Source of the DNA: Thermus thermophilus
GTDB lineage: Bacteria > Deinococcota > Deinococci > Deinococcales > Thermaceae
Direction: 5' to 3'
Length of the DNA stretch: 64,000 nt
NCBI RefSeq assembly: GCF_019974155.1
Contig: NZ_AP025158.1
Span: 1,984,001 to 2,048,000, forward strand
Shown piece after piece: positions 1-64,000 of this stretch (positions within the stretch are counted from its first letter, which is position 1; each line of letters begins with the position of its first letter). The notes under the pieces were generated by a model. That model searched no databases. It saw only the letters and a program-made list of their open reading frames with translations, and was not told the DNA's origin. The translations under genes were made by a program, and so were the position numbers.

Positions 1-1
1 G

Positions 2-334
2 GGCCAGCCCGTTTTGGTGCCCGGGGACATGGGCCGATACTCCTACGTCCTCGCGGGGACGGAAAAGGCCATGGCGGTTTCCTTCGGAAGTAGCTGCCAC
101 GGGGCCGGGCGCAAGATGAGCCGCCACCAGGCCAAAAAGGTGGCCCGGGAGCGGAACCTGGTGAAGGAGCTTGCGGAAAGGGGCATCCTGGTGCGGGCCG
201 CCACCCGGGCCACGGTGGACGAGGAGATGCCCGAGGCCTACAAGGACGTCTCCTTGGTGGTGGAGGCGGTGGAGGGAGCGGGGATCGGGAAAAAGGTGGC
301 CCGCCTCAGGCCCCTCATCGTGGTCAAGGGGTAA
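2..334 (+). CDS. rtcB: RNA-splicing ligase RtcB, C-terminal part (5' end outside window)
   Basis: This is the last 110 codons of RtcB, the GTP- and Mn-dependent ligase that joins RNA 2',3'-cyclic phosphate ends to 5'-OH ends in tRNA splicing or RNA repair. The reading frame is open from the window edge, so the gene begins upstream. The family motifs GDMGRYSYV and CHGAGR are visible. The His of CHGAGR lies about 78 residues from the end, matching the guanylated His of archaeal RtcB. The gene stops with TAA at 332-334 and is followed by two strong hairpins. The TTG at 14 is only an internal codon. Confidence 0.93.
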   Translation, partial: GQPVLVPGDMGRYSYVLAGTEKAMAVSFGSSCHGAGRKMSRHQAKKVARERNLVKELAERGILVRAATRATVDEEMPEAYKDVSLVVEAVEGAGIGKKVARLRPLIVVKG

Positions 335-339
335 TCCCA

Positions 340-367
340 CCCCATGCTGGCTTGCGCCAGCATGGGG
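340..367 (+). terminator. Hairpin just after rtcB
   Basis: A perfect 12-bp stem (arms 340-351 and 356-367, arm CCCCATGCTGGC) with a TTGC loop begins 6 nt after the rtcB stop. There is no U-run behind it, so it is either a Thermus-style terminator without a U tract or a 3'-end stabilising hairpin. Confidence 0.55.
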
Positions 368-399
368 GTCCTGGCAAAGGGCTTCCTCGAGCCAGCTAA

Positions 400-433
400 G
401 GCCCCCACCGCGGCCTTCGCCGCGGTGGGGGCC
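400..433 (+). terminator. Second hairpin downstream of rtcB
   Basis: A perfect 15-bp GC-rich stem (arms 400-414 and 419-433) closes on a CTTC tetraloop. It lies 33 bp after the first hairpin and is followed by CCAAAAG rather than a U tract. The two hairpins together probably end rtcB transcription and insulate the next gene. Confidence 0.5.
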
Positions 434-460
434 CCAAAAGAACCTCCCCGAGCCTTATTT

Positions 461-529
461 CGGGTAACCCGTGTTGCGAAATCAACGTGCAACCACTTAG
501 GCGAAGGAAGCTCTGGGAAAGGGTATAAG
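461..529 (+). promoter_or_regulatory. Upstream region of the phosphodiester glycosidase gene: palindromes and possible -10
   Basis: The odd-length palindrome CGGGTAACCCG (461-471) is followed by GTTGC (473-477) and its inverse GCAAC (489-493). A TATAAG hexamer at 524-529 could serve as a -10, but I see no convincing -35. The GGGAGG at 564-569 touches the ATG at 570. The palindromes may be an operator; no regulator is identified. Confidence 0.3.
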
Positions 530-569
530 GCTCCATCCGCTTCTCAGAAAGTTTTGGTTTCCTGGGAGG

Positions 570-2033
570 ATGAGGCGGTTCGCCCTCCTCCTCTTTTTCG
601 GCCTCGCCCTAGGCCAGACCCTCCTTCCCGTGGAACAGCTGGGGCTCACCTTCCGGGAGGAAGGGGGGGCCTGGGTGTACCAGGGGAGCGGGAAGCGCTT
701 CGTCTACGTCCCCGGGGTGGGCTGGAGCGAGCCCCTTGGGGCGGAGCTCCCCCCGCCCCAAGAAGACCTCTTTCCCTTGGAGGCCCTGAAGGCCCTGGGG
801 TACTTCCGGGTGGCGGAGGCGGGGGTGCGTTTCGGGGAGAGGCCCTCGGGGCTAAGGGTGGTCCTGGACCTGCCCGCCCCCTACCCGGCCGAGCCCCGGG
901 AAGAGCGGGGTAAGGCGGGGGCCACCCTCTACCTGCCCTACCTCGCCCCAGACCTCCTCAAGGCCCCCTGGCCTAAGGGCCTAAAGGCCAGGGTCCGCCT
1001 CCTCCCCGAGGCCACCGAGCTCGCCCTGCGGGCGGAAGAGGGCCACCTCTACTACCGCCTCTTTCCCCTCGAGGACCCCCCCCGCCTGGTCCTGGACCTC
1101 TACCTCCTCGCCCCCGAGGTGGAGGAGGTCCTCTCCCCCGGGGTGCGCTACCGGGAGGTCTACGGCTTCGCCCCCGAGCCCCTTAGGCTTTACCTGGTGG
1201 AGGCGGAACGGGGAAGGCTCCTCCCCGTGGGCACCCCGGGGAAGAGGGCGCTTCCCAAGGACCTGGCCCCGGGGGCCCTCGCCGTCTTAAACGGCGGCTA
1301 CTTTGACCCGAAGACGGGCACCCCCATCGGGCTTTGGGTGCAGGACGGGGTGACCCTCTCCTACCCCTACGGCCGGGTGGCCCTCCTCTGGGACGGCTTC
1401 GCTTTCTTTCTGGGTTTCCCCCAGTTCGTCGCCGAGGCGGTGGGGCCGGACGGGAGCCGGGTACGGGTGGGGGTGAACGCCTCCCGCGCCCGCTACACCG
1501 CCCACACGGTGCCGGGGACCGTGGGGCGGGAGGGGGAGGAGGTGGCCCTGGTACGGGAGGACCGGGTGGTGGACCTCCTCCCCGCCCCGGCCGAGCTTCC
1601 CCCGGGGCACTGGGCCCTTACCTTCCCCAGGGACGCCCCTCCTTTTCCCCTCGAGGTGGGAGGCAGGCTCGCCCTCTACGGCACCCTCACCCCCCCCTTC
1701 CGCTACGCCCTGGAGGGAGGCCCCCTCCTCCTCAAGGAGGGCCGGTACGCCTACGACCCCGCCAAGGAGAACTTCAAGGACCCGAGACCCCTCCAGGCCG
1801 TAGCCCCCCAGGCGGCGGTGGCCTGGACGAAGGAGGGGAAGCTCTGGCTCCTCGTCTCCGAACCCACCACCCCCGGGGCCCTGGCCCGGGCCCTCCTCTC
1901 CTTAGGCGCCTGGAACGCGCTCAGGATGGACGGGGGCGGTTCGGCCCAGCTCTGGGTGAAGGGGCAGCTCAGGAGCCCCTACACGGGCTCCCCCAGGCCC
2001 GTGGTGAACGCTCTGGCCCTCTATCTGGAGTAA
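570..2033 (+). CDS. Secreted phosphodiester glycosidase family protein (NAGPA domain)
   Basis: This 487-aa protein begins with a short signal peptide (MRRFALLLFFGLALGQ, residues 1-16), so it should be exported. The C-terminal half carries the NAGPA/exopolysaccharide-biosynthesis fold, recognised by VLNGGYFDPKTGTPIG near the domain start, the RMDGGGSAQLW motif near the C-terminus, and PVVNALALYL at the end. Family members remove sugar-1-phosphodiester groups or act on exopolysaccharide. The roughly 200 N-terminal residues are Thermus-like sequence with no domain I can name. It stands alone between rtcB and the defence island. Substrate is unknown. Confidence 0.8.
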   Translation: MRRFALLLFFGLALGQTLLPVEQLGLTFREEGGAWVYQGSGKRFVYVPGVGWSEPLGAELPPPQEDLFPLEALKALGYFRVAEAGVRFGERPSGLRVVLDLPAPYPAEPREERGKAGATLYLPYLAPDLLKAPWPKGLKARVRLLPEATELALRAEEGHLYYRLFPLEDPPRLVLDLYLLAPEVEEVLSPGVRYREVYGFAPEPLRLYLVEAERGRLLPVGTPGKRALPKDLAPGALAVLNGGYFDPKTGTPIGLWVQDGVTLSYPYGRVALLWDGFAFFLGFPQFVAEAVGPDGSRVRVGVNASRARYTAHTVPGTVGREGEEVALVREDRVVDLLPAPAELPPGHWALTFPRDAPPFPLEVGGRLALYGTLTPPFRYALEGGPLLLKEGRYAYDPAKENFKDPRPLQAVAPQAAVAWTKEGKLWLLVSEPTTPGALARALLSLGAWNALRMDGGGSAQLWVKGQLRSPYTGSPRPVVNALALYLE

Positions 2034-2085
2034 CTGGAGTAGACTTTTACGAAGGAAGCCCCTTCTGGGCCTTTGCAGAGGGTTT

Positions 2086-3612
2086 ATGCCGCTAGACATC
2101 ACCTTAGAGAGTTGGCTTTGGGACGCCGCCTGCGCCATCCGTGGCCCCGTGGGCGCACCCAAGTTCAAGGACTCTATCCTGCCCCTCGCCTTCCTCGAAC
2201 GGCTTTCCGACGTGTTGGAGGAGGAGCTATACCGGCTGGCCGAGGAGTGCAGCAACCGGGAGGTGGCCTTAAGCCTCGTGGAGGAGGAGCGTAAAGAGGG
2301 CGCAATCGCCCAGGGACGTGGCCTGGTGCGCTTTTACATCCCCGAGGAGGCCCGCTGGACCAACATCCGCAAGCAGGATAAGGGACTAGGCCAGTACCTG
2401 ACGAATGCCGTACGGAAGAAGAAGCTTTCTAGAATGGTTATGTCGGTCGAAGCGGAGCTGCGTAAACGCGTAATTGAACATCTCCGGGAACTTGGCTTTA
2501 AGGTTGAGAATGGGGAATTGGCCTTGGAAGGTAACAGCGATAAGCACTTCCTACGCCGATTGCACGATGCTGTCCGTCGTCTAGCCTTGTACCAGATGCA
2601 GGGATGGGTGGAAAACCTGTGGCCGCGCCTCCGTCCCTACTTCGCCGACGGTCGGGATATTAACCCAGAAGCGATCCGTCCCGTGTTAGTAGAGGCCACT
2701 ACCCCCTGGCAACGCGAGCTTTTCCGGCTGGCGCGGCTCACATGGTCCCTCCCTTACTCCAAGGGATATGGGCGCCGGTTGCGGTTTCTGATTCTGGACG
2801 AGGGTAACAGGAACCCAGAAGGCCAGCCGTATCTGATGGGTATTCTGGCGCTCCAATCCCCGCCTCTTTCCTTCCCTCCTCGTGACAGGCGGTTTCAATA
2901 TCCGCCGGGGCGGAAAACGGAACTGGTCAACCAGACGATGGACATCCATACGCTAGGGGCACTTCCTCCGTACAGCTACCTACTAGGGGGAAAACTAGTC
3001 GCTCTGGCTGCTGCCTCAAACGAGGTGCGGGAGGCCTACCGCCGGAAATATGAGGGTCGACGCACCGAAATAGAGGGACGAGTCTTACCAGCCCACTTGG
3101 TCGCTCTGACCACTACCAGCGCCTTTGGCCGAAGTAGCCTGTATAATCGTCTCAAATACAATGGCGAGCCGATTGCCATTTCTATCGGCTACACGGAGGG
3201 CTACGGAACCTTCCACCTGGAGCCACTCTATCCTCTCTTCCGAGAGTATCTGGAGGCGCAAGGTATCAGCACACGCGGAGGATACAATGTCGGTCCCCGC
3301 ATCAAATGGCAGACCTGCGTTCGGGCCCTGGAGCGGCTGGGGTTCTCCGGTGCACTATTGAAACACACAATCCGACGGGAGGTGTTCCTTTTCCCTCTGA
3401 TCCACAACTTGGACGACTATATGGAAGGAAGGACAGACGAACCAGAGTACAAGGATCTCCCCTTTGCGGATTTGGGTGCTTATTGGCGAGAGCGATGGTT
3501 ACTTCCCCGAGTAGCACGGGTGGATGGCTGGTATAAGTGGGAAGCCGAGCAGTTGCTGGAAAGCCTGCTCGTGCGAAACGAAGCAACTGGAGTGCGTTCC
3601 GATGAACGGTGA
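2086..3612 (+). CDS. HsdM N-terminal remnant fused to DUF4338 (DruA-like) protein
   Basis: The 508-aa ORF has two unrelated parts. Residues 1 to about 112 are the N-terminal helical domain of a type I methyltransferase HsdM (LESWLWDAACAIRGP, APKFKD, LERLSDV, VRFYIPEEARW) and stop before any methyltransferase motif. From Met117 (ATG at 2434) the protein is a DUF4338/DruA-like sequence: SLPYSKGYGRRLRFLILDEG, GALPPYSYLLGGKLVALAA, TTTSAFGRSSLYNRLKYNG, GYTEGYGTFHL. DruA is the signature-type protein of Druantia type I anti-phage systems; its biochemical role is unclear. The DruA part has visibly lower GC than its surroundings. Its natural start is probably 2434 (or 2440), with the hsdM part left from an older locus. 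It overlaps nurA by 11 bp. The fusion may or may not be the translated form. Confidence 0.78.
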   Translation: MPLDITLESWLWDAACAIRGPVGAPKFKDSILPLAFLERLSDVLEEELYRLAEECSNREVALSLVEEERKEGAIAQGRGLVRFYIPEEARWTNIRKQDKGLGQYLTNAVRKKKLSRMVMSVEAELRKRVIEHLRELGFKVENGELALEGNSDKHFLRRLHDAVRRLALYQMQGWVENLWPRLRPYFADGRDINPEAIRPVLVEATTPWQRELFRLARLTWSLPYSKGYGRRLRFLILDEGNRNPEGQPYLMGILALQSPPLSFPPRDRRFQYPPGRKTELVNQTMDIHTLGALPPYSYLLGGKLVALAAASNEVREAYRRKYEGRRTEIEGRVLPAHLVALTTTSAFGRSSLYNRLKYNGEPIAISIGYTEGYGTFHLEPLYPLFREYLEAQGISTRGGYNVGPRIKWQTCVRALERLGFSGALLKHTIRREVFLFPLIHNLDDYMEGRTDEPEYKDLPFADLGAYWRERWLLPRVARVDGWYKWEAEQLLESLLVRNEATGVRSDER

Positions 3613-4747
3613 AAACGAACGTCCATTTGCTGATCTACCCGCTGCTTTGGTGGAAGAGATGCTGATCCGGACAGAGCCATTGAGTCAGCGGATGCAGGCC
3701 GATTTTGAACGACTGCGGGCTGAACGCCGTCAGCGCCGTCAAGCGCTGGAGGAAAGCGGCCTTCTCCGCCGGGAAGGAGAACTACCTGCTGTCTCCGTCC
3801 CCACCACCTGCGGGGTAGATGGGGCCTACGCCCTGGAGCGGCTGGTGGCGACCGATCTGGTGGCGGCCGCCGCGGTCGCGGTGGAGGGGCTTACGCCACC
3901 TTCGGAGACCCGCTTCTGGCCGGAGCCACGCCACCGGGTTTATGTGGATGCCGAGGCGCACGAGGAGGAGACAGGCACCCTGGCCCGGGCGGTGATGATG
4001 GGAATGGAACTGGAACTGGCGAGCCAGGCCCCGCACGATGTAGTCTTCCTGGACGGCTCCCTTACTACCCCGCTCATCTACTTCAACCAGGCCCTCAACC
4101 GAGCGATCCAGACCCCCGACCTTCGCCTCACCGCCCACTTGCGCGATCATACCCTGAACTACCTCAAGGCTTACCACACGGTCCTCCAGGCCCGCCGCAC
4201 TGACAGGGCATGGGTAGCGGTGCCCAAGTACTCAGTCCGCCGGGAGATCGGTGAGCGGTTTAAATGGGAGATGGACGACCGGGCAATGCTCACGAACCTT
4301 CTGGAGCCTGGGGAGTTTACCGACCCCCAAAGGCTGGAATCGCCAAGGCAGCCCTGGCACATCAATCTGGATCTTCTTCCCGAGGAGATCCGTGGGCAGG
4401 CGGAAAAGCTGCGGGATGAGATCATCCATCTGCTGGAGGAAGTGCGCGTTGTTTATTACCGCCCTTGGGCCTGGCTGCCGGCCCTGCGGCTGGAGATGAG
4501 CCGCACCGTGGCGGAGAACCGGGCTCGGCTGGCAACGGTGATCCAGGCGCTGCGCTTTCAGTGCAGCGCGCCGGGGATGCTGGAGCCGTACCCCCTTTAC
4601 CTGGCCGACCGGATGGTGAAACACCTGGGCCGGGCAGTACCTGCCCTGCGCCAGGTGACCAGCCAGCGGCTGGCCGTGACTTACGGCGGGGACATCGGCG
4701 ATGTGTTCCTGAACCTGCACGGCTACCGTACAGAAGGCGGCCGTTAG
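3602..4747 (+). CDS. nurA: NurA-domain nuclease
   Basis: NurA is a Mn-dependent 5'-3' nuclease that works with the HerA translocase in DNA end resection or, in accessory copies, defence. I place the start at ATG 3602, which overlaps the druA stop by 11 bp and gives 381 aa; the frame is open further upstream. GVDGAY (Asp73) near the N-terminus and VVFLDGS (Asp151) are the two metal-binding aspartates of the family. The C-terminus YGGDIGDVFLNLHGYR is also typical. The HerA gene follows after 23 bp, which is the classical nurA-herA pairing. Thermus normally also has a housekeeping pair elsewhere, so this one is likely accessory. Confidence 0.85.
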   Translation: MNGENERPFADLPAALVEEMLIRTEPLSQRMQADFERLRAERRQRRQALEESGLLRREGELPAVSVPTTCGVDGAYALERLVATDLVAAAAVAVEGLTPPSETRFWPEPRHRVYVDAEAHEEETGTLARAVMMGMELELASQAPHDVVFLDGSLTTPLIYFNQALNRAIQTPDLRLTAHLRDHTLNYLKAYHTVLQARRTDRAWVAVPKYSVRREIGERFKWEMDDRAMLTNLLEPGEFTDPQRLESPRQPWHINLDLLPEEIRGQAEKLRDEIIHLLEEVRVVYYRPWAWLPALRLEMSRTVAENRARLATVIQALRFQCSAPGMLEPYPLYLADRMVKHLGRAVPALRQVTSQRLAVTYGGDIGDVFLNLHGYRTEGGR

Positions 4748-4770
4748 ATCACGCTTGGGGAGGAAATGCT

Positions 4771-6612
4771 ATGTTGGAGCAAGCGGTGGACATCGATCGG
4801 CTGATCGACGAGGCTGAACGCATCGGTGTTGTGGGATCGCCCTCTTCGACCTCGGAATTGGCGCTGGATGTTCTGGCCAGCGCGGCGGATAAGAAACTGG
4901 TGGGGGAGTTCGGTCTCTTCCGGTTCCGGCAGGACGGCAAGAACCACTACGCCCTGGGGCAGATCACCGAAGTGAAGTTGCGCAACGTGTGGCACGAGGA
5001 CCCGACAATGCGCAGCCTCATCCGCCAGCGGGGACGGGTGGACGCGGTGAGCGAGCGACAGGACACCCACCAAGGGGAGATGACGGTCAGCGCCGTGTTC
5101 GCTCGCGACGGCAGCAACTACCGCCCCAGCATCCTGGGCACCGTCCCCGCTACCGGCACCCCCATCTGTCTGGTAGACGACCGGGTCCTGGACGCCTTGC
5201 TGGCCCCCTACCGGAACCAACTCTTCTACCTGGGGCGGGTGTACGGCTCCACGCCCAAGTTGCCCCTTTGGTTCAAGCACTTCGGCCACGGTCCCGATGG
5301 CGCCGGCGAGGCGTATCACCTGGGCATCTTCGGCAAGACCGGATCCGGCAAGTCGGTGCTGGCTAAGATGATCCTCCTGGCCTACGCCCGATACCCGCAG
5401 ATGGCCATGCTGGTGTTGGACCCCCAGGGGGAGTTTGCCAAGGATCTGCGCGGGGAACCGACGGGGGAGTTTCGTCTTCCGATGAACGACGTGCTCCGCC
5501 GGCTGGGTAAACCCACTAAGGTTCTTAGTGTACGGGATTTGGTTCTAGATCGGTGGGAACTGTTCGCTCAGATTCTCTACGAGTCGCCTTTCTTCGAGCA
5601 GTTGAGTGTCCCCAAAGGGGAGAACCGTGAACTGGCATGCCAGACATTGACCGATCGGCTCAGGCGGGCAAAGGTGCATCTGCGAGACCTGCACACTCGG
5701 GACGCCTTTGATAAGGCTTGGCAACTCCTGGGGGAGGAACAGATCCAAAAAGTGTTTTACCGTTCGGAGAGTTCTCGGGCGCGGTTCCAGTCGATGTATG
5801 AAGAGGCCGACCCCGACCAGTTTTACAACGCCTATTGGAGGCCAGTCACCTGGTTGTTCCGCGAGGATCGAAAGGATGCTCAAAAGGTGGACTCTCTGCT
5901 TTACCAACTGTTGGTACCCAAAGAGAAAGAGGGAACCCGGCCGCTGATGGTCATCGATCTCTCCGAGGAACAGGCGAGGAAAGCCTCGGGCGACGTTTCC
6001 TCTCTGCCCCTGTTCGGAGGCAATGCCGACGTGCAGGATCAACCCACGATGCTCTGGAACGAAACGATTCAGGCCCTCGTGGTCAAACGGCTGCTGGAGG
6101 GAATCCGAAGCGCGGCCGAGGCGGCTTACAAAGAGAGCCGGAGCCTCAACACCCTAGTTCTTATGGACGAAGCCCATCGGCTAGCGCCCCGAGAGGATCC
6201 GGAGAATCAGGAGAAGAAGGCCATTCGGGAATTGCTCATCGATGCCGCGCGCACGACCCGCAAGTACGGCGTGGGCTGGATGTTCATCAGCCAGACCCTC
6301 TCCAGCCTGCATCGGGGGATCGTGGAGCAGTTGCGCATCTTCTTCTTCGGCTTCGGCCTGGGAATGGGGCAGGAGTTCCGCGCGTTGAGCGAGTTGGTCG
6401 GCGGCCGAAGCAAGGCTCTGGACCTTTATCAGTTGTTCAGAGACCCACACTCGGCCTTCGATGTGGCTTCGCGGGAGTACTCATTTATGACTATTGGCCC
6501 TGTCTCTCCACTTTCCTTCTCTGGAACACCCCTTTTCTTCAACGTCTTTAACAGGGTTGAGGAGTTTTTAGAAGCAAACTTTGGGAAACACAACTTAGGC
6601 CGCTCTTCTTGA
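4771..6612 (+). CDS. herA: HerA-like FtsK/VirB4-class ATPase
   Basis: This 613-aa hexameric DNA-translocase-type ATPase would partner the preceding NurA nuclease. ATG 4771 is chosen because GGGGAGG (4757-4763) lies 7 nt before it. After an N-terminal HAS-barrel-like region come Walker A GKTGSGKS (188-195), Walker B VLMDEAH with DEAH at 466-469, and ISQTLSS further on. The sequence is complete through the ATPase core. The last 15-20 residues (ending KHNLGRSS) run up to the edge of an IS remnant and may be altered. GC content is lower than in neighbouring housekeeping genes, especially at 5500-6550, suggesting transfer. It forms one operon with druA and nurA. Confidence 0.85.
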   Translation: MLEQAVDIDRLIDEAERIGVVGSPSSTSELALDVLASAADKKLVGEFGLFRFRQDGKNHYALGQITEVKLRNVWHEDPTMRSLIRQRGRVDAVSERQDTHQGEMTVSAVFARDGSNYRPSILGTVPATGTPICLVDDRVLDALLAPYRNQLFYLGRVYGSTPKLPLWFKHFGHGPDGAGEAYHLGIFGKTGSGKSVLAKMILLAYARYPQMAMLVLDPQGEFAKDLRGEPTGEFRLPMNDVLRRLGKPTKVLSVRDLVLDRWELFAQILYESPFFEQLSVPKGENRELACQTLTDRLRRAKVHLRDLHTRDAFDKAWQLLGEEQIQKVFYRSESSRARFQSMYEEADPDQFYNAYWRPVTWLFREDRKDAQKVDSLLYQLLVPKEKEGTRPLMVIDLSEEQARKASGDVSSLPLFGGNADVQDQPTMLWNETIQALVVKRLLEGIRSAAEAAYKESRSLNTLVLMDEAHRLAPREDPENQEKKAIRELLIDAARTTRKYGVGWMFISQTLSSLHRGIVEQLRIFFFGFGLGMGQEFRALSELVGGRSKALDLYQLFRDPHSAFDVASREYSFMTIGPVSPLSFSGTPLFFNVFNRVEEFLEANFGKHNLGRSS

Positions 6613-6615
6613 CAC

Positions 6616-6631
6616 TCCATGAGCTCATGGA
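6616..6631. repeat. 16-bp perfect palindrome at the herA/IS boundary
   Basis: TCCATGAGCTCATGGA is a perfect palindrome starting 4 nt after the herA stop. Transposase similarity stops just beyond it, at about 6632-6647. It may be part of the truncated IS end, the IS target, or a chance junction structure. Confidence 0.4.
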
Positions 6632-7502
6632 CCCCTAAGAGCATCAGAAACCCCTTCACCTGTCGCCAGATGCTTTCCACAGGGTTCAAGTGCGGGCTGT
6701 ACCGCAGCAGGTAGGCCACCTCTAACCCCCGCTTCCTCCATCCCTCCGCCGCCTCCCGAAAGGCCCGGGACCGGTGAAAGGCCAACGTACAGCTGCTCCC
6801 CCTCCCGGCCCCGCACCAGATGCCCCACCACCTTCACCCGGCCCAGGGAACCCCACCCCCGCAGCACCACCTTGGCCTCCCCCCTCCGGCACCAGGCGTA
6901 GATGGGAGGAAGGGAAAGCCCAAACCCGCTCTCGTCCAGAAGGAACACCCTCAGCCCCCCCTTTCGGCCTCAAGGTGTTTCCCTGGCGGGAAAGCATCCC
7001 CCAAGGCTGCCCTGAACCCCTCCACTTCGCGGGGCTTCCCCGTGGGTACATACCGCATCCTCTTCCACCAGTAGCCCATCTCCAAGAGCTTCCGCCGCAC
7101 CGTCCCCGGATGGAAGGTGACGAAGAAGCGCTTCTCCAAAGCCTTCAGAAGCTGGGGAGCTGTCCAGGCCTCCTCCCCCTGCAGACGCTCCCGCAGGAAG
7201 GCGCTCATGGCCGAGGTAGACCGGGGCCTGGCCCCAGGGGGCTTGCTGTCCGCAAGACCCTCTATCCCCCTCTCCAACCACCGCCTAAGGTCGCGGTGGA
7301 CGGTGGTGCAGTCTAGGCCCAGGTGGCGGGCGATTCTGGGGGCGGTCCACCCCAGGACGGCCAGGCGTACCGCTACAAGGTAGCCCTTCCGGGCTGACGG
7401 GCCCGGCGCCGGACCTTGGAGGGAACCATGGGATCGGTTTCCAGCTCCCAGAGCCGGGCCTCCTGTTCGGGGGGTCAGGCGGATGCGAAGAGGGGCAGGC
7501 AT
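6632..7502 (-). pseudogene. Decayed IS630-family transposase
   Basis: Read on the minus strand, three blocks in different frames make up an IS630-type transposase. The helix-turn-helix part is GWTAPRIARHLGLDCTTVHRDLRRW (7502-6951). The first catalytic Asp is in FLLDESGFGLSLPPIYAW (from 6948). The last acidic residue is in RYSPHLNPVESIWRQVKGFL (below 6785). At least four lesions are visible: an extra C in the C6 run at 7469-7474, a frame break near 7400, a break at the G7 run 6955-6961, and an in-element deletion near 6780 that removes the second catalytic Asp (the LDNAPFH region; only FHRSRAF remains). The C-terminus is cut off near 6640. It cannot be active. Confidence 0.85.
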
Positions 7503-7544
7503 GTGGATGGCTTAATGCATGGGCACTTATGGGAGGGTGCGGCG

Positions 7545-7823
7545 GTGAGCCGGGAGATCCTTCTGGCAGAGGTACGCGCCTGGGCGCAGCGCATCGGCGT
7601 AGAAGACCGCCTTCGCAAGGTGCAGACCCGCCCCATGCAGCGCAAGTGGGCGAGCGTCTCCTCCCGCGGCCGGCTGACCTTAAACGAAGAGCTTTTGACC
7701 CAACCGGCGGAGGTGCGCTGGGCGGTGATTGTCCACGAGTTGGTGCACCTCAAGCTCCGAAACGGGGCCCACAGCGAGCTTTTCCGGGCGCTGGTGCAGG
7801 CCTATTTGGAGGGGACTTTGTAG
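7545..7823 (+). CDS. Small YgjP/SprT-like (M48-type) zinc metallopeptidase
   Basis: This 92-aa protein has HELVH followed by a third His in NGAHSELFRALV, the compact zinc site of the YgjP-like (DUF45) family. RPMQRKWASVSSRGRLTLNE is the other family signature. GTG 7545 is chosen because GGGAGGG at 7531-7537 lies 7 nt before it; the frame is open upstream into the IS remnant. Short proteins of this type commonly sit next to hsdR at the end of type I restriction loci. With the hsdM fragment at 2086, it suggests that such a locus once occupied this site. Substrate unknown. Confidence 0.75.
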   Translation: MSREILLAEVRAWAQRIGVEDRLRKVQTRPMQRKWASVSSRGRLTLNEELLTQPAEVRWAVIVHELVHLKLRNGAHSELFRALVQAYLEGTL

Positions 7824-7846
7824 CCTTCCTGGCCCCGCCCTACAAT
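7818..7846 (+). promoter_or_regulatory. Leaderless promoter for the gene at 7853
   Basis: TTGTAG (7818-7823), 17-bp spacer, TACAAT (7841-7846). The GTG start is 7 nt after the -10, so transcription should begin at or beside the start codon. The -35 overlaps the stop of the metallopeptidase gene. Confidence 0.7.
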
Positions 7847-7852
7847 GCCCTT

Positions 7853-8779
7853 GTGGGCCCCGGCTTCCACCGGCTTTACGCCGCCCGCCTGGCCTGGCGG
7901 TACCGCCTCCTCTTGGCCCTTGCCCTCGCCCTCCTCGGGGTGTTTCACCCGCTTCTCGCCCTTCTTTCCCCCTTAGGGCTTCTGCTCCCTGCCCGGCTTT
8001 GGGAGGGGCGGGCCCTAAAGGAGATCTCCCGGGTGAGCCTGGCCTACGCCACCGCCTTGGCCTACGGGGAGGAACGGCTTTGGGCCGAGGCGGGCAAGGT
8101 CCCCGCGAGGCTTCCCCCATTCCCTTGGGGCCTACTTCTGGCCTACGTTCTGGCCCTCCTTCTCGTCTTAGGGCTCCACCTGACCAGGCCCGTCCCCTTC
8201 TCCCTCCCAGGCCCCGCCGGGGTGGAGAGGGTGGCCCCCCCATCCCGGGAAGGCCAGGCCCAAGACGGGGCCGCCGGGGAAAAGGAAGCCCAAGGCGAGG
8301 CGAACGGCGAAGGGCAGGCCGGCCCTTCGCAGGGGAAGGAACAAGGCCCCCCCCCAGAGGCCCCCGGGGAAGGCTCCCCCCAGGGCGAGGGCGCAAGCCC
8401 CGCCCAGCCCGAGGAGGGCTCCTCTGTCCGGGCCCTCCCCCGGACCGGAAGCCCGGGGGAAGAGGCCGGGCCTGCGGAAGCCCCCCCTAGGGAGGACGGA
8501 GGAGGCCGGGAAACGCCTCCGCCCCAGGCCTCGAGGCGGGGGCCCAGCGCGGGGGGTGCCCCGGAGGAGAAAGAGGGTGCCCTCCCCCCCACCCAGGCCC
8601 AAGGGCCGGAGGTGGGCCTCCTGGGCGAGGGGGAGGAAGGGGAAAAGGCCGCCCTTCCCTCCCCTTGGCCCGCAGGCCGGCCCCCGGAGGCGGTGCGCCG
8701 GGGGGTGGAGGTCTACCTGGAGAAGACCCCCCTGCCTCCAGAGGCCCGGGAGCTCCTCAGGCGCTACTTCGCCCCTTAA
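7853..8779 (+). CDS. Membrane-anchored protein with long low-complexity tail, function unknown
   Basis: This 308-aa protein starts at the leaderless GTG 7853. Two hydrophobic stretches near the N-terminus (about residues 18-52, possibly a hairpin, and 87-108) are followed by about 150 residues almost entirely of Gly, Glu, Pro, Ala, Gln and Ser. It ends in a short conserved-looking helix (AVRRGVEVYLEKTPLPPEARELLRRYF). The tail is probably disordered and its location relative to the membrane is uncertain. The 3' end overlaps the convergent NifX-like gene by 23 bp. I do not recognise a family. Confidence 0.65.
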   Translation: MGPGFHRLYAARLAWRYRLLLALALALLGVFHPLLALLSPLGLLLPARLWEGRALKEISRVSLAYATALAYGEERLWAEAGKVPARLPPFPWGLLLAYVLALLLVLGLHLTRPVPFSLPGPAGVERVAPPSREGQAQDGAAGEKEAQGEANGEGQAGPSQGKEQGPPPEAPGEGSPQGEGASPAQPEEGSSVRALPRTGSPGEEAGPAEAPPREDGGGRETPPPQASRRGPSAGGAPEEKEGALPPTQAQGPEVGLLGEGEEGEKAALPSPWPAGRPPEAVRRGVEVYLEKTPLPPEARELLRRYFAP

Positions 8780-9086
8780 GGCGGGCCAGGGCCTCCTCCA
8801 GGGAGACCGGCCCCACCTCCACCCGGTCGGCCAGGGGGAAGGCCCCCAAAGACCCCTTGTGGCCGAAGCGGGCCCCCACCTTGAGGTCCACGTCCCGGAG
8901 AAGCTCCCGCATCTTGGCGTGCTTCTCCTCCCCGTGGGCCTTGGCGTAGGGGTTTTCCCGGATCTCCAGAAGGACGAGCTCCCCGGAGGGCCCGGCCTCG
9001 TAGATGGCGTACCGGGGAGCGTGGCCGAAGGGGCCGGGGTAGACCCGGGTGGCGTCGTCCTTGGCTAAGGCAATGGCGACCCGCAT
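8757..9086 (-). CDS. NifX/NifB-type dinitrogenase cofactor-binding domain protein
   Basis: This 109-aa protein has the dinitrogenase iron-molybdenum cofactor biosynthesis fold (as in NifX and small archaeal and Thermotoga homologues): MRVAIALAKDD start, GHAPRYAIYE, GAGxxGxx-like LKVGARFGHKGSLGAF. Thermus has no nitrogenase, so a metal-cluster or molybdenum-related role is more likely. It lies 28 bp downstream of moaC in the same direction, which fits molybdenum cofactor metabolism. I prefer ATG 9086 over the upstream in-frame ATG 9101 because family members start MRVAIA. Confidence 0.72.
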   Translation of the reverse strand: MRVAIALAKDDATRVYPGPFGHAPRYAIYEAGPSGELVLLEIRENPYAKAHGEEKHAKMRELLRDVDLKVGARFGHKGSLGAFPLADRVEVGPVSLEEALARLKGRSSA

Positions 9087-9114
9087 GGACTCAGCGTACA
9101 CCCCCGGGGTAGGC

Positions 9115-9588
9115 CTACTGCGCCCTGCGCCACTCCCCGCTCTTTCCCCCTGCCTTGTGGAGGAGGCGCACCTGGGAGACGACGAGGCCCTTGGAAGCGG
9201 CCTTAAGCATGTCGTAGACGGTGAGGGCGGCGACGGCGCAGGCGGTCATGGCCTCCATCTCCACCCCCGTCTCCGCCTTGGTCTTCACCGTGGCCTCAAT
9301 GCGCACCCGCTTTTCCTCCTTAAGGAGCTCCACCCTGACCTCCACCCCGGTGAGGGGAAGGGGGTGGCAGAGGGGGATGAGGTCCGCCGTCCTCTTGGCG
9401 GCGAGGATCCCCGCAAGCTGGGCCACGACGAGGGGGTCCCCCTTCCCCACCCCGCCCTTCTCCAGGGCGGAAAGGGCCTCCTCGGTGAGCTCCACGAAGG
9501 CCTCGGCGGTGGCGGTGCGGAAGGTTTGGGGTTTCTCCGTCACGTCCACCATCCGGGGCCGGCCGTCTTGGAAGTGGGTGAGGTCCAT
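9115..9588 (-). CDS. moaC: Cyclic pyranopterin monophosphate synthase MoaC
   Basis: MoaC converts the MoaA product into cyclic pyranopterin monophosphate, an early step of molybdenum cofactor synthesis. The 157-aa length is typical. Diagnostic motifs are [17 protein letters not shown] at the N-terminus, [13 protein letters not shown], and [25 protein letters not shown]. It lies 9 bp after the TRIC-family gene and before the NifX-like gene, inside a four-gene minus-strand operon headed by ispF. Confidence 0.95.
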
Positions 9589-9597
9589 GCCCTGAGT

Positions 9598-10197
9598 CTA
9601 ACCCCTCGGGGTGGGGAGCCTCAGGCCAAGCCTCCGGCCGAAGAGGCGGAGGGCCACGGTGGCCCCGGCCCCGAGGAAGAGGGCCGGGCCCGGGCCCAAG
9701 GGGTAGGCCAGGTAGACCACCCAGGCCCCGAGGAGGGCCGCCGAGGCGTAGAGGTCCCCCGCCCGGTAGAGGATCACGGGCACCTCCCCGGAAAGCACGT
9801 CCCGGAGCACCCCGCCCCCCACCCCCGAAAGCGCCCCGGCCAAAGCCACCCCGAAGGGCCCAAGCCCTGCCTCCACCCCTCGCTCCGCCCCCAAGGCGGC
9901 GAAGAGGCCGAGGCCCAGGGTGTCCAGGTAGTAGATGAGGGGCCCGAGGGCCTGGACCCGGGGGTGGAAGCGGAAGACGAGAAGGCCGGCGAGGGCCACG
10001 CTCCAAAGGAGGGGTTCGTTCCGGAGGGTCGTGGGGGGCAGGGTCCCCACCAGGACGTCCCGGATGGACCCGCCCCCCACGGCCGTCACCGTGGCCAGGA
10101 CCAGGACCCCGAGGAGGTCAGACCCCTTCTCCACCCCCTTCAGGGCCCCGGTCACGGCGAAGACCAAGGTGCCGAGCCAGACCAGGACCTCAACCAT
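9598..10197 (-). CDS. TRIC-family (UPF0126) cation channel membrane protein
   Basis: This 199-aa protein is a tandem duplication of the UPF0126 unit. Each half has hydrophobic helices around a glycine motif: GGGSIRDVLVG in the first half and GGGVLRDVLSG in the second. Bacterial members form trimeric monovalent-cation channels. About seven membrane segments are visible. It overlaps the 3' end of ispF by 8 bp, so the two are translationally coupled. Physiological role in Thermus is unknown. Confidence 0.85.
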   Translation of the reverse strand: MVEVLVWLGTLVFAVTGALKGVEKGSDLLGVLVLATVTAVGGGSIRDVLVGTLPPTTLRNEPLLWSVALAGLLVFRFHPRVQALGPLIYYLDTLGLGLFAALGAERGVEAGLGPFGVALAGALSGVGGGVLRDVLSGEVPVILYRAGDLYASAALLGAWVVYLAYPLGPGPALFLGAGATVALRLFGRRLGLRLPTPRG

Positions 10198-10648
10198 CCA
10201 GAAGCACCACCGCCCGGGCCTGGACGTGGGAAGGCGCCAGGCCCTCCGAGGTCTTGAAGGTGAGGCCGATGCGGTCCTGGGGGAGGCTTAGGAGGCGGGA
10301 TAGGCTATCCACCAAGGCCTTGCGGTGGGGGCCCAGTTTGGGCCGGTCCAGGGTGAGGACGAGGCTTGCCTGAAGTAGCCTCGCCCCCCGCGCTTCCACG
10401 AGGCGAAGGGCCTCCCGGAGAAACACCTCGCTCCGCTCGCCCCGCCAGCGGGGGTCGGTGTCGGGGAAGAGGAGGCCGATGTCCCCAAGGCCGTAGGCGG
10501 AAAGGAGGGCGTCGGTGAGGGCGTGGAGGGCGGCGTCCCCATCGGAGTGGGCCAGGGCCCCCACGGGGCTTGGAATGAGGAGGCCACAGAGGTAAAGCGG
10601 CCTCCCCTCCTCCAGGCGGTGGCTGTCCTCGCCGTAGCCGATGCGCAT
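10190..10648 (-). CDS. ispF: 2-C-methyl-D-erythritol 2,4-cyclodiphosphate synthase IspF
   Basis: IspF cyclises CDP-methylerythritol phosphate in the MEP isoprenoid pathway. The 152-aa length is normal. RIGYGEDSHRL and HSDGDAALHALTDALL contain the zinc-binding Asp8, His10 and His-Ser-Asp residues; LTFKTSEGLAP near the C-terminus is the family signature. A TAAAGT -10 element read on the minus strand lies 6 nt before the ATG, so it appears leaderless and heads the ispF-TRIC-moaC-NifX operon. Confidence 0.95.
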   Translation of the reverse strand: MRIGYGEDSHRLEEGRPLYLCGLLIPSPVGALAHSDGDAALHALTDALLSAYGLGDIGLLFPDTDPRWRGERSEVFLREALRLVEARGARLLQASLVLTLDRPKLGPHRKALVDSLSRLLSLPQDRIGLTFKTSEGLAPSHVQARAVVLLDG

Positions 10649-10651
10649 GGG

Positions 10652-10660
10652 TATACTTTA
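10652..10660. promoter_or_regulatory. Divergent overlapping -10 elements between ispF and the HD gene
   Basis: On the plus strand TATACT (10652-10657) lies 7 nt before the ATG of the HD gene at 10665. On the minus strand TAAAGT (10660-10655) lies 6 nt before the ispF ATG at 10648. The hexamers overlap, so the two promoters should exclude each other. No clear -35 is seen for either. Confidence 0.55.
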
Positions 10661-10847
10661 GGGCATGCCGCGCTTCCAGGAAGCCCTCGCCCTCATGGAG
10701 GCCTGGACGGAAAGCGCCTCCCTGAGACGGCACATGCGGGCGGTGGAGGTGGCCATGCGGGCCTACGCCCGCCGCTATGGGGAGGACGAGGAGCTTTGGG
10801 CCATCGCCGGCGTCCTCCACGACATGGACTACGAGAAGTACCCTGAC

Positions 10848-11960
10848 TCAAAACTTGCACCTCCCGCATACCCCGCATAAACCTTCACCCCCTCCCCCCG
10901 GCGGCCCCAGACCCAGGGCGTGGAGCTCCCGCAGGATGACCTGCACCACCAGCTCGGGCAAGAGAACCCGAGCTGCCCCCTCCCTGGCCTCCCGCCAGCT
11001 CCCCTTCCCCTCCACCCCCACCCAGTGGGCCAGCAGGTAGGCCAGAAGGGAGAGCACCAGAAAGCGGTGCACCCCCAAGGCCGTCCGCTGCCCGAACTGC
11101 CCCAGGGAGAACTCACTCTTCGCAGCCCGGAAGAAGTGCTCTACCGTGAACCGCCTCCTTCCCCAGGTGAGCATGGTCCGGGGCGTGGCGGGAAAGGTGG
11201 CCACCACGTACCGCCACTCCCAGCCCCCTTGGGGCAGGGGGTAGCGGTACCAGGCCACCCAGACCGGGAAGGAAAGCCCCCACAGGTAGACCCGGCTCCC
11301 CTGCCGCCTGAGGTCCAAAAGCCTTCCCCCTCCCCGCAGCCTCCGGTCCCGCCGCATCCCCACCACCGTTTCCAAGCCCAACCGCCTCACCCCAAAGAGG
11401 AACCAGGCCGTACCAAAGGCCGCGTCCGCGGCCACCCGTATCCGGAAGGTCCGGCGCATCCAGAGGGGCAGAGAGGCCAGGAGGCTCAGGGCCAGGAGGG
11501 AGAGGCCTTTCTCCCCCTTGCCCCGCCATAGACGGTAGGCCCAGGGGACGCGGAGGTCCCCGTAGACGAGGTAAAGGACCACGAGGTGGAGGCCCCACTT
11601 GCCGTGAAAGAAGGAGAGGGGGAGGTGGGGGAAGTGGCCCCGCTTTTCCAGGGTGACCAGGTCCAGGACCACCAGGAGGCGGGGCTTGGGGCCCTTTCTC
11701 CGCCTGGCCCGGTCCAGGGCTTTCTGGGCCTCCTCGCGGGCCAGGCGGATGAGGGCGCGGGTGGGCCAGGGGTAGCGGTTGAGGAAGCGGGAGAGGGCGG
11801 AGGGGGACTTGGTCTTGCTGTGCTGGGGTCTAGCCTTGCCGTGACCGGTGAGGAAAAGGAACAACAGGGCCTTCAAGGATTCCCGCAGGTGGGGGGTTGG
11901 CATGAGGGCCAGGATGGTCCAAAGTAGGGATAGGGCTACTGGTCTCATGGCACCCCTCAT
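10848..11960 (-). CDS. DDE transposase of the IS4/IS701-like group
   Basis: The 370-aa protein has likely catalytic residues Asp100 ([12 protein letters not shown]), Asp179 ([12 protein letters not shown]) and Glu274. The region around Glu274 ([14 protein letters not shown]) fits the R-(3)-E-(6)-K signature of the IS4 superfamily. The stop codon lies inside the left inverted repeat. Two in-frame ATGs, 11960 and 11948, both fall within a large hairpin that probably controls translation. The reading frame is uninterrupted. Confidence 0.88.
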
Positions 11961-11982
11961 AAGAGGGGAAACCAGTAGCCCT
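11932..11982. promoter_or_regulatory. Hairpin over the transposase start
   Basis: Perfect 12-bp outer arms AGGGCTACTGGT (11932-11943) and ACCAGTAGCCCT (11971-11982) enclose a 6-bp inner stem CCCCTC/GAGGGG (11953-11958, 11963-11968) with ATAA loop. Both candidate start codons lie within it. A transcript entering from outside would fold here and mask the start. Confidence 0.65.
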
Positions 11983-12440
11983 CTTCAAGTGGTCCCCAAG
12001 CATACTCATGCCCGCGGTGAATAAGTGCAAGTTTTGAGCTGAGGAGCACCCCTACAGGGCCGTGGAGGAGCTTAGGCGCCTGGGCTACCCCGAGGAGGTC
12101 CTCGAGGCCATCCTGGGCCACGCCAGCTACACCGGCACCCCCCGCAGAACCCTCATGGCCAAAGCCCTCTTCGCCGTGGACGAGCTCACGGGCCTCATCA
12201 CCGCCGCGGTGTACGTGCGGCCGGACCGGTCCATCCTGGGCCTGGAGCTCCCCAGCCTCAAGAAGAAGTTCAAGGACAAGGCCTTCGCCAAGGGGGTGAG
12301 CCGGGAGGAGATCCGGCTTGGGGCCGAGGAGCTCGGGGTTCCCCTGGAAGAGCACATGGCCTTCGTCCTCGAGGCCATGAAGCGGGAGGCCCGCCTCCTC
12401 GGCCTGGAGGGCGCCTAACGGCCCGGGCGCAAAAGAGCCC

Positions 12441-12469
12441 TTGCCCCGCCGCCCTCCCCGCGCTAGGGT
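12441..12469 (+). promoter_or_regulatory. Leaderless promoter of the FUN14-like gene
   Basis: TTGCCC (12441-12446), 17-bp spacer, TAGGGT (12464-12469), then 7 nt to GTG 12477. Spacing is consistent with leaderless transcription and sets the start at 12477 rather than further upstream. Confidence 0.6.
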
Positions 12470-12476
12470 GGGAACC

Positions 12477-12797
12477 GTGGAGCTACCCGACCTTACCCCC
12501 TACCTGGGCCAGATCACCTTCGGCGGCCTCGCCGGCTACGCCGTGGGCTACGCCCTGAAAAAGGTGGGGCGGCTTTTGGCCATCGCCCTCGGCCTCCTCT
12601 TCGTGGCCCTCCAGCTCCTGGCCCAGGCGGGCTACGTGGAGGTGGACTGGACCCGGATCCAGCGGGACGTGGAGCCCCTTTTGCAACAGCCCGCCCTCCA
12701 AAACCTTTGGGACAGGCTCCTCGCCACCCTCACCTACAACCTCCCCTTCGGCGCGAGCTTCGTGGGCGGCCTCGTCCTGGGCCTCAGGGCCGGCTGA
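12477..12797 (+). CDS. FUN14-family small membrane protein
   Basis: This protein of 106 aa has ITFGGLAGYAVGYALKKVGRLLAIALGLLF, the glycine-rich first helix and lysine pattern of the FUN14 family, a central amphipathic part, and a final hydrophobic helix FGASFVGGLVLGLRAG. Bacterial FUN14 proteins have no established function. Start GTG 12477 is set by the promoter spacing. It ends 35 bp before the convergent MazG-like gene. Confidence 0.75.
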   Translation: MELPDLTPYLGQITFGGLAGYAVGYALKKVGRLLAIALGLLFVALQLLAQAGYVEVDWTRIQRDVEPLLQQPALQNLWDRLLATLTYNLPFGASFVGGLVLGLRAG

Positions 12798-12832
12798 GCC
12801 AAGCCACCCCCAGGGCGAGCAGGGGGAGGACC

Positions 12833-13159
12833 CTAGCCGCCATCCTTGGGGGTCCAGCGCGAGCGGTCCCGGGCTCGGTACTTGGCCATGACCCGGCGGA
12901 AGGCGGCCTCGAGGTCCACCCCTTCCCGGTTGGCCAGGGAGATGAGGACGAAGAGGAGGTCGCCGAGCTCCTCGGCAAGGTCCCCCTCCGCCTCCCCCGG
13001 CTTCGGCGTCTTGCCGTGGCGGTGAGCCAGGACCCGGGCGAGTTCGCCGAGCTCCTCCGCCAGACGGGCGAGCATCAGGAGGGGCGGGAAGTAGCCCTCC
13101 CGGAAGGAGGAGATCCAGGCGTCCACCTCTTCCTGGGCTTCGCGGAAGGTGAGGGCCAC
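12833..13159 (-). CDS. MazG-like nucleotide pyrophosphohydrolase
   Basis: The 108-aa protein is a single-domain all-alpha NTP pyrophosphohydrolase. The metal-binding EEXXE helix is seen in RLAEELGELARVLAHR, and the second acidic helix in DLAEELGDLLFVLISLANREGVDLEAAF. Such enzymes cleave non-canonical or excess NTPs. GTG 13159 has GGAGG at 13166-13170. It is convergent with the FUN14-like gene and stands alone. Confidence 0.85.
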   Translation of the reverse strand: MALTFREAQEEVDAWISSFREGYFPPLLMLARLAEELGELARVLAHRHGKTPKPGEAEGDLAEELGDLLFVLISLANREGVDLEAAFRRVMAKYRARDRSRWTPKDGG

Positions 13160-13310
13160 GGCCTACCTCCCCCCCGGGTTCCCGTACCTCAGCGCTCCAC
13201 CCCGGCTTTTGCGGTGGGGTCTCCCCAAAGCCCCAACCTGGGCGCCCCGTGTGGCGAAGCCAACCTGCGGGCCCCCAAAACCCCAAGGCACGCGCCCCAT
13301 GCCCTAAGCC

Positions 13311-13316
13311 TACAAT
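13311..13316 (+). promoter_or_regulatory. -10 element deciding the mgsA start
   Basis: TACAAT (13311-13316) directly abuts an ATG at 13317, but a second in-frame ATG at 13323 lies 6 nt downstream. Leaderless spacing favours 13323 as the real start. No clear -35. Confidence 0.6.
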
Positions 13317-13322
13317 ATGCCC

Positions 13323-13703
13323 ATGAAGGCCCTGGCCCTCATCGCCCACGACGCCAAGAAAGACGAGATGGTGGCCTTTTGCCTGCGGCACAGGGACGTC
13401 CTGGCCCGCTACCCCCTACTCGCCACGGGGACCACGGGGGCCCGGATCCAGGAGGCCACGGGCCTTGCCGTGGAGCGGGTGCTCTCCGGTCCCTTGGGCG
13501 GGGACCTGCAGATCGGGGCCCGGGTGGCCGAGGGAAGGGTGTTGGCGGTGATCTTCTTCCAGGACCCCTTGACCGCCAAGCCCCACGAACCGGACGTCCA
13601 GGCCCTGATGCGGGTCTGCAACGTGCACGGGGTGCCCCTGGCCACCAACTTGGCGGCGGCGGAGGCCCTCATCGCCTGGATCCGCAAGGAACCCCCCCAA
13701 TAG
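13323..13703 (+). CDS. mgsA: Methylglyoxal synthase
   Basis: MgsA converts dihydroxyacetone phosphate to methylglyoxal and phosphate. The 126-aa sequence begins [15 protein letters not shown] with the catalytic His and Asp, then TGTTG (phosphate-binding), [15 protein letters not shown] with the essential Asp, and [18 protein letters not shown]. The first of two nearby ATGs (13317) is too close to the -10, so ATG 13323 is preferred. Confidence 0.95.
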
Positions 13704-13727
13704 CGCGGCCGGAATTTGCGCCTCGGC

Positions 13728-13733
13728 TACAAT
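13728..13733 (+). promoter_or_regulatory. -10 element upstream of the Nudix-like gene
   Basis: TACAAT at 13728-13733, 17 nt before GTG 13751. A start site near 13740 would leave a leader of about 11 nt containing AAGAAG. It may drive the Nudix-like gene and thiI. Confidence 0.5.
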
Positions 13734-13750
13734 CCTGCTAGCCTAAGAAG

Positions 13751-14179
13751 GTGCGCGCCGGGAGGCCCAGGAAGCGCTCCGTGGCCCTGGCCGCCTGGGG
13801 CGAGGAGGGGCTTGTTTTGGTCCTCCGTCCCCAGGACGACCCCGAGTTCGCCGGGGCCTGGGGGCTTCCCGCGGTGAGCCTCCAGGGGGAGGAGGCCCTG
13901 GAGGAGGCCGCCTTAAGGGTCGCTCGGGAGAAGCTCGGCGCCGAGGTGGCCGAGGCCCGGCCCGTGGCCTTCGGCGTGGAGGAGCGGCCGGGCTACACCC
14001 TGGAGCTTTGGGTCTACGAGGGGAGGCTTCTGGGAAGGCCCCGCCTCCCCGAGCCCAAGCCGGGCAAGACCTACTACGCAGCCTTCCGCTTCGGCCAGCC
14101 CGAGGAGCTTAAGGCGGCCGCAAGGCAAGGCTCCCTCTGCAGCCGGCTTTACCTCGCGGTCAAGGGGCTTTGCCCCTAG
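13751..14179 (+). CDS. Nudix-fold protein with degenerate Nudix box
   Basis: The 142-aa protein has the Nudix layout: an N-terminal strand ([18 protein letters not shown]), then [31 protein letters not shown] where the box should be. Aligned to the consensus REUxEExG it reads RVAREKLG, so two of the glutamates that bind Mg are Val and Lys. Hydrolase activity is doubtful; it may bind a nucleotide or act as a regulator. It lies 10 bp before thiI, suggesting cotranscription. Confidence 0.72.
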
Positions 14180-14189
14180 AAAGGACACC

Positions 14190-15410
14190 ATGGAAACCCT
14201 GCTTCTCGTACGGCTTTTCCACGAGCTCGCCCTTAAGGGGAAAAACCGCCCCTTCTTCCTCAAGCGGGCCAAGGCCCACGTGCGGCGGGCCCTGAAGGGT
14301 TTAGGGGCGGTCTTGGAGGGGGAGTGGCCCATGGCCCTTCTCTTCCGCCTCCCCGAGGCGGCCTGGCCCGAGGCCAAGGCCCGCCTCCAGGACACCCTGG
14401 GGGTGGAGGGCTTCGCCCGGGTGGTGCGCACCCCGCCCGACCTCGAGGCCCTGAAGGCCGCCCTAGAAAAGGCCCTGGAGGGCCAGGCCTTCCGGAGCTT
14501 CCGCATCACCGCCAAGCGCTCCGACAAGGCCTTCCCCCTCACCTCCCCGGAGATAGAGCGGGCCCTCGGGGCCTTCGTGAAGGAGAGGACCGGGGCCCAG
14601 GTGCGGCTCAAGGGGGCGGAGCGGGAGTTCGTGGTGCGCATCCTCCCCGGGGCGGCCCTTCTGGAGGTGGAGCGCCACCCGGGCCCCGGGGGGCTTCCCC
14701 CCGGGGTCTCCGGCAAGGTGGTGGCCCTCCTCTCCGGGGGCATAGACTCCCCCGTGGCCGCCTACCGCCTCATGCGCCGGGGGGCGGAGGTGGTCCTCGT
14801 CCACTTCCACCCCTTCCCCCTCCTCTCGGGGGCGAGCCGGGAAAAGGCCAAGGCCCTCGCCGAGCGCTTGGCGCGCTTCCAGCACCGCCTGAGGCTCCAC
14901 CTGGTCCCCTTCAGCGAGGTGCAGCGCCACATCATCGTGGAGGCCCCCACGGCCTACCGGGTGGTCCTCTACCGCCGCTACATGCTCAGGATCGCCGAGG
15001 CCATCGCCAAGGAAGAGGGGGCCCTCGCCCTTTGCACCGGGGACAGCCTGGGCCAGGTGGCCTCCCAGACCCTGGAGAACCTCCACGCCGTGAACCAGGC
15101 GGCTACCCTCCCCGTCTTCCGCCCCCTCATCGGGTGGGACAAGGAGGAGATCATGGCCGAGGCCAGGAGGATCGGCACCTACGAAACCTCCATCCTCCCC
15201 GACGAGGAGTGCTGCACCCTCTTCGCCCCCAAGCACCCCGTGACCCGGGCGAGGCTGGAGGTGGTCCTCCAAGCGGAGGCCCGCCTCCCCACGGAGGCGC
15301 TTTTGGCCTTGGCCCTAAAGGGGCGGGAGGTCCTCACCTACACCTGGCCCGGAAAGCCCCTACCCAAGGCGCCGGAGGACGCTTTTATAATGGAGCATGG
15401 ACCTGCTTGA
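14190..15410 (+). CDS. thiI: tRNA 4-thiouridine synthase ThiI
   Basis: ThiI adenylates U8 of tRNA and transfers sulfur to make s4U. The 406-aa protein has an N-terminal ferredoxin-like/THUMP region (about 1-165) and a PP-loop domain with SGGIDSP at 182-188, [17 protein letters not shown], and [13 protein letters not shown]. The rhodanese domain of the E. coli protein is absent, as in many other bacteria. Its 3' end overlaps the amidase gene by 14 bp and contains a -10 element for it. Confidence 0.95.
15386..15391 (+). promoter_or_regulatory. TATAAT inside the end of thiI for the amidase gene
   Basis: A consensus TATAAT lies 5 nt before ATG 15397, inside the thiI coding sequence. The position would allow separate leaderless transcription of the amidase gene. 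No good -35. Confidence 0.5.
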
Positions 15411-16701
15411 GGCGAAGCGCCTTCTGGAAACGGGGGCCACCACCCCCCTCGCCCTTCTGGAGGAGGCCCTGGAGCGGGCGCAGGCCTTCCGGGACCGGAA
15501 CGCCCTCGCCTACCTGGACGAGGAGGCCGCCCGTAAGGAGGCCCTGGCCCTCACGGAGGAACTCAAGCGGGGCCAGGTGCGGGGCCCCCTCCACGGCCTT
15601 CCCCTCACCGTAAAGGACCTCTTCCCCGTGAAGGGGATGCCCACCCGGGCGGGGACGAAGGCCCCCCTTCCTCCCCTTCCCGAGGAGGCGAGGGCGGTGC
15701 GCCGCCTGAGGGAGGCCGGGGCCCTCCTCTTCGCCAAGACCAACATGCACGAGATCGCCCTGGGCATCACCGGGGAGAACCCCTGGACGGGCCCGGTGCG
15801 AAACGCCGTGGACCCCACCCGGCAGGCCGGGGGGTCTAGCGGCGGGAGCGCCGTGGCCGTGGCCTTAGGGATTGGGCTCGCCTCCTTGGGCTCGGACACC
15901 GGGGGGTCCATCCGCATCCCCGCGGGCTTCAACGGGGTGGTGGGCTTCAAGCCCTCCTACGGCCGGGTGAGCCTGGAAGGGGCCCTCCCCCTCTCCCGCT
16001 CCACGGACCACGCCGGGCCCCTCACCCGGAGCGTGCGGGACGCCCACTTCCTCACGGAGATCCTGGCCGGGGAGAGCATCCCCTTGGAGGGCGTCCAGAA
16101 CCCCGTCTTCGGGGTCCCCCTGGACTTTTTGGAGGGGAGGCTTGGGGTGGAGGTGCGGAAGGCCTTCACCCGGCTCTTGGAAGACCTCCCCGCCCTAAGG
16201 GCCGAGGTCCGGGAGGTCTCCTTGCCCTTAAGGGGGGTCTACGAGGTCTACACCCGCCTTGTGCGCTACGAGGCGGCCCGGATCCACGAGAAAGCCCTGA
16301 AGGAGCACCCCGAAGGCTTCTCCCCCCAGGTGCGGGAAGCCCTCCTCGCGGGCCTCGCCCTCACGGAGAAGGACTACCGGGACGCCGTGGCCGAGCGGGA
16401 GGCCCTGCGCCTGGAGCTTGCCAAGGCCTTAAGGGGGGTGGACGCCCTCCTCCTCCCCGTCCAGCCCCTCCCCGCGCCCCCCTTGGGCACGGAGGAGGTG
16501 GAGCTGGAGTCCGGCAGGAAGGGTCACCGGGAGGCCTTCATCACCCTCACCCTTCCCTTCAGCCTCCTCGGGGTCCCCACCCTCGCCCTCCCCTTCGCCA
16601 AGGTGGAGGGGATGCCCGTGGGGCTCCAGGTGGTGGGGCCTTACGGGGAGGACGGGAGGGTCCTGGCCCTCGGGGGGTGGCTCGAGGCCCGCCTCAAGTG
16701 A
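15397..16701 (+). CDS. Amidase-signature family hydrolase
   Basis: The 434-aa enzyme carries the amidase-signature Ser-cisSer-Lys triad: Lys73 (LTVKDLF), cis-Ser147 (GGSSGGSA) and Ser171 ([13 protein letters not shown]). The family includes GatA, aliphatic amidases and allophanate hydrolase; this is not clearly GatA and lacks gatB/C neighbours. It starts 14 bp before the thiI stop, and its 3' end overlaps the convergent transporter by 8 bp. Substrate unknown. Confidence 0.85.
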
Positions 16702-17884
16702 GCCAGAGGTAGAGGGCGGCCAAGGAGAGGAGGGTGAGGGGCAGGCCCAGGCGGAGGTGCTCCAGGAGGCCCACCTGCACGCCCTCCCGCTTGGCCCCTT
16801 CCGCCACGATGAGGTTCGCCACGCTGGCGAGGAGGGTGAGGTTGCCCGCCAGGGTGCTCCCCCCGGCGAGGAGGAGCCACTCCTCCGGGGTCTTGGCCAA
16901 AGGGGCGAGGAGGAGGACCGCGGGCACGTTGGAGATGAGGAGGGAGAGGAGGGTGGCGGCGAGGAGGAGGCCGAGGGGACTAGAGGCGAGGGGCAAAAGG
17001 GCCTCCGCCACCCCCAGGCGGCGCACCCCTTCCGTGAGGACGAAGAGCCCGCCGAACATCACCAAAAGCTCCCAGTCCACCCGGGTGAAGTACCGCTCCG
17101 AGCGGAGCCTCCGGGTGAAGAGGAGAAGCCCCGCCGCCACCAAGGCCCCCTGGGCCATGGGGTAGCCGAGGAGGAAGGCGAGGAGAAGCCCCGAGGCCAC
17201 GAGAAGCCCTTTGCGGAGAAGCCCGGGGTGGAGCCGGTAGCGCAAAGGGGGAGGGGGCGGGAGGGGCCTTAGGGAGCGGGTCTCGGGGTAGAGGAGGGCG
17301 AGGAGGCCCACCTGCAGGGCGAGGCCCAGGAAAGCCACGGGGAAGAGGGCCCGGAGGAAGTCCAGGTAGGCCATCCCCGAGAGGTTCGCCACCAGGATGT
17401 TCTGGGGGTTTCCCGTGGGGGTCATGAGGCTTCCCGTGTTCACCCCCGCCATGAGGGCGAGGAGGTAGGGCACGGGGTTCAGGCCCAGGCCCCGGGCGAG
17501 GCGGAGGACGAGGGGGGTGAGGAGGAGGGCCATGGTGTCGTTGAGGAAGAGGGCGGAAAGGAGGCCCGAGCCCAGGCTGAGGAGGACGAGGAGGGCGAAG
17601 GGGGTCCTGGCCCTTTTCCAAAGCCCCTCCGCCACCCAGCCGAAGAAGCCCGCGTAGCCCAGGTGGGCGTTCAGGACCATGACCCCGAAGAGGAAGACCA
17701 GAGTGGCGGGGTCCAGGGCCCGCCAGGCCTCCTCGAGGTCCAAGGCGCCGAGGAGCACGAGGAGGCTTGCCCCCACCAGGGCCACCCCCGCCCGGTTCAT
17801 GCGGTAGCCGGGAAGCCCCCCCAGGGCGAGGCCCAGGTAGGCGAGGAGGAGGACGAGGAGGCTAAGGGTTTCCCAAAGCGCCAT
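16694..17884 (-). CDS. SLC13/ArsB-type anion or Na+ transporter
   Basis: The 396-aa protein is nearly all hydrophobic, with about 11 membrane helices. Two re-entrant family signatures are present: LFLNDTMALLLTPLVLRLAR with TPTGNPQNILVA in the first half, and SNVPAVLLLAPLAK with AGNLTLLASVANLIVAEGAK in the second half. This is the ion-transporter superfamily holding ArsB, NhaD and citrate/dicarboxylate carriers. No arsR or other clue to substrate is adjacent. The start overlaps the GNAT gene by 23 bp, so the two form an operon. Confidence 0.8.
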   Translation of the reverse strand: MALWETLSLLVLLLAYLGLALGGLPGYRMNRAGVALVGASLLVLLGALDLEEAWRALDPATLVFLFGVMVLNAHLGYAGFFGWVAEGLWKRARTPFALLVLLSLGSGLLSALFLNDTMALLLTPLVLRLARGLGLNPVPYLLALMAGVNTGSLMTPTGNPQNILVANLSGMAYLDFLRALFPVAFLGLALQVGLLALLYPETRSLRPLPPPPPLRYRLHPGLLRKGLLVASGLLLAFLLGYPMAQGALVAAGLLLFTRRLRSERYFTRVDWELLVMFGGLFVLTEGVRRLGVAEALLPLASSPLGLLLAATLLSLLISNVPAVLLLAPLAKTPEEWLLLAGGSTLAGNLTLLASVANLIVAEGAKREGVQVGLLEHLRLGLPLTLLSLAALYLWLT

Positions 17885-18446
17885 AGAGCCTGGCCTCTAG
17901 CCTCGCCTTCACCCCCGGCCACTCCTCCTTGAGGACGCTATAGACCACGTCGTCCCGGAAGGTGCCGTCGGGAAGCCTGCGGTTTTTCCGCAAGACCCCT
18001 TCCCGCACCGCTCCCAGGGCCTCCAGGGCCCTTTGGCTCCTTTCGTTCCTCAGGTCCACCTTGAACTGGACCCTCTCCGCCCCGAGGACCTCAAAGGCGT
18101 GGCGGAGGAGGAGGTACTTGGCCTCCTTGTTGACGGGGCTTCCCCAGAAGGGCTTGAAGAGCATGGTGCCGAGCTCCAGCTTGGCGTGCTCGGGCTCGGG
18201 GGCGATGACGGAGATGCGCCCCGCGAGGGCGTCCTCCCGGTAGACGGCCCAGTTCACCCGGCCGGGTTCGGCGAGAAGCCCCTCCAGATGGGCCCTCAAG
18301 GCCTCGGGCGTGGCCTCCCGCGGGGCCCGGCTCAAAAAGCGGTAGACCTCGGGGTCGTAGGCCTCGAGGAAGCCCGGCAGATGGGCCAAGGAGAGGGGCT
18401 CGAGGCGGACGTACCGCCCCTCAAAGCGTTCGGGGAAGGCCCACAT
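17862..18446 (-). CDS. GNAT-family N-acetyltransferase (RimJ/RimL type)
   Basis: This 194-aa protein has the RimJ/RimL-like pattern: RYVRLEPLSLAHLPGFLEAY at the N-terminus, LELGTMLFKPFWGSPVNKEAKYLLLRHAFE, and KVDLRNERSQRALEALGAVREGVLRKN, which is the acetyl-CoA-binding and substrate loop. Targets may be ribosomal protein or small-molecule amines. It is leaderless: CATAAT on the minus strand lies 6 nt before ATG 18446. It is divergent from the M28 peptidase gene. Confidence 0.85.
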   Translation of the reverse strand: MWAFPERFEGRYVRLEPLSLAHLPGFLEAYDPEVYRFLSRAPREATPEALRAHLEGLLAEPGRVNWAVYREDALAGRISVIAPEPEHAKLELGTMLFKPFWGSPVNKEAKYLLLRHAFEVLGAERVQFKVDLRNERSQRALEALGAVREGVLRKNRRLPDGTFRDDVVYSVLKEEWPGVKARLEARLYGALGNP

Positions 18447-18452
18447 GAGGCC

Positions 18453-18460
18453 ATTATGCT
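18453..18460. promoter_or_regulatory. Shared core of divergent leaderless promoters (GNAT / M28)
   Basis: Plus strand TATGCT (18455-18460) lies 6 nt before GTG 18467. Minus strand CATAAT (18458-18453) lies 6 nt before ATG 18446. The two -10 hexamers overlap by 4 bp, so only one polymerase can bind at a time. Confidence 0.6.
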
Positions 18461-18466
18461 GGGAAG

Positions 18467-19561
18467 GTGGGGACGCTGGAAGAGGTCTTGGAGCTCCTTA
18501 GGCTCCCCCACCGGGGAAGCGCCACCCCCCTCGAGGCCGAGGCCTTCCGCAGGCTCCGGGGCTTCCTGGAGGCGAGAGGAGTGAAGCCCCTGGAGATCCC
18601 CTTCCGGGGGGTGCGAAGCTACGGCCCCGAGCTTTTGGCCCTAAGCCTCCTCCTGGGCCTCGGCTTCCTCTCTCCCCTTTTCCCCTTGGCGGGGGCCATA
18701 GGCTTCTACCTCTACTTCACGGGCAGGAGGCCCTGGGGCTGGCTTTTGGACCGCTACCCCTCGCGGAGCCTCCTCGCCTGGAAGGGGGAGGGGACAAGGG
18801 CCCTCGTCCTCATGGCCCACGTGGACACGGCCAAGACCTACTTCCTCTACCACCCCAAAAGGGTGAAGGGCTTCCGGAGGAGCTTCCTCCTCAACGCCTT
18901 CCTCGCCCTGCTCTCTCCCCTTTTGGCCCTCACCCCCCTGAAATGGCCCCTAAGCCTCTACTTCCTCCTCCAGGCCGCCCTCCTCCTGCACCGGGAGCTC
19001 TCTGCGCCCTACGTGGAAGGAGGCAACGACAACGCAAGCGGCGTGGCCGTGGCCACGGCCCTCTTCCTGGAAACCGACCCCCCTCCGGGCTTCCGGCTCG
19101 GCCTCGCCCTCACGGGGTGCGAGGAGGTGGGGGCCTTGGGGGCGAAGGCCCTCATCCCCCACTTGCCCAAAGGGGCCCTCGTCCTCAACCTGGACAACGT
19201 GGGTCGGGGGGAGCTCTTTTATGCCGAAGGAGAGGGGATGCTCCGCTACGTCCCCTACCGGGGGCCCCTCCTCGAGGCCGCCCGCAAGACCCCAGGGGCG
19301 AGGCCCATCGCCTACCGCCTGGCCTACTTTGACACCCTCCCCCTGGCGCAAAGGGGCTTTCCCACCCTCACCCTCGTCCGCCTGGAAGGGGGCGTCCCCC
19401 CGGACTGGCACTGGCCCACGGACACCTTCGCCCGCCTGGACCAAAAGGCCCTGGAGGACACCCTGGCCCACGCGCGAAGCCTCCTCAAGGCCCTGGTGGG
19501 CTTGCCTAGTAAATCGCCTTGTACCCCGGAGGGGGCGGGAGGAGGGAGAGAAGAACCCTAA
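18467..19561 (+). CDS. Membrane-associated M28-family metallopeptidase
   Basis: The 364-aa protein has two hydrophobic regions (about residues 60-88 and 145-178) between parts of an M28 zinc peptidase fold. Probable ligands are His in LMAHVDTAKT, Asp in GGNDNASGVAVATAL, Glu pair in GCEEVG, Asp in NLDNVG and His in DWHWPTDTFARLD. Family members are aminopeptidases or related amidohydrolases. GTG 18467 is leaderless. The last 19 residues after LLKALVG are Pro/Gly-rich and unlike the family, so the true end may have been altered. Confidence 0.78.
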   Translation: MGTLEEVLELLRLPHRGSATPLEAEAFRRLRGFLEARGVKPLEIPFRGVRSYGPELLALSLLLGLGFLSPLFPLAGAIGFYLYFTGRRPWGWLLDRYPSRSLLAWKGEGTRALVLMAHVDTAKTYFLYHPKRVKGFRRSFLLNAFLALLSPLLALTPLKWPLSLYFLLQAALLLHRELSAPYVEGGNDNASGVAVATALFLETDPPPGFRLGLALTGCEEVGALGAKALIPHLPKGALVLNLDNVGRGELFYAEGEGMLRYVPYRGPLLEAARKTPGARPIAYRLAYFDTLPLAQRGFPTLTLVRLEGGVPPDWHWPTDTFARLDQKALEDTLAHARSLLKALVGLPSKSPCTPEGAGGGREEP

Positions 19562-19652
19562 GGCCGTAGGCGATGAGCTCCAAAAAGGCCCGGAGCATCG
19601 CCGTCCAAGGCTTCCGCTCCAAAAGGTACCCCCCATCCAGCCGCGTCTTCAT
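19506..19652 (-). CDS. Possible 48-aa protein antisense to the M28 3' end
   Basis: A minus-strand ORF starts MKTRLDGGYLLERKPW and ends in PPPPGYKAIY, with a hydrophobic middle (AFLELIAYGLRVLLSLL) and about 80 percent G/C at third positions. It overlaps the M28 gene end by 56 bp. An in-frame TGA lies 21 nt upstream and the GGGGCGGGG before the ATG is a weak ribosome site. It could equally be the tail of a decayed gene, since 19653-19786 also reads as arginine-rich broken ORF on this strand. Confidence 0.3.
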   Translation of the reverse strand: MKTRLDGGYLLERKPWTAMLRAFLELIAYGLRVLLSLLPPPPGYKAIY

Positions 19653-19786
19653 CCCCGCCCCAAAGCCGGATCACCGGCCGCACCCTCGCCTCCCCCTATC
19701 CCACCCCATCAGCGCCAGAAGCCGCGCGTGCCCCCGCACCCGCCGCACCTCCTTCCCCCGGCGGAAGCGGAGAAGCCGGGCCCTGG

Positions 19787-19816
19787 TTGACAAAGGCCAA
19801 GGGGATTTGCTACATT
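19787..19816 (+). promoter_or_regulatory. Promoter of the initiator tRNA gene
   Basis: Consensus TTGACA (19787-19792), 18-bp spacer, TACATT (19811-19816). A start near 19823 leaves a 5-6 nt leader before the mature tRNA at 19829. This is the strongest promoter-like sequence in the window. Confidence 0.85.
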
Positions 19817-19828
19817 AACCAATGGCGA

Positions 19829-19905
<77 letters not shown>

Positions 19906-19910
19906 GAACC

Positions 19911-19941
19911 AAGCCCCGGACACCCTGGGTCCGGGGCTTTT
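19911..19941 (+). terminator. Intrinsic terminator of tRNA-fMet
   Basis: An 11-bp stem (19911-19921 with 19929-19939) with a 7-nt loop is followed by TTTTCC. It lies 6 nt after the tRNA CCA end and just before the next gene. Confidence 0.85.
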
Positions 19942-19958
19942 CCCTTACCCTAGAAAGC

Positions 19959-20201
19959 ATGGACTGGGAGGAGCGGGAAAACCCCAAGCGGCTCGTCAAG
20001 ACCTTCGCCTTCCCCAACTTCCGGGAGGCCCTGGACTTCGCCAACCGGGTGGGGGAGCTCGCCGAACGGAAAAACCACCACCCCCGCCTCACCGTGGAGT
20101 GGGGCCGGGTGACGGTGGAGTGGTGGACCCACTCCGCAGGCGGGGTCACGGAGAAGGACCGGGAGATGGCGAGGCTCACCGACGCCCTTCTCCAGCGGTA
20201 A
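19959..20201 (+). CDS. 4a-hydroxytetrahydrobiopterin (pterin-4a-carbinolamine) dehydratase
   Basis: The 80-aa protein has the PhhB/PCD signature: TFAFPNFREALDFANRVGELAE, then AERKNHHPRLTVEWGRVTVEWWTHSAGGVTEKD with the catalytic histidines. The enzyme dehydrates 4a-hydroxy-pterins; many bacteria keep it without an aromatic hydroxylase nearby, possibly for a related pterin or molybdopterin step. TACCCT (19946-19951) lies 7 nt before ATG 19959, so it may be leaderless. Confidence 0.9.
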   Translation: MDWEERENPKRLVKTFAFPNFREALDFANRVGELAERKNHHPRLTVEWGRVTVEWWTHSAGGVTEKDREMARLTDALLQR

Positions 20202-20213
20202 CCTGGGGAGGCT

Positions 20214-20591
20214 ATGGAGGCGCGGACCCTAGAGCTCGTCTTCCCCGAGCACACCAACCCCTTGGGGGCCGCCTTCGGCGGCTTCGTCCTCGGGCTCATG
20301 GACAAGGTGGGCTCCTACGCCGCCGCCCGCCGGGCCAAGCGCCCCGTGGTGACCGTGGCGGTGGGGGGCGTGGAGTTCAAGGTGCCCATCCGCACCGGGG
20401 ACCTCCTGGAGGTGGTGGCCCGGGTGGTGCGGGTGGGCCGGACCTCCCTCACCGTGGAGGTGGAGGTCTACAAGGAGCGCTTCGGTGAGGGGAACGGAAG
20501 GGTCCTGGCCACCCAGGGGGTCCTCACCTACGTGGCGGTGAACGAGAACGGGGAGCCGGTCCCGGTGGAGGCCCATGCGGGTACTGATTGA
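20214..20591 (+). CDS. Hotdog-fold acyl-CoA thioesterase
   Basis: This 125-aa protein resembles cytosolic acyl-CoA hydrolases of the YciA/BACH group: PEHTNPLGAAFGGFVLGLMDKVGSYAAAR with the active-site region, VEFKVPIRTGDLLEVVARVVRVGRTS, and a C-terminal LTYVAVNENGEPVPV. It hydrolyses acyl-CoA thioesters; chain-length preference cannot be read. It lies 12 bp after the dehydratase gene and overlaps the DCC gene by 17 bp, suggesting an operon running into mutM. Confidence 0.88.
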   Translation: MEARTLELVFPEHTNPLGAAFGGFVLGLMDKVGSYAAARRAKRPVVTVAVGGVEFKVPIRTGDLLEVVARVVRVGRTSLTVEVEVYKERFGEGNGRVLATQGVLTYVAVNENGEPVPVEAHAGTD

Positions 20592-20913
20592 CGGCGCTTG
20601 CCCCTACTGCCGCGCCCTGGGGCGGACCCTCAAGGCCCTGGACCTTGGGGGCACCCTCCAGGTGGTGCCCTTACAAGAGGCCTCCGGCCTGGACCCGAAG
20701 GCGCTTCTGGAGGAGCTTCACGTCCTGGAAGGGGACCGGACCCACCGGGGCTACGCCGCCCTCCTCGCCCTGGCCCGGCGGCTTCCCCTCCTCTGGCCCC
20801 TCTACCCCCTTCTCCTCCTCCTCGTCCCCTTTGGGGCGGGCGAGCGGCTCTACCGCTTCTTGGCCCAAAGGAGGCCCCGTGCCCGAGCTTCCCGAGGTGG
20901 AGACCACCCGTAG
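20575..20913 (+). CDS. DCC-family thiol-disulfide oxidoreductase (DUF393)
   Basis: The 112-aa protein begins VLIDGACPYCRALGRTL, the DxxCxxC motif of the DCC (DUF393) thioredoxin-like family, and continues with a helix-rich part and a hydrophobic segment (LPLLWPLYPLLLLLVPFG). Function in bacteria is not settled; a redox role is inferred. It overlaps the thioesterase by 17 bp and mutM by 35 bp, a tight translational coupling. Confidence 0.8.
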   Translation: MRVLIDGACPYCRALGRTLKALDLGGTLQVVPLQEASGLDPKALLEELHVLEGDRTHRGYAALLALARRLPLLWPLYPLLLLLVPFGAGERLYRFLAQRRPRARASRGGDHP

Positions 20914-21682
20914 GCGGCTGCGCCCCCTGGTCCTGGGCCAGACCCTTAGGCAGGTGGCCCACCACGACCCCGCCCGCTACCGGAACACGGCCCTGGCGGA
21001 GGGGAGGCGGGTCCTGGAGGTGGACCGCCGGGGGAAGTTCCTCCTCTTCGCCCTCGAGGGCGAGGTGGAGCTCGTGGTCCACCTGGGGATGACGGGGGGG
21101 TTCCGGCTGGAGCCCACGCCCCACACCCGGGCGGCCCTGGTCCTCGAGGACCGGACCCTCTACTTCCACGACCCCCGGCGCTTCGGGCGCCTCTTTGGGG
21201 TGCGGCGCGGGGACTACCGGGAGATCCCCCTCCTCCTCCGCCTCGGCCCCGAGCCCCTTTCGGAGGCCTTCACCTTTCCCGGGTTCTTCCGGGGGCTGAA
21301 GGGGAGCGCGAGGCCCCTCAAGGCCCTCCTCCTGGACCAGCGCCTCGCCGCCGGGGTGGGCAACATCTACGCCGACGAGGCCCTCTTCCGCGCCCGCCTA
21401 AGCCCCTTCCGCCCCGCCCGAAGCCTCACCGAGGAGGAGGCGCGGCGCCTCTACTGGGCCCTGCGCGAGGTGCTGGCGGAGGCCGTGGAACTCGGGGGAA
21501 GCACCCTCTCGGACCAAAGCTACCGCCAGCCCGACGGCCTCCCCGGGGGCTTCCAGACGCGCCACGCCGTCTACGGCCGGGAGGGCCTCCCCTGCCCGGC
21601 CTGCGGGCGCCCGGTGGAGCGGCGGGTGGTGGCCGGGCGGGGCACCCACTTCTGCCCCACCTGCCAGGGGGAAGGCCCCTAG
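20879..21682 (+). CDS. mutM: Formamidopyrimidine-DNA glycosylase
   Basis: MutM/Fpg removes 8-oxoguanine and formamidopyrimidines and cuts the resulting abasic site. GTG 20879 is the right start because it places catalytic Pro2 and Glu3 at the N-terminus (PELPEVETTRR). Further motifs are HLGMTGGF, the GVGNIYADEALF helix-2-turn-helix, and the zinc finger CPACGRPVERR to HFCPTC. The length of 267 aa is normal for the Thermus enzyme. Its end overlaps thiP by 4 bp on the opposite strand. Confidence 0.97.
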   Translation: MPELPEVETTRRRLRPLVLGQTLRQVAHHDPARYRNTALAEGRRVLEVDRRGKFLLFALEGEVELVVHLGMTGGFRLEPTPHTRAALVLEDRTLYFHDPRRFGRLFGVRRGDYREIPLLLRLGPEPLSEAFTFPGFFRGLKGSARPLKALLLDQRLAAGVGNIYADEALFRARLSPFRPARSLTEEEARRLYWALREVLAEAVELGGSTLSDQSYRQPDGLPGGFQTRHAVYGREGLPCPACGRPVERRVVAGRGTHFCPTCQGEGP

Positions 21683-23169
21683 CCGAACCGCCCCCGGCCC
21701 CGGTCCAGAAGGTAGAAGAGCCCGGCGGAGAGGAGGGCGAGGACCAGGGCCAGGGCCACCGCCTCCCGGAAAGGGCCCTCCCCGGGGCGGCCCAGCCGCT
21801 CGTAGATGGCCAGGGCCAGGGTGGTCCACTCGGGCCGCCAGAGGACGAGGCTCGCCCCGAACTCCCCCAAAAGGGCCGCCAGGGCCAACGCCGTCCCCGA
21901 GGAGAGGGCGGGGAGGAGGAGGGGAAGCTCCACCCGAAGGAAGGCCCGGAAAGGGCTCGCCCCCAGGACCCGGGCCGCCTGGAGGAGGCTCGGGGGGAGG
22001 CCCCGGAGGGCGGGGAGGAGGGCCCGGGCGAGGAGGGGGTAGGCGAGGAGGGCGTAGGCGGCGAGGAGGAGGAGGAGGGAGCCCCGGAGGCCGGGGTAGG
22101 CCACGAGGTACCCGAGGCCCACGGCCACCGGGCTCACCATGAGGGGCAGGAGGCCCAAAAGGTCCACCCAGAGCCTCCCCCGGGCGGCGAGGGCGTAGGC
22201 CACCCCCAAAAGGAGGGCCAGGCCCAAGGCCCCCAGGCTGAAGCGGAGGGTGTTGGCCAGGGCCAGGGGCAAAGGGGTGAAGTCCTCCGAGGCCCAGGCG
22301 GAGGCCAAGGCCAGGGGCTCCAGGCGCAAGGCCAGGGCGAGGAGGGGGGCGTAAACCCCGAGGAAGAAGACCCCCATCCCCAGGGCCAGGGCCCACCCCC
22401 GCCCCCGCGGGAGGGGGCGGGGCGGAACGGGGGGCGGGAGGGCCGCCCCCTGGAGGCGGAGGTAGAGGAGGGCCACCCCGGCTAAGGTGGCCACCTGGAG
22501 GAGCATGAGGGCGCTGGCCTCGGGGAAGGCCAGGCGGTAGGCGAGAAGGGTGTAAATCTCCACCTCCAAGGTGGCGTACCGGGGCCCTCCGAGGAGCAGG
22601 GGCACCCCGAAGGCGGAGAAAGCGTAGAGGAAGACGAGGAGGCCCGCGGAGGCCAAAGCGGGGAGGAGGAGGGGAAGCCCCACCCGAAGGAAGGCCCGGA
22701 AAGGGCTCGCCCCCAGGACCCGGGCCGCCTCCAGGGGCCTTTCCAGCGCCAGGGCCACCGGGAGGAGGATGCGCAGGGCGAGGCCCAGGTTGTAGAAAAG
22801 GGCGGCCCAGTAGAGGACGGCCCGGGTGCCGTAGAGGTCCAGGCCCAGAAGCCCTCGAGGCCCCACCAGGGCCAGAAACCCCAAGGCCACCACCGGGGTG
22901 GGCAGGACGAAGGGCAGGGTGGAAAGGGCGAGGAAGCCCGCCCTACCGGGGAAGCGCCAGCGGAAGAGGAAGGCGAGGGGTAGGGCTAGGGCCAGGGTGA
23001 GGAGGGCGGAGCCGAGGCCGTATTCCAGGCTGAAAAGGTAGCGCTCCCAGTAGTAGGGGTTGGCCAGGGCGCGGCCGAACCCCTCCCCCACCCCCAGGAC
23101 CAGGACCCGGCCTAAGGGGTAGAAGAGGGCGAAGGCGAGGAAGGCGAGGACCAGGGCGGCCGCGCCCAC
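21679..23169 (-). CDS. thiP: Thiamine-type ABC transporter permease (ThiP-like)
   Basis: This 496-aa permease is a fused two-domain protein with about 12 membrane helices, like ThiP and other ferric/thiamine-class permeases. Each half has an EAA loop: EAARVLGASPFRAFLRVGLPLLLP in the first half, QAARVLGASPFRAFLRVELPLLLP in the second. The loops are almost identical even at the DNA level. It starts at GTG 23169, 6 nt after the thiB stop, in an operon controlled by the TPP riboswitch. No ATPase (thiQ) gene follows; mutM is convergent and overlaps by 4 bp. Confidence 0.88.
   Translation of the reverse strand: MGAAALVLAFLAFALFYPLGRVLVLGVGEGFGRALANPYYWERYLFSLEYGLGSALLTLALALPLAFLFRWRFPGRAGFLALSTLPFVLPTPVVALGFLALVGPRGLLGLDLYGTRAVLYWAALFYNLGLALRILLPVALALERPLEAARVLGASPFRAFLRVGLPLLLPALASAGLLVFLYAFSAFGVPLLLGGPRYATLEVEIYTLLAYRLAFPEASALMLLQVATLAGVALLYLRLQGAALPPPVPPRPLPRGRGWALALGMGVFFLGVYAPLLALALRLEPLALASAWASEDFTPLPLALANTLRFSLGALGLALLLGVAYALAARGRLWVDLLGLLPLMVSPVAVGLGYLVAYPGLRGSLLLLLAAYALLAYPLLARALLPALRGLPPSLLQAARVLGASPFRAFLRVELPLLLPALSSGTALALAALLGEFGASLVLWRPEWTTLALAIYERLGRPGEGPFREAVALALVLALLSAGLFYLLDRGRGRFG
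21908..21980. repeat. 73-bp direct repeat in thiP, copy encoding the second EAA loop
   Basis: Matches 22658-22730 at 72 of 73 positions (T21929 versus C22679). The copies are exactly 750 bp apart, so they sit in the same reading frame. Confidence 0.9.
22658..22730. repeat. 73-bp direct repeat in thiP, copy encoding the first EAA loop
   Basis: Partner of 21908-21980 with one mismatch. The repeat covers the EAA motif that contacts the transporter ATPase and the start of the following helix. Confidence 0.9.
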
Positions 23170-23175
23170 CCCGGC

Positions 23176-24210
23176 TCACCGCCGCCCGGCCCGCACCGCC
23201 TCGGGGTCCTGGCCTTGGAGGACCACCCGGGTCCACTCCTCAATCCACCGCTCCCGGTTCGCCGCCATGCGGGCCGGGTCCAGACGCACGGCCCCGGCGG
23301 GAGGCGGGGTGAAGCGGAAGACCTCGGGCAGGCGGGCGTCCCGCCTGGCGGGGTAGACCCACATCTCCGTGGGAATGTTCTCCTGCACGGGGCGGGAGAG
23401 GAGCCAGTCCACGAAGCGGCGGGCGGCCTCCAGGTTCTTGGTCCCCTTGAGGATGCCCACGAACTCCACCTGGAAGAAGGCGAGCTCCGGGAAGAGGTTC
23501 CCGCTGGGCGGCTCCTTGTACTTGCCCTCGGAGTAGTAGACCTCGGCGGCGGGGCTCGTGGTGTAGGAGACCACCAGGGGCCGGTCCCCGCCGTGGAGGG
23601 TGAAGTGGGTGTAGTAGGCCTCGCTCCAGCCTTTGGCCACCCGGACGCCCCCGTCGCGGAGCCTGGCCCAGAAGTCCAGGTACCCGTCCTCCCCGAAGCG
23701 GGCCACCGTGGCCATCAGGAAGGCGAGGCCGGGGGAGCTGGTGGCGGGGTTCTCCACCACGAGCAGGCGGGCGTACTCCGGGCGGGCGAGGTCCTCCGGC
23801 CTTTGCGGCAGGGCCTTGCCCCGGAAGTAGGCCCGGTCGTAGTTGAGGCTGACGAAGCCGTAGTCCACGGGAATGGCCCGGAAGCTGGGGTCCAGAAGGA
23901 GTTCGGAGCGGAGGTTCCGGATCTCCGGGCTCACGTAGGGGAGGAGGATGTCCGCCTCGAGGGCCCGGGAGAGGAAGGTGTTGTCAAAACCGTAGAGGAC
24001 GTCGGCGATGGGGGCCCCCTTGGAGAGGATGGCCTTATTCAGGGTCTCCCCCGCGTCGCCTCCCTTGAGGAAGCGGAGCCGGATCCCCGTCTCCTCCTGG
24101 AACCGGGCGATGAGGGCCTTGTCCAGGGAGAAGCTGGAGTGGGTGAGGACCACGAGCTCCTGGGCCAAGCCCAGGGTCAGGAACGCCAAAGCCGCCAGGA
24201 CTTTCCGCAT
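23176..24210 (-). CDS. thiB: Thiamine-binding periplasmic protein (ThiB/TbpA-like)
   Basis: This 344-aa protein from ATG 24210 begins with a signal peptide (MRKVLAALAFLTLGLAQ) and then reads ELVVLTHSSFSLDKALIARFQEETGI, GGDAGETLNKAILSKGAPIADVLYGFDNTFLSRA and IPVDYGFVSLNYD, all typical of thiamine-binding proteins. It should deliver thiamine to ThiP. ATG 24210 is chosen because the riboswitch leader puts GGAGGGG 4 nt before it; the in-frame ATG at 24228 falls inside the sequestering hairpin. Regulation by TPP at translation is inferred from the leader. Confidence 0.93.
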   Translation of the reverse strand: MRKVLAALAFLTLGLAQELVVLTHSSFSLDKALIARFQEETGIRLRFLKGGDAGETLNKAILSKGAPIADVLYGFDNTFLSRALEADILLPYVSPEIRNLRSELLLDPSFRAIPVDYGFVSLNYDRAYFRGKALPQRPEDLARPEYARLLVVENPATSSPGLAFLMATVARFGEDGYLDFWARLRDGGVRVAKGWSEAYYTHFTLHGGDRPLVVSYTTSPAAEVYYSEGKYKEPPSGNLFPELAFFQVEFVGILKGTKNLEAARRFVDWLLSRPVQENIPTEMWVYPARRDARLPEVFRFTPPPAGAVRLDPARMAANRERWIEEWTRVVLQGQDPEAVRAGRR

Positions 24211-24214
24211 CGCA

Positions 24215-24237
24215 CCCCTCCTTGTCACCGGGAGGGG
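24215..24237 (-). promoter_or_regulatory. Ribosome-site-masking hairpin of the thiB riboswitch
   Basis: On the mRNA CCCCUCC pairs with GGAGGGG (7 bp, loop CGGUGACAA). The 3' arm is the thiB ribosome-binding site. The loop repeats GGUGAC from the P1 3' strand, so the P1 5' strand GUCACC could pair with either. Confidence 0.75.
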
Positions 24238-24239
24238 AT

Positions 24240-24326
24240 GGCCGTCACCTTCCCTACGCCGGCATGACCCGGATCAGGTTCCAAGGGTATGCTCTCAGCC
24301 CCTTTGGGGCACCCCCGGTGACGGCC
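24240..24326 (-). promoter_or_regulatory. TPP riboswitch (THI element)
   Basis: The minus strand carries the thiamine pyrophosphate aptamer: GGGGUGCCCC, GGCUGAGA, ACCCUUGGAACCUGAUCC, then GUCAUGCCGGCGUAGGGA, in the conserved order. A perfect 10-bp P1 helix closes it (24317-24326 with 24240-24249). It starts 1 bp after the stop of the upstream hydrolase gene. It should shut down thiB-thiP expression when TPP is plentiful. Confidence 0.97.
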
Positions 24327-25187
24327 TCAGTCTACCAGAGGCCCGCGGAGGGCGGGGACCAAGGCGGCGAGGGCCTCCTTGAAGGCCTCTTCAAAAGCCT
24401 CGGGCGCGTCAATCCAGGGGTAGTGGCCCGCCTCCGGGAGGACCCGGATGGGGGCGCGGAGCCTCGAGGCCACCTCCTCGGCGTAGGGGTAGCTCGTCCC
24501 GTCCCGCTCCCCCACGAGGACGTAGAGGGGGCGGCGCTCCGGGGTGAGGTAGGGGGTGTAGTCCAGGCGCCACAGCCCGTTGCGCAGGAAGGCGAGGCCG
24601 GGCGCGTCCGCGCCCAAAATCCCCGCCCCCTCGGCGAGCCACTCGTAGGCCATCCGCCCCCGGGGGGTGGGGAACATGAGGCGGTCAAAGAGGGCCTTGG
24701 GCTCCTCCCGCTTGAGGGCCTCTTTAAGGTTCTCCTCCGGGTCGGGGAGGGGGACAAGCCCCGCCGCCTCCGCCAGGCGGGCGGCGAGCCAAGGGAAGTT
24801 GACCCAGGGGGCGAGAAGGATGGCCCCTTCCGCCTGGGGAAAGCGCCTGAGCACCTCCAGGGCCACCACCGCCCCGAAGCCGTGGGCGAGGAGGCCGAAC
24901 CGCTCCATCCCCAGGGCCTCGGCGAGGAGGAGGGTGTCCTCCACCAACGCGTCCACGGTGAAGAGCCTGGGGTCTTGGGGAAGCTCCAGGCTCCGCCCCG
25001 AGCCCCGCTGGTCAAAGTAGACCACGCGGAAGCCCTCCAGGTAGTCCTGGAGGCCTTCCCGCAGGACGTAGGCGTTCCCCCCGGGACCGCCGTGGAGGAC
25101 GAGGAGGGCGGGCCCCTCCACGGGACCCACGTCCTCCACGTAAAGCTCCGCCTCCCCTACGGGGACGTACCCGATCTCTTCCCGCAT
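24327..25187 (-). CDS. Alpha/beta hydrolase, proline-iminopeptidase-like, lacking the nucleophile Ser
   Basis: The 286-aa protein follows the proline iminopeptidase pattern: VLHGGPGGNAYV (oxyanion hole), VVYFDQRGSGRS, an acid in LVGERDGTSYP and His in PEAGHYPWIDAP. The nucleophile elbow, GGSWG in active enzymes, reads AHGFG here, with Gly103 in place of the Ser. A normal peptidase reaction is therefore unlikely. It overlaps the 3' end of the small gene upstream by 31 bp and ends 1 bp before the TPP riboswitch. Confidence 0.85.
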   Translation of the reverse strand: MREEIGYVPVGEAELYVEDVGPVEGPALLVLHGGPGGNAYVLREGLQDYLEGFRVVYFDQRGSGRSLELPQDPRLFTVDALVEDTLLLAEALGMERFGLLAHGFGAVVALEVLRRFPQAEGAILLAPWVNFPWLAARLAEAAGLVPLPDPEENLKEALKREEPKALFDRLMFPTPRGRMAYEWLAEGAGILGADAPGLAFLRNGLWRLDYTPYLTPERRPLYVLVGERDGTSYPYAEEVASRLRAPIRVLPEAGHYPWIDAPEAFEEAFKEALAALVPALRGPLVD

Positions 25188-25396
25188 CCCCTATAGACTA
25201 CCCCATCCTCCAGGCGGAAGGCCCAGACCCTGACCCCGGGCACGGCCTCGGCCCGGGCCCGGGCCTCCTCCCCGGCCCCGAGGACCTGGAGGAGGAAGAC
25301 CCCTTCGCCCTCGAGGAGCCAGTAGGGATGGGGAAGGGCCTCCGCCAGGGCCACCAGGGCCTCCCGGTCCTTCCCCTCCACGAAGAGGACCCTCAT
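25157..25396 (-). CDS. Small protein of unknown function (79 aa)
   Basis: From ATG 25396 the protein reads MRVLFVEGKDREALVALAEALPHPYW, with alternating strands and helices that suggest a small ferredoxin-like fold, ending GVVYRGCGKRSGTSP. The start overlaps the aldolase stop by 4 bp (25393-25396) and the end overlaps the hydrolase start by 31 bp, so it is translated inside the aldolase-hydrolase operon. I do not recognise a family. Confidence 0.6.
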   Translation of the reverse strand: MRVLFVEGKDREALVALAEALPHPYWLLEGEGVFLLQVLGAGEEARARAEAVPGVRVWAFRLEDGVVYRGCGKRSGTSP

Positions 25397-25995
25397 CCCC
25401 CACCCCCCAAGGCGGGCCCCGCCCCCTGCCAAAGGCGGTGGTAGAGGAGGATCTGGGCGCTCTCCTCCAGGGTGGTCATGAGGCCGTAGGCCTCGAGGAG
25501 GGCCTCCTCCGGGGCCTCCTTCAGGCCCACGGCGAAGGCCCCGTGCCCCTTAAGGAGGCAGGCCCGGTGCTCCCGCAAGGCCTCGGCCACGCTCAAGGCC
25601 GCCTCCTCCGTGGCGGAGACCGTCTTGGGGGTGAGGACCGGGACCTCCTTCAGGTAGTGCTGGCCCTCGAGGTCCAAAGGCCTGAGGCAGGGGAGGTGGA
25701 AAGAGAGGGCCACGGCCACCCGAGGGTGGGCGTGGACCAGGGCCCGGGCCCCGGTCCTGCGGTAGACCTCCCGGTGGACCACGCTCTCCACGCTCGCCCC
25801 TTCGGGGATGGGCCCTTCCAAGGGCACCTCCAGGAGGTCCTCCGGGGTGAGCCTCGCCTTCTGCACCCCGCTTTTGGTGATGAGGAACCCCCCCTTGGTG
25901 CGCACGGAGAAGTTCCCGGCCGTGGCGGAGATGAGGCCCTGGGCGAAGAGGTCCTCGCCCACCTGACGGAACGCGGCGTACAACCGGGCGCGCAC
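25393..25995 (-). CDS. Class II (zinc) aldolase, L-fuculose-phosphate-aldolase-like
   Basis: The 200-aa protein has the class II aldolase/adducin fold: LISATAGNFSVR, FLITKSGVQK, then REVYRRTGARALVHAHPRVAVALS with the HAHP zinc ligands, and CLLKGHGAFAVG with the third His. Such enzymes cleave sugar 1-phosphates such as fuculose- or ribulose-phosphate, or act as methylthioribulose-phosphate dehydratases. GTG 25995 is leaderless: CATAAT (26007-26002) lies 6 nt before it. Confidence 0.85.
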   Translation of the reverse strand: MRARLYAAFRQVGEDLFAQGLISATAGNFSVRTKGGFLITKSGVQKARLTPEDLLEVPLEGPIPEGASVESVVHREVYRRTGARALVHAHPRVAVALSFHLPCLRPLDLEGQHYLKEVPVLTPKTVSATEEAALSVAEALREHRACLLKGHGAFAVGLKEAPEEALLEAYGLMTTLEESAQILLYHRLWQGAGPALGGGG

Positions 25996-26001
25996 GGACC
26001 C

Positions 26002-26007
26002 ATTATG
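26002..26007 (-). promoter_or_regulatory. -10 element of the aldolase gene
   Basis: Minus-strand CATAAT lies 6 nt before GTG 25995 and 4 nt after the U-run of the rpoC terminator. Terminator and promoter are back to back. Confidence 0.6.
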
Positions 26008-26011
26008 CCGG

Positions 26012-26040
26012 AAAAAAGGCCCCCGGGAAAACCGGGGGCC
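26012..26040 (-). terminator. Intrinsic terminator of rpoBC
   Basis: On the minus strand a 9-bp GGCCCCCGG/CCGGGGGCC stem with a 5-nt loop is followed by six U residues (26017-26012). It lies 19 nt after the rpoC stop. Confidence 0.92.
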
Positions 26041-26059
26041 TCCACCTTGCGGGGCAGGC

Positions 26060-30634
<4,575 letters not shown>

Positions 30635-30663
30635 GCTTCACCTCGGGGGAACCGCCTTCACCC

Positions 30664-34023
<3,360 letters not shown>

Positions 34024-34073
34024 GCGTCACCTCAAGGAAGGCGGGCCGCCCGAGGTAAGCTAACAGGGTTCTT

Positions 34074-34098
34074 CCGCAAGGGGGCCATCCCCTTGCGG
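34074..34098 (-). promoter_or_regulatory. Hairpin in the rpoB leader
   Basis: A perfect 10-bp stem (34089-34098 with 34074-34083; arms CCGCAAGGGG and CCCCTTGCGG) with a 5-nt loop lies between the promoter and the rpoB start. No U-run follows. It may be an attenuator, a pause site or an RNA stabiliser. Confidence 0.6.
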
Positions 34099-34150
34099 CG
34101 GCTGGCTCTTACCGTGCTCCCTTGGCCCGACCAAAGAGCACAAACCCTAA

Positions 34151-34178
34151 TCTATACCGGAATGCCCACTTCCGTCAA
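34151..34178 (-). promoter_or_regulatory. Promoter of rpoBC
   Basis: Minus strand TTGACG (34178-34173), 16-bp spacer, TATAGA (34156-34151). A start near 34144 gives a leader of about 120 nt, long for Thermus, which includes the hairpin at 34074-34098. Confidence 0.75.
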
Positions 34179-34212
34179 TCCGGTTCGCCGAAAACGGGAC
34201 CGATTCCTCCTC

Positions 34213-34854
34213 CTACCGCTCCACCTCCACCCTGATTTTATAGTTGCCCCGCACCGTCTTGCCAACCACCTCCAGGAGCCTGAGGGTCCCAAGCCCCTCC
34301 GCGAAGAGCAGGTCCCCGGGGGCGAGCTCGTCCTTGGGGGAGGCGGGCCTCCCCTTGAGGCGCACCTTGCCCGCCTTGACCCCCTGGGCGAAGTAGGACC
34401 GAGAGACGCCGAAGCCCTTGGCCCCCACGGCGTCCACCCGCAAGGAGGGGACGACCAGGGTGCGCACCCGCTCCCTGGGGGGCCTCAGGGCCCCTTCGGG
34501 AGGGGGAAGGAGGCGGTAGCCCTGGGCCTCGAGGGCCTTCCTCCCTTCGGGGAGGAGGGCGGCCAAAACCCCTTCCTCCACCTCCTCCACCTCGCCCAAA
34601 ACCTCCCCCAGGTCGGCGGGCGGGGGGCGGTCCAGGAGGACCACCTCCACGGGGTCGGAGACGGAGGGCACCTCCTCGGGGTAGAGGACGGCCACCTTGC
34701 GCTCCGCCAAGGGAAAGCCGCCGAAGAAGGCCACCCGGATCCCCTCCCGGCGGGCCATCTCCTCCAGGCGGGCCTGGTCCTCGGGGTCCAGGAAGCCCGT
34801 GCGCACCACCCGGCCGCCCCGGGCCCGCTTGAGGTAGCGCTCCAGGTCCGCCAT
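34213..34854 (-). CDS. S4-domain RNA-binding protein (YlmH-like)
   Basis: The 213-aa protein has an N-terminal region like YlmH (ERYLKRARGGRVVRTGFLDPEDQARLEEMAR, FFGGFPLAERKVAVLYPEE) and a C-terminal S4 domain (VGAKGFGVSRSYFAQGVKAGKVRLKGRPASPKDELAPGD). In other bacteria ylmH lies in the division cluster; here it follows mreB-fabZ. ATG 34854 overlaps the fabZ stop by 1 nt (TGATG), so translation is coupled. Likely last gene of the recA-mreB run. Confidence 0.78.
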   Translation of the reverse strand: MADLERYLKRARGGRVVRTGFLDPEDQARLEEMARREGIRVAFFGGFPLAERKVAVLYPEEVPSVSDPVEVVLLDRPPPADLGEVLGEVEEVEEGVLAALLPEGRKALEAQGYRLLPPPEGALRPPRERVRTLVVPSLRVDAVGAKGFGVSRSYFAQGVKAGKVRLKGRPASPKDELAPGDLLFAEGLGTLRLLEVVGKTVRGNYKIRVEVER

Positions 34855-35282
34855 CAGGAGGCCCCCTGGAGGACGAAGGTCAGGGTGGCGCTCGCCCGCT
34901 CCTCCCCCTCCACCAGGGCCCGCACCGCCACCTTGCCCACGCCCCGGCGGAAGGCGAGGAGCTCCCCCTCGAGGATCAGGGTGTCCCCCGGGTAGACGGG
35001 CCGCCGGAACCGGGCCCCCTCCACCCCGGCGAGGAAGGCGAGGCCCCCTTGGGGAAAGCCCGGCTGGCGCACCAGGGCCCCCACGGCCGCCTGGGCCATG
35101 GCCTCCAGGATCAGCACCCCGGGCATGACGGGGTGGCCGGGGAAGTGCCCTTGGAAGTGGGGCTCGTTGAAGGTCACGTTCTTGAGGGCCTTGAAGCGCC
35201 TTTCGTCCGCCTCCAACACCCGGTCCACGAGGAGAAAGGGGTAGCGGTGGGGCAGGACCTTGAGGATCTCCCGGATGTCCAC
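34854..35282 (-). CDS. fabZ: 3-hydroxyacyl-ACP dehydratase FabZ
   Basis: FabZ dehydrates beta-hydroxyacyl-ACP in fatty-acid elongation. The 142-aa protein begins [21 protein letters not shown] and has [25 protein letters not shown] with the catalytic His and Glu. Only 6 bp separates it from mreB upstream. The mreB-fabZ pairing links cell shape and membrane synthesis. Confidence 0.96.
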
Positions 35283-35288
35283 AGGGCC

Positions 35289-36326
35289 TCACCTCCTCAG
35301 GACGTCGTCGGAGGAGAGGATGGTGTCCTCGAGGACGTGGAGCATCTCCAGGGCCTTCCCCGTGCCCAGGGCCACGGCCTCCACGGCGTTCTCCGCCACC
35401 ACCACGGGCACGCCGGTGGCCTCCTGCAGGGCCACGTCCAGGTTCCTAAGGAGGGCCCCGCCCCCGGTGAGGAGGATGCCCCGCTCGTAGATGTCCGAGG
35501 CGAGCTCCGGGGGAGTGGTCTCCAGGACGTTCCTCACCCCCTGGAAGATCTTGCTCAAAGGCTCCTGAAGGGCCTCCACGACGTCCTCGGCGGGGATCTC
35601 TGCGGTGCGGGGAAGGCCCGAGACGAGGTCCCGGCCCCGCACCTCGGCCACCTCCTTCTCCTCCCCGGGAAGGAGCTTGGCCCGCCCCAGCCGGATCTTG
35701 AGCTCCTCGGCGGTGCGCTCCCCGATGAGGAGGTTGTACTTCTGGCGGATGTAGCGGATGATGGCCTGGTCCATCTCGTTCCCGGCGATGCGGAGGCTTT
35801 CCGAGCGCACGATGCCCCCTAAGGAGATGACGGCGATGTCCGTGGAACCGCCCCCGATGTCCACCACCATGCTCCCCGTGGGCTCGGCCACGTTGATCCC
35901 CGCCCCGATGGCGGCCGCCAGGGGTTCCTCAATGAGGTAGACCTTGTGGGCCAGGGTGGAGACGGCCTGGACCACGGCCCGCCGCTCCACGTCCGTCACC
36001 CCGGAGGGAACCCCCACCATGATCCGCACCCGCCCCTTGAAGAGGCGGCTCATGGGAGAGAGGACCTTCTGCAGAAAGAGGAGGAGCATCTTCTCCGTGA
36101 GGGCGTAGTCGGCGATGACCCCGTCCTTGAGGGGGCGCACGGCCACGATGTTCCCGGGGGTGCGCCCGAGCATCCGGTAGGCCTCCGCCCCCACGGCCTT
36201 CACCTCCCGCTTCCCCTGGACCACGGCGATGACGGAGGGCTCCTTCAGGACGATTCCCTTCCCCCGCACGTAGATGAGGACGCTGGCCGTCCCCAGGTCA
36301 ATGCCGATGTCTTCGCCTTTAAGCAT
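35289..36326 (-). CDS. mreB: Rod-shape actin homologue MreB
   Basis: The 345-aa protein begins KGEDIGIDLGTASVLIYVRG (phosphate-1 loop), then PLKDGVIADYALTEKML, VGVPSGVTDVERRAV, the second phosphate loop VVDIGGGSTDIAVISLGG and the C-terminal ILLTGGGALLRNLD. MreB filaments position the cell-wall machinery. mreC and mreD are not next to it; fabZ is downstream and rny 11 bp upstream. Confidence 0.97.
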   Translation of the reverse strand: MLKGEDIGIDLGTASVLIYVRGKGIVLKEPSVIAVVQGKREVKAVGAEAYRMLGRTPGNIVAVRPLKDGVIADYALTEKMLLLFLQKVLSPMSRLFKGRVRIMVGVPSGVTDVERRAVVQAVSTLAHKVYLIEEPLAAAIGAGINVAEPTGSMVVDIGGGSTDIAVISLGGIVRSESLRIAGNEMDQAIIRYIRQKYNLLIGERTAEELKIRLGRAKLLPGEEKEVAEVRGRDLVSGLPRTAEIPAEDVVEALQEPLSKIFQGVRNVLETTPPELASDIYERGILLTGGGALLRNLDVALQEATGVPVVVAENAVEAVALGTGKALEMLHVLEDTILSSDDVLRR

Positions 36327-36337
36327 AGCGCCTCACT

Positions 36338-38062
36338 TCACCTAGCGTACTCCACCGCCCGGGTCTCCCGCACCACGGTCACCTGGACCTGGCCCGGGTA
36401 GTTCATCTCCTTCTCAATGCGGCTCGCGATCTCCCGGGCCAGGAGGGTGGCCTTGGCGTCGCTGACCTTCTCCGGCTTGACGATGACCCGCACCTCCCGG
36501 CCCGCCTGCACGGCGAAGGCCGTCTCCACCCCGGGGAAGGAGAGGGCGATGCGTTCCAGGGCCTCCAGGCGCTGGAGGTACTCCTCGAGGCTCTCCCGCC
36601 TCGCCCCGGGCCGCGCCGCCGAGAGGGCGTCGGCCGCGGCCACCAAAACGGCGTAGAGGGTCTCGGCGTTGTCGGGGTCGTGGTGGTGGGCGATGGCGTC
36701 CACCACCTCCTTGGGCTCCCCGAAGCGCCGCGCCAGGGCGATGCCGATCTCCACGTGGCTTCCCTCCACCTCCCGGTCCACGCTCTTGCCGATGTCGTGG
36801 AGGAGCCCGGCCCTCCGGGCAAGCGCGGCGTCCAGGCCGAGCTCCGCCGCCATGATCCCGGCGAGGTGGGCCACCTGGATGGAGTGCTTCAGAACGTTCT
36901 GGCCGTAGCTGGAGCGGAAGTGGAGCCGGCCCAAAAGCTGGATGAGGCCGGGCTTCAGGCCCACCACCCCCGCCTCCAAGGCCGCCTCCTCCCCCCTTTC
37001 GTAGATGAAGGTCTTCATCTCCTGCTTGGCCTTCTCCACCACCTCCTCAATGCGGCTTGGGTGGATGCGCCCGTCCTTCAAAAGCTCCTCCAGGGCCATG
37101 CGGGCGATCTCGCGGCGGATGGGGTTGAAGGAGGAGAGGAGGACGGCGTCCGGGGTGTCGTCAATGATGAGGTCCACCCCCGTCAGGGCCTCAAAGGCGC
37201 GGATGTTCCGCCCCTCCCGGCCGATGATCCGCCCCTTCATGGCGTCGGAGGGGATGGGCACCACGGTGACGGCGAGCTGGGCCGCGGTCTCCGAGGCCTG
37301 GCGTTGCATGGCCTGGGCCAGGATCTTCTGGGCCTCCCTTTTGGCCTCGAGGCGGGCCCGCTCCAGGGCGGCCCGCACCCTCTGGGCCTTCTCCTCCTCC
37401 AGCTCCCGGTCCAGGCGCTCCAGGACGAGCCTGCGGGCCTCCTCGGGGGTGAGGCCCGCCACCTCGTAGAGCTTCCGCTCCACCTCCTTAAGCCGCTCCT
37501 CCAGGGCCCTGGCCTCCGCCTTGAGCGCCTCCTCTTTACGGACAAGCTCCGCCTCCGCCTCCTCCAGCCGCGCCGCCCTGGCGTCCAGGGCCTCGGCCCG
37601 CTTGGCGAGCCGCTCCCCCTCCCGGCGGAGCTCCTCCCGCTCCGCCTTGAGGCGCTCCCGCTCCTCCTTGAGCTCCTCCTGGAGGGACCTCAGGCGCTCC
37701 CGCTCGGCGCGAAGCTCCTCCCGCTCCGCCTTAAGGCGTCCCTCCGCCTCCTCCAGGCGCTTTTTGGCCTCGGCCTCGGCGGCCTCGAGGCGGCGCCTGA
37801 TCTCCGCCTCCACCTCCTCCCGCTGGGCCTTGGCCCGGGCCTCCGCCTCCTGGCGCAGGGCCTTGGCCTCCTGGCGGGCGGCCTCCAGGATGTCCCGGGC
37901 CTCCTTCCGCGCGGCCTCCAGGACCTCCCGGGCCTCCCGCCTCGCCGCCTCCAGGAGCTCCTTGGCCTCCTGGGCCGAGCGGTCCTCCCCCTTCCGCCTA
38001 AGGAGGAGGACCCCCCCAAGCCCCAGGACCAGGAGCAGAAGAACCAGGTCCAGAAGGGACAT
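36338..38062 (-). CDS. rny: Ribonuclease Y
   Basis: The 574-aa endoribonuclease has the expected layout: one N-terminal membrane helix ([19 protein letters not shown]), a long coiled coil (about 25-215) rich in Glu, Arg and Ala, a KH domain ([17 protein letters not shown]), and an HD domain ([20 protein letters not shown] with [11 protein letters not shown]). RNase Y starts mRNA decay at the membrane. Its ATG 38062 directly abuts the recA stop, so the two share a transcript. Confidence 0.97.
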
Positions 38063-39085
38063 CTACTCCCCCTCGTCCTCGCCTGCGGCCAGGACCACCT
38101 GGTCCGAGCGCTCCAAGACCTTGGCCCGGATCTCCTCCAAAAGCTCGGGCCGCTCCCGCAGGGCCTCGGCCGCCTTCTCCTTCCCCTGGCCCAGGCGGAG
38201 CTCCCCGTAGGAGAACCAGGACCCGGCCTTCTCAATCACCCCCGCGGCCACGGCCACGTTCACCAGGTCCATGACGGGGTCCAGCCCCCGGCCGAAGTAG
38301 ATCTCCAGCTCCGCCTCGCGGAAGGGGGGGGCGAGCTTGTTCTTCACCACCTTGACCCGCACCTTGACCCCCACGGCCTCGTTCCCCACCTTGATGGGCT
38401 GGCCGCTTTTGCGCACGTCCAGGCGCACGCTGGCGTAGAACTTCAGCGCCCTCCCCCCCGGGGTGGTCTCGGGGTTGCCGTACATGACCCCCACCTTCTC
38501 CCGCACCTGGTTGATGAAGATGGCGGCGGTGTTGCTCTTGGCGAGCACCGCGGTGAGCTTGCGGAGGGCCTGGCTCATGAGCCGGGCCTGGAGGCCCACG
38601 TGCTGATCCCCCATCTCCCCCTCAATCTCCGCCCGGGGGACCAAAGCGGCCACCGAGTCCACCACGATCACGTCCACCGCCCCCGAGCGGGCGAGGAGCT
38701 CCACGATCTCCAGGGCCTGCTCGCCCGTGTCGGGCTGGGAGACCAGGAGGTCTTCCACCTGGACGCCGAGGCGCTGGGCGTATAGGGGGTCCAGGGCGTG
38801 CTCCGCGTCCACGAAGGCGGCCACCCCGCCCCGCCTCTGGGCCTGGGCGATGATGGTGAGGGCCAGGGTGGTCTTGCCCCCGGACTCGGGGCCGTAGATC
38901 TCCACGATCCGCCCCCGGGGGATGCCGCCGATCCCCAGGGCGAGGTCTAGGGCGAGGGAGCCTGTGGGGATCACGTCCACCTGTTGCCTGGGCATCTCGC
39001 CCAGCCACATCACCGCCCCCTTGCCGAATTCCTTCTCAATCGCCTTCAGGGCGTTCTCCAGGGCCTTGCGCTTGCTCTCGTCCAT
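38063..39085 (-). CDS. recA: Recombinase RecA
   Basis: The 340-aa RecA starts at ATG 39085 ([23 protein letters not shown]); a GTG two codons earlier is a weaker option. Walker [32 protein letters not shown] and the L2 loop region [20 protein letters not shown] are intact. Residue 27 is Trp (GAVMWLGE) where the family nearly always has Arg. The start overlaps thpR by 50 bp and the stop abuts rny. The cinA-thpR-recA order matches the known Deinococcus arrangement. Confidence 0.97.
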
Positions 39086-39632
39086 GCTCACCTCTCAGGG
39101 AAAACTTCTCCAAAACGGTGTACACCGGCCCCTTGGGCTTAAGCTCCGAGCGCACCAGGGCGAAGCCCTCCACCGGCCACTCCAGGCCGAAGAGGACGGG
39201 AGGCACGCGGGGCGCCGGGGCCTTCCTCCGGGCCAGGGTGATGTGGGGCTTGAAGGGCTTGTCCCAGCCGGGGATCCTGACCGCCTCCTCGCCCAAAAGC
39301 TCCTCCACCCCGGCGCGAAGCCCCTCGGCGAGGCGGAGGAAGCCTTCGGCCTCCGCCTTGGCGAACCAGACCCGGGGGGTTCCTTCGTTGGGGAAGTAGC
39401 CCGTCCCGCGAAGCCGCGCCCGGAAGGGGGCCTCGAGGCGGGCGAGCCTGTGGCCCAGGGCCAGGTAGTCGGGAAGCTCCTCCTCGGGCCGCTCGCCCAG
39501 GAAGAGGAGGGTCAGGTGGAGCTGGTGGGAAGGGACGGGCTTCCAGCCGCGAAAAGGGCGGACCTTGGTCTGGGCTTCCGCCAGGGCCGCCCGGACCTCC
39601 TCGGGTAAAAAGACCGCGTAGAAGAGCCTCAT
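39036..39632 (-). CDS. thpR: 2'-5' RNA ligase / 2H phosphoesterase ThpR
   Basis: The 198-aa 2H phosphoesterase has both HxTx motifs: HLTL in [20 protein letters not shown] and HITL in [13 protein letters not shown]. The family ligates or hydrolyses 2',3'-cyclic phosphate RNA ends. It lies between cinA (4-bp overlap, ATGT/A-type) and recA (50-bp overlap), so it belongs to a cinA-thpR-recA operon. The extended C-terminal tail after [11 protein letters not shown] covers the recA start and is not family-conserved. Confidence 0.93.
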
Positions 39633-40813
39633 GTCACAAGGAGCGCCAAGGCCGCGTAGACGCTTCTTAAGCGCACGGTTTCCCGGTCTCCCGGGAAGCG
39701 GTAGCGCCGCACCTCCGCGCCCGTGGGGCCCGCCAGGGCCACGTAGACCGTGCCCGGGGGCTCGCCCTCCAGGGGGTCCGGCCCCGCGACCCCGGTGGTG
39801 GCCAGGGCGTAGGTGGACCCGAAGAGGGACCGCGCCGCCTCCGCCATGGCCCGGGCGGTCTCGGCGGAAACCGTCCGGGAGAGGAGGTCCTGAGGCACCC
39901 CGAAGCGGGCCTTGGCCCCTACGGAGTAGGATACCACGCCCCCCAAATAGAAGCGGCTCGCCCCCGGCACGCGGGTGATCTCCGCTCCCAGAAGCCCCCC
40001 GGTGAGGCTCTCCATGGTGGCGAGGGTGGCCCCTTCCCGCTCCATGCGCCTTTTCACCGCCTCGGCGAGGGTCATCTCCCCCTCGCCCCAGACCTCCTTA
40101 AGGAGCGTTTTCTTGATCCGCTCGGCAAGCTCCGCCACCCGGTCCTCCCGGCCCCGGACCACCACCTCCACCCCGTGGACCTTGGGGTAGGTGCCCACCT
40201 CCACCTCCTCCCCCCGGACGAAGAGGGGGCCAAGCCGCTCCACGATCTCCGACTCCCCGATGCCCCAGGTCTTCAGGACCCTTTCGGCGTAGGGCCTTCG
40301 CGGCAGGCCCAGGCGGGGCAGAACCTCCTGCCACATGGGGCGCCACTCGGGAGGGGGCCCGGGGAGGAGGACCAGGTCCTTACCCCCTTTGCGCACCCAC
40401 CACCCCGGGGCGGTGCCCCGGGGGTTTTTGAGCCAGGTGGCGGAGGGGATCCGCATGGCCTGCTTGCGGTTGGCCTCAGGCATGGCGCGCCCCCGGGCGC
40501 GGAAGAAGGCCTCAATCTCCCCAAGCACGGCCTCGTCCAGCTCCAAAGGCTCCCCCAAGGCCAGGGCCACCGCCTCCCGGGTCACGTCGTCCGGGGTGGG
40601 GCCGAGGCCGCCGGAGAGGACCACAAGCCTGGCCCGGGCGAAGGCCTCCTCCACCTCCCGGGCCAGGGGCGCCACCTCGTCCGCCACCCTAAGGGTCCTT
40701 TCCACCTTGAGGGCGTAGGGCTTGAGGCTTCTTGCGATCTCCGCCGTGTTGGTGTCCAGGGTCTCCCCGTAGAGGAGCTCGGTGCCTACCCCGAGGATCT
40801 CTGCCCGCTCCAT
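39629..40813 (-). CDS. cinA: CinA (competence/damage-inducible protein; NMN amidase domain)
   Basis: The 394-aa two-domain protein has an N-terminal MoCF/COG1058 domain ([41 protein letters not shown]) and a C-terminal PncC-type nicotinamide mononucleotide deamidase domain ([33 protein letters not shown]). The usual SCTGG catalytic motif is SLTGG here. It recycles NMN and ADP-ribose products and is often linked to recA. It overlaps the upstream ygfZ by 28 bp. Confidence 0.95.
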
Positions 40814-41562
40814 GCCGCCTCCTTAAAGGGAAGGGCCTCCACGCGGTACCGCCCCCCACCTCCTTCCACCTCCGCCCCCACGGGCACCTCCTTCCGCACC
40901 ACGGCGAGGCCCAGAAGGCCGAAGGGGGTCTTTAGAAGGCGCTTCGCCTCCCCCACGCGCTTTCCCCCCAGGAAGAGCTCCGCCGGGGCCTCGCCCCCCT
41001 CCAGAGCCCTCAGGCCCACAAGGCGGTAGGGCGCCTCCTTTCCCTCGGTCCTGGCCATGATCTCCTGGCCCACGTAGCACCCCTTGCCGTAGTCCACCAG
41101 GTGGAGAAGGCCCACGCTCTGGGGGAGTTCCCCTTGGATGTCCGAGAGGAGGGGGAGGCCCTTGAGCAGGGTGTAGAGGGGATAGAGCTCCGGGGGAAGC
41201 GCCCCTTCGGCCCTCTCCCCCACCTCCTCGCGGCCGTCCGCGTAGAGGAGGCGGAAGAGGGGCAGCGCCACAAGCTCCACCTGGTCAAAGACGATGTAGC
41301 GGCGCAGGCGCCTTTCCAGGCCCTCGAGGCTCCCCCAAGGGGCGAGGAGGAAGCCCTCGGGGTGGGGAAAGAGGGTCGCCGCCTCTTCAATCTGGCCCTT
41401 GTGGTTGAGGAAGAGCACCCCAGCAGGCCCCGAAACCCGTCGCAGGTCCCGGGTGCCCTGCCCCTGGAGGAAGGAAAAGGCGTCGGGGCCCCGGAGGAGG
41501 AGCACCCCAGGGAAGGCGAAGAAGCCTTCGCCGGAAAGGGCTTGGGCCAAAAGGCGCTCCAT
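40786..41562 (-). CDS. ygfZ: YgfZ/GcvT-like folate-binding protein
   Basis: The 258-aa protein has the family signature [25 protein letters not shown], including the conserved Cys. N-terminal [21 protein letters not shown] and [15 protein letters not shown] match the GcvT-like fold. YgfZ uses tetrahydrofolate to help assemble or repair some iron-sulfur proteins. ATG 41562 follows GGGGAGG directly; AATAAT lies 7 nt before it, so it may be leaderless. It heads the run into cinA. Confidence 0.88.
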
Positions 41563-41601
41563 CCTCCCCATTATTGACCAAAGGGTCACCCCAGGGGGAG
41601 A

Positions 41602-42651
41602 ATGCGGTCCGTGCGCTTTCTCGCCGGCTCCTTCCTTGCCCTCCTCCTCGTGGGGGTGATCGTGGCCCTCCCCGGGGCCGCCCTGCCCTACTGGCGGGAG
41701 CGGTACGGGACGGAAGAGGGGGCCTCCCTCTACTTCGCCGCCCTCCTCCTCGGCCTCCTCCTCGGGGTGCACCTGGGACAGGAGGAGAGGCGCCATCCCT
41801 TCTTTCCCCTGGCCCTGGGCCTGGTGGGCCTCGCCTTTCTCGGCCTTCCCTTCGCCCCCTCTTACGCCTGGATGGCGTCCCTGGCCTTCCTCCTCGGCCT
41901 GGGGGAGGGGGTGATGAACGTCCACGGGAACAGCCTCGTGGGGGAGCTCTACCCGGAAAGGCGGGTGGAGCTTTTGAACCGGGTCAACGTGGCCTTTGGC
42001 CTGGGGGCGGTCCTCACCCCTTTGGCCTTGGCCTGGCTCCCCTACGCCGCCTTTCTGAGCCTGGCGGGCCTTCTCGCCTTCCTCGCAGGCGCCCTCGTCC
42101 TCGGGGCGCCTGCGGCGGAAAGGCCCAAGGAAAGGCCCCGGGGAGCCCTCTGGCCCTTCCTCCTCGCCGTGGGGCTCTACACGGGCCTCGAGGGGGCCCT
42201 GGCCACCTGGAACCGGGTCTGGCTGGAGGCCTTGGGCCACGCCACCTCCCTAGGCGGCCTCCTCCTCACCCTCTACTGGCTCTTCCTCGCCTTGGGCAGG
42301 CTCCTCCTCGCAGGAAGGGTGGCCAAGGACCCCTTGAGGGCCCTCCGGGGGCTTCTCCTCGGGGTGATGGGCCTCCTCCTCCTCAACTTCCTCCCCCAGA
42401 CCGCCCTCCTCTTCCCCCTCGCGGGCTTCCTCCTCGGCCCCCTCTTCTCCACCCTCTTCGCCCTGGTGCAGGCCCGCTTCGGCCACCGGGCCCTGGGGGG
42501 GCTCATGTACGCCGGGGCGGCGGGGAGCACCCTGATCCCCGGGCTTTTCGCCCTCCTGCCCGACCGGGGGATCCCCCTGGGGCTTTTCGCCCTAAGCCTC
42601 GCCCTCTACCTCCTCCTCCGGGGCGCGGAGCGGGAGGTGGCCCGTGCTTAA
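41602..42651 (+). CDS. Major facilitator superfamily transporter
   Basis: The 349-aa protein has about 11 membrane helices. The MFS helix-4-like LLGLGEGVMNVHGNSLVGELYPERR resembles the FucP/sugar-permease group. AGGGGGAG lies just before ATG 41602. It overlaps the HAD gene by 8 bp (GTGCTTAA), so the pair is coupled; import or export of a sugar phosphate-related compound would fit the HAD partner, but the substrate is unknown. Confidence 0.8.
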   Translation: MRSVRFLAGSFLALLLVGVIVALPGAALPYWRERYGTEEGASLYFAALLLGLLLGVHLGQEERRHPFFPLALGLVGLAFLGLPFAPSYAWMASLAFLLGLGEGVMNVHGNSLVGELYPERRVELLNRVNVAFGLGAVLTPLALAWLPYAAFLSLAGLLAFLAGALVLGAPAAERPKERPRGALWPFLLAVGLYTGLEGALATWNRVWLEALGHATSLGGLLLTLYWLFLALGRLLLAGRVAKDPLRALRGLLLGVMGLLLLNFLPQTALLFPLAGFLLGPLFSTLFALVQARFGHRALGGLMYAGAAGSTLIPGLFALLPDRGIPLGLFALSLALYLLLRGAEREVARA

Positions 42652-43270
42652 GGCGGTCCTCTTTGACCTGGACGGCACCCTGGCGGACACGGACCCCCTG
42701 CACCTCCTGGCCTGGCGGGAGGCCCTGGCGCCCTACGGCCTGGAGGTGGACCCCATCTTCTACCGGAAAAGGATCTCGGGGAGGCTGAACCCCGAGATCG
42801 TCCGGGATCTCTTGGGCCTGGAGGGAGAGGAGGCGGAAAGGCTCATCGCCGCCAAGGAGGCCCGCTTCCGGGCCCTCGCCCAGGGGCTCAGGCCCACCCC
42901 GGGGCTTGCGGAATTTTTGGAGCACATCCGGGAGAAAGGCCTCCTTTGGGGCGTGGTGACCAACGCCCCCAAGGAAAACGCCCGCCACGTCCTCGAGGCC
43001 CTGGGCCTAAGGCCGCCCCTCCTGGTCCTGGCGGAGGAGGTGGGCCGGGGAAAGCCCGACCCCCTCCCCTACCGGGTGGCCCTAAGGCGCCTCGGGGTGG
43101 CCCCCGAGGAGGCCCTGGCCTTTGAGGACTCCCCTTCCGGGGTGAGAAGCGCCGTGGGGGCGGGGATCCCCACCTACGGCCTCCTCACGGGGCACGAGGC
43201 GGAAGCCCTTCGGGAGGCGGGGGCGAGGGGGGTTTTCCGGGACTTCCGGGAGGCGTTAGGCCTCCTTTAG
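42644..43270 (+). CDS. HAD-superfamily phosphatase (beta-phosphoglucomutase/GS1-like)
   Basis: The 208-aa protein has all HAD motifs: DLDGTLADTDPLH (motif I), VVTNAPKENA (motif II), KPDPLPYRVALRRLGV (motif III Lys) and FEDSPSGVRSAVGAGIP (motif IV). The alpha-helical cap places it with beta-phosphoglucomutase-like and sugar-phosphate phosphatases. Start GTG 42644 lies inside the MFS gene end. It overlaps the convergent racemase gene by 15 bp. Confidence 0.88.
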   Translation: MLKAVLFDLDGTLADTDPLHLLAWREALAPYGLEVDPIFYRKRISGRLNPEIVRDLLGLEGEEAERLIAAKEARFRALAQGLRPTPGLAEFLEHIREKGLLWGVVTNAPKENARHVLEALGLRPPLLVLAEEVGRGKPDPLPYRVALRRLGVAPEEALAFEDSPSGVRSAVGAGIPTYGLLTGHEAEALREAGARGVFRDFREALGLL

Positions 43271-44341
43271 GGCGTAGCGGGCGAAGGCCTCCTCGTCAAA
43301 GCGGCCCTCCACCAGGTCCTCCCAATAAAGCCACCCCTCGCGGAAGGGGGGAAAGGGGAAGAAGCCGCCCTCGGCCTTGAGGTGGAAGGCGAGCTCGCAA
43401 GGCTCCGTCACCCCCTGCTGGAAGGCGAGGAGGGCGGACTGGTAGGCCCCGAAGGCGCTTTGCGCCTGGCTCCCCACCATGGCCTTTTTGCCCTTCTCCC
43501 GGGCGAGGGCGAGCATCTCCAGGGTCCAGGTGACGCCGGTGCGGGCGGGCTTGAGGTTGAGGACGTCAAAGGTGTTGAGCTGTAGCTCCCGCCTGAGGTC
43601 CTTCGGGGTCATGGCCGCGTCGTCGGCGATGAGGGGGAGGATCCCCTTCTCCCTCAAGGCCCGCCTCGCCTCCACCTCCTCCACGGGCAAGGGCTCCTCC
43701 ACGTAGCGGAGGCCAAGCTCCTTCCAGGCCAAAAGGTAGCGCTCGGCCTCCTTGGGGGGAAGGGACTCGTTGGCGTCGGCGTAGAGCTCGGCCTCGGGGA
43801 AGGCCTCCTTCAGGCGGAGGATGCGGCGGGTGTCCGCCTCCAGGTCCCGCCCCACCTTCACCTTGAAGACCCGGACCCCCGCCCCAAAGGCCATGCGGGC
43901 GTCCTCCAGGACCTCGTCCTCCTCCCCGAGGCCCAGGATGTAGGCCACCCGCACCCGGTGCTTGGCGGGCTTGAGGACCTGGTGAAGCTCCTCCCCCTCG
44001 CTCCGCGCCCAGGCCTCCCAGAGGGCGGTGTCCAGGGCGCCCTTGAGGCCGAAGTTAAAGGGGAAGGCCTCCAGAACGGCCCTTATCCCCTCCTGGTCGT
44101 CGGCCTCGAGGCCCAAAAGCTTGGGCCTCAGGTAGTCCAACCCCGCCCTCACGCTCCCCAGGGTCTCCCCGTAGATGGTGGGGCGGATGGCCACCTCGGC
44201 CCGGCCTAGGGAGCCGTCGGAAAGCTCCACCTCCAAAAGGGCGTGCTCCAAGGCGGCAAGCTCCGAAGCCTTCCCCCAGCGCAAGGGGGCCTTCAGGGGG
44301 ATGCGGAAGGGGATGAGGCGCAGGTCCCGTACCGTCGGCAT
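43256..44341 (-). CDS. Enolase-superfamily racemase/cycloisomerase (OSBS/NSAR-like)
   Basis: The 361-aa protein carries the muconate-lactonising group residues: KVKVG (Lys-x-Lys base), YADANES, EEPLPVEE, IADDAAMTP (metal ligands) and the second Lys region in NLKPARTG, ending with VGSQAQSAFGAYQ. This pattern fits o-succinylbenzoate synthase / N-succinylamino acid racemase. No men genes are adjacent, so racemase activity is the more likely. TAGAAT lies 7 nt before ATG 44341 (leaderless). Confidence 0.85.
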   Translation of the reverse strand: MPTVRDLRLIPFRIPLKAPLRWGKASELAALEHALLEVELSDGSLGRAEVAIRPTIYGETLGSVRAGLDYLRPKLLGLEADDQEGIRAVLEAFPFNFGLKGALDTALWEAWARSEGEELHQVLKPAKHRVRVAYILGLGEEDEVLEDARMAFGAGVRVFKVKVGRDLEADTRRILRLKEAFPEAELYADANESLPPKEAERYLLAWKELGLRYVEEPLPVEEVEARRALREKGILPLIADDAAMTPKDLRRELQLNTFDVLNLKPARTGVTWTLEMLALAREKGKKAMVGSQAQSAFGAYQSALLAFQQGVTEPCELAFHLKAEGGFFPFPPFREGWLYWEDLVEGRFDEEAFARYALKEA

Positions 44342-44348
44342 AGCCCCC

Positions 44349-44354
44349 ATTCTA
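44349..44354 (-). promoter_or_regulatory. -10 element of the racemase gene
   Basis: Minus-strand TAGAAT (44354-44349) with 7 nt to ATG 44341. It overlaps the end of the P-loop gene upstream. Confidence 0.5.
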
Positions 44355-45071
44355 TGGGCCGAGGCCGTGCCTCTGGAGAAAGGCCCGCACCGCCAGGACC
44401 TCTTCCTCAGGAGAAAGGGCCTCCGTGTCCAGGACCAGGGCCCGGGGGTGGCCCTGAAGGAGGCGCAAGGGGCCTTGGGGGTCGTAGTTCCGCTTCTCCT
44501 CGGCCACGATCTTGAGCTTGGCGAGGACCTCCTCCAGGGGGGCCAGGGCCAAGGCCTCCTCCAGCTCCTCCGGGGAGAGAACCCCTTCCGCCAAGGCCTT
44601 TAGCTCCGCCATCTCCTCGGGGCGGAGCTCCACGCGGTCAAAGGCGTCCCGCCGAGAAAGGAGCCTTTTGAGCCGGGTGGCCTCCCGGGCGTGGAGGAGG
44701 ACGAAGCGGGCCTCGGGGAGGTGCTCCAGGGCGTAGGCCACCTCCCCTTCCCCCCTCAGGCCGTCAAAGAGGAGGAGGGGCCTTGGGGGCACGTACCCCC
44801 GGGCCAGGACCTCCGCCACCCCCCCGGGGAACTCCTCCCGGAAGCGCCGCGTAAGGCGGAAGCGCTCCTCCCGGGGAATGGGGGGCTTGGCCCCGTAGCG
44901 GGGGAGGACGTAGCGGTCCACGAGCTCCCGGCGGTCGGGGAGCCGGGGAAGGCCCAGGGCCTCCACCAGGGTGCTCTTCCCCACCCCGGTGAGGCCCACG
45001 AGGACGAGCAAAGGCACCTCCCTCGCGGGGACGAGGGAGGGGGCGGGCTCCAGGGAGAAGGCCACCTCCAT
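44352..45071 (-). CDS. P-loop NTPase of unknown function
   Basis: The 239-aa protein has Walker A GLTGVGKST near residue 31, and LLLFDGLRGEGEVAYALEHLPEARFVLLHA resembles Walker B and the following strand of nucleotide kinases. HAREATRLKRLLSRRDAFDR looks like a lid helix. It may be a small-molecule or nucleoside kinase or ATPase, but I cannot name a family. TAGCAT (45084-45079) lies 7 nt before ATG 45071. It is divergent from the secreted protein gene. Confidence 0.7.
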   Translation of the reverse strand: MEVAFSLEPAPSLVPAREVPLLVLVGLTGVGKSTLVEALGLPRLPDRRELVDRYVLPRYGAKPPIPREERFRLTRRFREEFPGGVAEVLARGYVPPRPLLLFDGLRGEGEVAYALEHLPEARFVLLHAREATRLKRLLSRRDAFDRVELRPEEMAELKALAEGVLSPEELEEALALAPLEEVLAKLKIVAEEKRNYDPQGPLRLLQGHPRALVLDTEALSPEEEVLAVRAFLQRHGLGP

Positions 45072-45104
45072 GCCCCCCATGCTACCTGGTAGGATGGAGG
45101 GGCC

Positions 45105-45602
45105 ATGAAGCGGCTTTTCGCCCTCCTCGGCCTCGCCCTGGGCCTTGCCCTGGCCCAGGCCCCCGCCTACCCGGAGAACACCCTGGGCCTGGGCTACGCC
45201 CCGGACAAGGGCGTTTACCTCCAGGGAAGCGCCCTTCTGCCCTTCAGCCCCTTGGGAATAGACACCGGCCTGGACCTCCAGGTCCTCCTGGCGCAAAGCC
45301 CCGAGGCCTACGCCCTCCTCAAGGCCAACCTCTTCCCCGGCCTGGTGGTGGAGGGCCTCTTCGCCTCGGCGGGCCTGGGTCTGGACCTCCGCTACCCCTT
45401 CGGGGTCCACCTCGGCCCCCTGGCGAGCGTGGAGCTTCCCGGGGGGGCCCTCTCCCTGGGCCTCGGCCTCGGCTACCAGGCGGGGGCGGGCCTCCATCTG
45501 GCCTGGGGGGCGGGGCTCAGGCTCTACCTGGAGCCTTGGGCCCTCGAGGTCTCCGCCTCGGACCGCTACCCCTTCCTCCTCTCCCTCCTCTACCTCTGGT
45601 AG
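45105..45602 (+). CDS. Exported beta-rich protein, function unknown
   Basis: The 165-aa protein has a clear signal peptide (MKRLFALLGLALGLALAQA) and then alternating short hydrophobic strands with Gly-rich turns (TLGLGYAPDKGVYLQGSA, GLGLGYQAGAGLHLAWG) ending in Trp. The pattern suggests a small outer-membrane beta-barrel or periplasmic beta protein. TAGGAT (45090-45095) and GGAGG (45096-45100) precede ATG 45105. It is followed after 3 bp by a permease gene. Confidence 0.65.
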   Translation: MKRLFALLGLALGLALAQAPAYPENTLGLGYAPDKGVYLQGSALLPFSPLGIDTGLDLQVLLAQSPEAYALLKANLFPGLVVEGLFASAGLGLDLRYPFGVHLGPLASVELPGGALSLGLGLGYQAGAGLHLAWGAGLRLYLEPWALEVSASDRYPFLLSLLYLW

Positions 45603-45605
45603 CCC

Positions 45606-46445
45606 GTGAGGAAGAGGCTTCCCCTCCTCCTCTTCTCCCTGCCGGCCCTCCTCCCCCTCTTCCTCTTCGTCCTCTACCCCTTCCTGGAGGTGGTCCGGTT
45701 CTCCACCTGGGACTGGTCGGGGCTTTCCGAGCCCAGGCCCGTGGGGCTCAAGAACTACCGGGACCTCCTGCAAGACCCCGCCTTCTGGAAGAGCCTCCTC
45801 GTGACCCTGGAGTTCATGCTCCTGGCCCTTCCCCCCTTCCTCGCCCTCTCCCTGGTCCTGGCCGTGGTCCTGGACGGCCTGCCCTACGAGCGCCTGGCCA
45901 AGAGCCTCCTCTTCCTGCCGGGCCTCGTCACCCTGGGGGGAGCGACCCTCTCCTGGTACACCCTCTTTACCCCGGAGTACGGGGCCTTGGCCCAGTTCCT
46001 CCCCATCCCCCCCTGGGACCGGGAGGGGTTTTGGGCGCTCCTCATGGTCGTGGCCTTCACCCTGTGGCGGCACCTGGGCTACGGGGTCCTGGTGGCCTCG
46101 GCCCGGCTCAAGGCCATCCCCAAAACCCTCCTCGAGGCCGCCTACGTGGACGGGGCCGGGCCTTGGGAGGCCTTCCGCTACGTGGTCCTGCCCCTGATGC
46201 GGCCCGCGGTGGTCTTCCTCCTGGTGGTGGGGACGATCCTCTCCCTGCAGTCCTACGCCGCCGTCTTCCTCCTCACCCGGGGGGGGCCCTACGGGGCCAC
46301 GCGGGTCCTCGGCTACTACCTCTACGAGGCGGGGTTTGAGAGCTTCCGCCTGGGGTACGCGGCGGCCATCACCGTGGTCCTCCTCGTCCTCACCCTCCTC
46401 TTCGCCTACGCCCAGCTCCGGCTCCTCCGTCACGGGGAGGCATAG
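45606..46445 (+). CDS. Sugar-type ABC transporter permease (MalF-like), lone copy
   Basis: The 279-aa permease has six membrane helices. FEVV-type start LLPLFLFVLYPFLEVVRFS and the EAA loop (LLEAAYVDGAGPWEAFRYVVLPLMRPA) are typical of carbohydrate-uptake MalF/UgpA permeases. It starts at GTG 45606, 3 bp after the exported-protein gene. No MalG partner, binding protein or ATPase is adjacent, since mltG is convergent and overlaps by 16 bp. Confidence 0.85.
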   Translation: MRKRLPLLLFSLPALLPLFLFVLYPFLEVVRFSTWDWSGLSEPRPVGLKNYRDLLQDPAFWKSLLVTLEFMLLALPPFLALSLVLAVVLDGLPYERLAKSLLFLPGLVTLGGATLSWYTLFTPEYGALAQFLPIPPWDREGFWALLMVVAFTLWRHLGYGVLVASARLKAIPKTLLEAAYVDGAGPWEAFRYVVLPLMRPAVVFLLVVGTILSLQSYAAVFLLTRGGPYGATRVLGYYLYEAGFESFRLGYAAAITVVLLVLTLLFAYAQLRLLRHGEA

Positions 46446-47440
46446 CGGTAGCGGGCAAGGTCCCGGAGGTGGCCCGCGAAATCCACGTTCAGGTAAAGCC
46501 GCCCCCCGGCGTGGAAGAAGTAGAGGTAGGGGCGGCCCTTTTCGTCCTGGCGCACCGGGTTCAAGACGGCGAGGAGGGCCTTCTGCCCGGGGTTGGCGAT
46601 GGGCCCCGGGGGAAGGCCGCCGTAGCGGTAGGTGTTGTAGGGGGAGTCCACCTGGAAGTCCCCCGCCTCCCGGGAAAGCTCCGGAAGCCTCTTCCCCAAG
46701 GCGTAGGCCACGGTGGGGTCGGCCTGGAGGGGCATGCCCCGCTCCAGGCGGTTCAGGAAGACCCCGGCGATGTAGGGCATCTCCTCGGCGCTCCCCGCCT
46801 CCTTCTCCACGATGGAGGCCAGGGTAACCCAGGCGTGGACGGAAAGCCCTCGCTCCGCTAGAAGCCTTTGCACCGGAGGGGTGAGCTCCGCCTCAAAGCG
46901 GCGGAGCATGGCCCGCACCACCTCCTCGGGGGTGGCGAGGAGGTCAAAGGTGTAGGTGGCGGGGAAGAGGTAGCCCTCCAGGGTCCGCCCCTCCACGTAG
47001 GGGGGCTTGAGGGCCCCCGGGCCTTCCACGAGCCTGAGGAAGCCCTCCCCGTCCAGCCCCGCCTCGGAGAGCCTCCGGGCGTAGTCCACCGCCCTCTCCC
47101 CCTCGGGGAAGGTGAGGGTGACGCTTAGGGGCTTCACGCCCCCGGTGAGGGCCCGGGCCAGGCGGAAGGCCCCCTCGCCCTTCAGGCGGTAGACCCCAGG
47201 AACGAGGCGCTTCGCCCGACCCGAGAAGCGGAGGTAGGCGGAAAAGGCGTGGCCCGAGCGCAGAAGCCCCGCCTCCTCCAAGATCCTCGCCACCTCCGCC
47301 CCCGTGGCCCCCCGGGGAATGCGCACCACGGCCTCCCTTCCCGTGGGGCCGAGAAGCCAGAGGGCGTAGAGGAGGAGGAGGAAGGTGAGGAAGAGGGCCA
47401 CCACCCCACGCCGAAGCCAGTTCCTAGATCCCTCGGGCAA
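46430..47440 (-). CDS. mltG: Endolytic murein transglycosylase MltG
   Basis: MltG cuts nascent peptidoglycan strands at the membrane. The 336-aa protein has one N-terminal membrane helix ([18 protein letters not shown]), a LysM-like region ([20 protein letters not shown]), and the YceG domain with [20 protein letters not shown] (catalytic Glu), [22 protein letters not shown] and [11 protein letters not shown] 47440 is the start and lies inside the ruvX end (17-bp overlap). Confidence 0.94.
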
Positions 47441-47831
47441 GGTAGTCCTCCAGAAGCACCACGGCCGCGAGCTCGTCCAGCTTCCCCTTGTCCCGGCGAA
47501 GCCGCTTGGGGGCGTGCTTGAGGCGCTCCTGGGCGAGCTTGGTGGTGAAGCGCTCGTCCCATAGCTCCACCTCCACCCCCCTGGCCCTCAGGGCCTCCAC
47601 CAGGGGGAGGACCTTCCCCGCCTGGGCGCTCTCCTTGAGGTCGGTGCGCAAGGGGAGGCCCACCACGAGCTTAGAAAGGCCCTCCCGCCGCACGAAGTCC
47701 AGAAGGGCCTCGAGGTCCTCCTCCAGGGTCTTGCGCACCAAATACCCCCGGCCCGAGGCCAGGGGCACCCCCTCCTCCCCCACGGCGAGGCCGATCCGGG
47801 CCTCCCCCACGTCAAGCGCGCCCACCCGCAT
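47424..47831 (-). CDS. ruvX: Holliday-junction-resolvase-like RuvX (YqgF)
   Basis: The 135-aa RNase-H-fold protein starts [19 protein letters not shown] (first Asp) and has [35 protein letters not shown] and [17 protein letters not shown] (last Asp). YqgF is linked to 16S rRNA 5' processing as well as junction resolution. It overlaps the membrane-protein gene by 20 bp and mltG by 17 bp; ruvX-mltG neighbourhood is common. Confidence 0.93.
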
Positions 47832-48498
47832 ACTGAACGCTCTGGTCCGCCAAGACCACCCCCAGGTAGAGGAGGGCCACGCCCAAGGCCCTTCCCGCCT
47901 CCTCGAGGCCCGCCACCCCGAAGCGGTTTAGGGCGCTGGTGGAGGCGAGGACCAGGGCGGCCAGGAAGATGAGGGCCGTGCCCCGGGCCCGCAAGGGGTT
48001 TTGGCGCCGGAAGAGGAGGGTGGTGTAGAGGGCCACCCCGGCCATGAGGGCCGTGCCCAGGAGGTTAAAGGGGATGGTCCAAAGCCTGGGCGAGGTGAGG
48101 CCGGGCGGGGGGAAGGCCGCCCCCAGGGGGGCGTAGGGCTCAGGGAGGCGGGCGAGGTCCAAGGGGGCCGAGGCCACCAGGTAAAGGCCCCAAAGGAAGA
48201 GGGGGCTTAGGGCGAGGAGGAGGCCCCGGGCCGCCCCGGGCCTGAGGAGGGCGAGGCTTCCTAAGCCTAAAAAGGTCACCCCGTGCATCGCCCCGGTGAA
48301 GTACCAGAGGCGGTAGAGGAAGGGGCTCCAGGCCCCCTGGAGCCGGGCGAGGAGCTCGGCAGAGACCGCCAGGGCAAAGAAGAGGAGGCCGAGGCTATAG
48401 AGGGCGTTGTGCAGGGAAGGCCTCCTCTGCAACCGCCCGAAGGTGAGGGCGAAGAGGGCCCAGGAGAGGGCCACCGCCAAAAGGCTTAGGAGGACCAT
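47812..48498 (-). CDS. Seven-helix membrane protein of unknown function
   Basis: This 228-aa protein has about seven hydrophobic helices with loops rich in Arg and Pro. The arrangement is like 7TM receptor or histidine-kinase sensor regions, but no signalling domain follows. It starts 10 bp after the alaS stop and overlaps ruvX by 20 bp, so it is in the alaS-ruvX-mltG run. I do not recognise a family. Confidence 0.65.
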
Positions 48499-48507
48499 GC
48501 CCCCATT

Positions 48508-51156
<2,649 letters not shown>

Positions 51157-51163
51157 GGCTTTG

Positions 51164-51181
51164 ATTATAGGGGCTTACAAT
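51164..51181. promoter_or_regulatory. Divergent leaderless promoters of alaS and the NIPSNAP-like gene
   Basis: Minus strand TATAAT (51169-51164) is 7 nt from the alaS ATG. Plus strand TACAAT (51176-51181) is 7 nt from ATG 51189. The two start codons are only 32 bp apart, so polymerases on the two sides would collide. Confidence 0.65.
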
Positions 51182-51188
51182 GGGCCCC

Positions 51189-51464
51189 ATGAAGGTCCAG
51201 ATGCGCCGCTACACCCTGAAGGAAGGGGCCAAGGAGGCCTTCCAAAAGGTCTTCCTGGGGACCATCGTCCCCCTGAGGCAGGCCCTGGGCTTTAGGGTCC
51301 TCGGGGCCTACTGGCTTTCCGAGCGGGAGTTCCTCTGGTTCGTGGCCCACGAGGACTTTGAGGAGGCGGAAAGGGCCTACTACGCCCACCCCGAAAGGCA
51401 GAAGGTGGACCCCAGGGCGTACCTGGAGGCCATGGAAACCCGCTTCGTGGAGCGCCTCCTGTAG
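51189..51464 (+). CDS. NIPSNAP-like dimeric alpha-beta barrel protein
   Basis: The 91-aa protein begins MKVQMRRYTLKEGAKEAFQKVFLGTIVPLRQALGFRVLGAYW and continues LWFVAHEDFEEAERAYYAHPERQKVDP. This is the NIPSNAP/antibiotic-monooxygenase-like fold seen in small ligand-binding proteins. ATG 51189 is preferred over 51180 by the leaderless promoter spacing. Function unknown. Confidence 0.78.
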   Translation: MKVQMRRYTLKEGAKEAFQKVFLGTIVPLRQALGFRVLGAYWLSEREFLWFVAHEDFEEAERAYYAHPERQKVDPRAYLEAMETRFVERLL

Positions 51465-51508
51465 GCTAGGCCACGCCTAAAACCCCGCTTTGGGGTAGCC
51501 TCGGGGGG

Positions 51509-52651
51509 ATGGAGCTTTTCCTCCTCGTCCTCCGCAACCTCCTGGCCCGGCCCGTCCGGAGCCTCCTCACCCTGCTCGGGGTCCTGGTGGCCACGGCGAG
51601 CATGGTCCTCTTCCTCTCCTTCGGGGAGGGCCTGAGGCGGGCCCTCTTCCAGGAGCTCTCCCGGGTGGGCCCCGCCATCCAGGTGGTGCCGGAAGGGGCG
51701 GAGGGCTTTGTCTTCGGCGGCCTCCCCGAGATTTCCCCCGAAACCCTAAAGGCCTTAGAAAGGGCGGGGGAGGCCCTGGGGGTGCGGGCGGTGGTCCCCA
51801 CCCTCTTCCTCACCCGGGGAGGCTTTGACCCCAGCACCAGCTTCCTCTTCCAGGGCCTGCCGGAAGGAACCCCCCCGGACCTCCTCTACCCGGGGCTCAA
51901 GGCCAGGGAAGGCCGCCTCATCCCCTCGGAAGGGGGCGCCGTGGTGGGGGCCAAGGTGGCCAAGCGGAGCGGCCTCACCTTGGGAAGCCTCCTGAGGCTT
52001 TCCCCGAGGCTCGCGCTTGAGGTGGAGGGGGTCTTGGAGGAGACGGGAGGCCTCGCCGACAACCTGATCTTCGTCCCCTTGAGGGTGCTCCAGGAGGCCT
52101 TGGGCACGGAGAACGTGACCGCGGTGCTCGTGGCCCTAAGCCCCGGCCAGAAGGCGGAAGCCGTGGCCCGGGCCCTGGAGGAGGCGGTGCCCGGGGTCAA
52201 GGCCCAGACCACGAGCGAGGTGATGCGCTTCGCCGAGCGCGCCCTAAGGATCAGCGACCTGGTGCGCTTCGGCATCAGCCTGGTGGCCCTGGTGGTGGGG
52301 GGGCTTCTCGTGGCCAACACCGTGATGATGTCCGTGTACGAGCGGGTGCGGGAGTTCGGGGTGATGCGGGCCCTGGGGGCGAGGCGGGGGTTCATCTTCC
52401 GCCTGGTGCTCCTGGAGGCCCTTCTCCTGGCCCTCCTGGGCGGGGCCTTTGGCCTGGGCCTGGGAGGGGCGGCGTCCTACGCCATCAACCTCTACACCCT
52501 GGACCAGGTGGGCCTGGCCCTTTCGGCGGTGACCCCGAGGCTTGGGCTTTTCGCCCTGGGGGTGGCCCTCGGCCTCGGGCTTCTCGCCGGGCTTCTTCCC
52601 GCCTACCACGCAAGCCGCATCCCCGTGGTGGAGGCCTTGGGGAGGGTGTAG
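51509..52651 (+). CDS. MacB/FtsX-type ABC transporter permease
   Basis: The 380-aa protein has one N-terminal helix (NLLARPVRSLLTLLGVLVATASMVLFLSFGEG), a roughly 210-residue extracytoplasmic MacB_PCD domain and three C-terminal helices with YERVREFGVMRALGARRGFI between them. This is the LolC/MacB class, which drives lipoprotein or peptide extrusion by mechanotransmission. TAGCCT (51496-51501) lies 7 nt before ATG 51509. The ATPase gene starts at the very next base after its stop. Confidence 0.9.
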   Translation: MELFLLVLRNLLARPVRSLLTLLGVLVATASMVLFLSFGEGLRRALFQELSRVGPAIQVVPEGAEGFVFGGLPEISPETLKALERAGEALGVRAVVPTLFLTRGGFDPSTSFLFQGLPEGTPPDLLYPGLKAREGRLIPSEGGAVVGAKVAKRSGLTLGSLLRLSPRLALEVEGVLEETGGLADNLIFVPLRVLQEALGTENVTAVLVALSPGQKAEAVARALEEAVPGVKAQTTSEVMRFAERALRISDLVRFGISLVALVVGGLLVANTVMMSVYERVREFGVMRALGARRGFIFRLVLLEALLLALLGGAFGLGLGGAASYAINLYTLDQVGLALSAVTPRLGLFALGVALGLGLLAGLLPAYHASRIPVVEALGRV

Positions 52652-53335
52652 ATGACCCTAAGAGCGGAAAACCTCACCAAGCGCTACCGGCAAGGGGAGA
52701 AGGAGGTGGTGGCCCTTTCGGGCTTCACCTACGCCTTCCCCCCGGGGGCCACGGCGGTGGTAGGGCCTTCGGGAAGCGGGAAGACCACCCTCCTAAACCT
52801 CCTCGCGGGCTTTGACCTGCCCACGGAGGGCGGGGTCTACCTGGGGGACATCCCCCTCCACGCCCTCTCCGAGGACGAGCGGGCGGGAGTGCGGCTTAAG
52901 CACATGGGCTTCGTCTTCCAGCAGTGGAACCTCATCCCCACCCTCACCGCCCTGGAGAACGTGGCCTTTCCCCTCCTCCTCGCGGGCTGGCCGAGGAGGG
53001 CGAGGCTAGAGCGGGCGGCGGAGCTTTTGGAGAAGGTGGGCCTAGAAGCCCGCCTCCACCACCTGCCAAGCCGCCTCTCCGGCGGGGAGCAGCAGCGGGT
53101 GGCCCTGGCCCGGGCTTTGGCCCTGGACCCCCCCATCCTCTTCGCCGACGAGCCCACGGGGAACCTGGACCTCGAGGCGCGGGAGCAGGTGGCGAACCTC
53201 CTCTTCGCCCTAGGCGAGGCGCGCACCCTGATCCTCGTCACCCACGACCTGGAACTCGCCCAAAGGGCAGGGCGCATCCTCCACTTAAAAGGCGGGCGGC
53301 TCGTGCGGGAGGAGGCGCCTCAGGCCAAGGGCTAA
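52652..53335 (+). CDS. ABC transporter ATP-binding protein (LolD/MacB type)
   Basis: This 227-aa ATPase has Walker [15 protein letters not shown]-loop [18 protein letters not shown], signature [16 protein letters not shown], Walker [13 protein letters not shown] and the H-loop LILVTHD. The wording of the Q-loop and signature places it in the LolD/MacB/FtsE group, matching the permease immediately upstream. The two probably form a homodimeric exporter pair; no periplasmic adaptor gene is adjacent. Confidence 0.93.
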
Positions 53336-53382
53336 GGCCCCTGGGACATTCCGCCCACCCCTTCCGTGGCAGAATACCCCCC

Positions 53383-54714
53383 ATGGGCGAGCGCCTGGTG
53401 GTCGTGGGCGGGGTGGCGGGCGGGGCCTCCGCCGCCGCCAAGGCCAAGAGGGAGAACCCCGAGCTGGAGGTGGTGGTCTACGAGAAGTCGGGGTGGGTCT
53501 CCTACGGGGCCTGCGGCCTGCCCTACGTGCTTTCCGGGGAGATCCCCCGCCTGGAAAGGCTGGTGGCCCGCACCCCCGAGGAGTTCCGCAAGCAAGGGGT
53601 CCTGGTCCACACCCGCCACGAGGTGGTGGACGTGGACTACGGGCTCCGCACCCTCACGGTGCACGACCACGCCGAGGGAAGGACCTTCCAGGACCGCTTT
53701 GACCACCTGGTCCTGGCCACGGGGGCGCGGCCCCTCCTCCCCCCCATCCCCGGCACGGAGCAGGCGGGGGTGTACACCCTGAGAACCATGGAGGACGGGG
53801 AGAGGCTCCTAAAGGCCCTTCCCCAAGCCCGGCGGGCCGCCATCCTGGGGGCGGGGTACATCGGCCTCGAGGCCGCCGAGGCCTTCCGCAAGCGGGGCCT
53901 GGAGGTGACCCTCCTGGAGGCCAAGGACCGCCCCCTCCCCCACTGGGACCCCGAGGTGGGGGCCCTCCTCAAGGAGGAGCTGGAGCGGCACGGGGTGGAG
54001 GTCTGGACCGGGGTGAGGGTGGAGGCCCTCCGGGGGATGGGCCGGGTGGAGGCGGTGGAGACCTCGGAAGGCGTGGTGCCCGCGGACCTGGTGCTGGTGG
54101 CCACGGGGGTCCGGCCCAACACCGCCCTCGCCCAGGCCATGGGGGTGGCCCTGGGGCCCACGGGGGCCATCGCCACCGACGAAAGGATGCGCACCAACCT
54201 GGAAGGGGTCTACGCCGCCGGGGACGTGGCGGAAAGCTTCCACCGGGTCCTCAAGCGCCCTTACTGGCTCCCCTTGGGGGACGTGGCCAACAAGCACGGC
54301 CGCACCGCGGGAAGCGTCATCGCCGGCAAGGAGGCCCGCTTTCTGGGCGTGGTGGGCACGGCCATCTTCAAGGCCTTTGACCTGGCCGTGGCCACCACGG
54401 GGCTTTCCCTGGAGGGGGCCCTCAAGGAGGGGTTCCCGGCCAAGAAAGTCTTCATCCAAAGCCGGGATGGGGCCCACTACTACCCGGGAAGCGGGCCCCT
54501 CTGGGTGGAGCTCGTCTACGAGGAGGGGACGGGGAGGCTCCTGGGCGGCGCGGTGGTGGCCCGGGGGCACGGGGCCCTGCGCATAGACGCCCTCGCCGCC
54601 CTCCTTCACCGGGAGGGAACCGTGGAGGACCTTTTGGCCCTGGACCTGGCCTACGCCCCGCCCTTTAGCCCCGTCTGGGACCCCCTCCTCATCGCCGCCC
54701 AGCAGGCCCGCTAA
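53383..54714 (+). CDS. CoA-disulfide reductase / NADH oxidase-like flavoprotein
   Basis: The 443-aa protein has FAD motif [31 protein letters not shown], single redox Cys44 in [23 protein letters not shown] motif [21 protein letters not shown] and the FAD-binding [13 protein letters not shown]. One active Cys rather than a CxxxxC pair marks the CoA-disulfide reductase / NADH oxidase / persulfide reductase group. It should keep CoA or other low-molecular thiols reduced. CAGAAT lies 7 nt before ATG 53383. Confidence 0.9.
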
Positions 54715-54750
54715 GCGCCCCACGGGGCCAAACCGAGGTGGGGGCGTCTA

Positions 54751-54820
54751 TCCGGTGTAAACCCGGGCGAAGCACACCAAAAGGCCGTGTCAAGCCCGGG
54801 CGGCTACACTCTACACCGGA
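54751..54820. promoter_or_regulatory. Nested inverted repeats and -10 upstream of aceA
   Basis: Outer arms TCCGGTGTA (54751-54759) and TACACCGGA (54812-54820) are a perfect 9-bp inverted repeat. Inside are CCCGGGC (54762-54768) and GCCCGGG (54794-54800). A possible -10, TACACT (54805-54810), lies between inner and outer right arms. This looks like an operator or leader structure for aceA. Confidence 0.5.
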
Positions 54821-54860
54821 GGGGCTTCCCCCCCGAGACTGGGTCCCGGGAGGTGAAGGA

Positions 54861-56168
54861 ATGGAAGGGCTGACCCCCGAGATGCAAAAGGAAGCGGAGG
54901 CGCTCCGCCGGGAGTGGGAGACGAACCCGAGGTGGAAGGGCGTCCGGCGGGACTACCGCCCCGAGGACGTGGTGCGCTTGAGGCCCAGCGTCCAGGTGGA
55001 GTACACCCTGGCCAAGCGAGGGGCGGAAAAACTCTGGAAACTCCTCCACGAAAGGCCCTACGTGCACACCTTCGGGGCCTACACCGGGGCCATGGCGGTG
55101 GAGATGGTGCGGGCCGGGCTGGAGGCCATCTACCTCTCCGGCTGGCAGGTGGCCGCCGACGCCAACCTGGCCTGGCAGACCTACCCCGACCAGTCCCTCT
55201 ACCCCTACAACTCCGTGCCCCAAATCGTGAAGCGCATCAACAACGCCCTCATGCGGGCCGACCAGGTGGAGCGGATTGAAGGCCGGGTGACCCGGGACTG
55301 GTACGTGCCCATCGTGGCCGACGCCGAGGCGGGCTTCGGCGGGGCCCTCAACGTGTTTGAGCTCACCAAGGCCATGATTGAGGCGGGGGCTGCCGGGATC
55401 CACTACGAGGACCAGCTCGCCAGCGAGAAGAAGTGCGGCCACCTGGGCGGCAAGGTCCTGGTGCCCACGGGCCAGCACATCCGCACCCTCCAGGCGGCTA
55501 GGCTCGCCGCGGACGTGATGGGCGTGCCCACGGTGATCATCGCCCGCACCGACGCCGAGGCCGCCACCCTCATCACCAGCGACATTGACGAGCGCGACCG
55601 GCCCTTCATCCTCCCGGACGAGCGCACCCCCGAGGGCTTCTACCGCTTCAAGAACGGGATTGAGGCCTGCATCGCCCGGGCCCTGGCCTACGCCCCCTAC
55701 GCCGACGTGATCTGGATGGAGACCTCCAAGCCCGACCTGGAGGAGGCCCGGAAGTTCGCCGAGGCGGTGAAGAAGGAGTTCCCCGACAAGCTCCTCGCTT
55801 ACAACCTCTCCCCCTCCTTCAACTGGAAGAAGTTCCTGGACGACGAGACCATCGCCAAGTTCAACCGGGAGCTCGGGGCGATGGGGTACAAGTTCCAGTT
55901 CATCACCCTGGCGGGCTGGCACGCCCTGAACTACTACATCTGGGAGCTGGCCAAGGGCTACAAGGAGCGGGGCATGCCCGCCTTCGTGGAGCTCCAGCAG
56001 AAGGAGTTCGCCGCCCAGAAGGAGGGCTTCACCGCCGTCAAGCACCAGCGGGAGGTGGGGGCCGGGTACTTTGACGAGGTGGTCCTGGCCCTGACCCAGG
56101 GGCAGGCCTCCACCCTGGCCCTCAAGGGCTCCACGGAAGAGGCCCAGTTCAACGAGCCCGTCCACTGA
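54861..56168 (+). CDS. aceA: Isocitrate lyase
   Basis: Isocitrate lyase splits isocitrate to glyoxylate and succinate in the glyoxylate shunt. The 435-aa protein has the catalytic [36 protein letters not shown] and [14 protein letters not shown] segments. ATG 54861 follows GGGAGGTG with proper spacing. Malate synthase is not adjacent. The nested palindrome upstream is a candidate for carbon-source control. A strong terminator follows. Confidence 0.97.
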
Positions 56169-56179
56169 GGTGGCGGTGT

Positions 56180-56215
56180 GCAAAAAAGGCCGGGGCACGC
56201 CCCGGCCTTTTTTGC
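56180..56215 (+). terminator. Intrinsic terminator of aceA
   Basis: A 16-bp stem with a CACG loop has A-run and U-run sides paired (A6 at 56182-56187, T6 at 56208-56213), so it can work on both strands. It lies 11 nt after the aceA stop. Confidence 0.9.
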
Positions 56216-56241
56216 ACCGGCCTGGTAGAGTGTAAGAAGGA

Positions 56242-58999
56242 ATGGATAAGGCCGCTACACCCTGGCTGCGCTACCTGGAGGAGCTCCGCCCCCACCTCCA
56301 AGGCCGGGACCACCGGGGGAGGAAGGGCTCCCTGCGCTGGCTCGAGGCCCTCATGGCCGAGCGCGGGGGGCGGGCGGGCACGGTGCGCAACATCCTCTAC
56401 AAGGACCTGGGAAGCCCCGAGGAGAAGGAGCGCCTCTACCGCATCCTGGCCGACCTCTACCGGGAGGCGGGCCTGAAGCCCCCGCCGCCCCCGGCGGAGC
56501 TCTTCCTGAAGAGCGCCCGTAAGGTCCTGGGGCGGGACAAGCGCCGCATCTTCCGCCACTTCCTCCGGGAGCTGGAGGCAGGCCGGAGGCCCCAGGTGGT
56601 GGTGGTGGGCGGGGCGGCCACGGGCAAGGGGGTCCTCCTCTCCGCCTTGCGCCAGGCCCTCGCCGCCTTCCCGGGAAAGGCCCCCTTCGTCCTCAACCTG
56701 GGCGGGGAGCTCGCCCAGGCCCTCATCCCCCTGGCGGAGGAGCTTGGGGTGGAGGCGGAAACCCTCCTCTCCCAGCTTTCCCCCACCCAGCCCTACATCC
56801 TCCAAGGCGCCCTCCAACAGGAGTTCCTCGCCGCCTTGGCCCAGGCCCTGAACCGGGCAGGCCGCCCCCTCCTCCTCCGGGCCGAGGCCCAAGGGACCCT
56901 GGAGGGCCTCCCCTTGCGGGGGCCGGACGGGGGGCAACGGGGCCTTTCCGCCTGGCTTGAGCCCTTCCTGCGGAGCCTGGAAATCCCCTACCTCGCCGCC
57001 CTCACCGAGCCGCCCCCCACCCTCCCCTACCAGCCCCTCTCCCCCCCGAGCCGGGAGGAGGCCCGACGCTTCGTCAGGGAAAGGCTCCCCCACCTGCCCC
57101 CGGAGCGCCTCGAGGCCTTGGTGAACCAGGCGGGGCGGAACTTCGGGGAGCTCTCCCGCCTCGTCCTCCTGGAGGCGGCCAAGCACGACCCCGAGACCCC
57201 CCTCCAGGACGACCCGGCCCTAAGGCCCCTCCTCGAGGCCCTGGCCGCCTTCAGCCCCGAGGCGGACCCCGCCTTCCCCGCGGCCCTCCTGGAAAGGGCC
57301 TTGAACCGCCCCTTAGAACGCCTCTCCCAAGCGGAGAAGGCCCTTTTGGAGTGGGTGGGGGGACGGGCTCGTCCGCCCCTCCCTGCGAAGCCTCCTCCCC
57401 CATGAGGCCCCGCGGGAGCTCCACCGCCTCGCCCTGGAGTTCTTCCCTCCGGAGAACCTCTTCCGCCGCCTCTACCACGCCCGCAAGGCCGGGGAGCGGC
57501 GGATCCTCTTGGACCTCCTCACCGAGGACCCCGCCCGCCTCGCCCTCCTGCCGGGCCTCTGGCAGGAAGCCCGGTCCTGGCCTAAGGAGGACCGGGAGGC
57601 GTTGGCCGCCGCCTTGGTGCGCTACCGGGCCGTCTTGGGCCAGTACGCCCACCCCGAGGTGGAGGAGGCCCTCGCCCTTTTGGCCCAGGCCGAGGACCCA
57701 AGGCTTCGGGCCTCGGCCCGCATCAAGGCCGCCGAGGCCAAGGCCGACGCCGGCCTCTACAAGGAGGCGGAGGCCCTTTTGCCCCCGGAGGAGGAGTTCC
57801 CCCTCCTGGACGAAACGGCCCGGGCGGAGGGGCTTTTGGTGCGGGCCGCGGTGGAGCGGTGGAAGGGGGACTACGAGAAGGCGGCCCGCTACGCCGAGCG
57901 GGCGGCCGAGCTCCCCGTGGCCCCCTTCCTCAAGGACCGGGTCCAGCTCTGGCGGGGGCTCGTGGCCAAGGACCTGGGGCGGTACGAGGAGGCCCTCACC
58001 GCCCTCGCCCAGGTGGGGCACGACCCCCTCCTCCTGGGCCGGGCCCGCTACCAGATGGGCGACCTCCTCATGCGCCTGGGAAACCCGGAGGCCAAGGCCC
58101 GGATGGAGGAGGGGCTCAAGGCCCTGGAGGAGGCCGGGGCCCCCCAGGACGAGGTGGCCCGGGTCCGGGCCCGGTACGCCACCCTCCTAAGGCGCCTCGG
58201 CCTCTACCCCGAGGCCGAGGCCGCCATAAGGAGGGCCCTAGAGGAGGCCCTGGACCCCTTCACCCGCGCCCGCGTGGAGAGCGAGGCGGGCATCCTGCAG
58301 GCGGCCCAAGGCCGGCCCCTGGAGGCCCTGGCCTTCCTCTCCCGGGCGGAGGTCTACTTCCGCACCACGGGGGAGAGGCCTAAGGAGGCCCGTTACCGCC
58401 ACCTCCGCACCCTCTTCCGCCTGGCGGCGGCCTACCTCCTCCTGGAAACCGGCACCCCTTACCGCCCGCCCCTCCTCGGGGGCCTTAAGGCCCCCGAGGC
58501 CGAACGGCTCCTCTGGGACCTCCTCGCCAAGATCCCCGAGGAGGCCACCGACCGGTACACCGCCTTGCGCCTGGACGCGGAAAGCCTCCTCGCCCTCCTT
58601 CTCCCCCCCAAGGAGGCCCGGGAAAGGCTCCGCCCCTTCCTCGGCCTCGCCAACCCCTACCTCCGGGCCCAGGCCCGCCTGGGCTACGCCGAGGCCCTCC
58701 TCAGGGAGGGGGCTTACGGGGAGGCCCTGGCCCAGACGGTGGCCCTGCCCCCCCTCTTGGACCCTGGGCTCAACGCCCAGGCCAAGGCCACGGAGGTCCT
58801 CGCCCTCCTCGCCCTGGGGGAGGAGGAGGCCGCCTGGCAGAAGCTCGTGGAGGCGAAGCAGAGCGGCCTCCCCGAGCCCTTCCGCCTCCAGCTGGGAAGG
58901 GCCATGGGCCGGGCCCACCCGGGCCTCGCCGCCCGCCTGCCCCCCACCCCCCTCGCCCCCCCCGAGGCCCTGGGCCTCCACCTGGCCAATCCCGACTAA
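56242..58999 (+). pseudogene. ATPase/TPR regulator-like protein, split by one extra G
   Basis: Two ORFs, 56242-57405 and the frame holding 57509-58999, join into one protein of about 918 aa if one G is removed from the G6 run at 57357-57362: LLEWVGG becomes LLEWVGDGLVRPSLRSLLPHEAPRELHRLALEF. The first part has a degenerate P-loop VVVVGGAATGKGVLLSALRQ (about residue 115-134). The second part is a chain of TPR-like helical repeats. The layout is like STAND/LuxR-type ATPase regulators, but no DNA-binding domain is visible. The G-run shift could be real, slippage-corrected, or a sequencing error. Confidence 0.75.
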
Positions 59000-59004
59000 A
59001 TCAC

Positions 59005-59033
59005 TAGACTTTCTGGGCGCCAGGGGCTATACT
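59005..59033 (+). promoter_or_regulatory. Promoter of the suf operon
   Basis: TAGACT (59005-59010), 17-bp spacer, TATACT (59028-59033). A start near 59040 gives a leader of about 40 nt. No obvious IscR- or SufR-type operator is recognised. Confidence 0.65.
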
Positions 59034-59044
59034 GCTTGTTGCGA

Positions 59045-59065
59045 ACGGGTCGCGATAAGACCCGT
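59045..59065 (+). promoter_or_regulatory. Leader hairpin of the suf operon
   Basis: ACGGGTC (59045-59051) pairs with GACCCGT (59059-59065), loop GCGATAA. It lies right at the expected 5' end of the mRNA, before the ribosome site GAGGAGG. Likely a 5' stabiliser; a regulatory role is possible. Confidence 0.5.
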
Positions 59066-59081
59066 CTGAGGAGGATGGAGC

Positions 59082-59834
59082 ATGAGCCAGCTGGAGATCC
59101 GCGACCTCTGGGCTTCCATTGACGGGGAGACGATCCTCAAGGGCGTGAACCTGGTGGTCCCCAAGGGGGAGGTCCACGCCCTTATGGGCCCCAACGGGGC
59201 CGGGAAGAGCACCCTGGGCAAGATCCTGGCCGGGGACCCCGAGTACACGGTGGAGAAGGGGGAGATCCTCCTGGACGGGGAGAACATCCTGGAGCTCTCC
59301 CCGGACGAAAGGGCGCGGAAGGGGCTCTTCCTCGCCTTCCAGTACCCGGTGGAGGTGCCCGGGGTGACCATCGCCAACTTCCTCCGCCTCGCCCTCCAGG
59401 CCAAGCTCGGCCGGGAGGTGGGGGTGGCGGAGTTCTGGGCCAAGGTGAAGAAGGCCTTGGAGCTTCTGGACTGGGACGAGAGCTACCTCTCCCGCTACCT
59501 CAACGAGGGCTTCTCCGGCGGGGAGAAGAAGCGGAACGAGATCCTGCAGCTATTGGTCCTCGAGCCCACCTACGCCGTCCTGGACGAGACCGACTCGGGC
59601 CTGGACATTGACGCCCTCAAGGTGGTGGCCCGGGGCGTGAACGCCATGCGGGGGCCGAACTTCGGCGCGTTGGTGATCACCCACTACCAGCGGATCCTGA
59701 ACTACATCCAGCCCGATAGGGTCCACGTGATGATGGACGGCCGGGTGGTGGCCACGGGCGGTCCCGAGCTTGCCCTGGAGCTCGAGGCCAAGGGGTACGA
59801 GTGGCTTAAGGAGAAGGTGAAGGAGGGCGCATGA
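59082..59834 (+). CDS. sufC: Fe-S assembly ATPase SufC
   Basis: SufC is the ABC-type ATPase of the SufBCD scaffold that builds iron-sulfur clusters. The 250-aa protein has Walker [10 protein letters not shown] (36-44), signature [14 protein letters not shown] and Walker [17 protein letters not shown], with the Suf-specific GEKKR. Ribosome site GAGGATGGAG precedes ATG 59082. Its stop overlaps sufB by 4 bp (ATGA). Confidence 0.98.
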
Positions 59835-61237
59835 GCGAGCTGGAGATCCGCCAGATCGGCGAGGAGTATCGCTGGCACTTCATTGACGAGATCCGGCCCG
59901 TCTTCAAGGCGGAGAAGGGGCTCACCCGCAGGGTGATTGAGGCCATCAGCTACCACAAGGACGAGCCCGAGTGGATGCTGAAGTTCCGCCTGCGGGCCTT
60001 TGAGATCTTCCAGAAGAAGCCCATGCCCACTTGGGGCCCCGACCTCTCCGGGCTCAACCTGGACGACCTCGTCTACTACGTGAAGCCCGCCGAGGTCCGG
60101 GACGCCAAGAGCTGGGACGAGGTCCCCGAGGAGATCCGCCGGACCTACGAGCGCCTGGGCATCCCCGAGGCGGAGCGCAAGGTCTTGGCCGGAGTGGGGG
60201 CCCAGTACGACTCGGAGATGGTCTACCACCGGGTCAGGGAGGAGCTTGAGCGCCAGGGGGTCATCTTCGTGGCCATTGAGGAGGGGATGAAGAAGTACGA
60301 GGACCTCTTCAAGGAGTACTTCGCCAAGGTGGTGCCCCCTGAGGACAACAAGTTCGCCGCCCTGAACTCGGCCGCCTGGTCCGGGGGCTCCTTCGTCTAC
60401 GTGCCCCCCGGGGTCAAGGTGGAGCTCCCCCTGCAGGCCTACTTCCGGGTGAACACCCCCGAGTTCGGCCAGTTTGAGCGCACCCTGATCATCGTGGACG
60501 AGGGGGCCGAGGTGCACTACATTGAGGGCTGCACCGCCCCCATGTACTCCACGGAAAGCCTCCACACGGGGGTGATTGAGATCGTGGTGAAGCGGGGGGC
60601 GCGGAGCCGCTACACCACCATCCAGAACTGGTCCACCAACATGTACAACCTGGTGACCCAGCGGGCCCTGGTCTACGGGGAGGCCTTCCACGAATGGGTG
60701 GACGGCAATCTGGGCTCCAAGGTCACCATGAAGTACCCCTCCAGCTACCTCCTGGAGCCGGGGGCTAGGAGCGAGATCCTCTCCATCGCCTTCGCCAAGA
60801 CGGGCCAGCACCAGGACACGGGCGGCAAGCTCATCCTGGCCGCCCCCCACACCTCGGGGACCATCGTCTCCAAGAGCATCTCCAAGGGGGAGGGGCGGGC
60901 GAGCTACCGCGGCCTGGTGAAGGTGATGGAAGGGGCCCGGCACGGCAAGGTCAACGTGGAGTGCGACGCCCTCCTCATTGACCCCGAAAGCCGCACCGAC
61001 ACCTACCCCTACATTGAGATTGAGGAGGAAACCGCCCACGTGGGCCACGAGGCCACGGTCTCCAAGATCAACGACGAGCAGATCTTCTACCTCCAGTCCC
61101 GTGGCCTCAAGGAGGACGAGGCCGCGGCCCTCATCGTGCGCGGCTTCATTGAGCCCATCGCCAAGGAGCTCCCCCTGGAGTACGCCGTGGAGCTCAACAA
61201 GCTCATTGAGCTGGAGATGGAGGGCTCCGTCGGCTAA
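59831..61237 (+). CDS. sufB: Fe-S scaffold protein SufB
   Basis: The 468-aa SufB has [42 protein letters not shown] with a likely cluster-binding Cys, [20 protein letters not shown], and the C-terminal [28 protein letters not shown]. It forms the SufBC2D complex with neighbours. The start overlaps sufC by 4 bp. A terminator-like hairpin lies directly after it, before sufD. Confidence 0.98.
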
Positions 61238-61249
61238 AGGCCGAGCCTT

Positions 61250-61278
61250 GGGGGAGGCCCAGGGCCTCCCCCTTTTTT
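61250..61278 (+). terminator. Intrinsic terminator between sufB and sufD
   Basis: GGGGGAGGC (61250-61258) pairs with GCCTCCCCC (61264-61272), loop CCAGG, followed by six T. It begins 12 nt after the sufB stop and ends 11 nt before the sufD start; the sufD ribosome site GGAGG is just behind the U-run. Confidence 0.85.
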
Positions 61279-61289
61279 CGGGAGGAAGC

Positions 61290-62585
61290 ATGCAGGTACT
61301 GGACAAGACGCAGGTGGAAACCCTCTCCAAGGCCCTGGGCGAGCCCGCCTGGCTCTTGGAGAAAAGGCTTAAGGCCCTCGAGGCCTTTGCCCGGCTCCCT
61401 TACCCCAGCAAAAGGGACGAGAACTGGCGGTACACCGACCTCTCCGAAGCCCCCCTGGGGCTTCCCGTGGAGGCCCCCAAGGGGCTAAGGCTTTCCCGGG
61501 ACGACCTCCCCGAGCCCGTGAGGCGCCGCCTGGAGCGGACGGACGTCTCGGGCTTCCTGGTCTTCGTGGGGCCGGACCTCGTCTACGCCGAGGTGCCCGA
61601 GGAGCTTTCGCAAAGGGGCTTGGTCTTCACCTCCCTGGCCGAGGCCCTGAAGACCCACCCAGAAAAGGTGGCGGCGGCCCTCTTCCAGGCGGTCTACACC
61701 GAGGACAAGTTCGCCGCACAGAACAGCGCCTTCTTCACCCACGGGGCCTTCCTCTACGTCCCCGCGGGGCTAGAGGTGGAGAAGCCCCTCGGGGTCTTCA
61801 AGGTGCTCCTGGAAGGGGAAAGGGCCTCGGCGGGGCGGAGCCTCCTCTTCCTGGAGGACAACGCCAAGGCCGCCTACATTGAGGAGTACCTCTCCTCGGA
61901 CCTGCCCCCCACCCTCCACCTCTCCGCCACGGAGATGGTCCTGAGGCCCGGGGCCCGCCTGCGCCACGCCCACGTCCAGACCTTCGGCGAGGGGGTGTGG
62001 CACTTCCACCGGCAAAGGGCCCTTCTGGAGCGGGACGCGGGCCTCAACGACCTCGTGGTGAACCTCGGGGGCGCCTACGCCCGAAGCGAGGTGGCCTCGG
62101 AGCTCGTGGGCCCGGGGGCGGAAAGCGAGATGCTCGGCCTCTATTTCGGGCACGGGAGGCAACAGTTTGACCACTACACCCTGCAGCACCACGTGGAGCA
62201 CCACACCCGAAGCGACCTCCTCTACAAGGGGGCAGTGAAGGACGAGGCCCGGGCGGTCTTCTCCGGCCTCATCCGGCTGGAAAAGGGCGCCCAGAAGACG
62301 GACGCCTACCAGGCGAACCGCAACCTCCTCCTCTCCCCCACGGCCCGGGTGGACTCCATCCCCCAGCTGGAGATCGGGGCCAACGACGTGCGCTGCACCC
62401 ACGGGAGCACCACCGCCCCCGTGGACGAGATGCAGCTCTTCTACCTCCAGTCCCGGGGGCTTCCTCGAGGCCTCGCCCAGGAGCTCCTGGTGAAGGCCCA
62501 CCTGGCGGACGTCCTCACCCGCATCCCCTTGAAGGCGCTCAGGGCCCACATTGAGGCGGTGATTGAGGAGAAGGTGCGGATCTAG
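61290..62585 (+). CDS. sufD: Fe-S assembly protein SufD
   Basis: The 431-aa SufD starts at ATG 61290 with GGGAGGAA right before it. It has the N-terminal YPSKRDENWRYTDLS, AAQNSAFFTHGAFLYVPAGLEVEKP, HHVEHHTRSDLLYKGAVKDEARAVFSGLI and the C-terminal [22 protein letters not shown]. It has no SufB-type cluster Cys. It lies 52 bp after sufB, the gap being taken up by a terminator. Confidence 0.97.
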   Translation: MQVLDKTQVETLSKALGEPAWLLEKRLKALEAFARLPYPSKRDENWRYTDLSEAPLGLPVEAPKGLRLSRDDLPEPVRRRLERTDVSGFLVFVGPDLVYAEVPEELSQRGLVFTSLAEALKTHPEKVAAALFQAVYTEDKFAAQNSAFFTHGAFLYVPAGLEVEKPLGVFKVLLEGERASAGRSLLFLEDNAKAAYIEEYLSSDLPPTLHLSATEMVLRPGARLRHAHVQTFGEGVWHFHRQRALLERDAGLNDLVVNLGGAYARSEVASELVGPGAESEMLGLYFGHGRQQFDHYTLQHHVEHHTRSDLLYKGAVKDEARAVFSGLIRLEKGAQKTDAYQANRNLLLSPTARVDSIPQLEIGANDVRCTHGSTTAPVDEMQLFYLQSRGLPRGLAQELLVKAHLADVLTRIPLKALRAHIEAVIEEKVRI

Positions 62586-62587
62586 CC

Positions 62588-62890
62588 ATGTGGACCCCCG
62601 TGGCCAAGCTCGGCGAGCTCCAAAACGGCCGCCTCGTGGTGAAGCGGCCCGAGCACAAAAAGCCCATCCTCCTCCTTTACACGGGGGAGGAGGTCTTTGC
62701 CTTGGAGGACGTCTGCACCCACGACGACGGCCCCCTCCACGAGGGGGAGGTGGAGGACGGGGCCATCGTCTGCCCCCGCCACGGGGCCCGGTTTGACCTG
62801 AGGACGGGGCGGCAGACCCTCCCCGCCCCGAGGCCCGTGAAGGTCTTCCCCGCCCGCCTCGAGGGGGACACCGTCCTCCTGGACCTCTAG
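62588..62890 (+). CDS. Rieske-type [2Fe-2S] ferredoxin
   Basis: The 100-aa protein has both Rieske motifs: CTHDDGPLHEGEV (Cys-x-His) and CPRHGARFDLRTG (Cys-x-x-His). No membrane helix or oxygenase domain is attached, so it is a free Rieske ferredoxin of the kind found in suf operons. ATG 62588 is 2 nt after the sufD stop. It overlaps the convergent trpD by 4 bp. A role as electron donor in cluster assembly is inferred. Confidence 0.92.
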   Translation: MWTPVAKLGELQNGRLVVKRPEHKKPILLLYTGEEVFALEDVCTHDDGPLHEGEVEDGAIVCPRHGARFDLRTGRQTLPAPRPVKVFPARLEGDTVLLDL

Positions 62891-63876
62891 GCCCTGAGGA
62901 AGGCCACGTAGCGCTCCAGGAGGAGGTAGGCCTCCCCCGAGGCCAGGACCTCCCGGGCCAACGCCACCCCCTCCTTCAGGGAGGGGGTTTTTCCCGCGGC
63001 GTAGAACCCGGCCCCCGCGGCCAGGGCCACGGCGTCCGCCAGGGGGCCCTTCTCCTCCCCCTTGAGGAGGCGGCGGGCGAGGGCCGCGTTCTCCTCGGGG
63101 CCGCCTCCTTTGAGGGCCTCGAGGGGAGCCCTCCTTAGGCCCACCTCCTCGGGGGTGAGGGTATAGGCCCCCTTCCCCACCTCCACCACCCGGTTCTCCC
63201 CGAGGACGAGCTCGTCCGCCCCCTCCCCGTGGACCACGAGCCCCCGGGCCCCAAGCCGCTCCAGGGCCTCGGCCATGGGGGCAAGCCACGCGGGGCTAAA
63301 GACCCCGAGGACGTAGGCGTCCGCCCCGGCGGGGTTGGTGAGGGGCCCGAGGAGGTTGAAGACGGTGCGCACGCCGAGCTCGGCCCGCACCGGGGCCACG
63401 TGGCGCATGGCGGGGTGGAAGACCCGGGCGAAGAGGAAGCCGAAGCCCAGCTCCTCTATGGCCTCTTCCACCCTCTCAGGGGGGGCCTCGAGGTCTACCC
63501 CCAGGGCCTCGAGGAGGTCCGCGCTCCCCGCCTTGGAGCTCGCCGCCCGGTTCCCGTGCTTGGCCACGGCCACACCCCCCGCCGCCGCCACCAGGGCGGC
63601 CAGGGTGGAGAGGTTGAGAAGCCCTTTCCCATCCCCCCCGGTGCCCACGAGGTCCAAAAGGGGGCGCCGGCGCACCTTGAGGGGCCTCGCCGCCTCCCGC
63701 ATGGCCCGGGCCATGGCGGCGATCTCGTGGGGCCGCTCTCCCCTCAGGCTCATGGCCACCAAAAGCCCCGCCGCCCGCACCGGGGAGACCTCCCCCGCCA
63801 TCAGGGCCCGCATGACCTCGTAGGCCTCCCCCTCCTCCAAAACCTCGCCCAGAATGGCCTTCTTCACCGCGTCCAT
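62887..63876 (-). CDS. trpD: Anthranilate phosphoribosyltransferase TrpD
   Basis: TrpD joins anthranilate with PRPP, second step of tryptophan synthesis. The 329-aa protein has [27 protein letters not shown] (PRPP loop), [59 protein letters not shown] and [12 protein letters not shown]. It overlaps the trpG stop by 13 bp, so trpG-trpD translation is coupled. Confidence 0.97.
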
Positions 63877-64000
63877 GGGTCCTCCAGGAAGTTCTTGAGG
63901 ATGAGTTTACCCGCCTCCGTGAGGTAGCTCTCCGGGTGGAACTGCACCCCGTGGGTGGGGTAGTCCCGGTGGCGGAAGCCCATCACCGTCCGCCCCCCCG
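63864..64000 (-). CDS. trpG: Anthranilate synthase glutamine amidotransferase component, C-terminal part
   Basis: The last 44 codons of a class I glutamine amidotransferase run to the window edge on the minus strand: [41 protein letters not shown] contains the catalytic His and Glu of the triad. Directly upstream of trpD with a 13-bp overlap, this is TrpG rather than PabA by context. The 5' part is outside the window. Confidence 0.93.

Follow-up and report, generated by a model that had tools for sequence, protein, structure and literature searches.

Concerted synonymous change in the two EAA-loop segments of a thiP-like permease gene in Thermus

Homologous segments inside a single bacterial gene can evolve in concert. 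In polyketide synthase and peptide synthetase genes, repeated domains are homogenised by internal recombination, and divergence allows them to break out (PMC4256081). Conversion between copies on one bacterial chromosome is also well known, and for the tuf genes in Salmonella it was measured in the laboratory between two separate, almost identical genes (PMC5485169). The thiP-like gene of Thermus described here resembles both systems. It shares with the synthases the apparent homogenisation of homologous segments within one gene, and with tuf the presence of two copies on one chromosome and a conversion bounded by shared sequence. It differs in that whole domains or modules are involved in the synthases, whereas the thiP segment covers only ~48 nt of a gene for a membrane protein built from two pseudo-symmetric halves; and in that conversion in thiP is deduced from comparison. 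A report on 16S loci (PMC3661481) is not relevant to the thiP loops. A search of open PMC papers revealed none that describes conversion acting between EAA loops.

Two matched loop segments in a fused permease gene

The window (the whole 64-kb stretch of Thermus thermophilus DNA analysed) contains a thiP-like gene for a fused ABC permease (Table 1) with two Pfam PF00528 (BPD_transp_1) stretches, one in each half of the protein. The predicted fold has a mean pLDDT of 88, and it matches the fused ferric-ion permease FbpBC of T. thermophilus (9j4r_A, TM 0.84); half-size permeases such as ModB and PotB/C also match it. FbpBC and ThiP share one fold, with two EAA loops 250–258 residues apart. NCBIfam ThiP models match the protein, all of them below cut-off (the equivalog model TIGR01253, 62 bits against the 395 required). 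Notwithstanding these scores, a thiamine role is likely from gene order, because thiP follows a thiB-like gene that has a TPP riboswitch upstream. For the dedicated ATPase ThiQ, no gene in the genome exceeds the TIGR01277 cut-off (best, 185 bits against 245), and no ATPase gene lies beside thiP or in the thiBP operon; the transporter may borrow its ATPase from another system. At its other end, thiP converges on mutM (Fpg glycosylase), and the two gene ends overlap by 4 bases (21679–21682).

Table 1. Features of the thiP-like locus (positions in the window)
Feature	Position	Strand	Description
thiP-like fused ABC permease gene	21679..23169	(-)	ORF of 496 codons, GTG start; two BPD_transp_1 halves
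thiB-like substrate-binding protein gene	23176..24228	(-)	TIGR01254, 304 bits (cut-off 93); same operon as thiP
TPP riboswitch	24233..24326	(-)	Rfam RF00059, 75.9 bits (gathering 54.3); upstream of thiB
Block A, EAA loop of N-terminal half (placed by model)	22659..22731	(-)	codons 147–171; 72/73 nt match to block B
Block B, EAA loop of C-terminal half (placed by model)	21909..21981	(-)	codons 397–421; 72/73 nt match to block A
Putative conversion core, block A	22684..22731	(-)	codons 147–162; within-gene synonymous excess confined here
Putative conversion core, block B	21934..21981	(-)	codons 397–412; within-gene synonymous excess confined here
Codon 164, Gly (GGG)	22678..22680	(-)	block mismatch, N half; Gly in 27/27 Thermus and 20/20 other Thermaceae
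Codon 414, Glu (GAG)	21928..21930	(-)	block mismatch, C half; Glu in 27/27 Thermus and 20/20 other Thermaceae

An earlier sequence-only reading of this DNA had noticed two near-identical blocks exactly 250 codons apart in this gene. They are present as described, matching at 72 of 73 nt and separated in frame by 750 nt, its coordinates being one base low. They differ only at the second position of one codon, codon 414 in block B and codon 164 in block A. The longest exact part spans 51 nt (21930–21980 and its partner), and the window has no other exact direct repeat as long as 24 nt. At the same offset the flanks are unremarkable (39/81 and 40/81 nt identical on either side). At the protein level the two halves are 41% identical over 196 alignable columns, so the statement that the rest of the two halves differ greatly is true of the DNA. 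In the structural model, helices 142–150/155–183 and 392–400/405–434 (numbering one below that of the gene) form a short helix, a turn with Gly and the next helix, an arrangement that repeats at the 250-residue offset. The protein is a type I ABC importer permease with pseudo-symmetric halves, and the model thereby bears out the proposal that each block encodes one of its two EAA loops. EAA loops of such permeases dock on the ATPase. Genome-wide, the best match of the block besides the two copies themselves is 74% over 77 nt, in the FbpB-like gene, and at this level of similarity we rejected exchange between the block and other permease genes as a source of the match.

Within-gene identity across Thermus and its relatives

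The gene was present in all 27 Thermus genomes examined. In the 23 non-redundant genomes whose thiP frame is unbroken, we compared all pairs of 25-codon windows in thiP and subtracted cross-genome from within-genome identity. The resulting map peaked at codons 146/396, at the offset of 250 (z = 8.7 among 100,128 window pairs), while the best value at any other offset in the same set was z = 4.5; the codons neighbouring the block had no within-genome excess. Since amino-acid matching could produce such a peak, the test was repeated on synonymous codons. Pairs with the same residue used the same codon in 319 of 460 cases within genomes, as compared with 6049 of 9906 across genomes, and 1 in 100,000 label permutations reached this result. 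As a matched control, we drew pairs of columns with identical amino acids from other parts of thiP, by which shared ancestry is preserved. The core codons 147–162/397–412 had a synonymous sum of 1.814 against a null of 0.086 ± 0.275, a value reached by 0 of 200,000 draws. For codons 163–171, 33,697 of 200,000 control draws reached the observed value, showing no synonymous excess. Because the excess is limited to codons 147–162, the 73-nt block divides into an apparently converted core of ~48 nt and a stretch that is alike in every species. Thus, conversion, which had been suggested for the whole 73-bp block, is supported for the ~48 nt and not for the remainder.

The core excess was still unreached (0/200,000 in each case) after removal of codons 151, 155 and 157, after removal of the window lineage and its sister, and with intact genes only. 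It became weaker when the window genome (G000), G017, G016, G006 and G007 were all left out (2505/200,000 draws). A nucleotide map with 16-codon windows behaved differently: with codons 151, 155 and 157 masked, its peak fell to z = 5.6, no higher than that of the best unrelated pair, and much of the signal in that map is therefore amino-acid co-variation. Pooling all Thermaceae in one map blurred the signal, and the block came third (z 4.9, versus 5.2 for an unrelated pair).

Identity between the two blocks ranged from 51 to 73 of 75 nt in the 25 Thermus genes with an unbroken frame (G021 being scored over 72 positions), from 35 to 60 in 20 other Thermaceae, and from 29 to 58 in the wider Deinococcota (38 of the 53 non-Thermaceae genomes with a match, plus G036). 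High values among named loci were those of T. arciformis (70), T. composti (67), T. brockianus (66) and T. altitudinis (64); lower ones were those of T. igniterrae (58), T. caliditerrae (57), T. scotoductus (56) and T. tenuipuniceus (55).

The signal has definite limits. A group of 12 Thermus genomes had no synonymous excess (observed -0.017; null 0.022 ± 0.333), and the 20 other Thermaceae had no signal at the block (z 1.9). The other fused permease of Thermus, the FbpB-like one, also has two loops in this layout but, unlike thiP, gave no concerted signal at its EAA loops in 19 non-redundant copies (z 2.0). The comparison of within-gene with between-species identity, proposed as a check of ongoing conversion, was therefore positive for the genus overall and negative in the 12-genome group and in the other Thermaceae. 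As the copies diverge independently in these two sets, the conversion is episodic and, of the two fused permeases tested, specific to thiP. The silent 12-genome group resembles the break-out upon divergence described for the synthases (PMC4256081).

Joint changes on the tree and in single genomes

We placed the codon changes on a tree built from thiP outside the blocks, that is, from the same gene as the one tested and with weak nodes (support 34–76). In the core, 19 changes to the same codon took place in both copies along a shared branch, on 13 branches in all, and 13 of the 19 were synonymous. Matched controls gave a mean of 2.4 and a maximum of 12 such changes in 200,000 draws. Excesses of identical codons were seen in G016 (23/23), the window genome (21/22), G006 (21/23) and G007 (18/21), and only 4 of the 25 genomes pass individually at 5% false discovery. 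In the window genome, the cross-species prediction for the 22 sites with shared amino acids is 13.4 (P = 7.6e-5). Codon bias alone, the explanation that the sequence-only reading had named as fatal to its proposal, is rejected both by these per-genome counts and by the same-amino-acid controls.

The sister species G007 and G011 illustrate the pattern. They differ by 6.6% outside the blocks and at 8/48 and 7/48 positions in the cores, in parallel in both copies: G007 has ACC...GCT ACC CCG in both, and G011 has ACG...GCC and CTA AGG in both. Unusual codons such as ACG, GCT, CCG and CTA shift jointly. Some amino-acid changes behave in the same way. Of the 27 Thermus genomes, 20 have V/V at residues 151/401, 5 have T/T and 2 have S/T; V changed to T in both loops together on three branches. 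The loops of G025 and G020 carry a W/W pair. Outside Thermus, positions 151/401 carry a fixed difference, Thr/Val in 16 of the 20 Thermaceae, as against V/V or T/T in 25 of the 27 Thermus genomes.

Among the genomes compared, the nearest relative of the window genome is G017. The two differ at 2.1% of sites outside the blocks (26 of 1230) and at 7 of 150 inside. At six of these seven, the window copies agree and the G017 copies do not. The copy that differs between the two genomes alternates from site to site, and a single clean one-way tract is for this reason not visible. These differences could reflect conversion that took place in the window lineage once the two had separated, or decay of the G017 gene, which has a broken frame in the assembly. 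The thiP genes of G017 (L036, L138) and G025 (L037, L139) are both broken in frame, as assembled, just past the first EAA block. In G021 (L032, L124), a low-quality assembly, the reading is shifted for ~10 codons immediately before and into the second EAA block.

The conversion signal ends just before codon 164/414. On the simplest reading, the Gly164/Glu414 difference is probably upheld by purifying selection against tracts that cross this codon.

Explanations for the matched loops and their meaning

The two loop segments have changed synonymously in concert, lineage by lineage, at one location with definite boundaries, and the controls lack such change. We consider it very probable that this reflects recurrent ectopic gene conversion within the gene, over a tract of ~48 nt, as the synonymous excess and the same-branch changes support; conversion inside one gene was also the first proposal of the sequence-only reading. 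The tract (codons 147–162 and 397–412) would occasionally be copied from one half to the other, at the place where the halves share enough identity for pairing. Copying would homogenise synonymous changes and a few amino-acid ones, namely Val/Thr at 151/401 and an aromatic residue or Leu at 157/407. It would have been repeated independently in several Thermus lineages, recently in that of the window or a near ancestor, and would have lapsed in others, whose copies drifted apart. Possible molecular routes are strand invasion of the RecA type, annealing, or a switch of template between the two direct repeats, which lie 750 nt from each other. The driver would be opportunity, given by the high local identity, and not a requirement that the loops be identical. 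T. thermophilus is polyploid. A point that counts against conversion is that, in T. thermophilus HB27, one assay at a single locus ruled out that two marker alleles convert each other (PMC6469415). In Deinococcus radiodurans, one mismatch between 438-bp repeats lowered recombination 4.8-fold in recA+ cells, via MutS (PMC4627823), which fits conversion lapsing once copies diverge.

Could selection alone have matched the loops? Both would face the same ATPase surface, and the strong codon preference of high-GC Thermus could make convergent residues mimic copied DNA. The co-variation at 151/401 is what such convergence predicts, and codons 163–171, alike in all species without a within-genome excess, are exactly such an effect. 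In the core, however, the synonymous excess is unmatched by 200,000 same-amino-acid draws and unusual codons move together, the FbpB-like paralogue has no signal, and residue matching at 151/401 is not required, because most other Thermaceae keep T/V. Convergence by selection is therefore improbable as the source of the core signal, the synonymous tests having largely refuted it already. A further rival, that the window genome underwent one recent segmental duplication of the 73-bp block or contains an assembly artefact, would account for the near-identity in one sharp block; it is refuted by the presence of the loops at the same 250-codon offset in Thermus orthologues, by the homology of the halves throughout, and by several species that carry their own independent matched versions.

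Compatible with conversion, and in our judgement rather unlikely, is its maintenance by selection: identical loops would fit better on an ATPase homodimer, so that identity-restoring events become fixed. Events do recur in several lineages, and amino-acid changes (V to T, W/W) enter both loops together. On the other hand, conversion has lapsed in the 12-genome Thermus group and is absent from the 20 other Thermaceae and the FbpB-like paralogue, and the loops never become fully identical, as Gly164/Glu414 is kept. These absences are evidence against a general need for identical loops, a candidate explanation that finds no support in any of the three sets. Nor did the related suggestion fare well that conversion is kept going by docking on identical ATPase subunits: the FbpB-like permease is silent, the Gly/Glu difference is present in all 47 Thermaceae, and the ATPase itself is absent from the thiP operon.

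With recurrent conversion as the preferred explanation, the thiP loops add a further example to the known cases of concerted evolution, any functional role of the matched loops being putative. On a more speculative and rather unlikely reading, conversion would let both coupling loops change in one step, a new allele (Val to Thr, or Trp) being copied across the halves. If so, Thermus could adjust how the loops fit a shared ATPase that is encoded elsewhere and would avoid a mismatched intermediate, with selection shielding Gly164/Glu414. The gene very probably offers a small, naturally occurring instance of ectopic conversion that acts on a very short stretch (~48 nt) of one bacterial gene. As its orthologues include lineages with the process on and lineages with it off, both the divergence that stops conversion and the importance of matched coupling loops become directly testable. 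The case also carries a warning that co-variation between the halves of a fused transporter can be produced by the copying of DNA instead of by coevolution of residues in contact.
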